Shown here: positions 1 through 64,000 of the stretch, piece by piece | Layout: every line of letters begins with the position of its first letter | Position numbering within the stretch: the stretch's first letter is position 1 | The notes under the pieces: generated by a model | What the model saw: the letters and a program-made list of their open reading frames with translations, nothing else | What the model was told of the DNA's origin: nothing | Database searches by the model: none | Assembly (NCBI GenBank): GCA_903858635.1 | Contig: CAIOJO010000442.1 | Span: forward strand, 1-64,000 | DNA length: 64,000 bases | Direction: 5' to 3' | Source: an uncultured Telmatospirillum sp. | GTDB taxonomy: Bacteria > Pseudomonadota > Alphaproteobacteria > Rhodospirillales > Magnetospirillaceae | Translations under genes and position numbers: made by a program

Positions 1-83
1 CAACCCTGCGAGCCGCCCTGCTGGCCCATCAGGCCAAGCATTCCATCAACCCCGATCTTGAACAGCACGCCAAGGCCGCGTAG
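1..83 (+). CDS. C-terminal fragment of an unidentified protein (cut by window edge)
   Basis: The first bases form an open frame (codons from base 3) of 26 codons ending with TAG at 81-83, so this may be the tail of a gene starting left of the window. The peptide ends in HSINPDLEQHAKAA. I do not recognise it. It points head-on at the ketosynthase-like gene and would overlap its last 38 bases, which is unusual and suggests that one of the two is not intact or not real. Confidence 0.3.
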   Translation, partial: TLRAALLAHQAKHSINPDLEQHAKAA

Positions 84-561
84 CCTGTTCAGACCGTGAC
101 GCCTGCCGAGCGAATTTCAACACGGCTCGGGACAATCCCACCGGTTCGGCCGGCTTCTCGACCAGGCAGGACAGGGCCTCCAGGAGGCCGAAACCAAAGC
201 TTTCCCTGCCGGCGGCAATCGTCGTGTGGCCGTGCCGGTTGCCTCGGGCGATGGACAGCAGCCCGGCCAGGGCGTGGTGCACCGACAACGTGAAGTCGGC
301 CGGCGAAATTTCTTCGCCCTTGGCAAGGGCGTCGAGGATCGACAGAGTGCGACCGAACTCGCCGTGGCGAGACGCGAAGATCAGCCGAGCCGCCGCCGAG
401 TCGGGCAGGCTCCAGGCGGCACGCAGGGCCTGCTGGCCGAGCCCGCCGATGCGCCGACGCAACAGCAGGGGCAGGGATTCCGCGGCGGCAGGTTCGATTT
501 GGCCGGGAAGCCACGCGGCCCAAGCCCGGAGACGGAAATGAAGCGAGGCCATGGCGGTCAA
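46..561 (-). CDS. Beta-ketoacyl synthase-like chain length factor, probably 3'-truncated
   Basis: 171 residues related to the 'ketoacyl-synt_2' family, the non-condensing ketosynthase partner found in aryl polyene and similar type II fatty-acid/polyketide clusters. The middle of the protein carries the family's typical stretch: LRRRIGGLG, FASRHGEFGRTL, then SPADFTLSVHHALAGLLSIARG and FGFGLLEAL at about residues 33-130. After 'KPAEPV' near residue 141, where the family usually continues with a VVYDE-like strand and 60-80 more residues, the reading changes to an unrelated 30-residue tail. The gene therefore looks cut at its 3' end. Possible starts are the ATG at 561 or at 549. The phosphopantetheinyl transferase next door supports a former acyl-carrier-protein pathway. 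Family fairly sure, function in this strain doubtful. Confidence 0.6.
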   Translation of the reverse strand: MTAMASLHFRLRAWAAWLPGQIEPAAAESLPLLLRRRIGGLGQQALRAAWSLPDSAAARLIFASRHGEFGRTLSILDALAKGEEISPADFTLSVHHALAGLLSIARGNRHGHTTIAAGRESFGFGLLEALSCLVEKPAEPVGLSRAVLKFARQASRSEQATRPWRAVQDRG

Positions 562-768
562 TCGGCCGTGTGGTGTCGCTGCCGGTCGCCCAGGTCCTGC
601 AGTGTCCGGGCGAGGCCGAAGGCGAGGACGGCCGCCCCCCGCGTTTTTCGAATTACCGCAAGCATGATTCCCCTTTAGAGCTTGCGCCCCAGGCCGGTCA
701 GCAGAGGCCTCCCCAGGCCTCGCCTTTGGCGAAACCGTAAGCTAGCATATCGATAGGAGGCTGTGGAG

Positions 769-1416
769 ATGATCGTTTCACTCGCAATGCTTGCGACGGG
801 AACGGCGACGGCTTCGGCGGTGGCTGCCCGCTGGGCGACGGAAGAAGACCATGCCGGCGCCGCGCCGCGGCGGCGGGGCGAGGTCTCGCTGCTGGCCCGC
901 GCCGTTTTGCGGGCGCTGCTGGCCGAGGTCACCGGTCGCGCCGATTGGTCGGTCCGCATCGACGCCCGGGGAAAGCCCTGGCTTGCCGACGGCCCGGCGG
1001 TATCGCTATCGCATAGCGGTGGGATGGTCGCCGTCGCAGTGGCCGAGAGCGGCGAACTCGGCATCGATATCGAACGCCATCGCCACCGCGACCTTGCCGC
1101 CCTGGCGGCCGCTGCCTTTGGCCCGCGAGAACAGGCGGCGGTGGCGGCCGGCGGTACCGCTGCCTTCTTCCGCATCTGGACCCTGCGCGAAGCTTTGGCC
1201 AAGGCCACCGGGGCCGGACTGGCCGAGGCGGCCGACGGGCTCGACCAAGTGGCGGACGGGCTGGCCGAAGGGTGCTGGCAGGCGGGACCATGGTGTCTCG
1301 CCCATCTCCGTCCCACGGCCGACTACAGTCTCGCCGTGGCCCTTCGCGCCCCCACGGCCCGGTCCTGGGGCCTGCGCCGGGTGGATATCTCGGCGCCGGC
1401 TGACCAAGGCCTCTGA
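769..1416 (+). CDS. 4'-phosphopantetheinyl transferase
   Basis: Transfers the phosphopantetheine arm of coenzyme A onto an acyl or peptidyl carrier protein. About 215 residues, as usual for the Sfp/AcpT-like group. Family signatures are visible: SLSHSGG at residues 79-85, the metal-binding GIDIE at 98-102 and WTLREALAKATG at 137-148 (the W-x-x-K/R-E-A...K-x-x-G motif). I chose ATG 769 because AGGAGG at 755-760 lies eight bases upstream; the GTG at 763 is only two bases from it. The gene is flanked by the ketosynthase-like remnant and a lipoprotein and converges on the latter with a two-base gap. It could serve that lost pathway or another carrier protein of the cell; the sequence does not say which. 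Confidence 0.85.
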   Translation: MIVSLAMLATGTATASAVAARWATEEDHAGAAPRRRGEVSLLARAVLRALLAEVTGRADWSVRIDARGKPWLADGPAVSLSHSGGMVAVAVAESGELGIDIERHRHRDLAALAAAAFGPREQAAVAAGGTAAFFRIWTLREALAKATGAGLAEAADGLDQVADGLAEGCWQAGPWCLAHLRPTADYSLAVALRAPTARSWGLRRVDISAPADQGL

Positions 1417-1418
1417 CG

Positions 1419-1811
1419 TCAGCGTACCGTCATCGGCGCATTGGCCAGACGGGTGTCGATGTCGTGTTCAAGATTGCGAATCCAGAAATTATAATGTTCG
1501 TGGATATTGCCATCGTTCGTTGCCTGCATGCCGCTGCTTGACTGATAGACGATGCGATAGGCCGTCGCGTCAAAATAAATGTCGATCACCGCCGAATATT
1601 TCGCCTGTTCCTGGCGCGCGATCAAATGGCCGGCTCCGGCGCGGTCAAACTTCCAGCCACGCAATTGTCCGGCCTCGACAATGAGCATCTCGATCTGCTC
1701 GAACGAAAGTTTCTGCGCCTGCGGCGGCACCGGATCGCTCACGTTGTAGATCGGCTTGTGGCCGCAGCCGGCAAGAAAGACGGCAAGCAGAACTATGGTA
1801 AATCTCTTCAT
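1419..1811 (-). CDS. Small outer-membrane-type lipoprotein of unknown function
   Basis: 130 residues. The N-terminus MKRFTIVLLAVFLAGC is a clear lipoprotein signal (lipobox LAGC, modified Cys16), followed by a polar region without further membrane segments. The C-terminal part contains 'IHEHYNFWIRNLEHDI', an H-x-x-YN-x-WI-x-x-L pattern that I associate with small proteobacterial lipoproteins of unknown role. AGGAG stands 7-8 bases ahead of the ATG on the minus strand. The gene converges with the phosphopantetheinyl transferase. No function can be assigned; envelope localisation is an inference from the lipobox. Confidence 0.7.
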   Translation of the reverse strand: MKRFTIVLLAVFLAGCGHKPIYNVSDPVPPQAQKLSFEQIEMLIVEAGQLRGWKFDRAGAGHLIARQEQAKYSAVIDIYFDATAYRIVYQSSSGMQATNDGNIHEHYNFWIRNLEHDIDTRLANAPMTVR

Positions 1812-2117
1812 CGATAAATCTCCTGGCCATATCGACGAATGGTAGCGGGATGCGACAATTATTCAATCTCGGCGGATTCGACGGCAGGCGGCACCACGCT
1901 CGAACTGCGCGCCGCCGAAGACGACACCATTCGCGACCTGGTCGAACCCGCGCCGCGAATTCATCCAGACCATTGCCCTGAAGGGCACCAATCACGACGT
2001 GTGACCTGGGAACGACCTCGCACCGTAACCGTCTCTTGAACTGCGTCGCAGCGGCGACAATCTGACGCGGCGAGGAGCCTTGCCGCATCTTCGGCGGAAC
2101 TGAACGGGAGCGCCATT
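1812..2117. other. Intergenic region without a recognised gene
   Basis: About 300 bases between the lipoprotein start and the Crp/Fnr regulator. Short open frames occur on both strands but none has a convincing ribosome site or a recognisable product. I see no Fnr-type box here, so autoregulation of the regulator through the nosR-type site is not indicated. It should hold the divergent promoters of the two flanking genes; no clear -35/-10 pair could be picked out. Confidence 0.5.
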
Positions 2118-2876
2118 GTGGCCGAACCGTGGACTGGCCGCGCAAGCTGCCCTACGAACGAGTTGCCGGAGCGCTACGCCGAGGACTTTGCCATTCTCGC
2201 CGGGACGCCATTGTTCTCGGCCTTGCCCATGTCGGCCCTGCGCGACATTACGGCAGAGGCGTCGCTGATCCGCTACCGGCCGGGCGACTCATTGTTTCAT
2301 CAGGGCGAAGAGGCGCGCGTCCTGCACGTCATCCTCGAAGGTGAAGTCTGCATGTCGAGCACCTTCAGCGCCGGCGAGGAAACGGTGGTGGACTTTCTCG
2401 GCCGCGGCGACGTGTTCATCGCGGCTGCCGTGCTCACCGGCAAGCCCTACCTGATGAGCGCCCGGGCGCTGACCTCCGCCAGAGTCATCCAGTTGCCAAG
2501 CGAGCGCCTGCGCCACGACCTTCGAGACAAGCCCGACTTGGCAATGGCCATGCTCGCCGTGCTGTCCGAACATTTCCGGAAGCTGGTGTGCGAGGTCAAG
2601 GACCAGAAGCTCAGATCGGCAAGCCAGCGCCTGGCCAAATATCTGCTGACCCTTGCGGAACCCCGGCAAGGGGCGGCCCGCCTGCGATTGCCCCACAGCA
2701 AGAGCATCATCGCCGCCCGCATCGGCATTCGCCTGGAGACGCTGTCGCGGGTGTTTGCGGCACTGTCGAAATGCGGCGTCAGCATCGACGGCCAAGTGGT
2801 GGGAGTGGCCGACATCGGCACCCTGGCAGCCCTTTGTGACCCTGATGAGGACGGCTCGCTCGACGACCGGGGCTAG
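2118..2876 (+). CDS. Crp/Fnr-family transcriptional regulator of the nos operon
   Basis: 252 residues: a cyclic-nucleotide-binding-type beta-barrel (about 27-145), a dimer helix (about 145-180) and a C-terminal helix-turn-helix. The recognition helix reads LETLSRVFAAL, with Glu207, Ser210 and Arg211 in the places that contact TTGA half-sites in Fnr and Dnr. The N-terminus has a single cysteine, so no Fnr-type [4Fe-4S] cluster is expected. That makes it Dnr/NnrR-like (NO-responsive with haem, by family knowledge) rather than a true Fnr. It lies directly upstream of nosR, whose promoter has a matching TTGAC-N4-GTCAA box at 2941-2954. The start is GTG with only a weak ribosome site (GGGAGCG); a later start is possible. 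Confidence 0.85.
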   Translation: MAEPWTGRASCPTNELPERYAEDFAILAGTPLFSALPMSALRDITAEASLIRYRPGDSLFHQGEEARVLHVILEGEVCMSSTFSAGEETVVDFLGRGDVFIAAAVLTGKPYLMSARALTSARVIQLPSERLRHDLRDKPDLAMAMLAVLSEHFRKLVCEVKDQKLRSASQRLAKYLLTLAEPRQGAARLRLPHSKSIIAARIGIRLETLSRVFAALSKCGVSIDGQVVGVADIGTLAALCDPDEDGSLDDRG

Positions 2877-2940
2877 CCCAAGGACAGATCGTGGCAAACG
2901 GGGGCCCGGCCGGCTCCGGATTGGAAACCGACCGGCGGAT

Positions 2941-2982
2941 TTGACATTGGTCAAGTCGGCGCGCGGCCGAAGTGACTAGAGT
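2941..2982 (+). promoter_or_regulatory. Fnr/Dnr-type box and -10 element of the nosR promoter
   Basis: TTGACATTGGTCAA at 2941-2954 is a perfect inverted repeat of TTGAC around four bases, the classic Fnr/Dnr/NnrR site. TAGAGT at 2977-2982 follows after 22 bases and fits a -10 hexamer, which places the box centre about 41 bases before the expected start site, as in class II Fnr-activated promoters. The likely regulator is encoded just upstream. A near copy of this arrangement precedes the copper operon at 12827-12869. Confidence 0.8.
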
Positions 2983-3024
2983 CGCCCGACGATCCTTGGG
3001 CAGACATCGAGCCGCTCGGCACAT

Positions 3025-5238
3025 ATGGCCTTCCATCGACCATCTTCCGTCTCCATGCTGGTGCGCCTGATGCTGCGGCTGATCGCGGTGGCCGCGTTCT
3101 TCGCTGCCGGGAGCGCCAAGGCGGACGTCAGCCATCTGTCCGATTTCCTTGACAAGACACCACTGCAGGAAATCGTTCCCGGGGCTGAACGCCTTGGGCC
3201 TGTCGATGGCAACCCGCCAGCCGCCCCCGCCTACCGGGGCGACAAGCTCGTCGGCTATGTTTTCCTGAACGCCGATGTGGTGAACTCCATCGGCTATTCG
3301 GGGCGGCCGATCGACGTCGTGGTCGGCATCGACACCACCGGCACGATCACCGGCGCCAAGCTGGTGCAGCACCACGAGCCGATCGTGCTGATCGGCATTC
3401 CCGAACAGAAGATCCGCGGCTACATCGATGGATTTGTCGGAAGCAACCCGGCCAGCGGCACCTTTCCGTCCGGCAAGAAGGGGCCCGACATCATAAGCGG
3501 CGCTACCGTCACCGTGATGGTGCTGGGCGACACCATCAGCAAATCGGCGATCCATATCGCCCGCTCGCGTAGCCTGGGCCCATTTGCCGGGCAGGCCGGA
3601 CAGGCCGCCGCGGCGCCGCGGCGTTCGATCGATTCGGGCCGGCAGGGCCGCGAGAGTTGGCAGCAGTTGCTGGCCGACGGCTCGGTGGCGCGGCTTCATC
3701 TTTCGGTCGCCGCCGTCAACAGGGCGTTTGCCCAGTCGGGCGATCCGCGGGCCGCCGAACGTCCGGAGCCCGGCCCGGACGACGATACGTTCATCGATCT
3801 CTACGTCGCCCTGGCCAGCGCCCCGGTGATCGGCCGTTCGTTGCTTGGCGACCGCGGCTACGACTACCTGCGCCAGCATCTGACCTCGGGGCAACAGGCC
3901 ATCGCGGTGATGGGCCTGGGGCGCTATTCGTTTCGCGGCTCCGGCTATGTCCGGGGCGGCATCTTTGATCGCATTCAGATCGTGCAAGAGGCGAACACCG
4001 TCCGCTTCCGCGACCGCAACTACGAGCGGCTGGGCACGGTGGCGGCCGAGGGGGCGCCGGCTTTTCCCGAAATAGGCTTGTTCACACTTCCCGAGAACAG
4101 CGACTTCGAACCCGGCGCCGCGTGGCGGTTGACCCTGCTGGTGCAGCGGGCCGTCGGGCCGCTGGACAAGGCGTTCCTCACGTTCGACCTGCCTTACTCC
4201 CTGCCCGACCAGGACCTTGCCGCCGCTGCGCCGGCCGCGACGGCCCAGCCGACCGTCGCAGAGTCTGCCGCCGCCGCGGCGGCGGCGGGCGAAACGCCGC
4301 TGTGGACGCGGGTCTGGAAGCAGCGCCGGATCGACATCGCCGTTCTCGGCAGTTCGCTGGTCGTGCTCACCCTCATCTTCTTCTTCCAGGACTGGCTGGT
4401 TCGCCGGCGGCGCCTGGCCTATTGGGTGCGCACCGGCTTTCTGCTGTTCACCCTGTTCTGGATCGGATGGTATGCCAACGCCCAGATCTCGGTGGTCAAC
4501 ATACTGGCGGTATCCAATGCCCTGGTGACCGGATTTCGCTGGGAATATTTCCTGATCGACCCGCCGATTTTCATCCTGTGGTGCGCCACGGCCGCGGCCC
4601 TGCTGTTCTGGGGGCGCGGCGCCTATTGCGGCTGGTTGTGCCCGTTCGGCGCCTTGCAGGAATTTGCCAACCGCATCGCCAAGCGGCTGCGCATTCCGCA
4701 ACTGAACATCCCCTGGGCGGTGCACGAGCGGCTTTGGCCGTTCAAATACATCATCTTCCTCGGCCTGTTCGCCTATTCGCTCTATTCCCTGGCGGACGCC
4801 GAGCGACTGTCCGAGATCGAGCCGTTCAAGACGGCGATCATCCTCAAATTCGTGCGGGCCTGGCCTTTCGTCCTCTACGCGCTGGCGTTGCTCGGCGCAT
4901 CGCTGTTCGTCGAGCGCGTGTTCTGCCGCTATCTGTGCCCGCTGGGCGCGGCGCTGGCCATTCCGGCCCGCATCCGGATGTTCGACTGGCTGAAACGCTA
5001 CAAGGAATGCGGCAGTCCCTGCCAGCGCTGCGCCAATGAATGCCCGGTGCAGTCGATCCATCCCGACGGACGGATCAACCCCAATGAGTGCATCTCCTGC
5101 ATGCATTGCCAGGAACTCTACTGGGATGACCATCTGTGCCCGGTGATGATCCAACGGCGGATCAAGAGGGAACGCCTTGCCACCATGTCGGCGCCTCCGC
5201 GCCCGGTTTTGCCCGTCAAACCCCAAGGAGAAGCGTGA
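3025..5238 (+). CDS. nosR: Nitrous oxide reductase regulatory/electron-transfer protein NosR
   Basis: 737-residue membrane flavo-iron-sulfur protein that feeds electrons to NosZ and is needed for nos expression. It has an N-terminal signal segment (to about residue 33), then a periplasmic FMN-binding domain with the flavinylation motif SGAT at 158-161 (Thr161 as covalent FMN site). Several membrane helices follow at roughly 435-625. The polyferredoxin part has CGWLCP (Cys535/539) and CRYLCP (Cys634/638), and the C-terminal ferredoxin cysteines are 662, 666, 669, 673, 689, 692, 695 and 704. The start at ATG 3025 is not backed by a good ribosome site; ATG 3055 would also leave a signal peptide. 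The stop TGA shares a base with the nosZ ATG, so translation is probably coupled. Confidence 0.96.
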
Positions 5239-7193
5239 TGACCGAGCACCCTAAAAGCGAAGGCCCGGAAGACGGCGAGGAGCAGGACAAGAAGCTATCG
5301 CGGCGCGCCGCCATGAAGCTGGCGGCCGGGGCCGGACTGGGCGCGGCGGCGGTAGGGATTGCAACCTTGGGCGCTCCCGCTGCAGCCCAGCAGCCTCAAG
5401 CGGCAAGCGGCACCGGCAACGCCAAGCTGGGCGAGGTGGCACCCGGCCAGCTCGACGATTACTACGTCTTCTCCTCCAGCGGACAGACGGGCGAGGTGCG
5501 GGTGTTCGGCATGCCGTCGATGCGCGAGTTGGTCCGCATTCCAGTGTTCAATCGCTGCAGCGCCACCGGCTGGGGACTGACCAACGAGAGCCTCAAGATC
5601 CTGACCCAGGACTTGCTGCCGGAAACCAAGGCGTTTTTGAAGAAGCGCGGCCTGGTGACATACCAGAATGGCGACGCCCACCATCCGCACGTGTCCTTCA
5701 CCAACGGCACCTATGACGGCCGCTATATCTTCATCAACGACAAGGCCAATACCCGCCTCGCCCGTATCCGCACCGACGTGATGAAATGCGACAGGATCAT
5801 CGAAATCCCCAACGCCCACGACGTCCATGGTATGCGGCCGCAAAAGTTCCCACGCACCGGCTATCTTTTCTGCAATGGCGAGCACGAGGCACCCATTCCC
5901 AATGACGGCCGCGACCTCGACAACCCCAAGGCCTACCGTGCCATCTTTTCGGCGGTCGACGGCGACAGCATGAAGGTGGCCTGGCAGGTCATCGTCGACG
6001 GCAATCTCGACAACGTCGACTGCGACTATCAGGGCAAATATGCGTTCTCCACCTGTTACAACTCGGAAATGGGCATGACCGGCCCGGACATGATGTCGGC
6101 CGAGCGCGACTGGGTGACCATTTTCCACATCAAGCGCATCGAAGACGCCGTGAAGGCCGGCAAGGCGACCGTGATGAACGGCGTCCCGGTGCTCGACGGC
6201 CGCCATGGCTCGCCTTATACCCGCTATGTGCCGATCGCCAACAATCCGCACGGCATCAACACCGCCCCCGACGGCATCCATGTGGCCATCAACGGAAAGC
6301 TGTCCCCCACCGTCTCGGTGATGGATGTCCGGCTGATCGACCCGCTGTTCGACAAGGACGCCGACCCGCGCAGCTGTATCGTCGCCGAGCCCGAGCTTGG
6401 CCTCGGGCCATTGCACACCTGTTACGACGGCAAGGGCAACGCTTTCACCACCCTGTTCATCGACAGCCAAGTGGTGATGTGGAACATCGACAAGGCGAAG
6501 CGGTCCTTCAAAGGCGAAAAGATCGATCCCATCGTCCAGAAGCTCGACGTGCACTACCAGCCGGGCCACAACCACAGTTCCATGGGCGAAACCAAGGAAG
6601 CGGACGGCAAATGGCTGATGAGCCTCAACAAATTTTCCAAGGACCGGTTCCTCAACGTGGGTCCGCTGAAGCCCAACAACGACCAACTGGTCTATATCGG
6701 CGACGGCAAGATGACCCTGGTTCATGACGGCGCGGCGTTCGCCGAACCGCACGACGTGACCATCGTCCGCGCCGACATCATCAAGCCGCGCAGCCTGTGG
6801 GACCGCGCCGACCCGATGTGGGAAGAGGCCCGCCAATGGGCCAAGAAGGACGGCATCGTCTTGGAAAACGATTGCAAGGTGATCCGCGATGGCAAGAAGG
6901 TCCGCGCCTACATGACCTCGCAGGCCCCGGTCTGGGGTCTCGACAAGATCGAGGTGAAGCAAGGCGACGAGGTCACCATCACCGTCACCAACATCGACGA
7001 CACCGAGAACGTCACGCACGGGCTCATCGTTTCCAACTATGGCATCTGCATGGAGATCAGCCCGCAGATGACCGCTTCGGTGACTTTCACCGCCGACCGA
7101 CCCGGCGTGCACTGGTACTATTGCACCTGGTTCTGCCACGCCCTGCACATGGAGATGCGGGGCCGCCTGCTGGTGGCGCCGACCAATGTCTGA
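5238..7193 (+). CDS. nosZ: Nitrous oxide reductase NosZ (clade I, Tat-exported)
   Basis: Reduces N2O to N2 in the periplasm, the last step of denitrification. 651 residues from the ATG that overlaps the nosR stop. The leader has the twin-arginine motif SRRAAMK followed by a hydrophobic stretch and an A-x-A site, which marks the clade I type. A seven-bladed propeller region follows with His-rich CuZ ligands, e.g. HPHVSF, NNPHGIN and GHNHSSMGE. The C-terminal cupredoxin domain holds the CuA site: His594, Cys629, Trp631, Cys633, His637 and Met640 ([12 protein letters not shown]). All catalytic metal ligands that I can recognise are in place, so the enzyme should be active. Product maturation depends on nosDFYL downstream. 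Confidence 0.98.
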
Positions 7194-7196
7194 GCG

Positions 7197-8465
7197 ATGC
7201 GCTGGGGCCGGTTGATCATCGGCGGAATGGCGGCGGCCTGTCTGGGCCGACCGCTGGCCGCGGCCGAGCTGGCGGTGTCGCCGGGCGGGGGAAAGCTCGC
7301 CCGCGCCGTCGCCGCCGCCCGGCCCGGCGATTCCCTGCGGCTCGCTCCGGGCCTCTATGACGGGCCGGTGGTGGTCGACAGGCCCTTGTCGATCGAAGGC
7401 CGGCCGGGCGTCGTCGTCGACGGCGGCGGCCACGGCACGGTGATCCGCATTACGGCGCGCGGCGTGGCAATCCGCGGGCTGACCGTGCGCAATTCGGGGA
7501 TCCGTCAGGAGGACATCGACAGCGGGATCTTTGCCGACAAGGGCGGCGACGACGCCGTGATCGAAGACAACCGGCTGGAGAACAATGAATTCGGCATCAG
7601 CCTGCGTGGCGCCGCCGGCGCCGTCGCCCGGCACAACGTCATCCTCGGCCGGCAGGACCTGCGGGTCAACGAACGGGGCGACGGTATCTCGGTGTGGAAC
7701 GCCACCGGCGCACGGGTCGAGGACAACGACGTTCGGTTCGGTCGCGACGGCATCCGCAGCACGTCGAGCCACGACAACGTCTTCTCGGGGAACCGCTTCC
7801 ACGAGTTGCGCTTCGCCGTCCATTACATGTGGACGGATGGCGGCACGGTCAGCGGCAATTTGTCGGAAGGCAACGAAGTCGGCTTCGCCATGATGTTCTC
7901 GCGCCATCTGACGATCGCCAACAATGTCTCGCGACGCGACCGTGACCATGGATTGCTGCTGAATTTCGTCAATGATGCGCGAATCGAAGGCAATGTTCTT
8001 TCGGATGGCGGCACCGAATGCGGCTTCATCTACAACGCGAACGACAATGTTCTGACGCGCAATTGGTTCGAGGGATGCCCGATCGGCATCCATTTCACCG
8101 CCGGCTCGGAACGCAATCGCTTCAGCGAAAACGCCTTCGTCAACAACCAGACCCAAGTGATGTATGTCGGCACGCGGTCTCTCGACTGGGCCACCGGCGG
8201 GCGCGGCAACTACTGGAGCGACAATCCGGCATTCGATCTGAACGGCGACGGCATCGCCGACATGCCTTATCGGCCCAACGATATCGTCGACCGCATCGTG
8301 TGGACGGTGCCCTTGGCCAAGGTTCTGCTCAACAGTCCGGCGTTGCAGGTGGTGCGCTGGGCTCAGGCCGAATTCCCGGCGGTCACGCCGGGCGGCATCA
8401 TCGATTCGGCACCCCTGATGCAGCCGCCGCCACGACCGGCCCTGGCTACGGAAACCGCGCCATGA
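7197..8465 (+). CDS. nosD: Copper-site assembly protein NosD
   Basis: 422 residues with an N-terminal signal peptide (cut near AAA-E, about residue 23). It then forms a right-handed parallel beta-helix of repeated N-rich turns (NRLENNEFGIS, NLSEGNEVGF and similar), the carbohydrate-binding/CASH fold of the NosD family. NosD works in the periplasm with the NosFY transporter in assembling the CuZ cluster of NosZ. The ATG lies three bases after the nosZ stop, and the stop overlaps the nosF ATG (ATGA at 8462-8465). Confidence 0.95.
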   Translation: MRWGRLIIGGMAAACLGRPLAAAELAVSPGGGKLARAVAAARPGDSLRLAPGLYDGPVVVDRPLSIEGRPGVVVDGGGHGTVIRITARGVAIRGLTVRNSGIRQEDIDSGIFADKGGDDAVIEDNRLENNEFGISLRGAAGAVARHNVILGRQDLRVNERGDGISVWNATGARVEDNDVRFGRDGIRSTSSHDNVFSGNRFHELRFAVHYMWTDGGTVSGNLSEGNEVGFAMMFSRHLTIANNVSRRDRDHGLLLNFVNDARIEGNVLSDGGTECGFIYNANDNVLTRNWFEGCPIGIHFTAGSERNRFSENAFVNNQTQVMYVGTRSLDWATGGRGNYWSDNPAFDLNGDGIADMPYRPNDIVDRIVWTVPLAKVLLNSPALQVVRWAQAEFPAVTPGGIIDSAPLMQPPPRPALATETAP

Positions 8466-9382
8466 ATGCGGTCGAGCTGTGCGGCGTCGGCAAACGATAC
8501 GGTCGCCAGTGGGCGGTTCGCGAGGTGACATTGTCCTTGCGCGCCGGCGAACGTCTCGCGCTGCTTGGCCATAATGGCGCCGGCAAGACGACGCTGATGA
8601 AGCTCATGCTCGGCTTGACTCGGGCCGACAGGGGGACCGTGGGCGTGCTGGGCGGTGCGCCGGGCGGCGCCGGTTCGCCGTCCCGCCAAGCCATAGGCTT
8701 CCTGCCTGAGAACGTGGCCTTCCACGACGCCATGACGGCCCGCGAAACCTTGCGCTTTTACGCCCGCCTCAAACGCCGTCCTGAAGCGGAATGTCTGGAA
8801 TTGCTCGATCGGGTCGGCCTCGCCGCGGCGGCCGACAACCGCATCGGCACGTTTTCCAAAGGAATGCGCCAGCGCCTCGGGCTGGCCCAGGCCCTGCTGG
8901 GCAATCCCCGACTGTTGCTGCTCGACGAACCGACCACCGGCCTCGACCCGGCCCTGCGACAAGCCTTCTATGAGATCATCGGCCAGCTCGCATCGAACGG
9001 CACGGCGGTGTTGCTGTCGTCGCATCTGTTGACCGAATTGGAGGAGCGGACCGATCGGATCGCCGTGATGTACCAGGGCCGGCTGGCGGCGGCCGGCACC
9101 CTGGATCAATTGCGCGTCGCCGCCGGGCTACCGGTGGAGATTCGCCTCCGCATCGCCGACGGTCGGCGGGTGGCGGTGGCGGACGCCTTGGCCTTGCATT
9201 CTCCGCGCTCGGTCGGGCTGCAGGAGCTGACGCTGAGTTGCCCTGTCGCCGATAAGATGACCGTCCTGAGGGCCGTTGCCGCCCTCGGTGACGATGTCCG
9301 CGACCTGGAGATGACCCTGCCCGGTCTCGACGCGATTTACGCCAGCTTCACCGGCGCACCCGCCACATTGGAAGCGGCATGA
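8462..9382 (+). CDS. nosF: ABC transporter ATP-binding protein NosF
   Basis: 306-residue ATPase of the NosFY exporter needed for NosZ copper-site maturation. It shows Walker A GHNGAGKTT (about 36-44), the signature sequence FSKGMRQRLG, Walker B LLLLDEPTTGLDP and the switch histidine in SSHLLTELEE. The true start is the ATG at 8462, which overlaps the nosD stop; the open frame extends upstream but that part overlaps nosD out of frame. The gene ends in a four-base overlap with nosY. Confidence 0.95.
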   Translation: MNAVELCGVGKRYGRQWAVREVTLSLRAGERLALLGHNGAGKTTLMKLMLGLTRADRGTVGVLGGAPGGAGSPSRQAIGFLPENVAFHDAMTARETLRFYARLKRRPEAECLELLDRVGLAAAADNRIGTFSKGMRQRLGLAQALLGNPRLLLLDEPTTGLDPALRQAFYEIIGQLASNGTAVLLSSHLLTELEERTDRIAVMYQGRLAAAGTLDQLRVAAGLPVEIRLRIADGRRVAVADALALHSPRSVGLQELTLSCPVADKMTVLRAVAALGDDVRDLEMTLPGLDAIYASFTGAPATLEAA

Positions 9383-10209
9383 GTGCGGTCCTGATCATCG
9401 CCGGCAAGGAAATACGTGACGGCGTACGCAATCGCTGGGCCGTCACCGCCACCGTCGTGCTGGCCGGCCTGGCGCTCGCGCTCGCCTTCCTGGGCAGCGC
9501 CCCGACCGGCCATGTCGGTGTACCGCCGCTGGCCGTCACGGTGGTCAGCCTGACCAGCCTGACCGTGCTCCTGGTGCCGTTGATCGCCATCATCCTGTCG
9601 TATGATGCTCTGGTCGGGGAAATCGAACGCGGCACCATGCTGCTGCTGCTGGCCTATCCGGTGCGCCACTGGGAGGTCGTCGCCGGCAAGTTTCTCGGGC
9701 ATACGGCGCTGCTGGGCTGTGCCACTGTCATCGGCTACGGCGCCGCCGGCGTCGTCATTGCCGCCACAGCGAAAGGGAGCACGGCCGGGCAGTGGCCGGC
9801 ATTTTCCGTCCTGATCGCCACCTCGGTGGGGCTGGGGGCGGCGTTCCTTGCGCTCGGCTACCTTATCAGCAGCACGGTGCGTGAGCGCGCCACCGCCGCC
9901 GGGATCGCGGTTGGCGTCTGGCTGCTGCTGGTGCTGCTATTCGATATGGGGCTTCTCGGGTTTCTGGCGGCGACGCAAGGGCGTGGGATTTCCGCCTCGC
10001 TGTTCCGGTGGATCTTGATGCTCGACCCCGCCGACATCTTCCGCCTTATCAACCTGGCAAGTTTCACCGACGTCCGCAAATACTCCGGCATGGCAGGATT
10101 GTCCGCTCAGGCGCAGGTTCCGCCCGGGACCTTGGCAGCAGCGCTGCTGGCCTGGATCGCGGCGCCGCTCGGACTGACCATCGCCATCTTTGGGCGGAGG
10201 CAGCTATGA
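9379..10209 (+). CDS. nosY: ABC transporter permease NosY
   Basis: 276 residues with about six membrane segments (first at roughly 22-42, last at the C-terminus) and the ABC-2 permease family pattern, including the amphipathic 'AGKEIRDGVRNRWA' start. It pairs with NosF to form the membrane transporter that acts in NosZ copper-centre biogenesis, probably by exporting a sulfur-containing compound (family knowledge). It overlaps both neighbours by four bases (ATGA), which indicates tight translational coupling. Confidence 0.94.
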   Translation: MSAVLIIAGKEIRDGVRNRWAVTATVVLAGLALALAFLGSAPTGHVGVPPLAVTVVSLTSLTVLLVPLIAIILSYDALVGEIERGTMLLLLAYPVRHWEVVAGKFLGHTALLGCATVIGYGAAGVVIAATAKGSTAGQWPAFSVLIATSVGLGAAFLALGYLISSTVRERATAAGIAVGVWLLLVLLFDMGLLGFLAATQGRGISASLFRWILMLDPADIFRLINLASFTDVRKYSGMAGLSAQAQVPPGTLAAALLAWIAAPLGLTIAIFGRRQL

Positions 10210-10730
10210 TCAGCCGTGCCATCCTTGTCCTTGCCGTGCTCGCCCTGGGCGCCTGCGATCAGGAAAAGAAGGCCGAAGTGCCGCCACCCGCCCCCTACGA
10301 CGCCCAGGCCACAGCGCATTTCTGCGGCATGACGCTGGGGGAGCATGCCGGGCCCAAAGGCCAGATCTGGATCGACGACCAGAGCAAGCCCTATTGGTTC
10401 ACCTCGGTCCACGACACCATCGCCTTCACGTTGCTGCCCGAGGAGCCCAAAGGCATCCGCGTCATCTATGTCAACGACATGGCGAAAGCGCCGTCGTGGG
10501 ATCAGGCCGCGTTGGGCGGCTGGATCGACGCGGCAAAGGCCGTTTTCGTCATCGACAGCGACGTCAAGGGCGGCATGGGCACGCCGGAGGAAGTGCCGTT
10601 CTCCGACCAGAGCGCGGCCGAGGCCTTCGCCCGACAGCACGGCGGCCGCATCGTCACCTTTAGCGAGATTCCGAAGGATCACATCCTCGGCGAGCCCATC
10701 GACGGGGCCTCGACCGGGACGGGGAGGTAG
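10206..10730 (+). CDS. nosL: Copper-binding lipoprotein NosL
   Basis: 174 residues. The signal ends in a lipobox LGAC (Cys17), so the protein is anchored in a membrane facing the periplasm. The mature part has the family's metal site HFCGMTL with Cys and Met, and the usual second half of the NosL fold. NosL delivers Cu(I) to apo-NosZ. The start ATG at 10206 overlaps the nosY stop; the gene is followed two bases later by nosX. Confidence 0.95.
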   Translation: MISRAILVLAVLALGACDQEKKAEVPPPAPYDAQATAHFCGMTLGEHAGPKGQIWIDDQSKPYWFTSVHDTIAFTLLPEEPKGIRVIYVNDMAKAPSWDQAALGGWIDAAKAVFVIDSDVKGGMGTPEEVPFSDQSAAEAFARQHGGRIVTFSEIPKDHILGEPIDGASTGTGR

Positions 10731-10732
10731 TC

Positions 10733-11728
10733 ATGCGCCTGGGCCGGCGACGTTTCATATCCCTGGCCGCCGCCGCCGGCGGCATTGCCCTGCTGCCGGG
10801 CCGGTCGAGCTTCGACGGCGAACCCTTGATCTGGCGAGGCGACGCTTTGGGCGCCGACGCCAGCCTTCAGCTTTACGCCCCCGATCGCGCCACCGGCCGC
10901 CGCCTGCTGGCCGAATGCCTGAACGAGCTGGAGCGCCTGGAGCGGATCTTCAGCCTGTATCGCGACGATTCCAGCCTGGTGCGGTTGAACCGCCAGGGCC
11001 GTCTCGACTCGCCGCCCATCGAACTGGTGCAGTTGCTGACCCTCAGCCGCCATTTCTCGGAGCTTTCGGGCGGCGCTTTCGACGTCACCGTGCAGCCGCT
11101 ATGGACCCTTTATGCCGCCCATTTCTCGCGCCCCGGCGCCGACCCCCTCGGCCCCCCCGCCAAGGCCATCGCCGCGGCGCTTCGTCTGGTGGACTGGCGC
11201 GGCGTCGCCGTCGAACCCGATCGCATCTCCTTCGATCGGCCGGCCATGCAGGTGACACTCAACAGTGTCGGCCAGGGCTATATCACCGACAAAGTGGCCG
11301 AACTGTTGCGGCGTCAGGGAATGGCCCATGTTCTGGTCGACATGGGGGAAATCCAGGCGATCGGCCGCCGCCCCGACGGCACGCCGTGGAAAGTCGGGCT
11401 AGAGGACGGCGGTGCAATTCCTCTCGTCGATCGCGGGGTGGCCACCTCATCCCCCGACGGGACAAAATTCAGTCCCTATTGCAACCATATCTTCGACCCG
11501 GCCACCGGACTGTGCAGCCAGATCAACCGGTCGGTAACGGTGGTTGCCCCGTCTGCCACCATCGCCAACGCATTCTCCACCGCCATTGCGGTGGGCGGGC
11601 CGGCCCTGGCTGACCGGCTCGCCAACGCCTTGCCGAACACGCAGATCATCTTCGGCGGCACGCGACACGCCGCGAATCCGGCCCCCGTCAGCGCTCCGCG
11701 TCGGCCCACCAGTTTTGCGAGCGGATAA
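10733..11728 (+). CDS. nosX: FAD:protein FMN transferase NosX (ApbE family)
   Basis: 331 residues with a twin-arginine-like leader (RRRFISL). ApbE enzymes attach FMN to a threonine of periplasmic flavoproteins; the target here is most likely NosR (SGAT, Thr161). Family motifs include NSVGQGYITDKV and HIFDPATGL. Two points differ from the common pattern: VDMGEIQAIG where many members have a glycine pair, and IANAFSTA where the Mg-binding Asp of D-A-x-x-T is Asn. NosX proteins vary at such sites, so activity is likely but not certain. The 3' end overlaps the convergent ferritin-like gene by 41 bases. Confidence 0.9.
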   Translation: MRLGRRRFISLAAAAGGIALLPGRSSFDGEPLIWRGDALGADASLQLYAPDRATGRRLLAECLNELERLERIFSLYRDDSSLVRLNRQGRLDSPPIELVQLLTLSRHFSELSGGAFDVTVQPLWTLYAAHFSRPGADPLGPPAKAIAAALRLVDWRGVAVEPDRISFDRPAMQVTLNSVGQGYITDKVAELLRRQGMAHVLVDMGEIQAIGRRPDGTPWKVGLEDGGAIPLVDRGVATSSPDGTKFSPYCNHIFDPATGLCSQINRSVTVVAPSATIANAFSTAIAVGGPALADRLANALPNTQIIFGGTRHAANPAPVSAPRRPTSFASG

Positions 11729-12641
11729 GGGCCAACCGGGCCACCGCGCCTTCCGCCAGATCTTGGGCCGCATGGAGCAAAGCCTCGTCCTTGGCATGAT
11801 CAGCGACCGACAGATAGCTGTCGAGCACCTCCTGGGCATCGCGTTCGCACAGGCCGAATACCGATTCCTCGGCGACCAGCGTGCCGCTGTTGCGGGCCGC
11901 CTCGACGATGCGACTTCCCAGGGGCGGATCGCCGCCCCCGGCGAGCCTGGCGAGAGCCTCGGCGCGGCGCGCCGCTTCACCGCTTGCATGGCGCAGCAGC
12001 AGCGCGCCGGCGCCACGTCCGCCGCCCTCGAGAGTGCGTGCGGCGAGGGCCGTGATGTCGGCCGATCCATGCTCCATTCCCCAGGCCAAGCGATGCAGTT
12101 CCCCAAGGGTCGAGACGGCGGCGGCCTCGCCGCGGCGCTCCCGTCGCCCCTCATGGTAGGCCCGGCGGCGCAGACGGCGCAGTTGCGCCACATGGTTCAA
12201 TTCCTCCCGCGCCAAGGCTTCGGCCCGCTGCTGCACCTCGGGCCGGCCGTCGGCCAACGCCGCCAGATAGGTGTAGAAGGTAAAGGCCCGCTCCTCGTTG
12301 CGCACGGCGATGCCCAGCGCCTGGTAGGGAGATAGGGAATCGCCGCCGGCATCCTCGTCGGAAAACGTCTCCGGCAGCGCCCACGGAAACTGTTTGGCCC
12401 GCAAGGCATGCAAGCCTTCGCGCTGCGCCCAGGCCCCCAACCCTGCTTCATGCCGCCGTTCGAGTTCGGCCAGTTGGCGGAAGGTGGCGGCCAATTCAGC
12501 GTCGCCCCGCCGCTCCACATGCTCGGCCAAGTGGTCGTAGCGAAGGGCCGCCTCATGCTCCATGCCGACGGCGATATTCATCAGCTCGTCGACCGTCTGC
12601 ACCTCGGTCACCGGGTATTGGGGATTGATCGGAGCCGTCAT
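11688..12641 (-). CDS. Ferritin-like/rubrerythrin-type di-iron protein
   Basis: 317 residues. The N-terminal half (about 15-150) is a four-helix ferritin-like domain with the paired carboxylate/His patterns GMEHEAALRYDHLAEH, ELERRHEAGL, RNEERAFTFYTYL and AREELNHVAQL, so a di-iron site is likely. The second half begins again with ELHRLAWGMEHGSADITALAA and looks like a degenerate repeat of the same helical domain without all ligands. No leader or membrane segment, so cytoplasmic. Role may be peroxide or iron handling; this is inference. It is transcribed against the nos operon and overlaps nosX by 41 bases, so both transcripts may form antisense pairs at their ends. Confidence 0.78.
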   Translation of the reverse strand: MTAPINPQYPVTEVQTVDELMNIAVGMEHEAALRYDHLAEHVERRGDAELAATFRQLAELERRHEAGLGAWAQREGLHALRAKQFPWALPETFSDEDAGGDSLSPYQALGIAVRNEERAFTFYTYLAALADGRPEVQQRAEALAREELNHVAQLRRLRRRAYHEGRRERRGEAAAVSTLGELHRLAWGMEHGSADITALAARTLEGGGRGAGALLLRHASGEAARRAEALARLAGGGDPPLGSRIVEAARNSGTLVAEESVFGLCERDAQEVLDSYLSVADHAKDEALLHAAQDLAEGAVARLALIRSQNWWADAER

Positions 12642-12826
12642 CGGTTTTCACCTGATCACTGATTAGCCACAACCAGAATGGCGAGCGTGCCTCTGTCGAT
12701 GCAAGCTCACCATTTGCACTATCTGCGTCAGACGTTTCAAAATCGGGCATCGTGGGCACGACAAGAAACAGGCTGAAATCAATGGGTTGTGCCTGGCCGA
12801 TTTTCACTTTCCGGATCCGGGCACAC

Positions 12827-12869
12827 TTGACCGATATCAAAGCGCCCACATTTGTAATCTGCGTATTCT
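12827..12869 (+). promoter_or_regulatory. Second Fnr/Dnr-type box with -10 element, upstream of the copper operon
   Basis: TTGACCGATATCAA at 12827-12840 matches TTGA(C/T)-N4-(A/G)TCAA. TATTCT at 12864-12869 follows after 23 bases and can serve as -10, giving the class II layout already seen at nosR (22 bases). The first gene starts at 12953. The rest of the 311-base gap (12642-12952) between this gene and the divergent ferritin-like gene contains no recognisable gene. Confidence 0.72.
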
Positions 12870-12952
12870 CATTCTGGCTTGATGGCCGCTGAGGGGGGAT
12901 GCTCAAAAGGCAAGCGGAGGAGCGTCGGCCGCGAGAATTGAGGGGGCAGGCA

Positions 12953-13318
12953 ATGCGTCGTGCCGCCCGCTTGGTGCTATTTGCCCTCGTCCTCAATATC
13001 CTTCTTCCTGTCGGCACCGTCGTCGCGTCCCGACTGCCGATCCCCAATCCAGGCATGTCATGGGCGGCGGCCGACATATGTTCGGCCGAAAAGGAACGAG
13101 GCCAAGCCCCCGGCGAAGATCACCAGACGCATGGGGTCGTTTGCCCATTCTGCGTGCTGCTGGGGAGCCAGGTCCTGGCGCCCAGCGCCGGCAGCGCGGC
13201 CGTGCTTTATCAGCCGGTCGCCATTGATGATCCGATCCTGCCGCCGGCCATCTCGCCCGCCCTCGTCATTCAGTCCCTCCGGCCGCAGGGGGCCCGAGCC
13301 CCGCCCGCCCTGGTGTAA
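12953..13318 (+). CDS. DUF2946-like secreted protein of a copper operon
   Basis: 121 residues from the ATG at 12953, which has AGGGGGCAGG just ahead; an in-frame ATG at 12899 is less likely because the sequence before Arg2 is strongly charged. The N-terminus is a single hydrophobic leader. After it come the cysteine features ADICSAE and CPFCVL, the pattern of the DUF2946 family, which in many proteobacteria heads operons for copper-binding or TonB-type proteins. Function unknown; a metal-binding periplasmic role is likely from the CxxC and the copC/copD neighbours. A GC-rich hairpin (about 13333-13361) lies in the gap before the next gene and may reduce read-through. Confidence 0.6.
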   Translation: MRRAARLVLFALVLNILLPVGTVVASRLPIPNPGMSWAAADICSAEKERGQAPGEDHQTHGVVCPFCVLLGSQVLAPSAGSAAVLYQPVAIDDPILPPAISPALVIQSLRPQGARAPPALV

Positions 13319-13398
13319 GTCCGAAATCTGCGACGCCGGGTGCGTTTTTTGGAACGCCCGGCGCGTCAAGTCTCAGACCCGGAACACCAGGAGGGACC

Positions 13399-14337
13399 AT
13401 GATCGAGACCCAACAACCCGCTGCGGCCCTGTCGGTCGTCGCCGTTGGTGCAGCTTTGCTGCTCGCCGCCACCACCGCGGAGGCCCACGGCATCGCCGGT
13501 TCCCGCATTTTCCCCGCCACCCTGACCATCGACGATCCAGCGGTGGGGGACGAATTGTCGCTGCCCGGCTTCGTCTATCAGCCCAGTGGCCCGGCCACCG
13601 AATACGACTTTGGCGGCGAGTGGGACAAGCGGCTGACCGAAAACTTCGGTCTTGCCTTCAACAGCCGCTACCGGGTGATCCGTCAGCCGGCCGATGCCGG
13701 TGGTAATCTTTACGGTTGGGACGATCCGGTGATTACGGCCAAGTATCATGTTTTCACCAGCGAGGCCCATGAGGCGATGGCATCGATCGGCGTTCAGAAA
13801 GAATTCGGCGGGGTTGGCGCCACCGATCACGGGCTGGCCGACGGCGCCGGCTGGACCCAACCGACGCTCTATTTCGGCAAGGGAATGGGCGACCTCCCGG
13901 CCAGCCTCGGGCTGCTGCGGCCGTTCGCCGTCACCGGTGAATTGGGCTATCAGCGGGCCGACGAACGGACCCAGACCTTTGCCGACGGCAGCCTAGCCAA
14001 CAACCCGGACTTCTGGAACATCGGCTTCTCGATCTTCTACGACCTGTCCTACCTGCGTTCGCAGGTGAAGGATTACGACCTGCCGGAATTCGCCAACCAC
14101 CTGATTCCCATCGTCGAGTTCTCCTATTCCACCCCCGCTTCGGCGTCGCATGCGGGGGCGACCACCACCGGCAGCATCGCACCGGGTCTGCTTTATGAAG
14201 GCGGCTCGTACCAGATCGGCATCGAAGCGCTGATCCCGGCGACCCGCGCCTCCGGCAATCAGACCGGCTTCATCGCTCAACTCCATTTCTACCTGGACGA
14301 CCTCTTTCCGACGACCCTCGGCAAGCCGCTCTTTTAG
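13399..14337 (+). CDS. Outer-membrane beta-barrel protein linked to copper genes
   Basis: 312 residues. A signal peptide ends around AEAHG (about residue 31), so the mature protein may start with or near a histidine. The rest is rich in alternating hydrophobic/polar strands (YRVIRQ, TGELGYQRAD, IGFSIFYDLSYL, GFIAQLHFYLDDLF) and ends in phenylalanine, as typical for outer-membrane barrels. No family name can be given with certainty. The good ribosome site AGGAGGG is eight bases ahead of the ATG. It sits between the DUF2946-like gene and copC and probably helps metal ions cross the outer membrane (inference). Confidence 0.62.
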   Translation: MIETQQPAAALSVVAVGAALLLAATTAEAHGIAGSRIFPATLTIDDPAVGDELSLPGFVYQPSGPATEYDFGGEWDKRLTENFGLAFNSRYRVIRQPADAGGNLYGWDDPVITAKYHVFTSEAHEAMASIGVQKEFGGVGATDHGLADGAGWTQPTLYFGKGMGDLPASLGLLRPFAVTGELGYQRADERTQTFADGSLANNPDFWNIGFSIFYDLSYLRSQVKDYDLPEFANHLIPIVEFSYSTPASASHAGATTTGSIAPGLLYEGGSYQIGIEALIPATRASGNQTGFIAQLHFYLDDLFPTTLGKPLF

Positions 14338-14348
14338 GGATTAGAGCC

Positions 14349-14705
14349 ATGCGCAAGACATTGATGATCCTGTTCTGCATGGTCGGCTTCGCCGGTCAGG
14401 CCATTGCCCACGCCCGGCTGGAGAGTGCCGTCCCGCCGGTCGGCGCGACCGTGTCAACGCCCCCCAAGCAGATCGCCATCACCTTCTCGGAAAGCGTGGA
14501 ACCGGCCTTCAGCAGCATCGAGGTGACGGATGCCGCCGGGAACCGTGACGATACCGGCAAGCCGCAGGTGGCCGCGGACGACCGCCAGGTGCTGATCGTC
14601 GCCCTGCAACCGCTCGGCCCCGGCGCTTACAAGGTGGTCTGGCACGCCGTGTCGGTGGACACCCACAAGACGCAGGGCAGCTACAGCTTTACCGTGGCGC
14701 CCTGA
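14349..14705 (+). CDS. copC: Periplasmic copper-binding protein CopC
   Basis: 118 residues. The signal peptide is cut at AIA/H, leaving His21 as the first mature residue; in CopC proteins the free amino group and this His hold Cu(II) in a 'histidine brace'. A second ligand pair is visible at the C-terminus in VSVDTHKTQGSYSF (Asp and His). No Met-rich Cu(I) site is seen, so this is the Cu(II)-only type. It partners the membrane protein CopD encoded one base downstream. Confidence 0.92.
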   Translation: MRKTLMILFCMVGFAGQAIAHARLESAVPPVGATVSTPPKQIAITFSESVEPAFSSIEVTDAAGNRDDTGKPQVAADDRQVLIVALQPLGPGAYKVVWHAVSVDTHKTQGSYSFTVAP

Positions 14706-14706
14706 C

Positions 14707-15654
14707 ATGCCGCCTTTCGACATCGAGGGGGGGCTTGGGTTCGCCTTCGTGCGCGGCATTTCGGTGGCTGCCTGCCTGTCGGTACTGGGGGCGCTGGTCT
14801 TCCGCCTGGTGGTCGCGCCGCCGGTGCTGGCCGGCATGAAGCCTTCGGCGGCTGCCGAACAGGATCGGCGTTGGTTGCGGCTGCTATGGGGGAGCGTGGC
14901 CGCTGCACTCCTGGGCGCGGGCGGGTGGCTGGGGCTGGAGTCGGGCGCCATGGCCGGGGCGACCGGGATCGCAGACAGGCTGGCCGCCGTTCCGCTGGTC
15001 GTCCTCAACAGCCGATTCGGCATGGTCCTGGTGATCCGGCTCGGCTTGCTGGCAGCGGTGCCGCTGGCCATCGGCCGAAGCCTGCGACCGCCCCGCCTGG
15101 CGATCGCCGCGGCGCTCGCCGCCGCCGCCGCCGCTTCGCAGGCCTCCCTCGGGCATGCCGCGAGTATCGGGCATGGGTTCGAATGGCTGGCCCTGTCGAC
15201 GACGCTCCATATTCTGGCCGCCGCCATCTGGCTGGGGCAGCTGCCGCCGTTGTGGATCTTCCTGGCCGACGCTCCGCCGGCCGCCGCCGGGCTCGCCCTG
15301 CGACGTTTCTCCCGATTGGGCCTGACCTGCGTCATTCTGCTGGCGGCGACCGCTTCGGCCCAGGGATGGGGACTCGTCGGCGGGGTGGCCGGTTTTGTCG
15401 GGACCGCCTATGGATGGACCGCCCTGGCCAAGCTGCTGCTATTCGGCATCCTGTTGGCCATTGCGGCGATCAATCGCTTCACCTTCATGCCGCGATTGGC
15501 CTCGGGCGTTGCCGCGACCGCCCGACGGGCGCTGTGCCGAAGCGTTCTCGTCGAGGCGATCCTCGGTCTCCTGGTCATCCTGGCGGCCGGCATCCTCACC
15601 AGCCTGCCGCCCGGCATGGATGCGGCACAAGGCCTCCGCTGGCCTTACCGGTAA
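14707..15654 (+). CDS. copD: Copper uptake membrane protein CopD
   Basis: 315 residues with about eight predicted membrane helices and the CopD family pattern (conserved His/Trp segments such as HGFEWLALSTTLHILAAAIWLGQLP). CopD is thought to take copper from CopC across the inner membrane. The start is one base after the copC stop, so the two are co-translated. The stop overlaps the convergent small gene at 15645-15872 by about ten bases. Together with the Fnr-type box at 12827 this indicates copper import under denitrifying conditions. Confidence 0.9.
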   Translation: MPPFDIEGGLGFAFVRGISVAACLSVLGALVFRLVVAPPVLAGMKPSAAAEQDRRWLRLLWGSVAAALLGAGGWLGLESGAMAGATGIADRLAAVPLVVLNSRFGMVLVIRLGLLAAVPLAIGRSLRPPRLAIAAALAAAAAASQASLGHAASIGHGFEWLALSTTLHILAAAIWLGQLPPLWIFLADAPPAAAGLALRRFSRLGLTCVILLAATASAQGWGLVGGVAGFVGTAYGWTALAKLLLFGILLAIAAINRFTFMPRLASGVAATARRALCRSVLVEAILGLLVILAAGILTSLPPGMDAAQGLRWPYR

Positions 15655-15872
15655 CGGTAGGCGATGCCGCGGCTCACTCGGGCGACCTCACGCCGTTCGA
15701 GTTTCGTCCCGGTGCGGATTTCCAGTTCGGCCAGCAGGGCGGCGAGTTCGCCCCCCTCCAGCACCATGTTCAAGGCGAGATTGATCGCCTCGTCGCGCAG
15801 TTTATGCGCCTGGCGATCGGGCACCGCCGCCAAGACGTCTTCAACCAGGGCAGCAACGGAATGGACCGGCAT
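15645..15872 (-). CDS. Small helical protein at the end of a protease cluster
   Basis: 75 residues from an ATG at 15872 preceded by GAGGT. The sequence (LVEDVLAAVPDRQAHKL, then ALNMVLEGGELAALLAELE and RREVARVSRGIAYRYR) predicts two amphipathic helices and a basic tail; no signal peptide. Not recognised. It is the last gene downstream of the HtrA-like protease (gap 127 bases, same strand), so it may belong to that operon as a small adaptor or substrate; this is a guess from position only. It overlaps the 3' end of copD. Confidence 0.5.
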   Translation of the reverse strand: MPVHSVAALVEDVLAAVPDRQAHKLRDEAINLALNMVLEGGELAALLAELEIRTGTKLERREVARVSRGIAYRYR

Positions 15873-15999
15873 CGGGGACCTCGCGCTTGCGTGAGTCCGA
15901 TGATGTCGGTGAACGAGCCGTTTGGGCCAGTGCGCGATAGGGAAGCGCCATAAGTGTGCGCCGCTCACTCGGCCGGCCCCCTCAGCCGCACCGGGGTCG

Positions 16000-16986
16000 T
16001 CAGCCGGCCACCGGCCGGCGCTCGACCGGAATGATATCGATGGCGGTGACCCGGCCATTCTGGATGACGCTGAGCGTCGTCGGCCGGCCGATGCGATCGG
16101 CCGCGAGCAGGCGGATCAGATCGTCGGCCCCGTTGACCGTCACGCCGTCGACACTCAAGATGATGTCGCCGACCCGCAAATCGCTGTGCGCGGCCGGGCT
16201 GTCCGGTTCGATCTCGCCGATGCGGACCGCCCGCGGGCCCGAGTTCGTCACATTGGCCAGGCGGCGGGGCAGCGGAATGGTCTGCGCGGCGATGCCCAAT
16301 TGGGCGCGCCGCACGCGGCCATAGGCGATGAACTCGCCGATGACGAACATCGCGGTATTGCTGGACACCGCGAAGCACAGCCCCTGGGCCCCACCGATCA
16401 TCGCCGTGTTGATCCCCACCACCTCACCGGCACCGGAAACCAGGGGGCCACCCGAATTGCCGGGATTGAGCGCCGCGTCGGTCTGGATCACGTCGTCGAT
16501 CAAGCGGCCGCTTTGCGACCGCAGCGATCGGCCCAGCGCCGATACGACGCCGGCGGTGACCGTCGATTCGAAGCCGAGCGGATTGCCGATGGCGATCACC
16601 AGATGGCCGCGCCGGATCTGCTTCGAGTCGCCCAGCGGCGCGGCCGCAACGCCGCGCGGCAGCTCGGCCCGCAGCAAGGCGAGATCGGTATCGGGGTCGT
16701 CGCCCAGCACCAGCGCCTCGGTGTCACCGCCTTCGGCGAAGGCCAGGCGGACCCGCTTGGTGGCCGCGACGACATGGCTATTGGTGAGCACCAGGCCGTC
16801 ATCGGCAATGACCACGCCCGAGCCGACACCGCCGCGGCGCTTGTCCCGGCTGTCGACCCGAACCACCGCCGGGCCGATCCGTTCGGCCACCCCGGCCACC
16901 GTGCGCGAGTAGGCGTCGAGCGGATGCTCCGCGGCCGGCGCGGTGTCGTTCTCGGCTTCCAAATTGGCGGAGTCGGTATCGTACAT
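16000..16986 (-). CDS. Cytoplasmic HtrA-like serine protease with PDZ domain
   Basis: 328 residues. Trypsin-like S1C domain at about 35-210 with an intact triad: His71 (TNSHVV), Asp101 (DPDTDLALL) and Ser178 (NPGNSGGPL). A PDZ domain follows at about 230-320 (GEIEPDSPAAHSDLRVGDIILSVDG). Unlike DegP/DegS there is no signal peptide or membrane anchor, so it should act in the cytoplasm. I start at the ATG at 16986, which has TTAGGA ahead of it; the frame is open further up but overlaps the LuxR gene. It is ten bases after the LuxR-type regulator and in one transcription unit with a protease-like protein that lacks the triad (17389-18273). Confidence 0.85.
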   Translation of the reverse strand: MYDTDSANLEAENDTAPAAEHPLDAYSRTVAGVAERIGPAVVRVDSRDKRRGGVGSGVVIADDGLVLTNSHVVAATKRVRLAFAEGGDTEALVLGDDPDTDLALLRAELPRGVAAAPLGDSKQIRRGHLVIAIGNPLGFESTVTAGVVSALGRSLRSQSGRLIDDVIQTDAALNPGNSGGPLVSGAGEVVGINTAMIGGAQGLCFAVSSNTAMFVIGEFIAYGRVRRAQLGIAAQTIPLPRRLANVTNSGPRAVRIGEIEPDSPAAHSDLRVGDIILSVDGVTVNGADDLIRLLAADRIGRPTTLSVIQNGRVTAIDIIPVERRPVAG

Positions 16987-16996
16987 GGCAAGATTC

Positions 16997-17392
16997 CTAA
17001 AGATCGATGACCCCCAAGCGGGCGGCATGGGTGACGGCGTCGGTCCGTCCGCTGGCGTCGAGTTTGTCCAGCAGCTGGCCGACATGGAATTTGGCGGTAT
17101 GCACCGAGATGCGCAGCTGGCGGGCGATGGCCTTGTTCGAGGCGCCTTCGGCCAGCAGTTTCAGGACCTCGAGTTCGCGCGGCGTCAAAGGCGCCTCGAG
17201 ATCCGCCTCGAATCCGGCGGGGGCGGCAGCGACCAGCGCCAGATCGGCCCTTTCCCCCGCCTCGGCCAGCCGCAGCCCCGGGACATCGGCCAGCAGGGCA
17301 GCCGCCCGCTCGGCCAGCAGCGGGTCGTCCACATGCAACGCGATGACCAGGCTGTCGGAGGGCAGGCTGTCTGGGGGGCGGTCGTGGCTCAA
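16997..17392 (-). CDS. LuxR-type transcriptional regulator
   Basis: 131 residues. The C-terminal half is a standard LuxR/GerE helix-turn-helix (PLTPRELEVLKLLAEGASNK onward, about 68-125, with the SVHTAKFHVGQLLDKL recognition region). The N-terminal 65 residues look like a shortened receiver-like fold without the phospho-acceptor Asp pocket, so a phosphorelay partner is not evident. It is sandwiched between a pseudo-protease (four-base overlap) and an active protease, and probably regulates this cluster and the divergent Q-rich operon. The target site is unknown; the palindrome at 18312-18329 is a candidate. Confidence 0.82.
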   Translation of the reverse strand: MSHDRPPDSLPSDSLVIALHVDDPLLAERAAALLADVPGLRLAEAGERADLALVAAAPAGFEADLEAPLTPRELEVLKLLAEGASNKAIARQLRISVHTAKFHVGQLLDKLDASGRTDAVTHAARLGVIDL

Positions 17393-18273
17393 GCCGGTGG
17401 CCTCTCGCCGATGGTGAGGGTCAGGTCGACCGGGTTGCCGCCGCGGCGCAGGCCGAGGGCGACGCTGCGGCCGACGCTGTCGGGACCGAGGGTCCGCAGC
17501 AGCGCGCCGACGCGCGGCAGGGGCTGGCCATCCCAGGTGACGATCACATCGCCCTGGCAGACGCCGGCGGTGGCCCCGGGACCATCCTTGGCGACGCTGA
17601 GAATCATCGCCCCCATGGCGCCCTCGTCGGCGACGCGGACCGGCTGCAGCCCCAGCCCGAGATAGCCGCGCGGAATGCGACCATGGCGTTCCAGCAGGGC
17701 GGCGACCCGTTCGATGGTGGTGGCCGGTATCATCAGCGTGCGGCGGCGCGGCCCCAACACCGCCATGCCGAGGGCACGGCCGGCGGCATCCACCACAAGG
17801 CCGCCCTCGGCCTGACGCCGCAGGCGCAGATCGAGCTCGATCCGCAGGTCGATGGCGCCGCCCCGCATCGAATACCAGGACGGCCCCACAGTGGCCACGC
17901 TGCCGCAGGCGGACAGCGCCGCGCCGCCGCTGGCACCGACGGAAAGGGCCAACGCCCCGGCGCGTATGGGGGGATAAGTGAAGGGCACGGCGGCCAGCGC
18001 CGCCCCCTCGACCCGCAGCAACGCGATGTCGGTGGTCGGATCGCGGCCGAGGATGGTGGCGGGACGGCTGTCGCCGCCGGCCAGGACCACGGCGACCTCC
18101 CCTTCCTCGGCCAGCGCTTCATCGGCGGTGACGATCAGGTCGGGCCGCCAGGCAAAGCCGCTGGACAAGGCGCGATGGGACTGGATGCCGACCACGCTGG
18201 GGAAGGTCGTGGCGACGATGTCGGCGAGGGCGGCCGAAATGATTTCAAGGGACGGGGGGGAGTTATCGGACAT
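17389..18273 (-). CDS. Pseudo-protease: trypsin-like fold plus PDZ, catalytic His and Ser lost
   Basis: 294 residues that align over their length with the HtrA-like protein encoded downstream. The catalytic positions differ: where that protein has TNSHVV this one has TADEAL (Glu52 in the His place), and NSGGPLV is AEGGLVV (Glu156 in the Ser place). Only the Asp is kept (PTTDIALLRV, Asp82). A PDZ domain follows at about 200-285 (ILSVAKDGPGATAGVCQGDVI). It cannot be a normal serine protease; a binding or regulatory role for PDZ-recognised C-termini is more likely. No signal peptide. First gene of the leftward operon; its end overlaps the LuxR-type gene by four bases. Confidence 0.8.
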   Translation of the reverse strand: MSDNSPPSLEIISAALADIVATTFPSVVGIQSHRALSSGFAWRPDLIVTADEALAEEGEVAVVLAGGDSRPATILGRDPTTDIALLRVEGAALAAVPFTYPPIRAGALALSVGASGGAALSACGSVATVGPSWYSMRGGAIDLRIELDLRLRRQAEGGLVVDAAGRALGMAVLGPRRRTLMIPATTIERVAALLERHGRIPRGYLGLGLQPVRVADEGAMGAMILSVAKDGPGATAGVCQGDVIVTWDGQPLPRVGALLRTLGPDSVGRSVALGLRRGGNPVDLTLTIGERPPA

Positions 18274-18640
18274 GTGGGCTCTCCTTTGTGTCCCTCATGT
18301 GCGTCTCGCCAGGCAGTGGCGCCACTGCCCAGGTGGGCAGGCCGCTCGCCCGGCCCCCATGTCCAGGCGGAGCTTGCTCCCTCCTCCTTATCGCTCCCGC
18401 CCCAAAGTGGGCACGGAAACGCTCTGGAGGGGGAGGGCAGACCTTTGTCTTAATCAATCTGTTATGGGGGTGCTAGGTCGGCTTGGCCGTTCGCTCGATC
18501 AAGGATCGAACGGGGGGTAGCGACGACATCTTGGCGATTTGCGGTAGGAGGGGACGCCGGCCGGATGACGTACTGAACTTGGTCTTTCTACCTCGACATC
18601 ATCTGGTCCGGTGGCCTCTTCCGAGTAATGGAGGAGATGG
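18274..18640. promoter_or_regulatory. Divergent promoter region with an 18-base perfect palindrome
   Basis: 367 bases between the pseudo-protease and the Q-rich protein gene, with no gene seen in it. GGCAGTGGCGCCACTGCC at 18312-18329 is a perfect palindrome 39 bases upstream of the pseudo-protease start, fitting an operator for a dimeric regulator. A second inverted repeat, CGATC-AAG-GATCG, lies at about 18495-18507. The rightward gene has GGAGGAG about six bases before its ATG. No sure -35/-10 pair was found. Confidence 0.5.
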
Positions 18641-19342
18641 ATGTATTATTCCGAGACACAACAGCAGAATCCCCAGCAATGGGGTGCTTTTGCCCCACAG
18701 CACCAGCAAGGGCTGGGCTTCGGTCAGGGCCAGGCGACGCTGGGCGGGTTGCAGGGTTTGCAGGGTCTAGGACAGGCGGCATTCGGCCAGACTCAGCAGT
18801 TCGGCACGCCGCAGCAGGCCTATGGCTGGGCCCAGACCCGGCAGTTGAGCCAGCAGGACGTCGGTGACGTGGTCCGCCAATTGGTGCCGCTGTTGCCGCA
18901 GATTCTTGCCCAGGCCCAGCAACAGCCGCAGGCCGCCTACGGCTATGGCTGGTCGCAGCAGCGTCAGCTCAGTCCACAGGACGTCAACGAAGTGGTCCGC
19001 CAGATCCTGCCCATCGTGCCGCAGATCGTCAGCCTGTTGCAGGGGCAGCCGCAGATGCAGGCGGCGGCCTACGGTCAGCAGCAGCCTCAGCAGGGGCTGT
19101 TCGGCACCCAGCAGTACAATCCGTTCGGTACCCAACAGCAGAACCCCTTCGCCATCCAGCAAACCAATCCCTTCGCCATGCAGCAGGGGATGCCGCAGAT
19201 GCAGGCGGCCTTCGGCGGTCAGTCGATCCACCAGCAACGCCAATTGACCCAGCAGGACGTGAGCGAGGTAGTGCGCCAACTGGTCAACGTCATTCCGCAA
19301 GTGATCGGCAGCCTCCAGGTTGCCTCCCAGCAACGGATCTAG
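18641..19342 (+). CDS. Glutamine-rich repeat protein with NPF motifs, unknown function
   Basis: 233 residues, of which 66 are Gln (28%); there is no Lys and no Cys. Three copies of a 20-28 residue unit are visible at about 66-91, 107-134 and 199-226, with the core RQL[ST]xQDVx[ED]VVRQ followed by hydrophobic residues and PQ[IV]. Each should form an amphipathic helix. Between them lie low-complexity Gln/Gly/Ala/Tyr/Phe linkers, including three NPF motifs at 160-178. No signal peptide or membrane segment. The composition resembles prion-like or condensate-forming scaffolds (inference). The ribosome site GGAGGAG is strong. It is first in an operon with a helical protein and a subtilisin, divergent from the HtrA-like genes. 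Not recognised as a known family. Confidence 0.8.
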   Translation: MYYSETQQQNPQQWGAFAPQHQQGLGFGQGQATLGGLQGLQGLGQAAFGQTQQFGTPQQAYGWAQTRQLSQQDVGDVVRQLVPLLPQILAQAQQQPQAAYGYGWSQQRQLSPQDVNEVVRQILPIVPQIVSLLQGQPQMQAAAYGQQQPQQGLFGTQQYNPFGTQQQNPFAIQQTNPFAMQQGMPQMQAAFGGQSIHQQRQLTQQDVSEVVRQLVNVIPQVIGSLQVASQQRI

Positions 19343-19413
19343 CGGTCCCCCGAACAACGGCCGGGGACCCGTCTCTCGGTGGGCCCCCGGCCTGCCTCTC
19401 ATGGAGCATTGCG

Positions 19414-19866
19414 ATGGCCAACCTCGATCCCGGCGCTGTGACGCCGCAGCAGAATGTCGATCCCCAGGACGCCCAGCTGATGGCCAACCTGTTGGGCAGC
19501 TTGCTGCCGCTGCTGCAGCGGGTCCAACTCACCGGCTGGACGCCGGAGCAGGCGCCGCCCATGGCCGATAGCCGGCAGCTCGATCAGCGGGCGGCGGTCG
19601 CCCTGGCCGAGGACATCACCGCCGATGCGCTCTGTCGTCTCGCCGCCTATTGCGAACGCTATGCCGGGGGCCGGCAATTTCCGGGGCTCGACGCCTGCCT
19701 CGGCCTCGTCACCCAGGCGGCGCGTTGCTTTGCCGCGGCCGACTACAACGGCGCCATGGCGCTGGTATGGCAGGCCTACCGGCTGATCGCCGCGGCACGG
19801 GCCGCCACGCCCGAATTGCCGCCATTGCGCGAAATCCCGGCCGGCGCCCCGGCCACCTCGCATTAG
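19414..19866 (+). CDS. Helical protein sharing the Q-rich protein's repeat unit, unknown function
   Basis: 150 residues, no leader. The N-terminus (VDPQDAQLMANLLGSLLPLLQRV, about 15-37) looks like one more copy of the helical unit of the preceding protein (SPQDVNEVVRQILPIVPQIV). The rest is an alpha-helical domain at about 55-135 (ALAEDITADALCRLAAYCER, CLGLVTQAARCFAAADYNGA) with a TPR-like look but no clear match. It stands 71 bases after the Q-rich gene and 13 bases before the subtilisin gene, so co-expression is likely. The shared motif suggests that it docks onto the Q-rich protein; this is inference. Confidence 0.7.
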   Translation: MANLDPGAVTPQQNVDPQDAQLMANLLGSLLPLLQRVQLTGWTPEQAPPMADSRQLDQRAAVALAEDITADALCRLAAYCERYAGGRQFPGLDACLGLVTQAARCFAAADYNGAMALVWQAYRLIAAARAATPELPPLREIPAGAPATSH

Positions 19867-19879
19867 AGGAGAACGGCTG

Positions 19880-21661
19880 ATGAGTCCAAAGTCGGAAGAA
19901 GGCCGGTCCGCCGAGCCCCCCTCCCGCTCCGCCGGCAAGGCCACGGATCCGGCCCGCGGCGAGGGCGCCGTCAAGCTGACGCCGCGCCCGGGCCTCTACA
20001 TGATCACCTGTCCCGGTGCGGCGGCCAAGGAACTGAGCGAGCGCCTGAAACGCACCGACGGCATCGAAGTGGTGCGGACCATCCCCGCCCAGGCAAAGGG
20101 CGGTGAACCGGTGGTGGTCGCCGGCATGGTGGCGAATGTCGCCGCGGCATTGCGCAACGCGCCGGGCCCGGCGCTGATCATCGAGCCCGACCACAGTCTG
20201 ATCGCCGCCACTTGGTCGATGGCCGATCCCGCCGTGACAACCACGGTCGGGCCGGGCTTCACCACCACCATCCAGGTGGTCGGCGCCAAGGACGAACCGG
20301 TGGCGCGGGCCGAGGTGCATCTGCTCGGCCGCAGCTGGGCGGCGCAGGGCATCACCGGGGCCGACGGGAAGGTCCAACTGACCCTGTTCGGGGAGAGCCC
20401 CGACAGCGTCAGCGCCCTGCTGGTCAAGCCGCGAACCGGCTATTGGAGCCTGTGGACCGAGGCGCCGGCCGTCGATGCCGACGCGGTGCAGCAAGTGACC
20501 CTGCGGCCCTTGCCCGCCGACGCCCCCGGCTGGGGCGCCAAGGCCATGCAGTTCGACCAGCTGCCCGCCCGCTGTCGCGGCAAGGGCGTGAAGATCGCCC
20601 TGATCGACACCGGGGCGGCGGTCAGCCACCGGCAATTGGCCAAGCTGAGCCAGGGCATGGACGTCGCCGGCGGCTCGGCAAAGGCCTGGGCACAAGACCC
20701 CGCCGGGCACGGCACCCTGTCGGCCGGCATCGTCGCCGCCTGGTCCGAGGACGGCGGGCCGCCGGGCTATGCGCCGGAAGCCGAAACGCATATCTGCCGC
20801 GTCCCGCCGGACGGGCGCTGCAGCGACCTGGTGGTCGCCCTCGACTATTGCCTGGACGCCGGCATCGATGTCGTCGATCTCGGCTTTTGTTGCCGGCACG
20901 GCTCGATGATCGTCGAACGGCGCATCGAGCTGGCCAAACGAATGGGCATGGCGGTGGTCGCACCAGCCGGCAATGGCGGGGACTCGGTGCAGTTTCCGGC
21001 GTCGTCGCCGCATGTGCTGGCGGTCGGCGCGATCGGCAAGCAAGGGGCGGCTCCGCTCGACAGTCCGCATGCCGACGGCGCGGCGGCGGCAATCCTGTCC
21101 GACGGCTATTTCTCGCCGGCCTTCTCGTCGGCCGGGCCGGAGGTCGATGTCTGCGCCCCCGCTGTGGCCGTTCTGTGCTGCCAATCCCCCGACGGCTATG
21201 CCGCGGTCGACGGAACCTCGGTGGCGGCGGCCCATGTGGCGGCGCTGGCGGCGCTGGTGCTGGCCCATCATCCGGATTTCCGGCAGGCCTTCGCCGGGCG
21301 CAACAGCCAGAGGGTCGAGCGCCTGTTCCAGATCATCAAGGAAACGGCGCAGCCGGTGGCCCTCGATGCCCGCCGGGTGGGCGCCGGAGTGCCCGATGCG
21401 GCACGCGCCCTTGGATTGACGGTGCCGGCGAATGCCCCGGCGGGACGCGCCGGCAAGGACACCCAGGGCAGCCTGGAGGCGATGCGCGCCGCGTTCCAGC
21501 TGGCCGGACTCACCCCTTCCGCCCCCGGCCGGGTGGCCCGCGGTCCGGCGATGGTGAGCCGGGCGCCGCTGACTCCGGCCGGCTTTGCCCCGGGGGCGAC
21601 CGCGAGCCTGGCCGAATTGCGGGCCGCCATGGCTGAAGCCGGCCTGCGGCCCCTGCACTGA
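19880..21661 (+). CDS. Subtilisin-like serine protease (S8) without signal peptide
   Basis: 593 residues. The N-terminal 30 are polar and charged, not a secretion signal. Residues about 130-185 (VVGAKDEPVARAEVHLLG...GITGADGKVQLTL) look like a carboxypeptidase-regulatory/CnaB-type beta-sandwich. The protease domain has the full set: Asp243 (IDTG), His277 (GHGT), Asn365 (PAGNGG) and Ser447 (GTSVAAAHVA). After about 520 the tail carries two short related segments, LEAMRAAFQLAGLTP and LAELRAAMAEAGLRP, which may be docking or processing signals. Third gene of the Q-rich operon; a strong terminator follows. A cytoplasmic subtilisin beside a scaffold-like protein is unusual. Protease assignment sure, target unknown. 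Confidence 0.9.
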   Translation: MSPKSEEGRSAEPPSRSAGKATDPARGEGAVKLTPRPGLYMITCPGAAAKELSERLKRTDGIEVVRTIPAQAKGGEPVVVAGMVANVAAALRNAPGPALIIEPDHSLIAATWSMADPAVTTTVGPGFTTTIQVVGAKDEPVARAEVHLLGRSWAAQGITGADGKVQLTLFGESPDSVSALLVKPRTGYWSLWTEAPAVDADAVQQVTLRPLPADAPGWGAKAMQFDQLPARCRGKGVKIALIDTGAAVSHRQLAKLSQGMDVAGGSAKAWAQDPAGHGTLSAGIVAAWSEDGGPPGYAPEAETHICRVPPDGRCSDLVVALDYCLDAGIDVVDLGFCCRHGSMIVERRIELAKRMGMAVVAPAGNGGDSVQFPASSPHVLAVGAIGKQGAAPLDSPHADGAAAAILSDGYFSPAFSSAGPEVDVCAPAVAVLCCQSPDGYAAVDGTSVAAAHVAALAALVLAHHPDFRQAFAGRNSQRVERLFQIIKETAQPVALDARRVGAGVPDAARALGLTVPANAPAGRAGKDTQGSLEAMRAAFQLAGLTPSAPGRVARGPAMVSRAPLTPAGFAPGATASLAELRAAMAEAGLRPLH

Positions 21662-21689
21662 GCTTTCGCCTCGATCTCGAGCGACTCGC

Positions 21690-21721
21690 GCGCCGAAGGA
21701 TAACTTCGGCGCCTTTTCTTT
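21690..21721 (+). terminator. Rho-independent terminator after the subtilisin gene
   Basis: GCGCCGAAG at 21690-21698, loop GATAA, then the exact complement CTTCGGCGC at 21704-21712, followed by CTTTTCTTT. A nine-pair stem with a T-rich tail is a good intrinsic terminator and closes the Q-rich/subtilisin operon 28 bases after its stop. The M48 gene that follows therefore probably has its own promoter in 21722-21846. Confidence 0.85.
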
Positions 21722-21846
21722 GCCGAATCGGCGCATCCCCCCAATTTGGATTAACGTTGTATTGAGAATTACTACAGTTATACTAGCGCCGGGTGCAATC
21801 GAGGTAGATCGATTCCCCCCGTCATGCGGTTGCTGGGGATTGCCAA

Positions 21847-22722
21847 TTGCCACACCGGGCCGGCGCGCGTCGAAGCGAATGGACCATCGACCTGGACGGC
21901 CAGGCATTCGACGATCTGCGGCTACCGCATCACCACCCGCTCCATGTATTCAATTCGCGCCGCTCCGGAATGGTAATCAACGGCATGCTGCTGCTGGTCG
22001 CCCTGTGCGGCTGGGTGGTCGGCGGCGAGGAGGGGGCGCATTGGGCGGTCAGCGGCGGCACCGGGACCACGCCGGCATCCATTTCGCCGGAGACCATGCT
22101 CCGCCAATACGGTGCTCATCGACTTACTCCGCAGATGTGGCCGGCGTTGTTCGACCAGCTGCAGGGAATGAGCCGGCGGGCCGGCCTGCCCCGGCCGCCG
22201 GAGCTCTATTACCTGCCCGATCCGCACAGCATGAACGCCTACGCCCTGGGCGGCCCGGAGCATTCCGCCGTCACCCTGACCGAGGGGCTGTTGCGCGGCA
22301 TGACCTTGGGCGAAATCGTCGGCATCCTGGCCCATGAGGTAGCCCATATCAGCAATAACGACGGCTGGGCGATGGCCCTGGCGGCGGGTCTCTATCGGAC
22401 CACCGCCCTGACGGCGCTGATGGGCGCCGGCCAGCGGCGGGACGGACCATTGGCGTTGCTGCTGTCGAGCGCGCCGATGGTCGGCCAGATGCTGCATATG
22501 GCGCTGTCGCGTATCCGCGAGTTCGACGCCGATGCGGTGGCCCTGGATCTGGTCGACGACCCGCATGCCTTCCTGACGGCCCTGCACAAGCTCGAGCACC
22601 ACCACAACGGCGACCGGCGGCGGCAGCCGGCGCCGCCTTCGGACGACATGCTGCGGTTCCTGCGCAGCCATCCCGAAACCTGGGAACGGGTCGGCACCCT
22701 GCTGCGCCGGTCGTGGCGTTAG
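21847..22722 (+). CDS. M48-family zinc metalloprotease, membrane-anchored
   Basis: 291 residues from a TTG start; no ATG or GTG fits upstream in frame, and the alternative ATG at 21970 would remove the polar N-terminus. One hydrophobic segment at about 42-60 (MVINGMLLLVALCGWVV), then the M48 (HtpX-like) domain. The zinc site is HEVAH (His163, Glu164, His167) with the third ligand Glu225 in REFDADA. Unlike HtpX only one strong N-terminal helix is seen. The gene follows the protease/Q-rich cluster on the same strand but behind a terminator. It may be a quality-control protease; link to the cluster is by position only. Confidence 0.82.
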   Translation: MPHRAGARRSEWTIDLDGQAFDDLRLPHHHPLHVFNSRRSGMVINGMLLLVALCGWVVGGEEGAHWAVSGGTGTTPASISPETMLRQYGAHRLTPQMWPALFDQLQGMSRRAGLPRPPELYYLPDPHSMNAYALGGPEHSAVTLTEGLLRGMTLGEIVGILAHEVAHISNNDGWAMALAAGLYRTTALTALMGAGQRRDGPLALLLSSAPMVGQMLHMALSRIREFDADAVALDLVDDPHAFLTALHKLEHHHNGDRRRQPAPPSDDMLRFLRSHPETWERVGTLLRRSWR

Positions 22723-22837
22723 GGTCCCATCGCGCCCCTCAAATCGTTGCCGGCTGATCCCAGAGTTGAAGGACCCGTGGCGCGCACCAATCTAAAGCTC
22801 TTCTCGGATTGTCTAATCCATACGGAGCCCGCCTGGC

Positions 22838-23950
22838 ATGAAGCGCACGAACCCTCCCTTCCGGGCCGACCATGTCGGCAGTCTGCTGCGACCCAAGACC
22901 TTGCTGCAAGCCCGCGACGACGCCAAGAACGGGCGGATTGCGGCCGAGCAGCTTCGCCAATTGGAAGACGACGCGATCCGCGACGTGGTCCGGCTGCAGG
23001 AGGATGTCGGCCTGCAGGGCATCACCGACGGCGAGTTCCGCCGCGCCTCCTGGCATATGGACTTCCTCTACCAGATCGGCGGGGTGACCAAGGTCCAGGA
23101 CAACATCTCGGTCAAATTCCACAACGAGAAGGGCGACATCGAGTTCACTCCGGCGGCGCTGCGGGTGAACGGCAAGCTGAGGCTCGACAAATGCATCTTC
23201 GGGGATCATTTCGAATATCTGAAATCGATCACCAAAGGCACGCCGAAGCTGACCATCCCGTCGCCCAGCATGATGCATTACCGCGGCGGCCGCGCCGCCA
23301 TCGACCAGGCGATCTACCCGACCCTCGACGGCTTCTGGACCGATCTCGGGGCGGCCTATGCCGATGAGATCGAGGCCTTGGGCAAGCTGGGATGCACCTA
23401 TCTACAGCTCGACGACACCAGCCTGGCCTATCTCAACGACCCGACCCAGCGCGAATACGTCAACCGTCTGGGCGGCGATGGCGAGCACCAGCATCTGGTC
23501 TATATCCGCCTGATCAACTCGGCCTTGGCCAAGAAGCCGGCCGGAATGACCGTCTGCACCCATATGTGCCGCGGCAATTTCCGCTCGTCCTGGGTGGCCA
23601 GCGGCGGCTACGACCATGTGGCCGAAGCCCTGTTCAACCAGCTCGAGGTGGACGGGTTCTTCCTCGAATACGACGATGCCCGTTCGGGCGGCTTCGAGCC
23701 CCTGCGCTTCGTGCCGAAGGGCAAGTTCGTGGTGCTCGGCCTGGTCACCACCAAGCGGGGCACGCTGGAACAGAAAGATGAGCTGAAACGCCGCATCGAG
23801 CAGGCCGCCAAATTCGTCCCCCTCGACCAGCTCTGCCTCAGCCCGCAATGCGGCTTCTCATCGACCCTGGAGGGCAACGCCCTGTCGGTCGAGGAAGAGA
23901 TTGCCAAGCTGGCCCTGATCGTCGAGACGGCCCGCGAGGTGTGGGGCTGA
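22838..23950 (+). CDS. Cobalamin-independent methionine synthase-like protein (short MetE/YxjG type)
   Basis: 370 residues, corresponding to the C-terminal catalytic half of MetE as in YxjG/YxjH proteins. The zinc site residues are recognisable: His and Cys in CTHMCRGN, Glu in FLEYDD and Cys in SPQCGF. It begins with the family's FRADHVGSLLRP. Such stand-alone proteins transfer a methyl group to homocysteine or a related thiol; the methyl donor is not proven. It is a single gene followed by a strong hairpin at 23955-23991. No SAM or cobalamin riboswitch was recognised ahead of it. Confidence 0.87.
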   Translation: MKRTNPPFRADHVGSLLRPKTLLQARDDAKNGRIAAEQLRQLEDDAIRDVVRLQEDVGLQGITDGEFRRASWHMDFLYQIGGVTKVQDNISVKFHNEKGDIEFTPAALRVNGKLRLDKCIFGDHFEYLKSITKGTPKLTIPSPSMMHYRGGRAAIDQAIYPTLDGFWTDLGAAYADEIEALGKLGCTYLQLDDTSLAYLNDPTQREYVNRLGGDGEHQHLVYIRLINSALAKKPAGMTVCTHMCRGNFRSSWVASGGYDHVAEALFNQLEVDGFFLEYDDARSGGFEPLRFVPKGKFVVLGLVTTKRGTLEQKDELKRRIEQAAKFVPLDQLCLSPQCGFSSTLEGNALSVEEEIAKLALIVETAREVWG

Positions 23951-23954
23951 CGCC

Positions 23955-23991
23955 GGCAGCGGCGGCGCCTTGATCCGGCGCCGCCGCTGCC
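23955..23991 (+). terminator. 15-pair GC-rich hairpin after the MetE-like gene
   Basis: GGCAGCGGCGGCGCC at 23955-23969, a seven-base loop TTGATCC, and its exact complement at 23977-23991. The stem is very stable, but only AATCTTC follows, without a real T-run. It probably ends or stabilises the upstream transcript and separates it from phhB, which starts 35 bases later. Confidence 0.55.
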
Positions 23992-24025
23992 AATCTTCAG
24001 GTCTAACCTCGAGGGACCACACCCC

Positions 24026-24367
24026 ATGGAACTCAGCGAAAAGACCTGCACCCCCTGCCAGGGCGGCATGCCGCCGCTCGACCCGGCACAGGCGGCCAGC
24101 CTGGCCACCCACGCCCCGGACTGGCAGTTGGCCGAAGGGTCGAAGCGCCTGGTGCGCGGCTTCAAGTTCAAGACCTTCCGGGACGCGCTGGCCTTCGTCG
24201 ACGGCATCAGCGCCATCGCCGAAAGCGAGGGGCATCACCCGGACATCAGTTTCGGCTGGGGTTATGCCACCGTCACCCTGTACACCCACAAGATCGGCGG
24301 CCTGCACGAGAACGATTTCATCATGGCGGCGAAGTTCGACCGCGTCTATGCGAGTCAGGCCGGGTAA
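24026..24367 (+). CDS. phhB: Pterin-4a-carbinolamine dehydratase
   Basis: 113 residues. Removes water from 4a-hydroxytetrahydrobiopterin, recycling the cofactor of aromatic amino-acid hydroxylases; in bacteria without these it may have other pterin roles. The family motif EGHHPDISFGWGYATVTLYTH is present (about 72-92), with the active-site His pair. An N-terminal CxxC (TCTPCQGG) precedes the domain, as in many proteobacterial members. A phenylalanine hydroxylase gene is not in the window. It stands alone between the MetE-like gene and the cation exporter. Confidence 0.92.
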   Translation: MELSEKTCTPCQGGMPPLDPAQAASLATHAPDWQLAEGSKRLVRGFKFKTFRDALAFVDGISAIAESEGHHPDISFGWGYATVTLYTHKIGGLHENDFIMAAKFDRVYASQAG

Positions 24368-24405
24368 TATCCAGGCCCGGACCAAGGCGCGGGCGGAGAC
24401 GGCAG

Positions 24406-25359
24406 ATGCACACGCGAGACATTCTGGGTTGGACCCATCCCCATCGGTTCGAAACCGGCCGCGAGCAGGGTGCCGAGCGACGGACCAAGGCGGTCGCCCT
24501 GCTTACCGTGGCCATGATGGCAACCGAGATCACCGTCGGCAGCATGACCAATTCGATGGCCCTGCTGGCCGACGGCTTCCACATGTCGACCCATGCCGGG
24601 GCGCTGGGCATCGCCGCCTTCGCCTATTGGCACGCCAGACGGCATGCCGAAGACCGCCGCTACAGCTTCGGCACCGGCAAGGTGGGCGCGTTGGCCGGCT
24701 TTACCAGCGCCTTGGTGCTGACCATGGTGGCCCTGCTGATGGTGTGGGAGTCGGCCAATCGCTTGCTGGCCGTGCCCAGCATCGCCTTCGATGAAGCGCT
24801 GATGGTGGCCGGGCTGGGCCTGGTGGTCAATCTGGTGAGCGCCGCCATCCTGGGCGCCGACCACCATCGCCACGACGACCACCACGGTCACGACCACCAC
24901 GGGCACGACGAGCATGGGCACGGGCACCAACAACACCAGGACCACAACCTGCGGGCGGCCTATGTCCATGTCGTCGCCGATGCCTTCACCTCGCTGTTGG
25001 CCATCGCCGCCTTGCTGTGCGGCAAATATCTCGGCTGGTGGTGGTGCGACCCGCTGATGGGCATCGTCGGCGCCATGGTCATCGCCAATTGGGCATGGAG
25101 CCTGATCCGGCGTTCGTCCAAGGTGCTGCTCGATATCAGCGACGACCACGAACTGCAGGCGGAGATCGCCCAGGCCATCGAAGACGATGCCGACAATCGC
25201 ATTTCCGACCTGCATCTGTGGCAGGTGGGACCGGGCCATTGGGCCGCCATCGTGTCGCTGGTCACCCACAACCCGCGCCCGCCGGCCCATTACCGTGCGT
25301 TGTTGGCCGGGGTCCACGAGCTCAGCCACGTCACCGTGGAAGTGCATCCCTGCGAGTGA
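24406..25359 (+). CDS. dmeF: Cation diffusion facilitator DmeF-like Co/Ni exporter
   Basis: 317 residues of the CDF family: about six membrane helices and a C-terminal cytoplasmic domain (DNRISDLHLWQVGPGHWAAIVSL). The second helix has the family metal site as NSMALLADGFHMSTHA, the DmeF version with His and Asp. Between helices IV and V there is a His/Asp-rich loop (about 146-178, repeated HGHD-type units) for metal binding. By family knowledge it exports Co2+ and Ni2+. DmeF genes often follow a dmeR regulator; none is seen here. Confidence 0.88.
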   Translation: MHTRDILGWTHPHRFETGREQGAERRTKAVALLTVAMMATEITVGSMTNSMALLADGFHMSTHAGALGIAAFAYWHARRHAEDRRYSFGTGKVGALAGFTSALVLTMVALLMVWESANRLLAVPSIAFDEALMVAGLGLVVNLVSAAILGADHHRHDDHHGHDHHGHDEHGHGHQQHQDHNLRAAYVHVVADAFTSLLAIAALLCGKYLGWWWCDPLMGIVGAMVIANWAWSLIRRSSKVLLDISDDHELQAEIAQAIEDDADNRISDLHLWQVGPGHWAAIVSLVTHNPRPPAHYRALLAGVHELSHVTVEVHPCE

Positions 25360-25399
25360 CCACTCAGGCGCCGAGCTACAGCATTGTGCGTTATGCCAG

Positions 25400-25495
25400 A
25401 ATCACCTTCGTCACCCCCGCGAAGGCGGAGTCCACGCTGACGCCTGAAATTCGGAGCCGTTAATGGATGCCCGCTATCGCGAGCATGACGAGAGG
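25400..25495. repeat. REP-like inverted repeat pair between dmeF and the DUF364 gene
   Basis: GTCACCCCCGCGAAGGCGG... at 25410-25434 and a sequence at 25464-25489 that, read backwards, gives GTCATGCTCGCGATAGCGGG... are versions of the same unit of about 25 bases in opposite directions. Each half is itself palindromic around CGCGAAGGCG. This resembles dispersed intergenic repeats common in alphaproteobacteria and may act as a bidirectional transcript end. Confidence 0.6.
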
Positions 25496-25522
25496 GGTGA
25501 GCCGATCTAATCGCATCCTGCT

Positions 25523-26575
25523 CTAAGAGGATTCGGGCCGCCGCAGGGTGACGCTTCGGGTGAACGGCTTCAGCGCCTTGACGGCACCGCTTTCGGCAAT
25601 CACCCGCGCCGCCCCCTCGGGATCGGTGACCACCAGTCCGGCCAGGACATCGAGGCCGTAGGAGAACAGGCGCGCCGTTAACGGGGTGCCCGGTCCGACC
25701 AGAACCCGTCGCGCCGTGGTGGCCTGGCCGAGCAAACCTGGCAGGCTGTGATTGGGCAGAGTCGACGAGGTCAGCACGGCGACCGCGGCGGTCGGCAGCA
25801 GCCAGGCGGCGGCCGCCTCGGGGTAGTCGCCGGGGGCTGGATTGCGTTCGATGATACGAACATCCGGACGCCGTTCGACCATTCCCGGAAAGCGGCCGAC
25901 CGCCACCGCCGGGCCGCTCACCGCCGTCAACTCGTCGAGGCCGTTGGTGGTCTCGCCCTCCAGGTCGAAGCGGTTGTAATGGGCGTTGACGGCGGCGACG
26001 CCGAGCGACGCCTGCAGCGGATCGAGCGAGGTGGCCAGGCGGGCCAGGCTTTGCAGCGAGCCGCCGGCCAGCTGACCCGCCATCGGCAGCGCCCGGCAGC
26101 CGCCGGGGGGGCGTGGTGTAAAGGCCAGTCCACAGCCGTCGGGCCCTTCCACCAGCACCCAGTTGAGGCCGATCACGACGCGCCGGACCGGCAGCTCGGC
26201 GACGCCCAATACCAAGTCGGGATACAGGCGGTGCGGCCCCCACCAGCGCCACAGGGCCGGCGCCCGCGGCGCCAGGACGACCCCGGCGCCGCCGGTGGCC
26301 CGCTCCCAATCGGGCAGCTGGTCGGGGGTCACCGTGGTCACCAGCGGCGTACCCTGGGCCAGGGCCGTGCCGATGGGTTGGCTGGGGCCGGTAAAACGCT
26401 CGACCAGCAGCAGGTCGCCCTGCCCGACCCGCCAGCCACGCGCGGCCAAGGTCGCGCCGAAGGCGGCGACCAGGCGGCCGGCCTCGGGGCCGTCCGCTTC
26501 AACCACCGCCGCCGGCGGCAGCGACGGCGGGACCAGGCTGGCAGGCCTCTCTTCCCTGCTGCGCGGTCCGCTCAT
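25523..26575 (-). CDS. DUF4213/DUF364 putative metal-chelation protein with extra N-terminal domain
   Basis: 350 residues. The C-terminal two thirds (about 130-345) match the DUF4213 plus DUF364 'heavy-metal chelation' type: GLAFTPRP, then AVAVGRFP, RIIERNPAPGDYP and LTSSTLPNHSLPGLL. The first 130 residues (AAVVEADGPEAGRLVAAFGA, LLLVERF, TPLVTTV) resemble DUF2478, a nucleotide-binding-like domain often next to molybdate genes; this part of the call is weak. It overlaps the modA gene by four bases, so the pair is co-translated. A role in molybdate or tungstate use is suggested by context only. Confidence 0.7.
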   Translation of the reverse strand: MSGPRSREERPASLVPPSLPPAAVVEADGPEAGRLVAAFGATLAARGWRVGQGDLLLVERFTGPSQPIGTALAQGTPLVTTVTPDQLPDWERATGGAGVVLAPRAPALWRWWGPHRLYPDLVLGVAELPVRRVVIGLNWVLVEGPDGCGLAFTPRPPGGCRALPMAGQLAGGSLQSLARLATSLDPLQASLGVAAVNAHYNRFDLEGETTNGLDELTAVSGPAVAVGRFPGMVERRPDVRIIERNPAPGDYPEAAAAWLLPTAAVAVLTSSTLPNHSLPGLLGQATTARRVLVGPGTPLTARLFSYGLDVLAGLVVTDPEGAARVIAESGAVKALKPFTRSVTLRRPESS

Positions 26576-27321
26576 GGGGACGGCACCGAAAACCCATGCG
26601 CCAGCAGAACCGCCCGGCTTTCCGGGCCGCGCAGGAAATCGTAGAGCCGCGTCACCTCGGGCCGCTGATGATTGGCCAGGATGGCCATCGGGAAGTCCAC
26701 CGGCGGCGCCACCTCGGGAGGAAACTCGGCCACCACGCGGATCCGCGGATTGGCCACCGCGTCGATGGCGAAGCAGATGCCGGCCGGCGCTTCGCCGCGT
26801 TCGACCAGGGCCACCACCGCCCGCACGTCCGGCAGCGGGGCCAGCCGATTTTCAACCGAGGCCCAGACCCCCAGCTTCTCGAGGGCGGCGCGGGCGAAAC
26901 GCCCGGCCGGCAGCATGAACGGATCGCCGATCGCCAGTCTCCCGTCCCCCAATACGGTGCCCAGCGATTCGCCCGGCTGCGCGGCATAGGACACCCGGCT
27001 ATCGGCCCGAGCGATCAGCAGCAGCCGCGTGCTGGCCAAGGTGCTCGGCCCTTCGGCCAGCAGGGCCCGCGCCTGCAGAAAATCCATCCATTGGGGGTCG
27101 GCCGAAATGAACAGGTCGGCCGGTGCGCCATCGACGATCTGCCGGGCCTGCCCCGGGCTGTGGCCGACCACCAGCTTGAACCCGGTGCCGGCCTTGGCTG
27201 CCGCTTGGGCGAGATCCTCCATGGTGCTGGCCATGCCGCCCGGTGCGAACACCACCACTTCGGCCCCGGCCGGCCCGCCGGCAAGGACAGCCCATACGAT
27301 CAATGCCCCCAATAAGCGCAT
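26572..27321 (-). CDS. modA: Molybdate-binding periplasmic protein ModA
   Basis: 249 residues. Signal peptide (cut near AGA-E, residue 20), then the type II periplasmic-binding fold of ModA: VVVFAPGGMASTMEDLA at the first anion-binding loop, DLFISADPQWMDFL, and RLAIGDPFMLPAGRFARAALEKLG. Usual family residues differ slightly at the first loop (GGMAS in place of A-S-L). It binds molybdate or a similar oxyanion. The usual partners modB and modC are not next to it; instead it is fused into an operon with a DUF364 protein. Confidence 0.85.
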   Translation of the reverse strand: MRLLGALIVWAVLAGGPAGAEVVVFAPGGMASTMEDLAQAAAKAGTGFKLVVGHSPGQARQIVDGAPADLFISADPQWMDFLQARALLAEGPSTLASTRLLLIARADSRVSYAAQPGESLGTVLGDGRLAIGDPFMLPAGRFARAALEKLGVWASVENRLAPLPDVRAVVALVERGEAPAGICFAIDAVANPRIRVVAEFPPEVAPPVDFPMAILANHQRPEVTRLYDFLRGPESRAVLLAHGFSVPSP

Positions 27322-27375
27322 CCGTTCCTCGATCCCCGTCTCGACCGATCAATGATGGTCGATGGCCGGGCCCGG

Positions 27376-27390
27376 GGTCAATCTTTGACC
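27376..27390. promoter_or_regulatory. Perfect inverted repeat upstream of dctA
   Basis: GGTCAA-TCT-TTGACC, a perfect six-base inverted repeat with a three-base spacer, lies 145 bases before the dctA start and 55 bases after the divergent modA start. It could be an operator for either gene. No transcription factor could be assigned from sequence alone. Confidence 0.4.
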
Positions 27391-27534
27391 AATCGCTCAT
27401 GTTGCGATGCAGTATACCTGACAGGAAAATCGGTTCCCCGAAGGAGCGTCGGAAAAAGGACAAGTGGAAACTTCGATGATACGATCTGACCGGCCCCCCC
27501 TTTACGGTCGCGGAATCTCCGGAGGAAAATCATC

Positions 27535-28869
27535 ATGGTCGGTACGGCAGGAGCCGGTGTCCAGGTCCCAGCAGGGGCAAAAAAACCCTTTTACCGGGTG
27601 CTTTACATACAAGTTCTCTTCGCCATCGTTCTTGGCGCGTTGATTGGATGGCTTTCTCCGACCCTGGCGACCAATGACTGGTTCAAGGCGCTGGGCGATG
27701 GCTTCATCAAGCTGATCAAGATGGTGATCGGGCCGATCATCTTCTGCACGGTGGTATCCGGCATCGCCCATATCCAGGACGCCAAGAAGGTCGGGCGAGT
27801 CGGCGTCAAGGCCCTGGTCTATTTCGAGATCGTCTCGACCTTCGCCCTGATCATCGGCCTGTTGGTGGGCAATCTGCTGCATCCCGGCAGCGGCTTCTCC
27901 GGCAAGGCGCCCGACGCTTCGGCGGTGGCCAGCTATGCCAAGGCCGCCCATGAGACCAAGAGCGTCGATTTCGTCCTCAACATCATTCCCGACAGCGTGG
28001 TCGGTGCCTTCGCCAAGGGCGAGATCCTGCAGATCCTGCTGTTCGCCATCCTGTTCGGCTTCGCCTTGATGGCGCTGGGCGAGCGCGGCCGGGCCGTCCG
28101 CACCCTGATCGACGATATCGCCCATGGCATCTTCGGGGTCATCGCCATCGTCATGAAGGCAGCGCCATTCGGCGCCTTCGGCGCCATGGCCTTCACCGTC
28201 GGCAAGTTCGGGCCTTCGGCGCTGGGCAATCTGCTCGGCCTGATCGCCACCTTCTACCTGACCGCGGCGATCTTCATCTTTGTCGTTCTCGGCGTCATTG
28301 CCCGCATCGCCGGGTTCAACATCTTCAAATATCTGGGCTACATCAAGGAAGAGCTGCTCATCGTGCTGGGCACCTCGTCTTCGGAAAGCGCCCTGCCGCA
28401 GCTGATGGAAAAGCTGCAGCGGCTCGGTTGTTCCAAGTCGGTGGTTGGGCTGGTGGTGCCGACCGGCTATTCGTTCAACCTGGACGGCACCAACATCTAC
28501 ATGACCCTGGCCACCCTGTTCATCGCCCAAGCCCTGGGTGTCGATCTCAGCCTGTCGGACCAGATGACCATCCTGATCGTCGCCATGCTGACCTCGAAGG
28601 GCGCGTCGGGGGTGACCGGGGCCGGCTTCATCACGCTGGCGGCGACCCTGGCCGTGGTCAATCCGGCGCTGGTGCCGGGCATGGCGATCGTTCTCGGCAT
28701 CGACAAATTCATGAGCGAGTGCCGGGCCTTGACCAATCTCAGCGGCAACGGCGTTGCCGCCATCGTGGTGTCGTGGTGGGAAAACGAACTCGACCGCGAC
28801 AAGCTCAACCTCGCCCTCGGCAAGACCGTCGATACCTCGGACATCAAGACCGCCGTCTCCATCGACTGA
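27535..28869 (+). CDS. dctA: C4-dicarboxylate/proton symporter DctA
   Basis: 444 residues, the usual DctA length. Takes up succinate, fumarate and malate across the inner membrane with protons. The family's Ser-rich re-entrant loop [16 protein letters not shown], the conserved [14 protein letters not shown] and the second hairpin [13 protein letters not shown] are all present, with about eight membrane helices before and between them. GGAGG stands about ten bases before the ATG. No dctBD two-component pair is nearby. The transporter fits an organism that grows on organic acids, also as electron donors for denitrification. Confidence 0.95.
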
Positions 28870-28876
28870 CCGGGCC

Positions 28877-28903
28877 CCGGGCCGCGCGCGGGCGCGGCCC
28901 CGG
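28877..28903. terminator. GC-rich hairpin between dctA and the glycosyltransferase
   Basis: CCGGGCCGCGC and GCGCGGCCCCGG form an 11-pair stem with one bulged base and a short loop, a few bases after the dctA stop. There is no T-run, so it may be a Rho-assisted or weak two-way transcript end between the convergent genes. Confidence 0.5.
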
Positions 28904-28920
28904 TTGCTCGGTGGTTCGGA

Positions 28921-29883
28921 TCAACGTTGCGCCACACCCTGGCGCGATCGTGGCAGGTGGGCCAGGCCGCGTCGGCACAAGGTGGCGAGCCCCGGCCCGA
29001 GCAGCCCGGGGCGCAGCAACAGCTGCCGCAATGCCGAGACCCATGCCCGGCCGCGAAGATGCTGCCGGAAGCTGAGATAGGCCTGCAGCCGGGCCAGACG
29101 GCGGTGACGGTGCAGGATCAGGCGCCGCAGCGGCTCGCCCTGCCCCATCGCGTCGAGTTGGCGACGGCTGTGCGCCAGCACGTTGTCGAGGCGCTCCGGC
29201 CCGACCGCCCGCGACAGCGAATGGGGCCGCGCGGCATAGCGATAAAGGGCGTCGGGAATCAGCTGCCAGGACGCCCCGGCCAGCAGGCAATCGAGATGGA
29301 AATGATAGTCCTCGCACAGCGCCAGGTCTTCCCGGAAGCGAAGATGGTGGGCCTCGACGAGGGCCCGCCGCACCATCGGTTTCAGATAGCCGAAGCTGTA
29401 GCGCGCCGCCCGGAAATCGTTGCTGCGCAGATAGTCGGCAAGACTCATCACACCGGATTGCGGCCATTCCCCCGCCCCGAAGGCGACTCCCCGGGGCTGG
29501 CGGTCGGGATGGGAGACAATCTGCAGGTTGTCCGCCACCATGTCGGCATTGGTCGCCTGCGTCCGGGCCAGCAGCGCCGCCAAGCGTTCGGGGGCGAAGC
29601 CGTCATCGGCATCGAGCAAGGCGACCCAGCGCCCGCGGCACAGGGCCAGCCCGGCATTGCGGGCCGCCGCCGCCCCGCCGTTATGGGGCAGGACCAACAA
29701 CCGTATCCGCTGGTCCTGTGCGACATAGCGGCGCACCATCTCGACGGTGCCATCGGTGCTGGCGTCGTCGACCACCACCAGCTCGAAATCGCCCAAGGAT
29801 TGCGCCAGCACCGATTCGATGCAGGGGCCGATGTCATCCTCCACCTGATAGCCGGCGACCAGGACCGAGATCAGCGGCGTCAT
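28921..29883 (-). CDS. Family 2 glycosyltransferase
   Basis: 320 residues from the ATG at 29883, which has GGAGGAGGAA ahead; the longer open frame lacks a ribosome site. GT-A fold at about 1-200: ISVLVAGYQVEDDIGPCIES, VVVDDASTDGT (nucleotide-sugar Asp) and ALLDADDGFAPERL (DxD metal site). It transfers a sugar from a nucleotide donor, probably for a surface polysaccharide; acceptor and sugar cannot be told. The C-terminal 100 residues are rich in Arg, Leu and His and may bind the membrane surface. It stands alone, not in a polysaccharide cluster. Confidence 0.87.
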   Translation of the reverse strand: MTPLISVLVAGYQVEDDIGPCIESVLAQSLGDFELVVVDDASTDGTVEMVRRYVAQDQRIRLLVLPHNGGAAAARNAGLALCRGRWVALLDADDGFAPERLAALLARTQATNADMVADNLQIVSHPDRQPRGVAFGAGEWPQSGVMSLADYLRSNDFRAARYSFGYLKPMVRRALVEAHHLRFREDLALCEDYHFHLDCLLAGASWQLIPDALYRYAARPHSLSRAVGPERLDNVLAHSRRQLDAMGQGEPLRRLILHRHRRLARLQAYLSFRQHLRGRAWVSALRQLLLRPGLLGPGLATLCRRGLAHLPRSRQGVAQR

Positions 29884-30136
29884 CGAGTTCCTCCTCCACC
29901 GTACCGACCGGAGGCCTGGCCGGACGGACAGGCCTCCAGCTATGCCGCTTTTTTGCGGGCGCTGACAGGACGGGAACGGGTATGAGAGCGGAGGCCAAGG
30001 AGACCGTGCCACACCAACGGGCGAGGACCAAAAGTGGGGCGTTCGCATCGTTTGGCCGGACGGCACTTGCGCTCCGTTGAAGGCCCGCTAGTCTAACATC
30101 GTCGCGTTGCGGCTTGGCGTTGGACTCGAGGACGAA

Positions 30137-31339
30137 ATGGCAGAAACAAGCGGCAATGGATCGGCCGGCAGCCCGGGGCAGGAGGCGGTCCGCAAGCGGC
30201 GGCAGCGCTTCAGGATTTTCGGCATCGCGGTCCTGACTTGCGCGGTCGGCGGCGGTATTTATTGGTTGCTTACCAAGAACCGCGAGGCCACCGACGACGC
30301 CTTCCTCGAAGCCGACATAGTGCAGATCGCCCCGCAGGTCGGCGGGGTGATCGCCGCGCTGAATTTCACCGACAACCAACGGGCCGACCGCGGTCAACTG
30401 CTGATCGCCATCGACCCCCGCGACTATGAGGTGCAACTCGCCTCGGCCAATGCCAATCTCGACATCGCCCTGGCCCTGCAACAGGCGGCCGAGGCCGATC
30501 TCAGTCTGACCAAGGCGACCACCGTCGCCTCCATCGACGAGATCCACAATCTGGTCGAGCAGACCCGGCATCAGGTCTCGGAGGCGCGTCAACAGGCCGA
30601 TGCGGCGCAAGCCGACGCAGTGCGCACGGCGGCCGACGTCAAGCGCTACGACGACCTGCTGCAGGGCGCCGTGGCATCGCGCCAGCGATACGAGCAGGCA
30701 GTCGCCGACGCTCGCGCCGGCACCGCCCGGTGGCGTGCCGCGCAGCTCGCCGCCACCGCCGTCGAGGCCCAGCAGGCCCAGGCCCAGGCCCGCCTGCAGG
30801 ATGCCCTGGCGGCGCCGCAGCGGGTGGCGCAGAAAGAGGCCCAGCTGGCCAATGCCAAGGCGCAGGTCGAGCAGGCCCGGGCCAATCTCCAGGCCGCCGC
30901 CAACAACCTGTCCTATGCCCGCATCAAGGCGCCGCAGAGCGGACGGATGACCAAGCGCACGGTCAATCTCGGCGATGTGGTGCAGAAGAACCAGGTCCTG
31001 GCCGCCCTGGTGGTCGACCCGCCCTGGGTCATCGCCAACTTCAAGGAGACGCAGCTCACCCGCATGCGGCCGGGACAGCCGGTTTCCATATCGGTCGACG
31101 CCTTTCCCGGCCATGCCTTCCGGGGTCATGTCGACAGCATCCAGGCCGGCACCGGGGCGCGCTTTTCGCTGCTGCCGCCGGAGAACGCCACCGGCAATTA
31201 TGTGAAGGTGGTGCAACGGATCCCGGTCAAGATCGTGTTCGACGATCTGGCCGACGACATGCTGCATCTGCTGGCCCCGGGCATGTCGGTGGTGCCGGCG
31301 GTCGATGTCGGTGCCCCGCCGGCGGCCCCGAAGCCGTGA
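30137..31339 (+). CDS. emrA: EmrA/HlyD-family membrane fusion protein
   Basis: 400 residues from the ATG at 30137 (GAGGA ahead); an upstream in-frame start at 30107 is possible. One membrane helix at about 23-43, then a lipoyl-like half (VQIAPQVGGVIAAL), a long alanine/glutamine coiled coil (about 100-260) and a beta-barrel end (VIANFKETQLTRMRPGQPV). This is the periplasmic adaptor of a drug or toxin export pump. The stop overlaps the GTG start of the MFS partner. An outer-membrane TolC-like gene is not in the window. Confidence 0.9.
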   Translation: MAETSGNGSAGSPGQEAVRKRRQRFRIFGIAVLTCAVGGGIYWLLTKNREATDDAFLEADIVQIAPQVGGVIAALNFTDNQRADRGQLLIAIDPRDYEVQLASANANLDIALALQQAAEADLSLTKATTVASIDEIHNLVEQTRHQVSEARQQADAAQADAVRTAADVKRYDDLLQGAVASRQRYEQAVADARAGTARWRAAQLAATAVEAQQAQAQARLQDALAAPQRVAQKEAQLANAKAQVEQARANLQAAANNLSYARIKAPQSGRMTKRTVNLGDVVQKNQVLAALVVDPPWVIANFKETQLTRMRPGQPVSISVDAFPGHAFRGHVDSIQAGTGARFSLLPPENATGNYVKVVQRIPVKIVFDDLADDMLHLLAPGMSVVPAVDVGAPPAAPKP

Positions 31340-32928
31340 GCGAGGACGCCGCCACCGGCCAAGGCCGCCCGGCAATCAACCCATGGCTGGTGGCACCGCT
31401 GGTCGCCCTGGCCGCCTTCATGGAGGTGCTCGACATCTCCATCGCCAATGTCTCGCTGCAGCACATCGCCGGCGACCTGTCGGCCGGCCAGGACGAATCG
31501 ACCTGGGTGCTGACCTCCTATCTGGTCACCAATGCCATCATCCTGCCGCTGTCGGGCTGGTTGTCGTCGGTGATGGGCCGCACCCGCTTCTTCCTGGCCT
31601 GCATCATCGGCTTTTCGGCCAGTTCGCTGGCCTGCGGCCTTGCCCCCACCCTCGGCCTGCTGATCGTCTTTCGCGCCATCCAGGGCTTGACCGGCGGCGG
31701 CCTGCAGCCGGTCTCCCAAGCCATCCTGGCCGATGCCTTCCCGCCCCGGCAACGGGGCATGGCCTTCGCCCTTTACGGCATGGCGGTGGTGTTCGCCCCG
31801 GCCATCGGCCCAACCCTGGGCGGCTGGATCACCGACGAGGTGAGCTGGCGTTGGGTGTTCCTGCTGAACGTGCCGGTCGGCATCGTCCTGACCATCCTGG
31901 TGACCGCCCTGCTGGAGGACCCGCCGGCCTTTACCGCAGCACGACAGGAGCGGCTGAAGCGGGGGCTGAAGGTGGATTACGCCGGCCTTGGCCTGCTCAC
32001 CGTCGGCCTCGGCCTGCTGCAGGTGGTGCTCGACAAGGGCGAGGAGGACGACTGGTTCTCGTCGCCCCTCATCCTGTGGCTGACCATCGCCTCGGCGGTA
32101 TCGCTGATCGCCTTCGTCATCTGGGAACTGGGCGAAGAGGACCCGATCGTCGACCTCAGGCTCTTGGCCGAACGCAATTTCGGCATGGCCAATTTCCTCA
32201 TGTTCCTGCTGGGCTTCATCCTGCTCGGCAGCACCGTGCTGCTGCCCGAACTGGTGCAGCGCCTGTTCGGCTATACGGCGACCCAGGCGGGGCTGGTGAT
32301 TACCCCGGGCGGCCTATCGATCATCCTGATCATGCCGGTGGTCGGCCGCCTGGTCTCGATCTTCGATTCCCGCCATTTGATCGCCATCGGCCTGGCCATC
32401 ACCGCCATGGCCCTGTTTCGCATGACCAGCTTCGACCTCGACACCGACTACGCCACCTTCATGTGGGCTCGCATCTACCAGGCGCTGGGCCTGTCGCTGC
32501 TGTTCATCCCGATCAACACGGCGGCGTTCCTCACCGTCAAACCCGAGAAGAGCAGCGCCGCCTCGGCCCTGATCAATGTGTCGCGCAATCTGGGTGGCAG
32601 TTTCGGCATCTCCCTGGTGACCACCATGCTGTCGCGCTCCAGCCAGGCGCACCAGACCGTCCTGGTCAGCCACGCCACGCCCTTCGACCATGCCTACCGG
32701 CGCATGCTGGACGGTCTGGTGCCCCTGTTCCAGGGGCAAGGCGATACCGTGGCCGAGGCCACCAGCAAAGCGGTCGCCCAGATCTACGGCATCATCCAGC
32801 GCGAAGCCTTGATGCAAGCCTTCATCGACGACTTCCGGCTGCTCGGCATTATCTTCGCGCTGCTGGTTCCGCTGGTCTTCGTCATGCGCAAAGGCAAGCC
32901 GCACGGCCCAGGCCCGGCCACCCATTGA
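31336..32928 (+). CDS. emrB: EmrB/QacA-family MFS drug exporter (DHA2, 14 helices)
   Basis: 530 residues from the GTG at 31336, which overlaps the emrA stop (GTGA); the frame extends far upstream only as a shadow of emrA. MFS motif A-like WLSSVMGRTRFF, motif C region GMAVVFAPAIGPTLGGWI and the usual LDISIANVSLQHI first helix of the DHA2 group are present. It expels hydrophobic compounds using the proton gradient, together with the adaptor upstream. No MarR/TetR regulator gene is adjacent, so control is unknown. Confidence 0.92.
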   Translation: MSEDAATGQGRPAINPWLVAPLVALAAFMEVLDISIANVSLQHIAGDLSAGQDESTWVLTSYLVTNAIILPLSGWLSSVMGRTRFFLACIIGFSASSLACGLAPTLGLLIVFRAIQGLTGGGLQPVSQAILADAFPPRQRGMAFALYGMAVVFAPAIGPTLGGWITDEVSWRWVFLLNVPVGIVLTILVTALLEDPPAFTAARQERLKRGLKVDYAGLGLLTVGLGLLQVVLDKGEEDDWFSSPLILWLTIASAVSLIAFVIWELGEEDPIVDLRLLAERNFGMANFLMFLLGFILLGSTVLLPELVQRLFGYTATQAGLVITPGGLSIILIMPVVGRLVSIFDSRHLIAIGLAITAMALFRMTSFDLDTDYATFMWARIYQALGLSLLFIPINTAAFLTVKPEKSSAASALINVSRNLGGSFGISLVTTMLSRSSQAHQTVLVSHATPFDHAYRRMLDGLVPLFQGQGDTVAEATSKAVAQIYGIIQREALMQAFIDDFRLLGIIFALLVPLVFVMRKGKPHGPGPATH

Positions 32929-32942
32929 AGGAATGCTGATTT

Positions 32943-33029
32943 ACCACGGAGAGCACGGAGAGCACGGAGATGAATTGGAATGAGCTCCGCTCAGAAGGTC
33001 TTCTCCGTGACCTCTGTGTGCTCCGTGGT
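32943..33029. repeat. Inverted intergenic repeat with ACCACGGAG ends
   Basis: ACCACGGAGAGCACGGAG... at 32943-32970 and, in reverse, ACCACGGAGCACACAGAG... at 33002-33029 are imperfect 28-base inverted copies around a 31-base centre. The left arm also has the nine-base tandem GAGCACGGA twice. It lies between convergent genes (emrB and a membrane protein) and could fold into a long stem that ends both transcripts. Confidence 0.65.
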
Positions 33030-33037
33030 TGAATGAA

Positions 33038-33517
33038 TTACTTACCCACCGAAAACCGGAAGCGCAGGGCGCAGGCGCTGAACTTGGCGCGGGCCCGCGC
33101 CAACAATTGCGCGGCCGCCTTGCGGGCCTGGCGCAACAGCCCGATGCGGTCGAGCCAGGCATGGGCCCAGCGGCTCCAGCCGAGGACGATACCCTCGGCC
33201 CACACGAACCAGGCAAGCTGGTGCAGAGCCGGCCGGCACAGGGCATAGAGGCGGGCCAGGAAGGCGACGGTGAAAGCCTCGCCGCCGATAAACAACAGCA
33301 GCCCGGCCGTCACCCGGCCCACGGCGATCAGCCATAAGGCGGCCAGTTTGATCGGCAGGACCAGCGCCCAGGGCAGGATGAACAGGACCATTGCGGCATA
33401 GGGCGGCAGGCGGTGGATCGCCGCCTCGAGGCGGGCCACCGGCGACCAGCGGGCGAGGCCCGCCATCAGCCGGCCGAGCCAGGTCCACAACAGTTCTTCG
33501 AACAGGATGGCAAGCAA
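33038..33517 (-). CDS. Conserved-looking membrane protein of unknown function
   Basis: 159 residues counted from a TTG at 33517. The frame stays open upstream to about 33600 with a basic/hydrophobic start (RIIRPTPLLLRRLNTLLRIPLVLAG) but without ATG or GTG, so the true start is unsure, perhaps a CTG/TTG. Two or three hydrophobic stretches (AMVLFILPWALVLPIKLAAL, then TAGLLLFIGGEAFTVAFLARL) and a basic C-terminal tail are visible. Not recognised. It lies just downstream of irr on the same strand, possibly co-transcribed. Confidence 0.6.
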   Translation of the reverse strand: MLAILFEELLWTWLGRLMAGLARWSPVARLEAAIHRLPPYAAMVLFILPWALVLPIKLAALWLIAVGRVTAGLLLFIGGEAFTVAFLARLYALCRPALHQLAWFVWAEGIVLGWSRWAHAWLDRIGLLRQARKAAAQLLARARAKFSACALRFRFSVGK

Positions 33518-33594
33518 CCCCGCCAGGACCAGCGGGATGCGCAGAAGGGTATTCAGACGGCGGAGCAGCAGGGGCGTCGGACGGATGATGCGGC

Positions 33595-34014
33595 TCAGCC
33601 CATCACGCGGACGATGACGTCGACCCGGCGGATGCTGGTGCCCTGCGGGGCCTGGGGCATCCTGGTCACCGACACCATGTCGCCCGGGATATCCTCGAGG
33701 CGGCCCGACTGTTCATAGAAGAAATGATGATGGTCGGTGGTGTTGGTGTCGAAATAGGAGCGCCCGGCGTCGACCACGATTTCCCGCAGCATGCCGGCTG
33801 CGGTGAACTGGTGCAAGGTGTTGTAGACGGTGGCCAGCGACACCCGGATGTTCGAGGACAGCGCCTCGCCGTGCAGCTGCTCGGCCGACACATGGCGGTC
33901 GCAGCAATCGAACAGCAGTTTGGCCAGAGCCAGCCGTTGGCGGGTCGGGCGGAGCCCGGCGGCGCGCAGGCGGTCAAGGGCTTGGCTGAAGGGTCTATGG
34001 GTGACGGCGGTCAT
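33595..34014 (-). CDS. irr: Fur-family iron response regulator Irr
   Basis: 139 residues. The winged helix (about 15-85) has the Irr-type sequence LRPTRQRLALAKLLF and VSLATVYNTLHQFTAAGMLREI. The second domain has YFDTNTTDHHHFFYEQSGRLEDIP with the His-rich metal/haem site typical of Irr rather than Fur. Irr accumulates when iron is low and controls haem and iron genes in alphaproteobacteria. The N-terminal haem regulatory Cys-Pro motif of Bradyrhizobium is absent, as in many members. A true Fur is also encoded in the window at 56021-56458. A palindrome lies in its upstream region at 34047-34066. Confidence 0.9.
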   Translation of the reverse strand: MTAVTHRPFSQALDRLRAAGLRPTRQRLALAKLLFDCCDRHVSAEQLHGEALSSNIRVSLATVYNTLHQFTAAGMLREIVVDAGRSYFDTNTTDHHHFFYEQSGRLEDIPGDMVSVTRMPQAPQGTSIRRVDVIVRVMG

Positions 34015-34046
34015 GGCACACTCGCCTCAGTTGTCGGACTTGTTTC

Positions 34047-34066
34047 TATTTTAATTCCATAAAATA
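34047..34066. promoter_or_regulatory. AT-rich palindrome upstream of irr
   Basis: TATTTTA-ATTCCA-TAAAATA: two seven-base arms around a six-base spacer, 33 bases before the irr start, in an otherwise GC-rich region. It overlaps the place expected for the irr promoter and could be an operator for Fur or Irr itself, though it does not match the ICE box (TTTAGAA-N3-TTCTAAA) closely. Confidence 0.45.
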
Positions 34067-34149
34067 AGCAATTGGAATCGCATGCGGCCTCTTTCAAGCG
34101 GCGGCCTGCAATTGGTGCAGATGGACGTCTTCGGCGCCATGCCGACCAC

Positions 34150-35565
34150 TCAATCGCCGGTGGCGATCCGCTCGACCAACTGGCGCACCGTCGGAATGAC
34201 CCCGCCGGCATAGAACGGATCGCTGGCGAAGCGATGCGCATTGTGGCCGGCGAACATCAGCTCCAGCTCGACGTCGCCATCATGGGCGATATTCTGCAGC
34301 GTCTTCTGGATGCAGAACGAACGCGGGTCGGCCTTCTTGCCGGTGCTGCCGGTTTCTCCCTGGGCCCAGTTGGAGAAGATGCAGGCCGACAGGCAGCCCA
34401 TACACTCCACCTGATCGCGCCGGATCGCCTCGGCCCGTTCCGGGCGGAGGAAGACCAGGGTGGAATCCGGGGTCCGCATCGGCTCGGCGAAACCCTGGGC
34501 GATCCAGGCCTCGGCCCGCCCCTTGTCGGTCGGCGTCACATAGACCACGCGACCGCGACCGCCGATCGGCAACTGAGCGGTATGCTCGCCCACCGCCTCG
34601 GCCGTATAGGCGATCTGATGCTCCAGTCGCTCACCTAATTCGTTGATGAAACCATTGCGAACCGCCGAGGAGTAGAACCCGGTCGGGCTGAACCGGTGCA
34701 GCAGCACGTCGCCGTCCTTGAGGTTCAGCAGACGGTTTTTCCACGCCAGCGAGATCGGGCTCTCCGCGGTGAGCAGCGGACGGGTGCCGTATTGAAAGGC
34801 GATCGGCCCCAATTCTGGGTTGTCGAGCCACTCTTCCCATTCGCGCAGGTACCAGACGCCACCGGCCATGAAGATCGGCCGCTCGGGAGCGCCGGCTTGG
34901 CGCATGGCGGCGCGCAGTTCGCGCACCCGCGGCAGCGGCGGCTGTGGTTGCAACGGATCTTCCGAGTTTGACAGGCCGTTATGGCCGCCGGCCAGCCACG
35001 GATCTTCATAGACCACCCCGCCCAGCCAGTCGGCATATTTGTGGTAGGCGCGCTTCCACAGAGCGTTGAAGGCGCGGGCCGACGAGACGATCGGATAGTA
35101 GTGGACGCCATAGGAGGCGACGATCTCGGCCACCCGGTAGGGCATGCCGGCGCCGCAGGTGACGCCGTGCACCAGGCCCTTGGCCCCTTCCAGCACGCCA
35201 TGCAGGATGCGCTCGGCTCCGCCCATTTCCCACAGCAGATTCATATGGATACGACCGCCGCCGCCAGCGATGTCATGGGCGATGCGGGCCTGGGCGATGC
35301 CGCCTCGGATGCCGTAGGCGATCAGTTCCTCGTGCCGCTCGCGGCGGGTCTTGCCGTGGTAGACGGCGGTAATGAAGCGGCCGTTCTCGTCATAGAAATC
35401 GGCATTGACGCCGGAGAAGGTCCCCACCCCGCCCGCCTTGGCCCAGGCGCCAGAGCTTTCCCCGTTCGATACGGAAATACCCTTGCCTCCTTCCACCAGA
35501 GGCAAGACTTCGCGGTCGGAAATGACCAAACTTCGCAGGGGCTTCACGACGACTGCACACTCCAT
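34150..35565 (-). CDS. Nitronate monooxygenase / YrpB-type flavin oxidoreductase
   Basis: 471 residues, longer than the usual 320-360. The first 350 form the FMN-binding TIM-barrel of the 2-nitropropane dioxygenase family (GGKGISVSNG, GVNADFYDE, VTCGAGMPY, PIVSSARAF, FMAGGVWYL, AFQYGTRPLL). The C-terminal 120 residues carry a cysteine pattern CMGCLSACIFSNW and a further FCIQKTL, which might hold a metal or iron-sulfur cluster. It may oxidise nitronates or act as an NAD(P)H-flavin reductase; substrate unknown. It lies downstream of the pnp-ugpQ unit on the same strand, with a 44-base gap. Confidence 0.82.
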   Translation of the reverse strand: MECAVVVKPLRSLVISDREVLPLVEGGKGISVSNGESSGAWAKAGGVGTFSGVNADFYDENGRFITAVYHGKTRRERHEELIAYGIRGGIAQARIAHDIAGGGGRIHMNLLWEMGGAERILHGVLEGAKGLVHGVTCGAGMPYRVAEIVASYGVHYYPIVSSARAFNALWKRAYHKYADWLGGVVYEDPWLAGGHNGLSNSEDPLQPQPPLPRVRELRAAMRQAGAPERPIFMAGGVWYLREWEEWLDNPELGPIAFQYGTRPLLTAESPISLAWKNRLLNLKDGDVLLHRFSPTGFYSSAVRNGFINELGERLEHQIAYTAEAVGEHTAQLPIGGRGRVVYVTPTDKGRAEAWIAQGFAEPMRTPDSTLVFLRPERAEAIRRDQVECMGCLSACIFSNWAQGETGSTGKKADPRSFCIQKTLQNIAHDGDVELELMFAGHNAHRFASDPFYAGGVIPTVRQLVERIATGD

Positions 35566-35609
35566 TGACGGCTGGCGAATTTACCGCGTACTTGCCGCAA
35601 TAAAAACAT

Positions 35610-36371
35610 TTAATGGGGTCCGGCTTCTGGATTTGCGTCCGCCACCAGAAGCAGGCCCGGATCATCCGAGAAAACGGCGTCGACTCCCCACAACCATAAG
35701 CGGGAGGCCAGCGCCGGTTCGTTCACCGTATACGACAGAACGGCCAGACCGGTCTCTTTGGCGGCTCGCACCCGGCGCGGCGTCAGCTCGGGATGAAAAA
35801 CATGCAGGCTGGCGCAACCCAGCCTGCGGGTGGCGCGCCGCCAATCGGCCGGCCAGCCGTCCGACACCAGGCCGCGCGGCCAGTCCGGCACCACCTGGGC
35901 GGCACGGGCCAGGGCCCGGCGGGAAAAGCTGGAGACCAGCGGCGGCGGGCGATCGGCCGGCCACAACCGGCCGGCCAATTCGAGGGCCACCTCCGCCGTG
36001 GCGGCGGCCCTCGTCTCGTCGGCCTTGATCTCGATATTGACCGACAGCCCCAACTGCAGCAGCAGGGCGATCGTCTGTTCCAGGGTCAGCAGGCGTTCCC
36101 CGGCGAAGGCCGGCGCAAACCAGCGCCCCGCATCGAGCCGCCGCAGCTCGCTCAGTTCGGTGTCGACCAACCGGCCGCGGCCGTCGGTGGTGCGCTCCAA
36201 GGTCTCGTCATGGAACACCACCGGCACCCCGTCCCGCGACAGCTGGACGTCGAGTTCGACCCACCCCGCCCCATCCGCGGCGGCGCGCCGGAAGGCCGCC
36301 GCCGTGTTCTCGGGTGCCAGCCGGGCGGCGCCGCGGTGGCCGATCACCCGGGAAAGGGCGAGACGGTTCAC
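35610..36371 (-). CDS. ugpQ: Glycerophosphodiester phosphodiesterase
   Basis: 253 residues, GDPD family TIM-barrel. The catalytic and metal residues are seen in [15 protein letters not shown] (His, Arg, Glu), [27 protein letters not shown] (Glu, Asp, His) and NIEIKADE. No signal peptide, so cytoplasmic like UgpQ. Splits glycerophosphodiesters into an alcohol and glycerol-3-phosphate for phospholipid turnover. The start overlaps the pnp stop by four bases, so it is translated from the pnp transcript. Confidence 0.92.
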
Positions 36372-38515
36372 GCCTCGGTCTGCTCCGCCTTTTCTTCCTT
36401 CTTGGTCAGGTCCTCGCCGGTCGCCTGGTCGACCTGCTTCATCGACAATTTGACCTTGCCGCGGTCGTCGAAGCCGATGACCTTGACCTTGACCGAGTCG
36501 CCCATCTTGACCACGTCGGTCACCTTCTCGACGCGCCGGGGCGCCAGTTCGGAAACGTGCACGAGGCCATCGCGGGAGCCGAGGAAGTTGACGAAGGCGC
36601 CGAAATCGACGGTCTTCACCACCTTGCCGTTGTAGACGACGCCCATCTCCGGCTCGGCAACGATCCCCTTGATCCAGTCGATGGCGCGCTGCGCGGCTTC
36701 GCCATCCACCGACGCGACCTTGATGGTCCCGTCGTCTTCGATGTCGATCTTAGCCCCGGTCTGCTCGCAGATCTCGCGGATCACCTTGCCGCCGGTGCCG
36801 ATCACTTCGCGGATCTTGTCCTTGGGAATGGTGAAGGTGGTGATGCGCGGCGCATTGTCGCTCACCGCATCGCGCGCATGCTCGAGCGCCTTGCTCATCT
36901 CCTTCAGGATATGCAGGCGACCATCCTTCGCCTGGCGCAGCGCGATGCCCATGATCTCCTTGGTGATCGAGGTGATCTTGATGTCCATCTGCAACGCCGT
37001 GACGCCGGTTTCGGTGCCCGCCACCTTGAAGTCCATGTCGCCCAGATGGTCCTCGTCGCCGAGAATGTCGGACAGCACGGCGAAGGCGTCGCCTTCCTTG
37101 ATCAGGCCCATGGCGATACCAGCCACCGGACGCGGCAGCGGCACGCCCGAATCCATCAGGGCGAGGGACGAGCCGCAAACCGTCGCCATCGACGACGAGC
37201 CATTGGACTCGGTGATCTCGGACACCAGTCGGATCGTATAGGGGAAGTCTGCCTTGGCCGGCAGAGTCGGATGGACCGCCCGCCAAGCCAGCTTGCCATG
37301 GCCGATCTCGCGACGGCCGGGGGACCCCATGCGCCCTGCTTCACCCACCGAATAGGGAGGGAAGTTGTAATGCAGCATGAAATGCTCGCGGTATTCGCCG
37401 GCCAGCGCGTCGATGATCTGCTCGTCCTGGCCGGTGCCCAAGGTGGCCACCACCAGCGCCTGGGTTTCGCCACGGGTGAACAGCGCCGAGCCATGAGCCC
37501 GCGGCAGCACGCCCACCTCGACCTCGATCGGGCGGACCGTCTTGGTATCGCGTCCGTCGATGCGCTGCCCGGTCTTCAGGATGTTGCCACGCACCACTTC
37601 GGATTCGAGGCTCTTCAGCACTTGCGACGCGGCGGCCAGCTCGGCCGCATTGTCGCCGCCCAGGCTCGCCACGGCCTTCTTCTTGACCTCGCCGACCTTG
37701 GTGTAGCGCTCCTGCTTGACGACGTTCTTGTACGCCTCGGCCAGGGCGTCGACGATGCCCGCCTCGACGAACTTCTGGCGCACCACGGCCACTTCCGGCG
37801 CCGCCGGAGTCAGGTCCCAGGGATCCTTGGCGCAAAGCTCGGCCAGTTCGATGATCGCCTTGATCACCGGCTGGAAATGGTCGTGGCCGAAGGTCACGGC
37901 GCCCAGCATTACGTCTTCCGACAGCTCCTTGGCCTCGGACTCGACCATCAGCACGCCTTCTTCGGTGCCGGCGACCACCAGGTCGAGGGACGACCCCTCA
38001 AGCTCGCTGGAGGTCGGGTTGAGGACGTATTGGCCGTCGACATAGCCAACCCGCGCGGCGGCGATCGGGCCCATGAAGGGGATGCCCGACAGGGTCAGGG
38101 CCGCCGAACTGCCCACCAGGGCGACGATATCGGGATCGTTTTCGAGATCGTGCGACAGCACGGTACAGACGACTTGCGTCTCGTTGCGGAAGCCTTCGGC
38201 GAACAGCGGCCGGATCGGCCGATCGATCAGGCGCGAGACCAGGGTCTCCTTTTCGCTCGGTCGGCCTTCCCGCTTGAAGAAGCCACCGGGGATCTTGCCC
38301 GCGGCAAAAGCCTTTTCCTGGTAGTTGACGGTCAGCGGGAAAAAATCGACCCCGGGCTTCGGCGTCTTGGCGCCGACAACGGTGCAAAGGACCTTGGTGT
38401 CACCATAGCTGGCCATCACGGCGCCATCGGCTTGACGCGCGATCTTGCCGGTCTCGAGAACCAGCTTGCGACCGCCCCAGATGACTTCTTTGCGGTAGGT
38501 CTTGAACATTGACAT
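36368..38515 (-). CDS. pnp: Polyribonucleotide nucleotidyltransferase (PNPase)
   Basis: 715 residues, the full family length. Degrades RNA 3' to 5' using phosphate. Two RNase PH-like cores (about 10-215 and 315-545; [12 protein letters not shown] in the first, [13 protein letters not shown] and [16 protein letters not shown] in the second), a KH domain at about 555-610 ([20 protein letters not shown]) and an S1 domain at about 620-690. The acidic tail ([11 protein letters not shown]) could bind RNase E. Downstream of rpsO, as in most proteobacteria, with a hairpin between the two that may be the processing site. Confidence 0.98.
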
Positions 38516-38626
38516 TGGATGCTTTCCTTATCCCAACGGGCCGTGGCCGGATTGCCGCGCCCCAGGCGTCGCCCTCAAAACGGCGGTTCGTCTTCAACTC
38601 TGCCGATGGGGACGGGAGAATGATTG

Positions 38627-38657
38627 GCCGGCCGAGCCCGAAGGGGCATCGGCCGGC
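38627..38657 (-). other. Hairpin in the rpsO-pnp intercistronic region
   Basis: GCCGGCCGA and TCGGCCGGC (nine pairs) enclose a smaller CCC/GGG stem. No T-run follows, so it is less likely a terminator than a structured leader of pnp. In Escherichia coli the pnp leader is cut by RNase III and autoregulated by PNPase; a similar use here is inference from position. Confidence 0.45.
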
Positions 38658-38747
38658 ATGAACAATTGGTCAACCGCGTCCCTTCTCGGGTCCCGGCCCG
38701 GCAGGTCCTCGGCCGGCGAGGGTACCGCAGCGCCGCCCGAATGCGCC

Positions 38748-39017
38748 CTACTTGCGCAGGCCGAGGCGGGCGATGAGCTGCTCGTAGCGAGCCACGTTCT
38801 TGCCCTTCAGATAGTCCAGCAGGCGCCGACGCTGGCCGACCATGATCAGCAGGCCGCGGCGCGAGTGGAAATCCTTCTTGTGGTCCTTGAAATGTTCGGT
38901 GAGGTTGCGGATGCGCTCGGACAGAATGGCCACCTGGACTTCGGGCGAACCGGTGTCGGTTTCGGCGGTGGCATATTCCTTAATGAGCGCTTGCTTGCGC
39001 TCGGCAGTGATCGACAT
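38748..39017 (-). CDS. rpsO: 30S ribosomal protein S15
   Basis: 89 residues, exactly the family size. Binds 16S rRNA early in 30S assembly. The family signature is intact: [47 protein letters not shown]. It follows truB by 15 bases and precedes pnp, the normal order truB-rpsO-pnp. Confidence 0.98.
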
Positions 39018-39032
39018 CGTGTACTCCGTCGT

Positions 39033-39956
39033 CTAGAGGTTCAAAACGCGTACCGGACGGATCTCGCCGCCATCGATACGAGCCAACGCCACCAGACGCC
39101 CTTCGGCCATGGCTCGCACGGTTGCACCGGCGGATATGGACGGTAGAGGACTGCGCGCAGCCAGCCGAAGGATCGACACGGACTGCCCGCTCTGCAGGCG
39201 GCGGGCTTCTTCTTCCGTCAGGGCCAGGGCCGGGATGTCGTCCAGCGCGGTCTCGACAGGAAGCACCAAGTTTGCAGACGCGGCACTATGCCCAAAGTCT
39301 TCAAGCATATCCAGGGAAATTGTTCGCCCCTCGTCGAATGGGCCGCAGGCGGTTCGCCGCAGGCTGGACACGTAGCCGACGGTGCCGAGCGCCGCCGCCA
39401 GGTCGCGGGCCAAGGCGCGGATATAGGCGCCCTTGCCGCAGTGAACTTCGAACAAGGCGGCCTCGGGGGTCGCCTCCACCAGACGAAAGCCGTCGATGCG
39501 GACCACGCGCGCCTTCAGCTCCATCGGGACCTCGGCGCGGGCCAGGTCATAGGCCCGCTTGCCGTCGATCTTGACGGCCGAAAAGGCCGGTGGAATCTGC
39601 TCGATCTCGCCGATGAAGGCCGGCAGGGCCGCCTCGATCTCGGATCGGCTGGGCCGCCGCTCGCTGGTTTCCACCACGCCCCCTTCGCCGTCGTCGGTGG
39701 ATCGCCGCTCGCCCCAGGTAACATGCCAAAGATAGGATTTGGCCCCATCCATCACATAGGAGACGGTCTTGGTGGCCTCGCCGAGGGCGATCGGCAGGAC
39801 GCCGGTGGCCAGCGGATCAAGGGTGCCGCCATGCCCGACCTTGGCGGCCCCGGTCAGGCGGCGGACCTGGGTGACCACCGCCGTCGAGGTCATGCCGAGG
39901 GGTTTGTCGATGGCCAGCCAGCCGTGGATCGGCTTGCCCTTGTGCCTACGCCCCAT
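39033..39956 (-). CDS. truB: tRNA pseudouridine(55) synthase TruB
   Basis: 307 residues. Converts U55 of the tRNA T-loop to pseudouridine. The catalytic Asp47 is in GHGGTLDPLATG; further family blocks are WLAIDKPLGMTS, PPAFSAVKIDGKRAYDLAR and CGKGAYIRALARDLA. The C-terminal part includes a PUA-like end (AEGRLVALARIDGGEIRPVRVLN). Its start overlaps the rbfA end by eleven bases. Confidence 0.97.
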   Translation of the reverse strand: MGRRHKGKPIHGWLAIDKPLGMTSTAVVTQVRRLTGAAKVGHGGTLDPLATGVLPIALGEATKTVSYVMDGAKSYLWHVTWGERRSTDDGEGGVVETSERRPSRSEIEAALPAFIGEIEQIPPAFSAVKIDGKRAYDLARAEVPMELKARVVRIDGFRLVEATPEAALFEVHCGKGAYIRALARDLAAALGTVGYVSSLRRTACGPFDEGRTISLDMLEDFGHSAASANLVLPVETALDDIPALALTEEEARRLQSGQSVSILRLAARSPLPSISAGATVRAMAEGRLVALARIDGGEIRPVRVLNL

Positions 39957-40389
39957 CGTCCTGGCCTTCCTGACCTTCGGCCGGCCAGGCCGCTTCCTCC
40001 TCGATCATCCCGTCGACGTCGCGCAATACCTCGGGACTGTGGAGCAGGGCTTCGATGCGGCTGGCCTGGTCGAATGAGATATCGGCCGCAAAGCTGAGAT
40101 CGGGCACCAGGCGCAGCTGGATCAAGCGCGCCACCTCGTGGCGCAGATAGGGACGAGCCCGCTTCAACCCGGCCAGCAGGGGGGCCGGATCGCCGCCGCC
40201 CAGCGGCACCACGAAGACGGTGGCATTGCGCAGATCGGGGCTGACCGACACTTCGGTCACCGTCACCGGCCGCCCCGCCACGTCGGGATCACGGATGTCG
40301 CCCCGCTCCAGGATCTGGGCAACGGCATGGCGCAACTCCTCGCCCACGCGCAGCTGGCGCTGGCTGGGCGGGCGATAGCCTCGGCTCAT
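39946..40389 (-). CDS. rbfA: 30S ribosome-binding factor RbfA
   Basis: 147 residues from the ATG at 40389, preceded by GGAGG on the minus strand; the frame continues upstream but without a ribosome site. KH-like fold with the family pattern RVGEELRHAVAQILERGDI, VTVTEVSVSPDLRNATVFV and PYLRHEVARLIQLRLVPDLSF. Helps mature the 16S rRNA 5' end in cold-sensitive 30S assembly. The acidic tail (EEEAAWPAEGQEGQDDGA) is a usual alphaproteobacterial extension. It lies 34 bases after infB. Confidence 0.95.
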   Translation of the reverse strand: MSRGYRPPSQRQLRVGEELRHAVAQILERGDIRDPDVAGRPVTVTEVSVSPDLRNATVFVVPLGGGDPAPLLAGLKRARPYLRHEVARLIQLRLVPDLSFAADISFDQASRIEALLHSPEVLRDVDGMIEEEAAWPAEGQEGQDDGA

Positions 40390-40423
40390 GGCAAGACCTC
40401 CGGCGAGAACGGCGGCCGCCACC

Positions 40424-43027
40424 TCAAAGGGTGGCGGCAATCTCCTCGACTTCGTAGCATTCGATCACGTCACGGACCTGAATGTCGTTGTAGTTCTCGA
40501 ACGACATGCCGCATTCGTAGCCTTCGCGCACCTCCCGGACGTCATCCTTGAAGCGCTTGAGCTGACCCAGCGAGCCTTCGTGGATGACCACGTTGTCGCG
40601 CAGCAGCCGCACCTTGGCACCGCGCTTGACCAGGCCCTCGGTGACGAAGCAGCCGGCCACCTTGCCGACCTTGGTGATGTTGAACACCTCGCGGATCTCG
40701 GCATTGCCGAGGAAGCGCTCCTTCAGGGTCGGGGCCAGCATGCCGGTCAGCGCCTTGCGGAGGTCGTCGGCCACGTCGTAGATGATCGAGTAGTAGCGGA
40801 TATCGACGGTGTCGCGCCGCGCCATGTCGCGGGCCTGTGGATTGGCCCGCACGTTGAAGCCGATGACCAGCGCGTCGGAGGCCTTGGCCAGGGTGATGTC
40901 GGACTCGTTGATGGCGCCGACCGCCGAATGCAGGATGCGCACCTTGACTTCCTCGGTGCCCATCTTTTCCAGCGTGCCGACGATTGCCTCGACCGAGCCC
41001 TGCACGTCGCCCTTGACCACCACCGGCAGTTCCTTGGCTTCGCCCGCGGCGATCCGCGAGAACATCTGCTCGAGCGTGCCGCGCGCACCCGCCGCCACCT
41101 TGGCGTCGCGGTCCTTGCGCTGGCGATAGGCGGCGACCTCGCGGGCCCGCGTTTCCGTCTCGACGGTGATGAAATCGTCGCCCGCCGCCGGCGTCCCGGC
41201 CAGGCCCAGAACCTCGACCGGGGTCGACGGGCCGGCCATGTCGAGCTTGTTGCCGCGGTCGTCGGCCAAGGCACGCACCCGGCCCCATTCCGATCCGGCG
41301 ACGAACACGTCGCCGACATGCAAGGTCCCCTTCTGCACCAGCACGGTGGCGACCGAACCACGGCCCCGCTCGATCTTGGCCTCGATCACCACGCCTTGCG
41401 CGGCGCGTTCCGGATTGGCCTTGAGGTCGAGGATTTCCGCCTGCAGCAGGATCGCTTCCTCGAGCTTGTCGAGGTTGAGCTTCTTCTTGGCCGAAACTTC
41501 CACCGCCAGCACGTCGCCGCCCAGATCCTCGGTCACCAGTTCGTGGTTGAGCATCTCCTGGCGGACCCGGGCCGGGTTGGCGTCCGGCTTGTCGATCTTG
41601 TTGATGGCGACGATGATCGGCACCTTCGCCGCCTTGGCATGGCGGATCGCTTCGATGGTCTGCGGCATGATGCCGTCGTCCGCCGCCACCACCAGCACCA
41701 CGATATCGGTCGCCTTGGCGCCGCGCGCCCGCATGGCGGTGAACGCCTCGTGTCCCGGGGTGTCGATGAAGGTGATGCGCTGGCCGCCCTGCAGGGTCAC
41801 CTGGTAGGCGCCGATATGCTGGGTGATGCCGCCGGCCTCGCCGGACACCACGTCGGTGGCCCGCAAGGCGTCCAACAGCGAGGTCTTGCCGTGATCGACA
41901 TGGCCCATCACGGTGACCACCGGCGGCCGCGACTGCAGGTTGGCCTCGGTGTCGAGGAGGCCGGTCAAGCCGATTTCAACGTCCGATTCGGCAACCCGCT
42001 TCGGGGTGTGCCCGAACTCGGCGACCACCAGCTCGGCGGTGTCGGCGTCGATCACCTGATTGATCGTCGCCATGATGCCGCTGCGCATCAGCGATTTGAT
42101 CACGTCGGCGCCTCGTTCGGCCATGCGGTTGGCCAGTTCCTGGACGGAAATCGTCTCGGGAATGATGACCTCGCGGATGACCTTCTCGGAGCTCTTCTGC
42201 AATTGCTTGAGGCGTTCGCGCTCGCGGGCCCGCTTGACCGCGGCCAGCGACCGACCGCGCTGCCCACGATCATCGTCGTCGAGCGCCGCAGTGATGGTCA
42301 GCTTGCCTTCCCGGCGGCGCGGCTCGGCGCGCTTGACCACCGGCACCGGCTTATGCGGCGTGGCACGGCCGGGACGCTTGCTGCGGTCCTCTTCCTCTTC
42401 CTCTTCCACGGCCGGCTTGGCCACCGGAACCGCGGCAACCGCCGCAACCGTCGTGGCGACGACGGCCGGGGCCGCCTCGGCCACCGGAGCGGTCGCCGTG
42501 GCAGGGGTTGCGGCTGCCTCGGGGGCCCCCGGCACTGCCGCGGCGGGTTGTTCGCCGGCGGCGGCTGCTGGCTGGCTGGCGGCCTCTTCCGCCCGCTGAC
42601 GGGCCGCCTCTTCGGCGGCAACGCGCTGCAATTCCAGCTCGACGGCGCGGTGGCGCTCCTCTTCGGCGGCGCGGCGGCGGGACTCCTCGTCGGCCTTCAG
42701 CGCATCCTGCAGGGCGCGGGCCCGGGCGGCCTTTTCGCCGCTGGTCAGGTCGTGCAGCGGGTGGCTGAGATCCTCGATGCTGGGTGCCGGCGGCGGCGTC
42801 TGCGCCTCGAATTCGGGCGGCCGCGGCATCTCCTTGACTTCGTGCAGGACACCGCCGGCGCCGGTGGCGAAGGTGCGCTTCTTGCGCACTTCGACGGTCA
42901 CCACTTTCGAGCGACCATGGGAGAAACTCTGGCGCACCTGGCCCGTTTCCACGGTCTTCTTGAGCTCGAGCTTGCCCGGCGACAGCTTCAGCGGCGCTTT
43001 GCGGTCATGGTCGTTCGACTCGGTCAT
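40424..43027 (-). CDS. infB: Translation initiation factor IF-2
   Basis: 867 residues. Brings fMet-tRNA to the 30S subunit using GTP. An N-terminal IF2 assembly domain and a long low-complexity Ala/Pro/Glu linker (about 90-270) are followed by a second IF2_N domain and the GTPase: G1 GHVDHGKT near residue 375, DTPGHEAF (G3) and NKIDKP (G4). Domains II-IV with the tRNA-binding C-terminus follow. The linker is variable in the family. Member of the rimP-nusA-ylxR-infB-rbfA-truB operon. Confidence 0.98.
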
Positions 43028-43115
43028 CGGTTCGATTTACTCTCGCTTTCGCAGGACAGAAATTCCCGCGTATACACACAGTTCCTTGGCGTCCGTCCCG
43101 GTCGCTCCGGGACCG

Positions 43116-43796
43116 TCAGCCGGTAGGCTGGCTCGGCCGTTCCGGCGCTGCCGGAGGTTCGAGCGCGGGTCGAAATCCACCCAATCGGGCGCTCTCGACC
43201 AAAAGGCGATTGGCCAGCCGACCCGCCGTCATCACGGCATGGACGGCATGATCGCGGCCGAAGGCGGCCCCCAGTTCATCCCCCGACAGCTGCGCCACCA
43301 AAGGCAGGTTCGGGGCCAAGGCGCGGATCTTGTCGCGGCCATCGCTGGCCCCATCGGCGGCCGCCAGCAGAACGGCGCCCTGCCCGGACTTCAAGGCGCT
43401 CCGCACCTTCTCGAACCCCACTACGACCTGCCCGGCACGTCGGGCCAACCCAATCAAGTCGAGGCAACGCCTCAGCAACAGACCTTCGATCCGGTCCGCA
43501 AACTCGGGCGGCACCGCCACCTTGCGGCGGGCAGCCTTGGCGAACAGAGACTTCGCCGTGGCCGTATTTACCATATCCCGCCGGGCGCTCAACCATAAAC
43601 CCCGCCCTGGCAGCCGCCCTTCGATATCGGGGACGAGTACCCCATCGGGGGCAACCACGAAGCGGATCATGCCTTCCGCCGGCATCACCGCGCCGGTCAC
43701 GATGCAGCGCCGGTTGGGACCGGTTTCCTCCTCGTCCCGCCCGGCACCGTCCTCGCGGTCGGCCGGCGGCTGGTCGGTGGGCCGACCGCTCACCAT
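43116..43796 (-). CDS. ylxR: YlxR-type RNA-binding protein with C-terminal L7Ae-like domain
   Basis: 226 residues, two domains. The N-terminal DUF448/YlxR part (about 27-100) has RRCIVTGAVMPAEGMIRFVV and GRLPGRGLWLSARRDMV. The C-terminal part (about 105-200) is L7Ae/Gadd45-like (LDLIGLARRAGQVVVGFEKV, GAVLLAAADGA). This fused form is usual in alphaproteobacteria. YlxR (RnpM) binds RNase P RNA in other bacteria; the role here is taken over from that. Nine bases after nusA in the operon. Confidence 0.9.
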   Translation of the reverse strand: MVSGRPTDQPPADREDGAGRDEEETGPNRRCIVTGAVMPAEGMIRFVVAPDGVLVPDIEGRLPGRGLWLSARRDMVNTATAKSLFAKAARRKVAVPPEFADRIEGLLLRRCLDLIGLARRAGQVVVGFEKVRSALKSGQGAVLLAAADGASDGRDKIRALAPNLPLVAQLSGDELGAAFGRDHAVHAVMTAGRLANRLLVESARLGGFRPALEPPAAPERPSQPTG

Positions 43797-43804
43797 GCGT
43801 CGCC

Positions 43805-45325
43805 TCAGGCCGTCTCGCCCTCGCCCGCGAACCAGTGAGCGCGGGCAGCCATGATGACGGTGTTGGCCTCGTCGGCGGACAGGCTGTCCTTGCCGAGCAG
43901 GTCGATCAGCTCGTCACCGGCCAGATCGGCCAAGTCGTCCAAAGTCTTGACGCCCTTTTCGCCCAGCGTCACCAGCATGCCGGACGACAGGCCCTCGATC
44001 TCGGCCAATTCGTCCGTCACACCCAGTTCGCGGCGGCGCTCGGTATTGCGCTCGTCCTGTTCTTCGAGGAAGGTCCGGGCCCGCTGCTGCAGCTCGCCGG
44101 CGATAGCCTCGTCGAAGCCTTCGATGTCGGTCAGGTCCTCAAGGGGGACGAAGGCGACTTCTTCCACCGAGGAGAAGCCCTCGGTGACAAGGAGATGGGC
44201 AATCACGTCGTCCACGTCCAGGGCGTCGATGAACATCTTGGAGCGACTCTTGAATTCCTCGGTGCGCCGCTCCGATTCCTCGGCCTCGGTCAGGATGTCG
44301 ATCACCCAGCCGGTCAGTTGCGAAGCCAGACGCACATTCTGGCCGCGGCGGCCGATGGCCAGGCTGAGCTGGTCGTCGGGAACCACCACCTCGATGCGGT
44401 GCGCCTCTTCGTCAAGGACCACCTTGGCTACCTCGGCCGGGGCCAGCGCGTTGACGATGAAGGTGGCGGGATCGCCCGACCACTGGATGATATCGATCTT
44501 CTCGCCCTGCAACTCGGCCACCACCGCCTGCACGCGGCTGCCCCGCATGCCGACGCAGGCGCCCACCGGGTCGATGCCGGAATCGCGGCTGATCACGGCG
44601 ATCTTGGCGCGCGAGCCGGGATCACGGGCCACCGCCTTGATCTCGATGATGCCGTCGTAGATCTCGGGCACTTCCTGGGCGAACAGCTTGGCCATGAACT
44701 GCGGATGGGTGCGCGACAGGAAGATCTGCGGGCCGCGCGGCTCCTGGCGGACGTCGTAGATGTAGGCCCGCACGCGGTCACCGGTGCGGAAGGTTTCGCG
44801 CGGGATCAGCTCGTCGCGCCGCAGAAGCGCCTCGGCCCGCCCCAGATCGACCACCACATTGCCGAATTCGACCCTTTTGACCAGGCCATTGACGATCTCG
44901 CCGGTGCGGTTCTTGAACTCGCTGAACTGGCGCTGACGCTCGGCGTCGCGCACCTTCTGGACGATCACCTGCTTGGCGGTCTGGGCGGCGATGCGGCCGA
45001 AGTCGATGGGCGGCAACGGATCGATCAGGAATTCGCCGAGTTCGGCATCCGGCTTCTTGCGCCGGGCCTGGGACAGGGTCAATTGGGTGGCTTCGTTCTC
45101 CACCAGCTCGGCCACTTCCATATAGCGCGACAGCAGGATCTCGCCGGTCTTGCGGTCGATATGGGCCCGGATGTCGTGCTCATGGCCGTATTTCGAGCGA
45201 CCGGCTTTCTGGATCGCCTGTTCCATTGCTTCAAGGACTTCGTCGCGGTCGATGCCCTTGTCGCGGGCGACCGCGTCGGCAACCTGAAGAAGTTCGGGGC
45301 GGGGGAGTGCTGCAGTTCGTTCCAT
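43805..45325 (-). CDS. nusA: Transcription termination/antitermination factor NusA
   Basis: 506 residues. N-terminal RNA-polymerase-binding domain (about 8-130), S1 domain (about 137-203, [22 protein letters not shown]), two KH domains (about 235-350, [20 protein letters not shown] and [24 protein letters not shown]), then two acidic C-terminal helix-hairpin-helix repeats (from about 365). These repeats occur in proteobacterial NusA and bind the polymerase alpha subunit or lambda N-like partners. Located 30 bases after rimP. Confidence 0.98.
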
Positions 45326-45355
45326 GGGTCCGATCCAGGCCTCGTCGATTGGGGC

Positions 45356-45850
45356 CTAATGCTCCTGTTCCTTCATCGCCGCGGCGATCAGTTCATCCGT
45401 CAACACCAGCTTGGCGCTCTTGACCTCGCCCAGCGGAATAAAAATCTCGCCAGTCTCGGCCATCAGCTGCACCCGGTCATCGGGGTCGACCCCAAGAACC
45501 TTGCCGCGAAAACGCTTGCGCCCGTCCACCGGCCGGGTGGTTTCGAGCTTGGCCTCGAAGCCGGCAAAACGCTCGTAGTCCTGCCGCCGGGTGAGTGGCC
45601 GGTCGATGCCGGGGGAGCTCACCTCCAGGGTATAGGCGGCGGCGATCGGATCCTCGACGTCGAGAAGGGCCGACATTGCGCGACTGATGTCGGCGCAGTC
45701 GTCGACCGTCATCGGCGCACGGTCGCGGCGTTCGGCCATGATCTGCAAGGTCGGGTTCTGGCGCCCTTGCAAGAGCACGCGAACCAGCTCGTAGCCCATG
45801 GCATCCAAAGACGGCGCGACCAATGCAGAGATGCGCTCCTCGAGGTCCAT
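45356..45850 (-). CDS. rimP: Ribosome maturation factor RimP
   Basis: 164 residues from the ATG at 45850 (GGAAGG ahead); the longer frame upstream crosses the leader and is not coding. The two-domain RimP fold is recognisable from LVAPSLDAMGYELVRVLLQG, DISRAMSALLDVEDPI and YTLEVSSPGIDRPLTRRQDYERFAG. Needed for 30S assembly. First gene of the operon rimP-nusA-ylxR-infB-rbfA-truB. The promoter should lie in the 228 bases up to trmB, beyond a terminator at 45948-45981. Confidence 0.95.
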   Translation of the reverse strand: MDLEERISALVAPSLDAMGYELVRVLLQGRQNPTLQIMAERRDRAPMTVDDCADISRAMSALLDVEDPIAAAYTLEVSSPGIDRPLTRRQDYERFAGFEAKLETTRPVDGRKRFRGKVLGVDPDDRVQLMAETGEIFIPLGEVKSAKLVLTDELIAAAMKEQEH

Positions 45851-45947
45851 CCGGCGGCCTTCCGACGAATACCCCCAGCGTCGTGACGAAGCACGGCGCC
45901 AACAGCAGTTAGACAAGGGCCCTATGCCCTCAAACAACAAGCAAGGG

Positions 45948-45981
45948 GCCAAAAAAACAAAAAAGTGGGCCTACGGCCCAC
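45948..45981 (-). terminator. Rho-independent terminator upstream of rimP
   Basis: Read on the minus strand: GTGGGCC, loop GTA, GGCCCAC (seven perfect pairs) followed by TTTTTTGTTTTTTT. It lies 98 bases after the trmB stop and 98 bases before the rimP start. It most likely ends the metK-trmB transcript, although it could also act as an attenuator for rimP-nusA if transcription began upstream of it. Confidence 0.88.
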
Positions 45982-46078
45982 CCTTACAACCCCGCCTCCT
46001 GGGCAGGACTACAAGAATGTGTCGCCGGTCACTATAGCTATCGTTGCCCGGGCTGCAAGCTTTTTTGGGCCGGCAACC

Positions 46079-46765
46079 TCAACCCCCTCGGCGCAGGTAG
46101 CGGTAGAAAACGGGTTGGCGCCCCTGCTCGCGTGCCTTGGTTTCATAACGCGTGGCCGGCCAGTCTTCCCCCTTGACGGTGGGCTCGCCGGTAACGTCCT
46201 CGAAGTCGGTGCGAGCCGCCATCTGCTCCTTCACCCAGGCGATATAGACCGGGTCGTCGGTGGCGATCCGCAGTTCGCCGCCGTCGATCAGCAGCCGCGC
46301 CAACAGATCGAGATTGGGTTGCGACACGAAGCGCCGTTCGGCGTGCCGCTTTTTCGGCCAGGGATCGGGAAACAGCACGAAGACCCGCTCGAAACAGGCG
46401 TCCGGAAGGGCGGGAAACAAGGTTCGCGCGTCCTCGGGAAAGACGCGGATGTTGTCCAGGCCATCGCGCTGAATATGGCCCAGCAGGCTGGCGATGCCAT
46501 TGAGAAAGACCTCGCAGCCGATCAGCCCGACATCCGGATGGTGCGCCGCCTGCCAGGCCAGATGCTCGCCGCCGCCGAACCCCACTTCCAGCCACAGGGC
46601 CCGCGTCGGGTCGGGAAACAGGGTGGCCACGGCCAGGGTCTCGCCGGCCGGCGGCAAGACGATGCTGAGCCTCGGCAGCAGGACTTCGACCAAGCCCCGG
46701 CCGGTCCGGCGCAGCGGTTTGCCGCGCCGGCGGCCGAAGAAACGCGGGGCTTGTTCCTCAGGCAA
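46079..46765 (-). CDS. trmB: tRNA (guanine-N7-)-methyltransferase TrmB
   Basis: 228 residues from a TTG at 46765 that overlaps the metK end by eight bases; the open frame goes further up but those residues are a metK shadow. Makes m7G46 in tRNA with SAM. The family parts are [11 protein letters not shown] at the start, [13 protein letters not shown] (SAM loop), [22 protein letters not shown] (substrate and catalytic Asp) and the ending [11 protein letters not shown]. Coupling to metK, which makes SAM, is a sensible pair. Start codon moderately sure. Confidence 0.93.
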
Positions 46766-47927
46766 AGGCGGCGGTGAGCTGCGGGACCAGATCAAGACGC
46801 TCCCAGGAGAAGCCGCCATCGGCCTCGGGAGTGCGGCCGAAATGGCCGTAGGCCGCGGTGCGCGCATAGATCGGGCGATTGAGGCCGAGATGGGTGCGGA
46901 TGCCGCGCGGGCTCAGATCGACCAGTTGCTGCAGCAGGTCCGACAGCTTGTCCTCGTCCACCTTGGCGGTGCCGAAGGTGTCGACGTAGACCGACAATGG
47001 CTTCGACACGCCGATGGCGTAGCTGAGCTGGATGACGCATTTGTCCGCCAAGCCGGCCCCGACCACGTTCTTGGCCAGATAGCGGGCGGCGTAGGCGGCC
47101 GAGCGGTCGACCTTGGTCGGGTCCTTGCCGGAGAACGCGCCGCCGCCATGCGGTGCGGCGCCGCCATAGGTGTCGACGATGATCTTGCGGCCGGTCAGCC
47201 CGGCGTCGCCATCCGGCCCGCCGATGACGAAACGGCCGGTCGGATTGACGTAGAAAGTCTCTTCCGGGCACATCCAGCCGTCCGGCAGCACATTCAGCAC
47301 ATGCGGACGAACGATCTCGCGGACTTCATCCTGGTCGAGTTTGGCCCCATGCTGGGTCGACACCACCACCGAGGTGGCGCGCACCGGCTTGCCGTCGACA
47401 TATTGCAGGGTGACCTGGCTCTTGGCATCGGGCCCCAGCATCGGTTCGGCGCCCGAATGGCGCGCCTCGGCCAGCGACTTCAGGATGGCATGGGCATAGA
47501 AGATCGGTGCCGGCATCAGGACTTCGGTCTCGTCGCAGGCATAGCCGAACATGATGCCCTGGTCGCCGGCGCCCTCATCCTTGTTGCCGGCGGCGTCGAC
47601 GCCCATGGCGATGTCGGCCGACTGGGAGTGAACATAGATGTCGACCTTGGCATTCTGCCAGTGGAAGCCGTCCTGCTCGTAGCCGATATCCTTGACCGCG
47701 GCGCGCGCCACCTGCTCCATGGTCTGAGCGGTGACCGAAGCCGGACCGCGCACCTCGCCGGCCAGGACGATACGGTTGGTGGTGCACAGCGTTTCGACCG
47801 CCACCCGAGCTTGCGGATCGGCGGTCAGGAAGGTATCGACGATGGCATCCGAGATCCGGTCACAGACCTTGTCGGGATGGCCTTCGGAAACCGATTCGCT
47901 GGTGAACAGATAGCTTCTTTTCGACAA
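46758..47927 (-). CDS. metK: S-adenosylmethionine synthetase
   Basis: 389 residues from a TTG at 47927. GGAGG at 47936-47940 is eight bases ahead, and the resulting N-terminus ([20 protein letters not shown]) matches the family start, so this is preferred over a GTG at 47978. Makes SAM from methionine and ATP. Conserved blocks: [28 protein letters not shown] (adenosine pocket), [20 protein letters not shown] and [18 protein letters not shown] type riboswitch lies at 47988-48038, so the gene should be turned down when SAM is high. trmB follows with an overlap. Confidence 0.97.
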
Positions 47928-47987
47928 GGGTCGATCCTCCGGGTTGCGCCTGGACCCTGGGGCATCGACGGCAGTCACCCATCGGTG

Positions 47988-48038
47988 CGCCCACTTAGCC
48001 GTTTTTCGCGTGGCGGCAAGCGGTCAAATCTCCACGCT
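47988..48038 (-). promoter_or_regulatory. SAM-II (metA-type) riboswitch upstream of metK
   Basis: Read on the minus strand, stem GCGTGG/CCACGC encloses the loop AGATTTGACCGCTTGCCG, followed by GAAAAACGGCTAAG. This is the SAM-II pattern: a short P1, a loop with GATTTGACCG and TTGC, then an A-rich strand and GCTAA that form the pseudoknot around SAM. SAM-II elements are known from alphaproteobacteria in front of methionine and SAM genes. The aptamer ends about 50 bases before the GGAGG of metK, farther than in many examples. Alternatively it controls the GTG at 47978 directly. Confidence 0.82.
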
Positions 48039-48172
48039 CGGCCCCGTTATATGGGAATGCCCGGCGCTTCACCGAACGCCGTCGCCACCCCCTCGCATGC
48101 GTGGCCGAGGGTTCGTTTGTTACAGATTTTCCCAGGCGCATTCAAGGACTATCGCCGGCCCCGGCCAGAGGC

Positions 48173-48202
48173 AAAAAAGGCCACGGCCGGATGGCCGTGG
48201 CC
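48173..48202 (-). terminator. Rho-independent terminator after the XRE regulator
   Basis: On the minus strand GGCCACGGCC, loop ATCC, GGCCGTGGCC (ten perfect pairs) followed by TTTTTT. It sits 36 bases after the stop of the helix-turn-helix gene and separates it from the riboswitch-metK unit, whose promoter must lie between about 48040 and 48170. Confidence 0.92.
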
Positions 48203-48237
48203 CTTCGTTTGGCGTGACCGCCAGCGGCCCTCGGATG

Positions 48238-48747
48238 CTACTTGGAGTCGGTCGTCTCGCTGGCGTTGGCCAACGCCTTGGCCAGGTCGAAAACCCGTCT
48301 CCGCACATGCGGATCGGTGATCCGATAATAGGCGCGCACCAGTTCCAGGGTTTCACGCTTGGTCATCGGGTCGGCTTCGAACGACGTCGCGATTTCCTCG
48401 GCCAGGCCTGCCACCATCATGCGCGGGCTCTGCTGCGAGATGTCGTCCGACATGTCGTCGAAAAAGAACGACACCGGGACGTCGAGAACACGCGACAGGT
48501 CGAACAGGCGGGAGGCGCCGATGCGGTTGGCGCCACGCTCATATTTCTGCACCTGTTGAAAGGTCAAACCAATGGCCTCTCCGAGCTTTTCCTGGCTCAT
48601 CCCCAGCAAGGTTCGGCGCAGACGAACTCGCGCCCCCACATGAACATCGATTGGATTCGGCTTGCCTGACGGTGTGCGACCACGGCCGGACCGCCGGACA
48701 GGCAAGCTAGATTTCTGAATTTTGCTACTGCTAGCGGCTCTGGCCAT
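48238..48747 (-). CDS. XRE-family helix-turn-helix regulator
   Basis: 169 residues from the ATG at 48747 (GGGGACAAG ahead; 18 extra codons upstream are possible). A basic N-terminal tail, then an HTH_3 domain at about 35-90 (VGARVRLRRTLLGMSQEKLGEAIGLTFQQVQKYERGANRIGAS region), then an acidic C-terminal half without recognised domain (FFFDDMSDDIS). This layout is common in alphaproteobacteria, where such regulators sit near lnt and metK; targets unknown. It is followed by a strong terminator. The upstream 160 bases before lnt are AT-rich and probably hold its promoter. Confidence 0.85.
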   Translation of the reverse strand: MARAASSSKIQKSSLPVRRSGRGRTPSGKPNPIDVHVGARVRLRRTLLGMSQEKLGEAIGLTFQQVQKYERGANRIGASRLFDLSRVLDVPVSFFFDDMSDDISQQSPRMMVAGLAEEIATSFEADPMTKRETLELVRAYYRITDPHVRRRVFDLAKALANASETTDSK

Positions 48748-48909
48748 GATCTTGTCCCCACGAGTACTAGGATGTAAAAAATTTGTCGGCAAAAGTGACA
48801 ATATTTACATCCGGATGATTGAGTATCAACATAGAAAACATTAGGCATACCGCCACATGCAAGTCAACATCGATCGTTTACTGCAACGAGTAGATAAGGG
48901 GGGTCGAGA

Positions 48910-50472
48910 CTAGGGGTTGCGGTGCAACCTAGGCCAAAGGATGGCGGCGGCGGCCACCAGCATCAGTAGCAGCAAGGGGACCCCGTTGCCGCCGCGGGCA
49001 AAGGGGGTAGGCCGCGGCAGGGAACGCGGCAGCGCGCTGTCGAGCACGCCCTTGGCCCCGAGCGGCAATTCGCCGATTACCCGACCATAGGGATCGACCA
49101 CCGCCGAGATGCCGGTATTGGCGGCCCGGACCAGGGGCAGCCCTTCCTCGATGCTGCGCAAGCGGGCCGCGGCAAAGTGCTGATAGGGTCCGGCACTGAG
49201 ACCGAACCAGCCGTCATTGGTCACATTCAGCAACCAGTCCGGGCGGCGGGCCGGCTCCACCACCGCACCGGGAAAGATCACCTCGTAGCAGATCAGCGGA
49301 CTGGCCGGCGGCAGGCCCGGCAGATCGAGGGTCGCCGGCCCCGGGCCGGCGGTGAAGTCGGCGCCGCCGGCGGTCAGCTTGGCCAGGGGCAGGATGGACC
49401 GCAGCGGCACGTATTCGCCGAATGGCACCAGATGGGCCTTGTCGTAGCTCGCCACGATGTCACCCCGGTCATCGATGGCCTGCAGGCTGTTCCAGATCTG
49501 GAAGGGCTCAACCCCCGGCGCCGTGCCGCGGGCGGCACCGGTCAGCAACAGCCCACCCGGCGGCGCCGCGCGGGCCAGGTACTGTCGTGCCACCGGGTCC
49601 TGGGCCAGGAAGGAAGGCGCGGCCGTCTCCGGCCAGACCACATCGGTCACCCGGTCGAAGCCGGGGCCCCAGGTCAGGTCCAGATTATCCTTCAAATGCT
49701 GGGCCCGCATCTCGGGCTTCCATTTGAGCGTCTGTTCGATATTGGCCTGCACCAGCCGCAAGCGGACCCCGGGAACCGCGTCGACCGGGCCGGCCGGCAG
49801 GCGCAGCGCTCCCCATAAGGCGACACCGGCCAGCACCGCCAGACTGGCCGCCACCGCCGCCCGCCGGGGCGGGGTCGGGCAGGCCAGCAGCGCCGGCATG
49901 GCGGCGACGATCACCGTCAGCAGGCCGAGGCCAAGGGTGCCGGCCAGCGCGGCGAACTGCGCCACCGGCAGCACCGGCAGCCAGACGGTGCCGATGAGGT
50001 TCCAGGGAAAGCCGGTCAGGATCCAGCCGCGAACCCATTCGAACAGGGTCCAGGCGGCGGCCAGCATGAGGACGCGAGGCACCCCCGGGCGGGCCAATCG
50101 GCGGGCGGCGAGGGCCGCCAGCGCCGGAAACAGCCCGAGCAGGCCACCCAGGCCGAATACGGCAAAGGGAATCATCCAGCCAAACCGCTCGGGGTCCACC
50201 AGCAGCGCATAGGCGATCCAGTAGAGGCCGGCCGAGAAATGGCCGAAGCCGAAACCCCAACCGACGGCGAAGGCGCCGCGGTCGCGGCTCGCCCCGTCGA
50301 TCAGCCAGAGCAGCCCGGGAAAGGCGAGCCAAAGCACCGGGATGACATGCAGCGGCGGCAACGCAAGGGCCGCCAGGACACCCAGGACAATGGCGGCCAG
50401 GGCGCGGCGCCAACCGCGGAGATTCGCCAAGCCTGCGGCCATTCCCGGGCGGCCGGGACGGGAATCGATCAA
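48910..50472 (-). CDS. lnt: Apolipoprotein N-acyltransferase
   Basis: 520 residues. Adds the third acyl chain to the N-terminal Cys of lipoproteins. Six or seven N-terminal membrane helices (about 20-215), then the nitrilase-type periplasmic domain with the triad Glu in VVWPETAAPSFL, Lys in DKAHLVPFGEYVPL and Cys in LICYEVIFPG, and a final membrane helix. The start is ATG 50472, which overlaps the corC stop by four bases; an internal ATG ten codons later is also possible. Needed for the lipoproteins seen elsewhere in the window (e.g. NosL). Confidence 0.95.
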   Translation of the reverse strand: MIDSRPGRPGMAAGLANLRGWRRALAAIVLGVLAALALPPLHVIPVLWLAFPGLLWLIDGASRDRGAFAVGWGFGFGHFSAGLYWIAYALLVDPERFGWMIPFAVFGLGGLLGLFPALAALAARRLARPGVPRVLMLAAAWTLFEWVRGWILTGFPWNLIGTVWLPVLPVAQFAALAGTLGLGLLTVIVAAMPALLACPTPPRRAAVAASLAVLAGVALWGALRLPAGPVDAVPGVRLRLVQANIEQTLKWKPEMRAQHLKDNLDLTWGPGFDRVTDVVWPETAAPSFLAQDPVARQYLARAAPPGGLLLTGAARGTAPGVEPFQIWNSLQAIDDRGDIVASYDKAHLVPFGEYVPLRSILPLAKLTAGGADFTAGPGPATLDLPGLPPASPLICYEVIFPGAVVEPARRPDWLLNVTNDGWFGLSAGPYQHFAAARLRSIEEGLPLVRAANTGISAVVDPYGRVIGELPLGAKGVLDSALPRSLPRPTPFARGGNGVPLLLLMLVAAAAILWPRLHRNP

Positions 50473-51374
50473 GCGGCGCGATCCTCCGGCTTGGGCAGAT
50501 TGCGGATACGCAGCCGCTTGATGCGGCGCGGATCGGCGTCGGCCACTTCGAATTCCAGCCCCGACGGATGGGCGATCAGTTCGCCGCGGCTGGGCACCCG
50601 GCCGGCCAGGAAGAAGACCAAGCCACCCAAGGTATCGATGTCCTCGCGGTCCTCCTCGTCGAGCAGCGGCCCCACCCGCGCCTCGAAGTCCTCGAGCGGC
50701 ATGCGGGCGTCGGCCTCGATGACCCCGTCCGGCCGTTCCACGTAATCCGGCTCGTTGTCGCGGTCGTGCTCGTCCTCGATCTCGCCGACGATCTGTTCGA
50801 CCAGGTCCTCGACGGTCACCAGGCCGTCGATGCCGCCGTATTCGTCCACCACCAGGGCCATATGGGTGCGCTTCAGGCGCATCTCCAGCAGCAGGTCGAG
50901 GACCCGGATGGACGGCGCGACGTACAGCACCTTGCGGACGATGCGCTGCAGGGTGAAGGCCTTGCCGGACGCCACCAGCATCAGCACGTCCTTGATATGG
51001 ACCAGCCCCACCGCATCGTCGAGGGTGCCTCGATAGACCGGGTAGCGCGAATGGCCCTTGCTGTTGACCAGCTCGATCAGCTCCTCGAGCTTGGCCTTGG
51101 CGTCAACGGCGGCGATGTCGGCGCGCGGCACCATGATGTCATAGGCGGTAAGGTCGCGCAGGCGGAGGATGTTGCCGAGCAGGAGGCGCTCGTGCTCATC
51201 GATGGGGATCTCGGCTTCCTCGCGCTCCTCGAACAGTTCCTCGATGGCGTCGCGCACCGATTCCCCTGTCTTGCCGCGGCGCAGCGCCTTGAACCAGCCG
51301 CGCAAGGTGCCGACCAGGGAGTCGTCGTAGGCCCCGTTCTCACGGGGCGATCTACTGCCAGGACTTTCGTTCAT
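50469..51374 (-). CDS. corC: CBS-domain CorC/HlyC-family protein
   Basis: 301 residues. A short basic N-terminal part, a pair of CBS domains at about 80-200 ([55 protein letters not shown]) and a C-terminal CorC_HlyC transporter-associated domain (about 215-290). No membrane domain, so soluble like E. coli YbeX/CorC, which acts in Mg/Co handling and ribosome quality. Typical partner of ybeY-phoH-miaB and lnt. Starts 18 bases after ybeY and overlaps lnt. Confidence 0.92.
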
Positions 51375-51392
51375 CGGGGTCCGCTATAGCTC

Positions 51393-51911
51393 CTATACAG
51401 CCTTGGCCGGGTCGAGCGCATAGGGATCCGGGATGCCCAGAGCGGCCAGGATCGTGCGCTCGACGGCCTCCATTTCCTCGGCCTCGGCGTCGTCCGTATG
51501 GTCATGGCCCAGCAGATGCAGCACCCCGTGGACGACCAGGTGGGACAGGTGATGGGTCAGCGGCTTGCCGTCGGCGGCGGCCTCGCCGACCGTGGTCTCA
51601 TAGGCCAGCACGACGTCGCCCAACAGGATCGGCCCGTCGGGCGGCAGCGGCTGATCGTCGAGGGCGGCGAAGGACAGCACATTGGTCGGCTTGTCCTGAC
51701 CGCGATAGCGCCGGTTGAGGTCCTGCACCATGGCGTCGTCGGCCAGCACCAGGCTGATTTCCAGGCGCTCGGCCGGCAATTCGGGCCGGTTGCCGCAGGC
51801 CGCGCCGAGACCAACCGCCGCCACCCGACGGCAAAGGTCCTCGACCCCGGGGAGGGCGCCGATCCAGGCGGGGCAGGACAGGGTGACGGCGATGTCCGGG
51901 CCCGGCGTCAT
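51393..51911 (-). CDS. ybeY: Endoribonuclease YbeY
   Basis: 172 residues. Zn-dependent RNase for 16S rRNA 3' end maturation and ribosome quality control. The active site H-x3-H-x5-H is seen as [11 protein letters not shown] near the C-terminus; [15 protein letters not shown] and [12 protein letters not shown] are the other family blocks. The start overlaps the phoH stop by four bases. Genes miaB-phoH-ybeY-corC-lnt form one unit. Confidence 0.95.
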
Positions 51912-52882
51912 TTTTCCCCCCGCTTGACTGGTCGGCGATCATGCGCGTCATAGGCCCGGACGATCTGGGTGACCAGACCATGGCGCACCACATCGCGGTC
52001 GGTGAAGCGGATGATCCCGATGTCCTCCAGACCGCCGAGGATGTCCAAGGCGTCCTGCAGGCCGGATCGCGTCCCCGGTGGCAGGTCGATCTGCGACAGA
52101 TCGCCGGTCACCACCATTCGGGAATGCTCGCCCAGGCGGGTCAGAAACATTTTCATCTGCACCGGTGTCGTGTTTTGTGCCTCGTCGAGGATGACGAACG
52201 AGCTGGCCAGGGTGCGCCCCCGCATGAAGGCCAGCGGCGCCACCTCGATGTCGCCGGCCGCCAGCTTCTTCGCCACCTGATCGCCGGGCAGCATGTCATG
52301 CAGGGCATCGTACAACGGCCGCAGATAGGGATCGACCTTCTCGCGCAGGTCCCCCGGCAGGAAGCCCAGCCGTTCGCCCGCTTCGACCGCCGGGCGGGAC
52401 AGGATGATGCGGTCCACCTCGCCCTTGATCATCATCGACACCGCCTTGGCGACGGCCAGATAGGTCTTGCCGGTGCCGGCCGGCCCCAAGGCGAAAACCA
52501 GTTCGTGCCGGTCCAGCGCCCGCATGTATTCGGCCTGCAGCGGCGAGCGCGGCTGGATATGCCGCTTGCGGGTGACGATGGTCTCCCCCACGCCATTGCC
52601 GCCGGCGCCCATCCTGAGCGCCGCATCGACATCGGCCGCCGCCACCGGCAGGCCCCGTTGCAGGCGAAGATAGAGGCCGTCGAGAAGGGCCAGCGCCTCG
52701 TCGACGCGGGCCGGCGGCCCGGTCAGGGTGACGGCATTGCCGCGCGAGGTCAGGTTCACTCCCAGCTGCCGTTCGATCCGCTCGAGATGGGCGTTGTGCG
52801 GCCCGAACAGCATTTGCAGCAGGATATTGTCGTCGAATTCCCGCGTTGTCGTGGCGTCCTTGGCTGGTGGCTGGTCGGTCAC
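51908..52882 (-). CDS. phoH: PhoH-like ATPase (YbeZ)
   Basis: 324 residues from the GTG at 52882 that overlaps the miaB stop (GTGA); upstream codons belong to the miaB region. N-terminal KH-like part (about 30-95), then the PhoH ATPase: Walker [20 protein letters not shown], Walker [15 protein letters not shown] and the switch region [17 protein letters not shown]. It partners YbeY in RNA or ribosome work. Part of the miaB-phoH-ybeY operon. Confidence 0.94.
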
Positions 52883-54243
52883 GCGCAGGCTCTCGCCTCC
52901 TTGTCGCCCTCGGCCGGGGCAATCACCGCGGCCAAGGAATTGGTATAGGCGGCGGCGACACACAATGTCTGAACAGTATTCAGCATCGCCTCCGGCGCCG
53001 TCACGAAGACCGACTGCATATAGGGGCTGCGGCCCAGCAGCTGTCCCGGGTGGCGCCCCGGCCGATCCAGCAGCACCGGGAAGCTGCGGCCGACACAGGC
53101 GGCATTGAAGGCTTGCGCCTGCTCGCCGATCAGCCCGTGCAGGAGGGCGAGACGTTGGTCCTTGACCGCCTCGGGCACCTGCTCCGGCAGGGCCGCCGCC
53201 GGCGTGCCGGGGCGGGAACTGTACTTGAAGGAATAGGCTTGGGCGAAACCGACCTGGCCGATCAGGCGCCGCGTCGCCTCGAAATCAGTATCGGTTTCGC
53301 CTGGAAAACCGACGATGAAATCCGACGACAGGGCGAGATCGGGCCGCGCCGCGCGCAGACGGTCGACCAGGCGACGGTAGTCGTCGGCGCCATGCTGACG
53401 GTTCATCGCCGTCAGGATACGGTCCGACCCCGATTGCACCGGCAGATGCAGGAACGGCATCAACCCCGGCACGTCGCGATGGGCGGCGATCAGGTCGTCG
53501 TCCATGTCGCGCGGATGCGATGTGGTGTAGCGAATCCGTTCGACCCCGGGCAACCGAGCCAGGGCGCGGATCAGCCGGCCCAACCCCCAGCTGCCGCCAT
53601 CGGCCCCGGCGCCGTGATAGGCGTTGACGTTCTGGCCCAGCAGGGTGAACTCGCGCACGCCCTGTTCGGCCAGGCGGCCGGCCTCGTCGAGGATGGCGGC
53701 CGCCGGACGCGAGTACTCGCCGCCGCGCGTATAGGGGACGACACAGAAGGTGCAGAACTTGTCGCAGCCTTCCTGCACCGACAGGAAGGCGGCCGGCCCG
53801 TCGGCCCGGGGGGCCGGCAGATGGTCGAACTTCGGTTCGATCGGGAATTCGGTGTCGAGCACCCGGCCACCGGCACGGCTGGCGCGCGCCACCATCTCGG
53901 CAAGGCGATGGTAGGTCTGCGGGCCCAGCACGATATCGACGAACGGCGCCCGGGCAAGGATCTCGTCGCCCTCCGCCTGGGCGACGCAGCCGGCGACGGC
54001 GATGACCAGGCCGCTCCCGGCCGCGGCCTTGGCCTGTTTCAACTGCCGCAGGCGGCCCAGCTCCGAGAAGACCTTCTCGGCGGCATGCTCGCGGACATGG
54101 CAGGTGTTGAGGATGACCATGTCGGCATCCTCGGCCGCGGCGGCCGCGGTATAGCCGAGCGGCGCCAGGACATCCGCCATCCGGGCGGAGTCGTAGACGT
54201 TCATCTGGCAGCCGTAGGTCTTGATGAAGAGCTTTTTGGCCAA
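52879..54243 (-). CDS. miaB: tRNA-2-methylthio-N6-dimethylallyladenosine synthase MiaB
   Basis: 454 residues. Methylthiolates i6A37 in tRNAs. N-terminal UPF0004 domain with the auxiliary-cluster cysteines Cys11 ([11 protein letters not shown]), the one in LNTCHVRE and the one in [10 protein letters not shown]; radical SAM core with [15 protein letters not shown] (CxxxCxxC); C-terminal TRAM domain (about 385-450) for tRNA binding. It uses SAM and iron-sulfur clusters. First gene of the operon with phoH, ybeY, corC and lnt. Confidence 0.96.
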
Positions 54244-54331
54244 GGTGCAAATACTCGGGGGCTAAGGCGTCGCCGCCATTTTCAGCTTGATAACTAACAT
54301 CGGGTCAGGGGAAGTCAAGTTCACCCCGAGG

Positions 54332-55177
54332 CTAACCGGCCGCAACCGCGGCGGTGGCGGCCCCGGCGGCGGGCGCTGGGACCCGGCCGAGATTGGCCAG
54401 AATCACGGCATGCCGGATGACATCGTGGCAATGGTCGGCCAGAGCCTTGCGCGAGGCGAATTGCTCAAGGCTGACCGGCGGATGGAAGTCCACCTCGATG
54501 GTGGGCCGGCCGAGGCCGAGCGCCGTCCACAGATGCGGCACCAGCTCCATGCCCCCGTACCAGGCGAAGAACGGCCGCCAGGGACGGCCCATCGGCATGC
54601 CGTCGAGGCGGGTATAGGCCAGCGAGACCGGCTGCACCGGCAGATGGCGACCGTCCTCCAGCACCACCTCGGCCACCGACAACAAGGCGCTCTTGAAGGC
54701 CAGGACCCGATTGCCATCGCTGCTCGTCCCTTCGGGAAACAGGATCAGCGATTCGCCGTCGGCGCCCAGGCGCCCAATCATTTCGTCGCGCTGGTGCAGG
54801 CTCTTGCGCGGCCGGCGATCGACGAAAACAGTGCGCCCCAGCTTGGCGATGAAGCCGAAGCCGGGCCATTGGGCCACTTCCTTCTTGGCGACGAAGGCGG
54901 CCGGAAGCAGGCTGCCCAGCACGACGATGTCGAGATAGGATATATGGTTGGCGACGAACAGGGCGGGTCGGCGTTCCACCATATTGCCGCGGACCACTAC
55001 CTTGAAGCCGAGGGCGGCGACCACCAGACGCCAGTATCGGCAGGCGATCCGCCGGCACCAGCCGACTTGGCCGCAGGCCAGGAGGGCGGCATAGGGCGGC
55101 AGCACCAGCAGGGTAAGGACGAGGAAGGCCAACAGGCGAAAGGCCGCCGTGATCGGACTGTGCATACCGCTGATCAT
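54332..55177 (-). CDS. olsA: 1-acyl-sn-glycerol-3-phosphate/lyso-ornithine lipid acyltransferase OlsA
   Basis: 281 residues from the ATG at 55177 just after the upstream gene; the longer frame upstream is a shadow. PlsC-type acyltransferase: one or two N-terminal membrane segments (about 9-35), then the motif FVANHISYLDIVVLGS (HX4D changed to NHISYLD form) and LILFPEGTSSDGNRVL (FPEGT). The preceding gene is olsB-like, so it should add the second acyl chain in ornithine lipid synthesis, though a phosphatidic-acid role is also possible. Confidence 0.87.
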   Translation of the reverse strand: MISGMHSPITAAFRLLAFLVLTLLVLPPYAALLACGQVGWCRRIACRYWRLVVAALGFKVVVRGNMVERRPALFVANHISYLDIVVLGSLLPAAFVAKKEVAQWPGFGFIAKLGRTVFVDRRPRKSLHQRDEMIGRLGADGESLILFPEGTSSDGNRVLAFKSALLSVAEVVLEDGRHLPVQPVSLAYTRLDGMPMGRPWRPFFAWYGGMELVPHLWTALGLGRPTIEVDFHPPVSLEQFASRKALADHCHDVIRHAVILANLGRVPAPAAGAATAAVAAG

Positions 55178-55182
55178 GGCGT

Positions 55183-55986
55183 TCACAGATTGCGCGCGGC
55201 GGTGCGGTCGTAGTGACGGAAGTACTTGTCGGTGATCAGGTCCGTCTTGACGATCACGCAAACATCGGTGGTGTTGAACTGCCGGTCGATCACCGCCCCA
55301 TCGCCGACGAAACCGCCCAGCCGCAGATAGCCCTTGACCAGCGGCGGCAGTGCGACCACGGCCTGGCGCGCATTGATGGCATTGGCCGGCAACAGGTTCA
55401 TGTTGGTGTAGAGTTCGGGCAAGGCGCGCGGCCGCACGTCTTCGGGCGCCAGGTGATGGTGGTACAGATAGCTGAGCGGCACGGCCAAGGCCTCGGGGTT
55501 GGTCCCGGGAAGGCTGGCGCAGCCAAACATCAGATCGATGTTGTGGGTGAACACGTAACCGGCGATGCCGCGCCACAGCAATTGCATGGTCATCTTGGTA
55601 CGATAGGCCGAGTCGACACAGGAGCGGCCCAATTCCAGCACCCGTCCCGGGAAGGCGGCGATTTTCGCCACCTCGTATTCCCCGGCCGAATAGAAATGCT
55701 GGAACTTGTCGCTTTCGCGGCGCAGCAGCCGGTAGGTGCCGACCACACCGGGAGAGCCCTCCCCCAGCCGACGGTCGATCACCAGCAGATGGTCGCAAAT
55801 GGCATCGAACTGGTCGAAATCGCGCCCGCTGGCGGCCATTTCGGCGGTCGGCTGCGCCCCCATCTCCTGGTAGAAGACGCGAAAGCGCAAACGCTGGGCG
55901 GCCTCGATCTCCGAGGAAGTCGTCGCCAGGCGCACTTCCATGCTGGCCGCAGCCGGCTCTGCCAACTCCGTAACTTGGGCAGTCAT
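55183..55986 (-). CDS. olsB: L-ornithine N-alpha-acyltransferase OlsB
   Basis: 267 residues, OlsB/GNAT-like acyl-ACP N-acyltransferase. The family's typical parts are AAQRLRFRVFYQEMGA, FDQFDAICDHLLVIDR, LELGRSCVDSAYRTKMTMQLLWRGIAGYV and LMFGCASLPGTNP. It puts a 3-hydroxyacyl chain on ornithine to make the lyso-lipid, which OlsA (five bases downstream) completes. Ornithine lipids are phosphorus-free membrane lipids common in alphaproteobacteria under phosphate limitation. The mechanism of control is not visible. Confidence 0.9.
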   Translation of the reverse strand: MTAQVTELAEPAAASMEVRLATTSSEIEAAQRLRFRVFYQEMGAQPTAEMAASGRDFDQFDAICDHLLVIDRRLGEGSPGVVGTYRLLRRESDKFQHFYSAGEYEVAKIAAFPGRVLELGRSCVDSAYRTKMTMQLLWRGIAGYVFTHNIDLMFGCASLPGTNPEALAVPLSYLYHHHLAPEDVRPRALPELYTNMNLLPANAINARQAVVALPPLVKGYLRLGGFVGDGAVIDRQFNTTDVCVIVKTDLITDKYFRHYDRTAARNL

Positions 55987-56020
55987 CGTCCCTCTTCCAC
56001 AGCCGGCGGCTGGGCGCCGG

Positions 56021-56458
56021 TCAGCTTCCTTGCTTGTCGGGGCCCTCGCCGGGCGGCAGGGGCACGGCGTAGAGTTCTAAACGGTGTCCGACCAGCTTGT
56101 ACCCGAACCGGCGGGCGATCTCTCGCTGCAGAGCTTCGATTTCGGGATTTTGGAATTCGATGACCCGGCCGCTCTGCACGTCGATCAGGTGGTCGTGATG
56201 CGACTCGGGGGCCTCTTCGTAGCGAGCCCGCCCGTCGCCGAAGTCATGCCGCTCGAGGATATTGGCTTCTTCGAACAGCCGCACCGTCCGGTACACGGTG
56301 GCGATACTGATATTGGGGTCGATGGCGGTGGCCCGCCGGTAGACTTCCTCTACGTCGGGATGGTCGGCTGCATCGGACAGCACGCGGGCGATGACCCGGC
56401 GCTGTTCGGTCATCTTCATCCCCCGGTCGATGCATCGCTGTTCGATTCGCGATATCAT
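56021..56458 (-). CDS. fur: Ferric uptake regulator Fur
   Basis: 145 residues. Winged helix (about 10-80: MKMTEQRRVIARVLSDAADH, ISIATVYRTVRLFEEANIL), then the metal-binding dimer domain with HHDHLIDVQSGRVIEFQNPEIEALQ, which contains the site-2 histidines and Glu. The structural CxxC of E. coli Fur is absent, as in many alphaproteobacteria. Represses iron-uptake genes when Fe(II) is abundant. Together with Irr (33595-34014) the strain has both iron regulators. Located 34 bases upstream of olsB; transcription may continue into it. Confidence 0.93.
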   Translation of the reverse strand: MISRIEQRCIDRGMKMTEQRRVIARVLSDAADHPDVEEVYRRATAIDPNISIATVYRTVRLFEEANILERHDFGDGRARYEEAPESHHDHLIDVQSGRVIEFQNPEIEALQREIARRFGYKLVGHRLELYAVPLPPGEGPDKQGS

Positions 56459-56555
56459 GTCGGGGTTTTAACCGATAATTTGAACGAGTTGCAACGACAA
56501 ACGAAATGGCGCCGCAGGGGTCGACCCGCGGCGCCCATTTTGCTTGGCCCGAAAA

Positions 56556-56978
56556 TTACTGTGCGGCCCGCCGGCGCTTGCGCGGCTTGGTGCCGAGGCC
56601 GATCTTCTTGGCCAACGAGCTGCGATGCATCGCATAGTTGGGAGCAACCATCGGATAGTCGGCGGACAGGCCCCAGCGCTCGCGGTATTCCTCGGGCGTC
56701 ATGTTGTAGGCCGTCTTCAGATGCCGCTTCAGCATCTTCAGCTTCTTGCCGTCTTCCAGGCAGATGATGTAATCGGGGGTGACCGATTTCTTCACCGGGA
56801 CCGCGGGCTGCGGACGCTCCAATGCCGCCGGCACAGTTCCAACGGAGGCCAACGTGCGGTACACCTCTTGAATGAGCTGCGGTAGATCGACCACGGCCAC
56901 CGAGTTGTTCGCTACATGGGCGGCCACGATCTCGGTGGTCAGCGCCAGCAGTTCATTCTGATTGGATTGTTCGGTCAT
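56556..56978 (-). CDS. mucR: MucR/Ros-family zinc-finger transcriptional regulator
   Basis: 140 residues. The C-terminal half is the Ros/MucR prokaryotic zinc finger: DYIICLEDGKKLKMLKRHLKTAYNMTPEEYRERWGL (only the central part of the motif is given here as CLEDGKKLKMLKRHL). It uses Cys-x2-Asp in place of Cys-x2-Cys, a normal variant. A basic tail (KPRKRRRAAQ) follows. MucR proteins are global silencers in alphaproteobacteria and control exopolysaccharide, flagella and cell-cycle genes. Several paralogues per genome are usual in Rhodospirillales. It is transcribed away from the TusA-like gene; the shared gap at 56979-57079 is AT-rich. Confidence 0.92.
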   Translation of the reverse strand: MTEQSNQNELLALTTEIVAAHVANNSVAVVDLPQLIQEVYRTLASVGTVPAALERPQPAVPVKKSVTPDYIICLEDGKKLKMLKRHLKTAYNMTPEEYRERWGLSADYPMVAPNYAMHRSSLAKKIGLGTKPRKRRRAAQ

Positions 56979-57079
56979 TGAAGAGCAGCCCTCTGATTAC
57001 AGCGTGTTGAAGCTTATATAGTTTGTTTTAGACCGGATAGCAATAAGCAACTCCATTTCGCAAAACTTCGGTAGGCCGC

Positions 57080-57328
57080 GTGACAGAGACAGCCAATTAC
57101 TACCTCGACATAACCCGTGAAGTCTGCCCCCTGACCTTCGTCAAGACCAAGTTGGCGATTGAAAAGATGCAATCGGGTGACACTTTGGAGGTCCGCTTGC
57201 AGGGTAGCGAGCCACTCCGCAACGTGCCTCGTTCGGTCGCCGAACTGGGACATGCCATCCTCGCCCTGACCGCCGAGCCCGGCGAAGGCGCGGACGGCAT
57301 TCACCTGCTGCGGCTAAAAAAGGCTTGA
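57080..57328 (+). CDS. TusA-family sulfurtransferase/sulfur carrier
   Basis: 82 residues from a GTG at 57080. TusA fold with the active-site motif REVCPLTFVKTKLAIEKM (Cys-Pro near residue 16) and SGDTLEVRL. TusA-type proteins carry persulfide sulfur for tRNA thiolation, molybdenum cofactor or sulfur oxidation; which applies here is unknown. Single gene; the start of a dispersed repeat (57343-57394) follows 14 bases after its stop. Confidence 0.88.
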   Translation: MTETANYYLDITREVCPLTFVKTKLAIEKMQSGDTLEVRLQGSEPLRNVPRSVAELGHAILALTAEPGEGADGIHLLRLKKA

Positions 57329-57342
57329 GGGTTGGACCTTTG

Positions 57343-57394
57343 GTCCCTCAAGCGGCGGGCGGGCTTGGCTCCTCCGCTTCGCGGCGGGGCCCTC
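57343..57394 (+). repeat. Dispersed intergenic repeat, copy 1
   Basis: The stretch GTCCCTCAAGCGGCGGGCGG ... CTTGGCTCCTCCGCTTCG ... CGGGGCCCTC has a partner in opposite direction at 59213-59279. The common parts are GTCCCTCA, GCGGGCGG-like, CTTGGCTCCTCC, CGCTTCGC and CGGGGC-CTC. It touches the stop codon of the rimI gene. Two copies within 2 kb point to a repeat family in this genome. Confidence 0.6.
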
Positions 57395-57839
57395 ACCAGG
57401 CTCCGCCCGGTTGCACCAACGCCTTCCTGAGAATCAGGGCATCGGTCTGCCCCCCATAGTAACGGGGCCGCCGGCCGACCTGCAGAAAGCCCAAGCCGGT
57501 GTAAAGGGCAAGGGCGGCCTGGTTGTTGGCCGCCACCTCGAGGAACATGCTGGCCGCCCCGCCCGATTGCGCCTTGGCCAGGGCCTCGGCCAGCAACGCC
57601 TTGGCCAGACCATGGCGGCGTTCGCCCGGCAGCACCAGGAGGGTCAGCACCTCGGCCTCATCGGCGGCGCTGCGGCACAGGATGAAGCCTTGCGGGCGAT
57701 CCGCCGCCGCCGCCAGAAATCCATAGCTGCCAGGCATGGCGAGCATGCCCGCCATGGCCGCCTCGTTCCACGGCTCGGCAAAGCAAACCTTATGCATGCC
57801 GGCCAGCAAGGCGGCATGCACCATGTCCAGCCGGATCAA
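57393..57839 (-). CDS. rimI: Ribosomal-protein/GNAT N-acetyltransferase RimI
   Basis: 148 residues from a TTG at 57839 that overlaps the tsaB stop (TTGA); an ATG five codons later (57824) is the alternative. GNAT fold: CFAEPWNEAAMAGML, EAEVLTLLVLPGERRHGLAKALLAEAL (acetyl-CoA loop R-x-x-G-x-A variant) and LEVAANNQAALALYTGLGFLQVGRRPRYY. RimI acetylates the N-terminus of ribosomal protein S18 in E. coli. The tsaB-rimI order is usual in alphaproteobacteria. Confidence 0.9.
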   Translation of the reverse strand: MIRLDMVHAALLAGMHKVCFAEPWNEAAMAGMLAMPGSYGFLAAAADRPQGFILCRSAADEAEVLTLLVLPGERRHGLAKALLAEALAKAQSGGAASMFLEVAANNQAALALYTGLGFLQVGRRPRYYGGQTDALILRKALVQPGGAW

Positions 57840-58492
57840 GGGGGCCCCGGCAGTGTGACGTCGGGAGGCCGCAGATAGAGCGGCAGCGGCGGCAAGGCGG
57901 TGCCCGCCCGGTGGTGCAGGACGGCCAGACGGGCCACCACCGCGGCGTCGACCGGGCCGATCGCCGACGACAGAAGGGCATTGGGGCAATATGCGTGCAG
58001 CCGGGCGGCACCGTCGCCGGCCAGCAGCAGCGGGCCATCCAGCCAGCTGGCCGCCGCCTCTGGCATCATGGCCGCCGGTGCCGCCAGCGGCGACAGATCG
58101 GCGGCGAAGGGCTGAACGAACAGGTCGGCCCGCTTGCCGTCGATCGCCACCAGCAGACGGCGCCCAACCAACTCGGCCGCCGGCACTGCATGGGCCATGG
58201 TCAGAGCGGTGCCGACCCCGGCCACCGGCAGCGGGCCGGCCAGGGCCATGCCGCGCGCCGCGGCCAGGCCGATGCGCAGCCCGGTGAAGCTGCCGGGACC
58301 GACGGTCACGCCGATCAATCCGATCTCGCCCCAGCCCAGCCCGGATTCGGCCAGCACCGCCGTCACCATCGGCATCAGCGCCTCGGCATGGCCGCGCTGC
58401 ATGGCCACCGCCCGGTGGGCGAGCAGCCGGCCGTCGGCGAGGACGGCGGCGCTGCAGGCTCCGGTGCTGCAGTCGAAGGCGAGAACGTTCAC
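57836..58492 (-). CDS. tsaB: tRNA threonylcarbamoyladenosine protein TsaB
   Basis: 218 residues. Partner of TsaD in making t6A37 of tRNAs. ASKHA fold with the family start VLAFDCSTGACSAAVL and GVTVGPGSFTGLRIGLAAARGMAL. No active-site metal motif is expected, as TsaB is a non-catalytic paralogue of TsaD. Upstream of and overlapping rimI. The start region faces the D-Ala-D-Ala dipeptidase gene, with 86 bases between them for divergent promoters. Confidence 0.94.
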   Translation of the reverse strand: MNVLAFDCSTGACSAAVLADGRLLAHRAVAMQRGHAEALMPMVTAVLAESGLGWGEIGLIGVTVGPGSFTGLRIGLAAARGMALAGPLPVAGVGTALTMAHAVPAAELVGRRLLVAIDGKRADLFVQPFAADLSPLAAPAAMMPEAAASWLDGPLLLAGDGAARLHAYCPNALLSSAIGPVDAAVVARLAVLHHRAGTALPPLPLYLRPPDVTLPGPP

Positions 58493-58578
58493 CAGGGAAA
58501 TTTCCTATATGTCCAACAATGGCTGGCTATACTGCCGCCAACCGCCGCCCATGCAAAGTCCGCGCAGGTGATCCTCCG

Positions 58579-59133
58579 ATGTCACTGGTCCGCATCGCCC
58601 CGACCGAGTTCGACCTGGACCTGGCCATTGCCTATGCTACCGCCGACAATTTCACCGGCCGCCCGGTCTATGCCCGAGCCGACTGCTGGCTGCAGGCGGA
58701 TGCCGCCCACCGCCTGACGCGGGCCATCGACCTGGCGCGGCCGCACGGTCTGCGCTTTCGCATCTATGACGCGTTCCGGCCGCAGGAAGCGCAATGGGTA
58801 TTGTGGAACCATACGCCCGACCCCGAATTCCTCGCCGACCCCCGGCTCGGCTCACCCCATTCCCGAGGCGTCGCCATCGATTTGACCCTGATCGACGGCG
58901 ACGGCCGGACGCTGGACATGGGCACCGCCTTCGATGCCTTCACCCCGCTGTCGCATCACGGCAACACCGCCATCAGCCCCGAGGCCCAACGCAACCGCCA
59001 TCTGCTGCTCGGCATCATGAGCACGGCGGGGTGGGACTTCTATGGCAATGAGTGGTGGCACTACCAATTGTTCCAGCCGCGACGCTATCCACTCCTGACC
59101 GACAGCGTCCTGGCCGAACCGATGATGCCGTGA
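58579..59133 (+). CDS. ddpX: D-alanyl-D-alanine dipeptidase
   Basis: 184 residues from the ATG at 58579; 20 in-frame codons upstream lack a good ribosome site. M15D (VanX/DdpX/PcgL) family: substrate and zinc residues in SPHSRGVAIDLTLID (SxHxxGxAxD) and EWWHYQ near the C-terminus. No signal peptide, so cytoplasmic; it splits D-Ala-D-Ala, allowing cell-wall peptide reuse. No van-type cluster is present, so a resistance role is not indicated. Confidence 0.9.
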   Translation: MSLVRIAPTEFDLDLAIAYATADNFTGRPVYARADCWLQADAAHRLTRAIDLARPHGLRFRIYDAFRPQEAQWVLWNHTPDPEFLADPRLGSPHSRGVAIDLTLIDGDGRTLDMGTAFDAFTPLSHHGNTAISPEAQRNRHLLLGIMSTAGWDFYGNEWWHYQLFQPRRYPLLTDSVLAEPMMP

Positions 59134-59182
59134 ACACACCGGCGCGGAGGCCGGTGCCCCTGCTCGTTAGGACGCACCCGGA

Positions 59183-59279
59183 ACCAGGCTTTAGCCTGGT
59201 GACTGGCGCGTTGAGCGCCCCGAAGCGAAGCGGAGGAGGAGCCAAGGCCGCGGATGCGGCCGCCCGGCGCCTGAGGGAC
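59183..59279. repeat. Hairpins and dispersed repeat copy 2 after the dipeptidase gene
   Basis: ACCAGGCT-TT-AGCCTGGT at 59183-59200 and GGCGC-GTTGA-GCGCC at 59205-59219 are two neighbouring hairpins, possibly ending the two convergent genes. 59213-59279 is the inverted second copy of the repeat at 57343-57394 (CGAAGCGGAGGAGGAGCCAAG is the complement of CTTGGCTCCTCC-CGCTTCG with one extra TCC unit). Confidence 0.6.
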
Positions 59280-59284
59280 TAAAT

Positions 59285-60238
59285 TTACTGATCCAGACTG
59301 GCGACGATGGTGGCGACGCGGCGGCGGTTGAGGCGCGCCGTGTCGAAGGCCTCCAGGCGGTTGTCGCGCATGATCGAGCGGAGGCTCTGCACGTAGTCGT
59401 CGCCGCGCTCGGAATAGCGGTGCAGGCTGCTGGCCAGCTCCCAGGCGTCCAGTTCGCCGTCGTGCGCCCGCATCCGGGCCCGGGCTTGGCGGAACTCGCG
59501 ATAGGCCCGGTGGGTGTTGAGGTTACGGGCATAGGACGCCACCGCCTCGGTCAAGCTGGCAAAGTTGCGGTAGTCCCAGTCGCCCGAGGCGACCTGACCG
59601 AATTGACCGAACACCGCATTGTTCTGTCGGGCAATGCGCGACGTGCCCCAGCCGCTCTCCTCGATGGCCTGGGCCAAGGCCATTGACGGCGGCACCACGT
59701 CGACCTTCTTCAACAAGGCGTCGATCTCGGCGTCGGGCTGGTCGTAGGCGTCGGCCAGAGCCAGCACCCATTGCACCTCGTCGGCCGAAAGCGGCGTCCC
59801 TCCGGCCATCTTGGCGCGGATGGCCAGCAGGCGCTGGCGATCGGCGCCGATCTGCTCATTGACATGCAGCACCACCGGCAGCAACAGCCGCAGGAACAAC
59901 GTCTTGCGGGCGTCCATGGCATCCAGCCGGTCGAGATCGGGCGGCAGGCTGCCGACCAGGACACGCGGCACCGAGGTGTAACCCTGGGCCACCGCATCGA
60001 GGTCGAAGCCGATGCGGTCGAAGGCCGCCTGCATCAGCAGCGCTTTGCGCGTCTCGGCCCGATGAATGGCATAAGTGACGGGTGGAAAGGATCCGCTGGC
60101 AACATTGGTCGTCGCCATCTTGCCAGGCAGACGAGGTGAAGGTAGGTCGCTCCAGAGCCCAGCAAACAGGCCGACTCCCAAGGCCAACAAAGCAATGGCC
60201 ACTCGGTCGCGCAGCGATGTCCGGGTTCTATGTTGCAT
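59285..60238 (-). CDS. Bax-like peptidoglycan glucosaminidase
   Basis: 317 residues from the ATG at 60238 with GAGAGGG ahead; longer starts exist. One N-terminal membrane segment (about 10-30). The last 180 residues hold a glucosaminidase (GH73, E. coli Bax-like) domain: MALAQAIEESGWGTSRIARQNNAVFGQFG has the catalytic Glu and the family's WGTSRFA-like motif, then YRNFASLTEAVASYARNLNTHRAYREFR. It probably cleaves peptidoglycan in the periplasm. A strong inverted repeat lies 71-104 bases before its start. Confidence 0.87.
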   Translation of the reverse strand: MQHRTRTSLRDRVAIALLALGVGLFAGLWSDLPSPRLPGKMATTNVASGSFPPVTYAIHRAETRKALLMQAAFDRIGFDLDAVAQGYTSVPRVLVGSLPPDLDRLDAMDARKTLFLRLLLPVVLHVNEQIGADRQRLLAIRAKMAGGTPLSADEVQWVLALADAYDQPDAEIDALLKKVDVVPPSMALAQAIEESGWGTSRIARQNNAVFGQFGQVASGDWDYRNFASLTEAVASYARNLNTHRAYREFRQARARMRAHDGELDAWELASSLHRYSERGDDYVQSLRSIMRDNRLEAFDTARLNRRRVATIVASLDQ

Positions 60239-60308
60239 CCCTCTCGATGATCCTTTTTCCATGCCGCTTGTTAGCACGAAATATGCGCGCGAATTTACGC
60301 AAATGCTA

Positions 60309-60342
60309 GGTTGCGCTGCAACAATTTTAGGTTGCAGCGCAA
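60309..60342. promoter_or_regulatory. 13-base perfect inverted repeat upstream of the Bax-like gene
   Basis: GTTGCGCTGCAAC at 60309-60321 and its exact complement GTTGCAGCGCAAC at 60330-60342 are separated by AATTTTAG. Each arm is itself nearly palindromic. It may be a double operator or an RNA hairpin. No downstream T-run on the minus strand, so not a terminator. The rest of the 294-base gap (60239-60532) shows no gene. Confidence 0.55.
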
Positions 60343-60532
60343 CAAATCGCACAAATTCAACAGCTTCGGCGGCGAGAAATATGGCGGGTGGGAGGCCGGC
60401 ACCTGCCCTTTTAGGGGAGGTATGGCGGATGGCCGCTCTCTTTGGTTGTGCACTGCAGCAACCACCGCGGCAGACCAGCCGTCGCCGCCCTCGATGGGCG
60501 GCCGACGGCGGCGCCGGTGCGAGACTTGCGGA

Positions 60533-61081
60533 CTAGTCGACGGCCTGGACCGACTGCACCTCGGGAACGTAATAGCGCAGCATGTTTTCGATACCGTGCT
60601 TCAGCGTCGCCCGCGAACTGGGGCAACCCGAACAGGATCCCTGCATGTGCAGGTAGACGATCCCGTCTTCGAACCGGCGGAAGACGATATCACCCCCGTC
60701 ATTGGCCACCGCGGGACGCACCCGGGTGTCGAGCAGTTCCTTGATCTGGGCCACCACCTCGCTGTCCTCGCCGTTGCCGGCAGGCGCTTCCACTTGGTCC
60801 CGCAGCAGGGCGGCACCCGAGGTGAAATGGTCCATGATGGCGGCCAGAACCTGGGGCTTCAAGACCGCCCAATCGACGTCGCCGCCCTTTCCCACGGTGA
60901 CGAAGTCGGCACCGAAGAACACCCGCGTCACGCCCTCGATGGCAAATAGGCTGAGCGCCAAAGGGGATCGCTCGGCCGTCGCCGGGCTGGCAAAATCCGC
61001 CGTCCCGCGTTCCATGACGTCGCGCCCAGGCAAGAATTTCAGAGTGTTTGGGTTGGGTGTTTGTTCGGTCTGAATGAACAT
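60533..61081 (-). CDS. nfuA: NifU-like iron-sulfur carrier (Nfu type)
   Basis: 182 residues from the ATG at 61081 (AGGGAAAG ahead). N-terminal Nfu_N domain (about 1-87: [19 protein letters not shown]) and C-terminal NifU domain (about 105-180) with the cluster motif [19 protein letters not shown]. Carries [4Fe-4S] clusters to target proteins; many targets in the window (NosR, MiaB) need such clusters. Not a nitrogen-fixation gene; no nif genes are near. Confidence 0.93.
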
Positions 61082-61276
61082 CGTATCTTTCCCTGATCCT
61101 CGTGCAACAGTGGGCTTTCGGCCCAAAGTGCCTTAGCCGGTACATGGGCCAAAGAGCGCGATTAGTCAAGTCTATTGGTCGGGTACTTTCGCGATCCGCC
61201 CACCGCCCCTGGGCGGGGGCCGGCAATGCCCCTTTGGCATGTTCAGATATCGCGGGTGGGACCGCCGGTCAACAAC

Positions 61277-61759
61277 TCAGGTCAGTTCGTCGATGGCCTG
61301 GTCGGTCAGACTGCCCGGCACGATGGTCACCGGAATGCGCAGCCGATTGAGGTAGCGCCCGGTCACCGCCGAAACCAGCGGGCCGGGACCTTCCGGTCCG
61401 GTGCCGGCCGCCAGCACCAGGATGGAGATGGCCGGCTCTTCGTCGATCAGCTTCAGCAATTCTTCGCGCGATACGCCCTCGCGGACATACAACACCGGCA
61501 GTTCGCCTGACGTGTCGTTGACTTCGGTGGCCATCCGCTGCAACAGAATCTCGGCTTCCTGCCGCGCTTCGTCGCGCATCAGATTGCCGATCGAGGCGAA
61601 ATGCTGGAATTCACTCGGCTCGACCACCCGCAATAAGGCGACCCGGCCGCCACTGTGACGAGCCCGTCGACAGGCGTAGCGCAAGGCCGCCCGCATCTCT
61701 TCGCTATTGTCGACAACCACCAGGAAAGTGCGGCCACTGCGCTTGGCTGGTTCGGACAT
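61277..61759 (-). CDS. Universal stress protein UspA-like
   Basis: 160 residues, one Usp domain: TFLVVVDNSEEMRAALRYACRRA at the start, VALLRVVEP, and at the end ILVLAAGT...GPGPLVSAVTGRYLNRLRIPVTIVPG, which lacks the exact G-2x-G-9x-G(S/T) ATP motif but is similar. Role in stress response, nucleotide binding uncertain. The start is two bases after the TIGR02186-type gene's stop, so they form one unit. Confidence 0.86.
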   Translation of the reverse strand: MSEPAKRSGRTFLVVVDNSEEMRAALRYACRRARHSGGRVALLRVVEPSEFQHFASIGNLMRDEARQEAEILLQRMATEVNDTSGELPVLYVREGVSREELLKLIDEEPAISILVLAAGTGPEGPGPLVSAVTGRYLNRLRIPVTIVPGSLTDQAIDELT

Positions 61760-61761
61760 AG

Positions 61762-62547
61762 CTACCCTCTTCGGAAGGCCACGGCGCCAAGCCAGCCGGC
61801 GCTCGCCGCCAGAAGGATCGCCCCGAGCCCGTAGAGTGCCGCGTGGCTGTTGGCGAAGTCAAAGACTTCGGCGCCGAGCCCGGTTTTCGAGACCATCAGC
61901 GGTGTGCTTTGGGCGCTCGCCACCTGGCCTTGGCGCAACAGGTAGACTTCGACCGAATAGATGCCGGTCGGGACATTGGCCGGGAATTCCATCTCGGTGC
62001 GGAACAGGCGGCCGCCGACGAAGCTCACCGTCGCCGTCCGGCGCTGGTAGAGGCCGGATCCTTCCTTCAGGCGCAGCACCGCCTTGATGTAGTCGGCGTC
62101 GCTCGCCGCCTTGTCGCGACGGCGCAGCTTGGCCTTCAGGTGGTCGACGCCGATCTGGTAGCGGTCGAGCACCGCCGGCGCCGCCACCTGGTCGAGGGGG
62201 CCGCTGGAGGCGACCCGATAGTAGGCCGGCATATCGCTGACCAGCGCCTGGGCCCGATTGACCCAGATTCCCAGCACCGGCTCGCGCCGACGCACCACTT
62301 CGGTCTGCGGCGGACCGCGCACCACCACCACCAGGTCGCCTTCGCCCTCGACCGCACCGAACAGCAGCACCGTGGCGCCGGCGAAACCGGTGGTTATGGC
62401 CACCAGATGGTTCGACAGATCGACGATCAGCGGTTGGTTGGCCTCGGCCCGCAGCGGCCCGCCCTGCAGGCAGGCCAGCATCGTCAACAGCAGCGACAGA
62501 CGGCGGCCCGCGGCGCGGAATGAGCCTCGGCGCGGCCGCTCTCTCAT
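61762..62547 (-). CDS. TIGR02186 family membrane-anchored protein
   Basis: 261 residues. A signal peptide ends about RAE (residue 35). The rest matches the alphaproteobacterial family TIGR02186: LIVDLSNHLVAITTGFAGATVLLFGAVEGEGDLVVVVRGP and GIWVNR, then a beta-rich part and one C-terminal membrane helix (LGAILLAASAGWLGAVAF). The soluble part should face the periplasm. Function unknown; it is often seen beside sulfite-exporter-like genes, which are not present here. Overlaps the DUF2333 gene stop by four bases. Confidence 0.85.
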   Translation of the reverse strand: MRERPRRGSFRAAGRRLSLLLTMLACLQGGPLRAEANQPLIVDLSNHLVAITTGFAGATVLLFGAVEGEGDLVVVVRGPPQTEVVRRREPVLGIWVNRAQALVSDMPAYYRVASSGPLDQVAAPAVLDRYQIGVDHLKAKLRRRDKAASDADYIKAVLRLKEGSGLYQRRTATVSFVGGRLFRTEMEFPANVPTGIYSVEVYLLRQGQVASAQSTPLMVSKTGLGAEVFDFANSHAALYGLGAILLAASAGWLGAVAFRRG

Positions 62548-63539
62548 CGCAACACATCCGCCAGGGCGGACATGCGGCTGCCGGCGCGCAGCAGGGCGAA
62601 GCCGAGATTGGCCGGGTGATTGGGCACCAGGCTCGAGGCGGGGCCGCCGGCCAGCACCACCCAGGGCCGCAGCGTCGCCGCCCCGGCCAGCGATCCCAGC
62701 ATGCCCTGCCAGGCGTCGCCCAAGTTGCGCTCGGCCAGGACGGCGGCGTAGTCATCGCCCAGTCCCTTCAGCACCATCAGCAATGCATAGGCGCGGCCCT
62801 TGGCGGCGTAGAACGGCTCGTCGGCATGCCAGTCGAACCAGCCGGCGCCGCGGGTGGCCGGCTGGTCGAGGGTGGCGGCGCTGGCCGCGACATCCTTGGC
62901 CAGACGCTCCAGCACCGCCTGCAACACCTCGGGGCGGCGGGTGAAGCTGGCGGTGCCGAGGCCCAAACGCTGGTTGTAGGCCTCGAAGGCGCGGGCCGCG
63001 TTGCGATACTGTTTCTCGGTCGACACGGTGGCCGCCCAGGGCACCGCCGGGTCGATCATCCAGATGGTGGCCGGGTATTGCAGCAACCCCGCCGCCCGCC
63101 CCAAATCGGCATCGGCACCGACGGCTGTGCGGCCGATTTGCTCGTCCATTTCGAGAGCGAAACGGCCGATTCCGGCAATCAGGCCCTTCTGGTAATTGGG
63201 CATGTCGTCAAGGATGGCGGCCGGCATGAAGAACGGTTTGTTGGGGGTCCAACCGTGGACGTCGATCTCGCGGCGGATCAGCGCCGCCGCCACCGCCACC
63301 GCCTTGCTGGCCGGCTGGGCGACACCGGGAGCCAGAAAGGCCGGGTCGTCGTCGATCACCGAAACCCGCCAAGCCCCCACCGGATAATACAGGGCCAACG
63401 CCACGACGACGCCCAACCCGGCCAGGGCCAACAGCCGGCGGCGGGTCGGCCAACCAGCGGCCAGCACCGCCGCCAACCGCCACGCCGGCCGCGTTGGCGG
63501 CCGCGACGGAGGCAGGTCGGCGGCCGGCGGAACGGTCAT
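62544..63539 (-). CDS. DUF2333 family protein
   Basis: 331 residues. One membrane segment at about 36-55 (LLALAGLGVVVALALYYPV), then a helical domain with the family pattern VIDDDPAFLAP, IRREIDVHGWTPNKPFFMP, LDDMPNYQKGLIAGIGRFA and STEKQYRNAARAFEAYN. Function unknown. In Rhodospirillales such genes lie near trpS and Usp genes, as here. First gene of a unit with the TIGR02186-type and UspA-like genes. Confidence 0.85.
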   Translation of the reverse strand: MTVPPAADLPPSRPPTRPAWRLAAVLAAGWPTRRRLLALAGLGVVVALALYYPVGAWRVSVIDDDPAFLAPGVAQPASKAVAVAAALIRREIDVHGWTPNKPFFMPAAILDDMPNYQKGLIAGIGRFALEMDEQIGRTAVGADADLGRAAGLLQYPATIWMIDPAVPWAATVSTEKQYRNAARAFEAYNQRLGLGTASFTRRPEVLQAVLERLAKDVAASAATLDQPATRGAGWFDWHADEPFYAAKGRAYALLMVLKGLGDDYAAVLAERNLGDAWQGMLGSLAGAATLRPWVVLAGGPASSLVPNHPANLGFALLRAGSRMSALADVLR

Positions 63540-63553
63540 CGGCCGATCATCCG

Positions 63554-64000
63554 TCAGGCCTTGAGGAAACCGACGATATCCTGGACCTGGTCCATGACCG
63601 GGGCCGACAGGGCGCGGGCGCGTTGCGCGCCGTCCTTGAGGATGGCATCGATCTCGCCGGGATCCGCCAGATAGCGCCGCATTTCGGCGTTGATCGGAGC
63701 CAGTTTGGCCACCGCCAGCTCGGCCAGTTCCTTTTTGAAGCTGCTGAACTGCTGTCCGGCGAAACGCTCCACCGCGGCGTCCAGCGTGACATCGGACAAG
63801 GCCGCCCAGATGCCCAGCAGATTGGCCGCCTCGGGTCTGCCCGCCAACTCGCCCATCGTCTCGGGCAGCGCCAAGGGATCGGTCTTGGCCTTCCTGAACT
63901 TGAGCTCGATGGTTTCGGCGTCATCGGTCATGTTGATCCGCGAATAGTCGGATTCATCCGACTTGCTCATCTTCTTTTGGCCATCGCGGAGCGACATGAC
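63554..64000 (-). CDS. trpS: Tryptophanyl-tRNA synthetase, C-terminal part (cut by window edge)
   Basis: The last about 148 residues of a class I tRNA synthetase; the N-terminal half with the HIGH-like motif lies beyond the right end. The KMSKS loop is seen as KKMSKSDES, followed by [21 protein letters not shown] and the helical C-terminus typical of TrpRS ([21 protein letters not shown]). Charges tRNA-Trp. The stop is 14 bases before the start of the DUF2333 gene, so they may be co-transcribed. Confidence 0.95.

Follow-up and report, generated by a model that had tools for sequence, protein, structure and literature searches.

Eight genes lie together in the 64,000-nucleotide stretch of Telmatospirillum DNA analyzed here (the window), and the question they raise is whether they work as one protease system. 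An ORF check of the window confirmed all eight reading frames between 15645 and 22722, as an earlier note on this DNA had placed them. For five of them, Pfam agrees with that note: an HtrA-like protease (Trypsin_2 plus PDZ), a GerE/LuxR protein, a second Trypsin_2-plus-PDZ protein, a Peptidase_S8, and a Peptidase_M48. Pfam gave no match for the small helical protein or for the helical partner (helP). We conclude that the eight genes are two conserved modules and two neighbors, not a single set (Table 1). Module B (18641 to 22722) comprises the Q-rich protein, helP, the S8 subtilase, and the M48 protease; module A comprises an HtrA-like protein with a replaced triad (pseudo-HtrA), the LuxR protein, and an operator-like dyad.

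Table 1. Features of the locus, in coordinates of the window
Feature	Position	Strand	Remarks
75-aa helical protein	15645..15872	-	Outside both conserved modules
HtrA, leaderless, intact triad plus PDZ	16000..16986	-	Outside both conserved modules
Short LuxR/GerE protein, no recognized receiver domain	16997..17392	-	Overlaps pseudo-HtrA by 4 bp
Pseudo-HtrA, trypsin-fold plus PDZ, catalytic His->Glu, Ser->Glu	17389..18273	-	PF13365, PF13180
Perfect dyad CTGCCCA-GG-TGGGCAG	18325..18340	.	Operator-like and conserved; lies upstream of the pseudo-HtrA gene
Q-rich low-complexity protein, 233 aa	18641..19342	+	In 28/28 module genomes
Q-rich helical motif 1, residues 67-93	18839..18919	+	
Q-rich helical motif 2, residues 108-134	18962..19042	+	
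Q-rich helical motif 3, residues 200-226	19238..19318	+	
helP (150 aa), the helical partner, with four helices predicted	19414..19866	+	28/28 module genomes
S8 subtilase, leaderless, N-terminal extension of ~225 residues	19880..21661	+	PF00082
Intrinsic-terminator-like stem-loop between S8 and M48	21690..21712	+	9-bp GC-rich stem plus T-run
M48 (HtpX-like) membrane metalloprotease	21847..22722	+	PF01435; start codon uncertain, ATG at 21808

The earlier note had made its grouping depend on whether the Q-rich protein and helP ever stand beside these proteases in other genomes. They do: all 28 genomes have M48, Q-rich, and helP together, and 26 of them have S8 there as well. These 28 are the genomes in which Q-rich or helP was convincingly found and are not a census, since the contig scan by two peptide patterns missed at least seven module genomes found later, some of which may lie outside the collection scanned. 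Because the two genomes lacking S8 have no orthologue elsewhere either, the module does not require S8. Two gene orders were seen, and the flanks differ among the annotated loci. A single rightward operon, as previously proposed, is doubtful, given the stem-loop between S8 and M48 in the window (the region has two terminator-like sites, where chance alone would give 2.8) and the position of M48 in Bradyrhizobium, where it lies ~0.5 to 0.65 kb upstream of Q-rich and not after S8. Among 14 Bradyrhizobium copies (91 pairs for each gene), median pairwise dN/dS was 0.16 for Q-rich, 0.21 for helP, 0.24 for S8, and 0.27 for M48; the lowest of the four values thus belongs to Q-rich, despite its low complexity.

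The Q-rich protein carries three helical motifs, RQL[ST]xQDVxxVVRQ[LI]..PQ, amid uncharged Q/G/A/P/Y/F linkers, and all three are kept in 28/28 genomes. Lys and Cys are absent from every one of the 26 orthologues counted, each of which has seven Arg and a single charged residue in its linkers, and all 26 end in a conserved hydrophobic C terminus, QQR-(x)-I/M. AF2 confined helices to the motifs (mean pLDDT, 46). Formation of a cytoplasmic assembly, as suggested earlier, is compatible with this extreme composition, the assembly itself being a prediction. A composition-based gene caller favored an antisense frame (18767-19402) over Q-rich; we set this call aside because Q-rich is conserved across genera. 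Nor are these frames products of chance, because helP follows Q-rich in 28/28 genomes and dN/dS is low.

Both orphan proteins lacked a convincing family in Pfam, NCBIfam, PADLOC, PHROG, or PDB. For Q-rich, the best Pfam match was weak (YcgL; E, 0.0099), and the only PADLOC match was Cas11e (E, 0.027 in the window and 0.00046 in locus L046), with no stretch passing in either case. A scan of viral contigs found no Q-rich relative, and tblastn against plasmids found no match. One candidate, in genome G118, was rejected as spurious, being antisense to another gene, presumably inositol-monophosphatase-like, and holding an internal stop. Another, in genome G131, had an E value of 8e-4 and lies within a 1053-aa frame. 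For helP (AF2 mean pLDDT, 69.7), PADLOC gave no match, and a PDB fold search returned 84 matches up to E 10, the best at 2.0 and none at 0.001. The idea that the N terminus of helP is a copy of the Q-rich motif was discarded, as the real protein scored no better than shuffled sequences.

S8 has D/H/S here and keeps these residues in 24/24 copies read; all 24 also end in a shared tail, [ED]L[RK]xAMxxAG[LI], conserved at the C terminus. Against PADLOC it matched a generic subtilase model (1.1e-16). The top NCBIfam match of its catalytic domain was the type VII mycosin model TIGR03921, at 109.8 bits, but this is below the 278.75-bit cut-off, and the leader and C-terminal anchor of a mycosin were not found by a crude scan: hydropathy was at most 0.1 in the first 45 residues, and its maximum (1.69, residue 443) falls within the catalytic domain. 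No secretion gene belongs to the conserved set. M48 matched PF01435 at 90 bits, with HEVAH here and HExxH in 26/26 copies; it stayed below the HtpX equivalog cut-off (best, 106 versus 369 bits) and showed one strong hydrophobic stretch (2.03 in a 19-residue scan).

S8, and perhaps M48, might instead cut Q-rich between its motifs, in the manner of kexin-type proteases on polyprotein precursors, and so release three short helical peptides that would serve as signals or inhibitors or be active on membranes. The three units are similar, ~27 aa each, and separated by conserved linkers ending GQ..RQL[ST], and the next-best NCBIfam matches of S8, though far below cut-off, are the maturation proteases QhpE and PatA. 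Against such processing, the units are conserved individually and are not interchangeable: the 26 copies show 15 distinct versions of unit 1, 15 of unit 2, and 9 of unit 3, and every unit has a consensus of its own. Moreover, the conserved set holds neither an exporter nor a modifying enzyme, and two genomes retain Q-rich without S8. We consider peptide release unlikely and prefer to view Q-rich as a scaffold.

Module B matches no named system in the libraries and open-access literature searched, and a search of one open-access collection found no published account of it; the functions given to it here are predictions. The interval between 4 and 7 kb upstream of M48 at Bradyrhizobium locus L029 holds a DUF892 gene and genes that, from the starts of their proteins, we take to be Hsp20-like and Lon-like. 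Such neighbors would suit a kinship with the transmissible locus of stress tolerance (tLST), which, in the excerpt of its description available to us, likewise combines an HtpX-like M48 and a DegP-like protease and also carries chaperone, disaggregase, FtsH, and redox genes (PMC8290217). However, chaperone, disaggregase, FtsH, and thioredoxin genes are all absent from the conserved module B set, the flanks vary among annotated lineages, and the same excerpt names no S8, Q-rich, or helP member of the tLST. A tLST-type locus is therefore an improbable description of module B. McdB, a low-complexity bacterial protein for which the part of the report seen develops a phase-separation theme (eLife 2023, PMC10554743), resembles Q-rich, as prion-like condensate proteins do, by description; Q-rich differs in that its linkers are almost charge-free and its gene is paired with two proteases.

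In module A, pseudo-HtrA matched PF13365 (63.8 bits) followed by PF13180 (39.1 bits), and its residues at the triad columns are E, D, and E, in line with the earlier reading of a protease-like protein without His and Ser. Glu or Gln replaces His and Ser in 48/49 sequences, this one included, a Paraburkholderia sequence being the only one to keep both; the Asp column is Asn in 4/49. A mild hydrophobic stretch (1.65) lies near residue 12. In the portion of the source at hand, MamE and MamO of magnetotactic bacteria likewise join active and repurposed HtrA-type proteins in one process (PLoS Biol 2016, PMC4794232), but theirs is a magnetosome setting, whereas here the pseudoprotease is paired with LuxR and reached only 26 bits against the MamE model, with no MamO match listed.

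The LuxR protein has the GerE DNA-binding domain (PF00196; residues 68-123) of NarL/FixJ-type response regulators. It differs from them in that Pfam found no receiver family up to E 1 and in that its gene overlaps that of pseudo-HtrA (17389-17392). A LuxR-like frame stands beside pseudo-HtrA in 47/47 loci, a count that leaves out five further loci with only an HtrA-type match. A CTGsCC-type dyad lies upstream of pseudo-HtrA in 47/50 distinct loci, this one included. In the 64-kb window, a matrix derived from Bradyrhizobium sites scores the dyad highest (12.8 bits; next, 6.9), and none of 416 other 367-bp stretches reached its score. We suggest that LuxR may bind this dyad. A scan of two regions turned up no sigma-70-like promoter, and neither the window nor L038 and L046 gave an Rfam match at the family's cut-off.

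Do modules A and B belong together? The earlier note had proposed that all eight genes form one system in which the PDZ proteins sense or process a Q-rich assembly. The divergent layout around a single 367-bp intergenic region speaks for it, A and B are linked again in a different layout in G514/G515 (convergent, 5.7 kb), and the hydrophobic Q-rich C terminus could bind a PDZ domain. G514 and G515 are near-identical sisters, the linked lineages, two in all, are few, and in the nearest relatives of this pair in each tree, A and B are unlinked. Among 146 Bradyrhizobium-genus genomes, of which 124 have a pseudo-HtrA match, co-occurrence of A and B was not significant (Fisher P, 0.13): the match is present in 109 of the 131 genomes without module B. 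Of the 15 genomes among these 146 that bear B, 8 carry pseudo-HtrA on a different contig from B; in 5 the two are separated by 0.8 to 4.4 Mb, and in 2 by 5.7 kb. Both congeners carrying module B lack pseudo-HtrA (E, 1e-25), and HtrA and the 75-aa protein follow neither module in the loci examined. The proposal of a single system is not supported, and we regard it as quite improbable; sensing of Q-rich by the PDZ proteins may still occur, as the A-B link recurs in one other lineage. We likewise rejected the dyad as a control site for module B in Bradyrhizobium, where the best module B hit (10.1 bits, L047) falls inside the Q-rich coding region; hence, module A could control B in this genome at most.

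We favor, at somewhat less than even confidence, a reading in which module B, a conserved set, acts as a scaffold-protease system of the cytoplasm and module A as an autoregulated sensor that is secondarily tied to B here. Q-rich would be a disordered, nearly uncharged chain bearing three helical "sticker" motifs, which with helP may form a multivalent assembly or condensate in the cytoplasm. S8, held by its conserved C-terminal tail, and the membrane-bound M48 would be the effector proteases, concentrated on this assembly or trimming it under some stress. The PDZ domain of pseudo-HtrA would bind exposed C termini and thereby change LuxR activity at its own operator, and the divergent layout in this genome could place module B under module A control.

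A bolder version, which we hold to be a long shot, makes module B a proteolytic body of a new kind (a Lys-free scaffold, helP, and a tail-gathered subtilase near M48) and module A a new sensor type, a PDZ pseudoprotease that directly controls a receiver-less LuxR and here reads the Q-rich C terminus. Having no Lys might also protect the scaffold against modification or cleavage directed at lysine. For the Q-rich and helP families and the pseudoprotease/LuxR pair, the genetic context is now defined, together with clear-cut sequence rules and sets of orthologues in named Bradyrhizobium species. A Q-rich body that organizes proteases would be a new route to localized proteolysis in bacteria, and the pair, if the sensor reading is true, would be a PDZ peptide sensor directly linked to a transcription factor.

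The two remaining genes are neighbors of these modules. Relatives of the 75-aa protein occur in 4/118 related genomes besides this one, and the surroundings of all five hits, out to ~1.5 kb, contain no module A or B gene. HtrA, as previously read, keeps H, D, and S together with its PDZ domain, and it scored 264.9 bits against degP_htrA_DO (cut-off, 416.2). The crude 19-residue hydropathy scan used to search for leaders saw no typical one in HtrA, Q-rich, helP, or S8, which agrees with the leaderless HtrA and subtilisin described before. The leftward coupling also proposed then is borne out by the pseudo-HtrA/LuxR overlap and by a gap of 10 bp from LuxR to HtrA if 16986 is taken as the HtrA start (ATG); the frame itself stays open as far back as 17085. 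Relatives of this HtrA with 54 to 57% identity stand without the pseudo-HtrA/LuxR pair in three rhizobial plasmid loci.

The eight genes of the cluster form two groups separated by a 367-bp gap. The minus-strand group encodes, from left to right, a 75-amino-acid (aa) helical protein, an HtrA protease, a short LuxR-type protein, and an HtrA-like protein; the plus-strand group encodes a Gln-rich protein (Q-rich), its helical partner (helP, 150 aa), an S8 subtilase, and an M48 metalloprotease. Outside the cluster, the neighboring genes encode a CopD-type copper protein and a methionine-synthase-like protein. The catalytic triad of HtrA is intact, and the HtrA-like protein (pseudo-HtrA) carries Glu, Asp, and Glu at the three catalytic columns, bearing out the earlier note's description of a protease-like protein without His and Ser. 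A crude hydropathy scan detected no typical leader peptide in the cluster proteins; around residue 12, pseudo-HtrA has a mild hydrophobic stretch, and M48 has a strong one. Below, pseudo-HtrA and the receiver-less LuxR-type protein are module A, and the four plus-strand genes are module B.

Coordinates of features in the window and in compared loci
Feature	Position	Remark
Region left of the cluster	5136-10209	Resembles a nitrous oxide reductase region, judging by protein starts
Second perfect palindrome, GGCAGTGGCGCCACTGCC	18312-18329	Partly overlaps the operator-like dyad
Window dyad, CTGCCCA-GG-TGGGCAG	18325-18340	52 bases before pseudo-HtrA, 300 before Q-rich
M48, window	21847-22722	Lacks ~55 N-terminal-region residues found in the congeners (L016/L017)
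Mechanosensitive-channel gene	L046:13274-15634	Between S8 and the LuxR/pseudo-HtrA pair; Pfam
Mechanosensitive-channel gene	L045:7073-9457	Same placement; like protein start
S8 match, genome G1105	L132:528-2284	Two abutting pieces; may be disrupted there

Module B is real and conserved, and it is rare. Q-rich and helP were found in 3 of 119 related genomes, namely, the window's own and two congeners (a fourth Q-rich match in that set, in G118, was rejected as spurious); both congeners hold the four genes together and lack module A. Module B was matched in 1 of 398 phylum-sample genomes (the window's), in 2 of 385 class-sample genomes (the window's and one weak match), and in 15 of the 146 genomes of the Bradyrhizobium genus sample. 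Scanning a one-genome-per-species collection with the Q-rich alignment recovered 20 loci, of which 16 carry the title Bradyrhizobium, two belong to the congeners, and two to alphaproteobacterial MAGs drawn together with the genus sample. These loci, the window, and five further genomes of the genus sample made up a 26-genome set, examined with one script, in which M48, Q-rich, and helP were present throughout and S8 in 24. A helP-only query of the Bradyrhizobium family sample was positive in 5 of 391 genomes, three of them already known, and the two added genomes match all four genes. Q-rich and its helical partner thus occur with M48 in 28/28 genomes and with S8 in 26/28; the two S8-less genomes hold weaker subtilase matches only, with no S8 orthologue elsewhere in them. 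Gene order is Q-rich, helP, S8, M48 in the window's genome and the congeners and M48, Q-rich, helP, S8 in the Bradyrhizobium loci, and the flanking genes vary between annotated lineages.

Constraint on Q-rich is unusual. All 26 orthologues have three motifs, R[QM]L[ST]xQ[DE]Vxx[VI][VT]RQ[LI], continuing into a second half that contains PQ. They lack lysine and cysteine, carry exactly seven arginines, and end in QQR-(x)-I/M. In each orthologue, the linkers (147 to 199 residues, taking motifs as 27 residues each and excluding the last five residues of the protein) together contain one charged residue. The three motifs recur in both later-added genomes, with Val changed to Met in one of them. Median dN/dS ranks Q-rich as the best-conserved gene of module B (0.158 versus 0.212 to 0.267; home-made Nei-Gojobori count, 91 non-independent pairs). 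An AF2 model places helices at the motifs only (overall pLDDT, 46). In Bradyrhizobium-type loci (L029, L031-L047, and L099-L103), a leader, GGGCTGAGGGCA.C..CCATCGCAAGGAG, directly precedes the Q-rich start; it is near-invariant by eye, slightly shorter in a few loci, with variable DNA farther upstream, and was not seen in the window or its congeners. This leader may serve to control translation.

The partner proteins are also patterned. HelP was modeled as four helices (pLDDT, 69.7), with no fold match in the PDB; S8 keeps its catalytic residues and has a variable linker followed by a C-terminal tail, [ED]L[RK]xAMxxAG[LI], in 24/24 copies; and M48 keeps HExxH in 26/26. For Q-rich and helP, nothing exceeded the cut-off in Pfam or NCBIfam, PHROGs and PADLOC gave weak matches only, and PDB sequence searches gave nothing better than E 0.39. 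Given the composition, the invariant motifs, and the gene partnership, the most economical reading, offered tentatively, is that module B is a scaffold with attached proteases; a precursor cut into helical peptides and a general stress-proteostasis cassette are each less likely. To our knowledge, MamE/MamO and tLST are the nearest arrangements of similar proteases, and neither fits. We found no description of either module in the open-access literature searched, which does not establish absence from print. For both modules, gene content, residues, composition, and the dyad described below are observed, and all else is inferred.

Module A is a separate unit and commoner than module B. Pseudo-HtrA was matched (E 1e-40) in 124/146 Bradyrhizobium-genus genomes, two matches being fragments and catalytic substitutions being read in a subset of loci. 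A LuxR-type frame adjoins it in 47/47 loci read, a count that leaves out five loci holding ordinary HtrA matches only. Of 49 sequences, 48, including the one from the window, have Glu/Gln in place of both His and Ser. The exception, from Paraburkholderia, suggests a catalytically active ancestor, since it keeps both residues and adjoins an annotated response regulator.

Upstream of pseudo-HtrA, 63 to 86 bases 5' of the inferred start, the dyad C[CT]T[GC]nCCA-N3-GGn[CT]AGT fits 44/55 sequences, including the window's (41/50 once five duplicate loci are removed). Another 6/50 have a related palindrome, ACTGGCCA-N2-CGGCCAGT, and the remaining 3/50, one divergent clade, have a different dyad of CCGGTC type. 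With the window dyad excluded from matrix training, it still outscored every other site in the 64-kb window (12.8 bits; runner-up, 6.9; the training sites score 26 to 38), and 0/416 other 367-bp stretches reached its score. The LuxR protein of module A may bind this dyad, which was not found at module B loci in Bradyrhizobium. Loss of catalytic residues with retention of PDZ, gene overlap with a receiver-less DNA-binding protein, and the conserved upstream dyad together suggest that module A would act as a ligand-controlled, autoregulated switch.

The proposal that all eight genes are one system was not supported. Among Bradyrhizobium genomes, module A occurs in 15/15 B-positive versus 109/131 B-negative genomes (Fisher P 0.13). 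Of these 15 genomes, 8 have A and B on different contigs and 5 have them 0.8 to 4.4 Mb from each other; in the other two, the near-identical sister MAGs G514/G515, the distance is 5.7 kb and the layout is convergent, with a mechanosensitive-channel gene in between. These MAGs adjoin G545 in the S8 tree and G540 in the pseudo-HtrA tree, in which the window's protein has no settled position. Because A and B are unlinked in both neighbors, the linkage in G514/G515 most simply arose apart from the window's, and the two linkages are suggestive of one system, short of proof. Against a single system stand the Fisher result, the congeners with B alone, and the separateness of the other two genes: of 611 records matched by HtrA, three rhizobial plasmid loci were read, and in each the HtrA relative (54-57% identity) lacks the LuxR/pseudo-HtrA pair beside it; relatives of the 75-aa protein lie in four further genomes, away from modules A and B.
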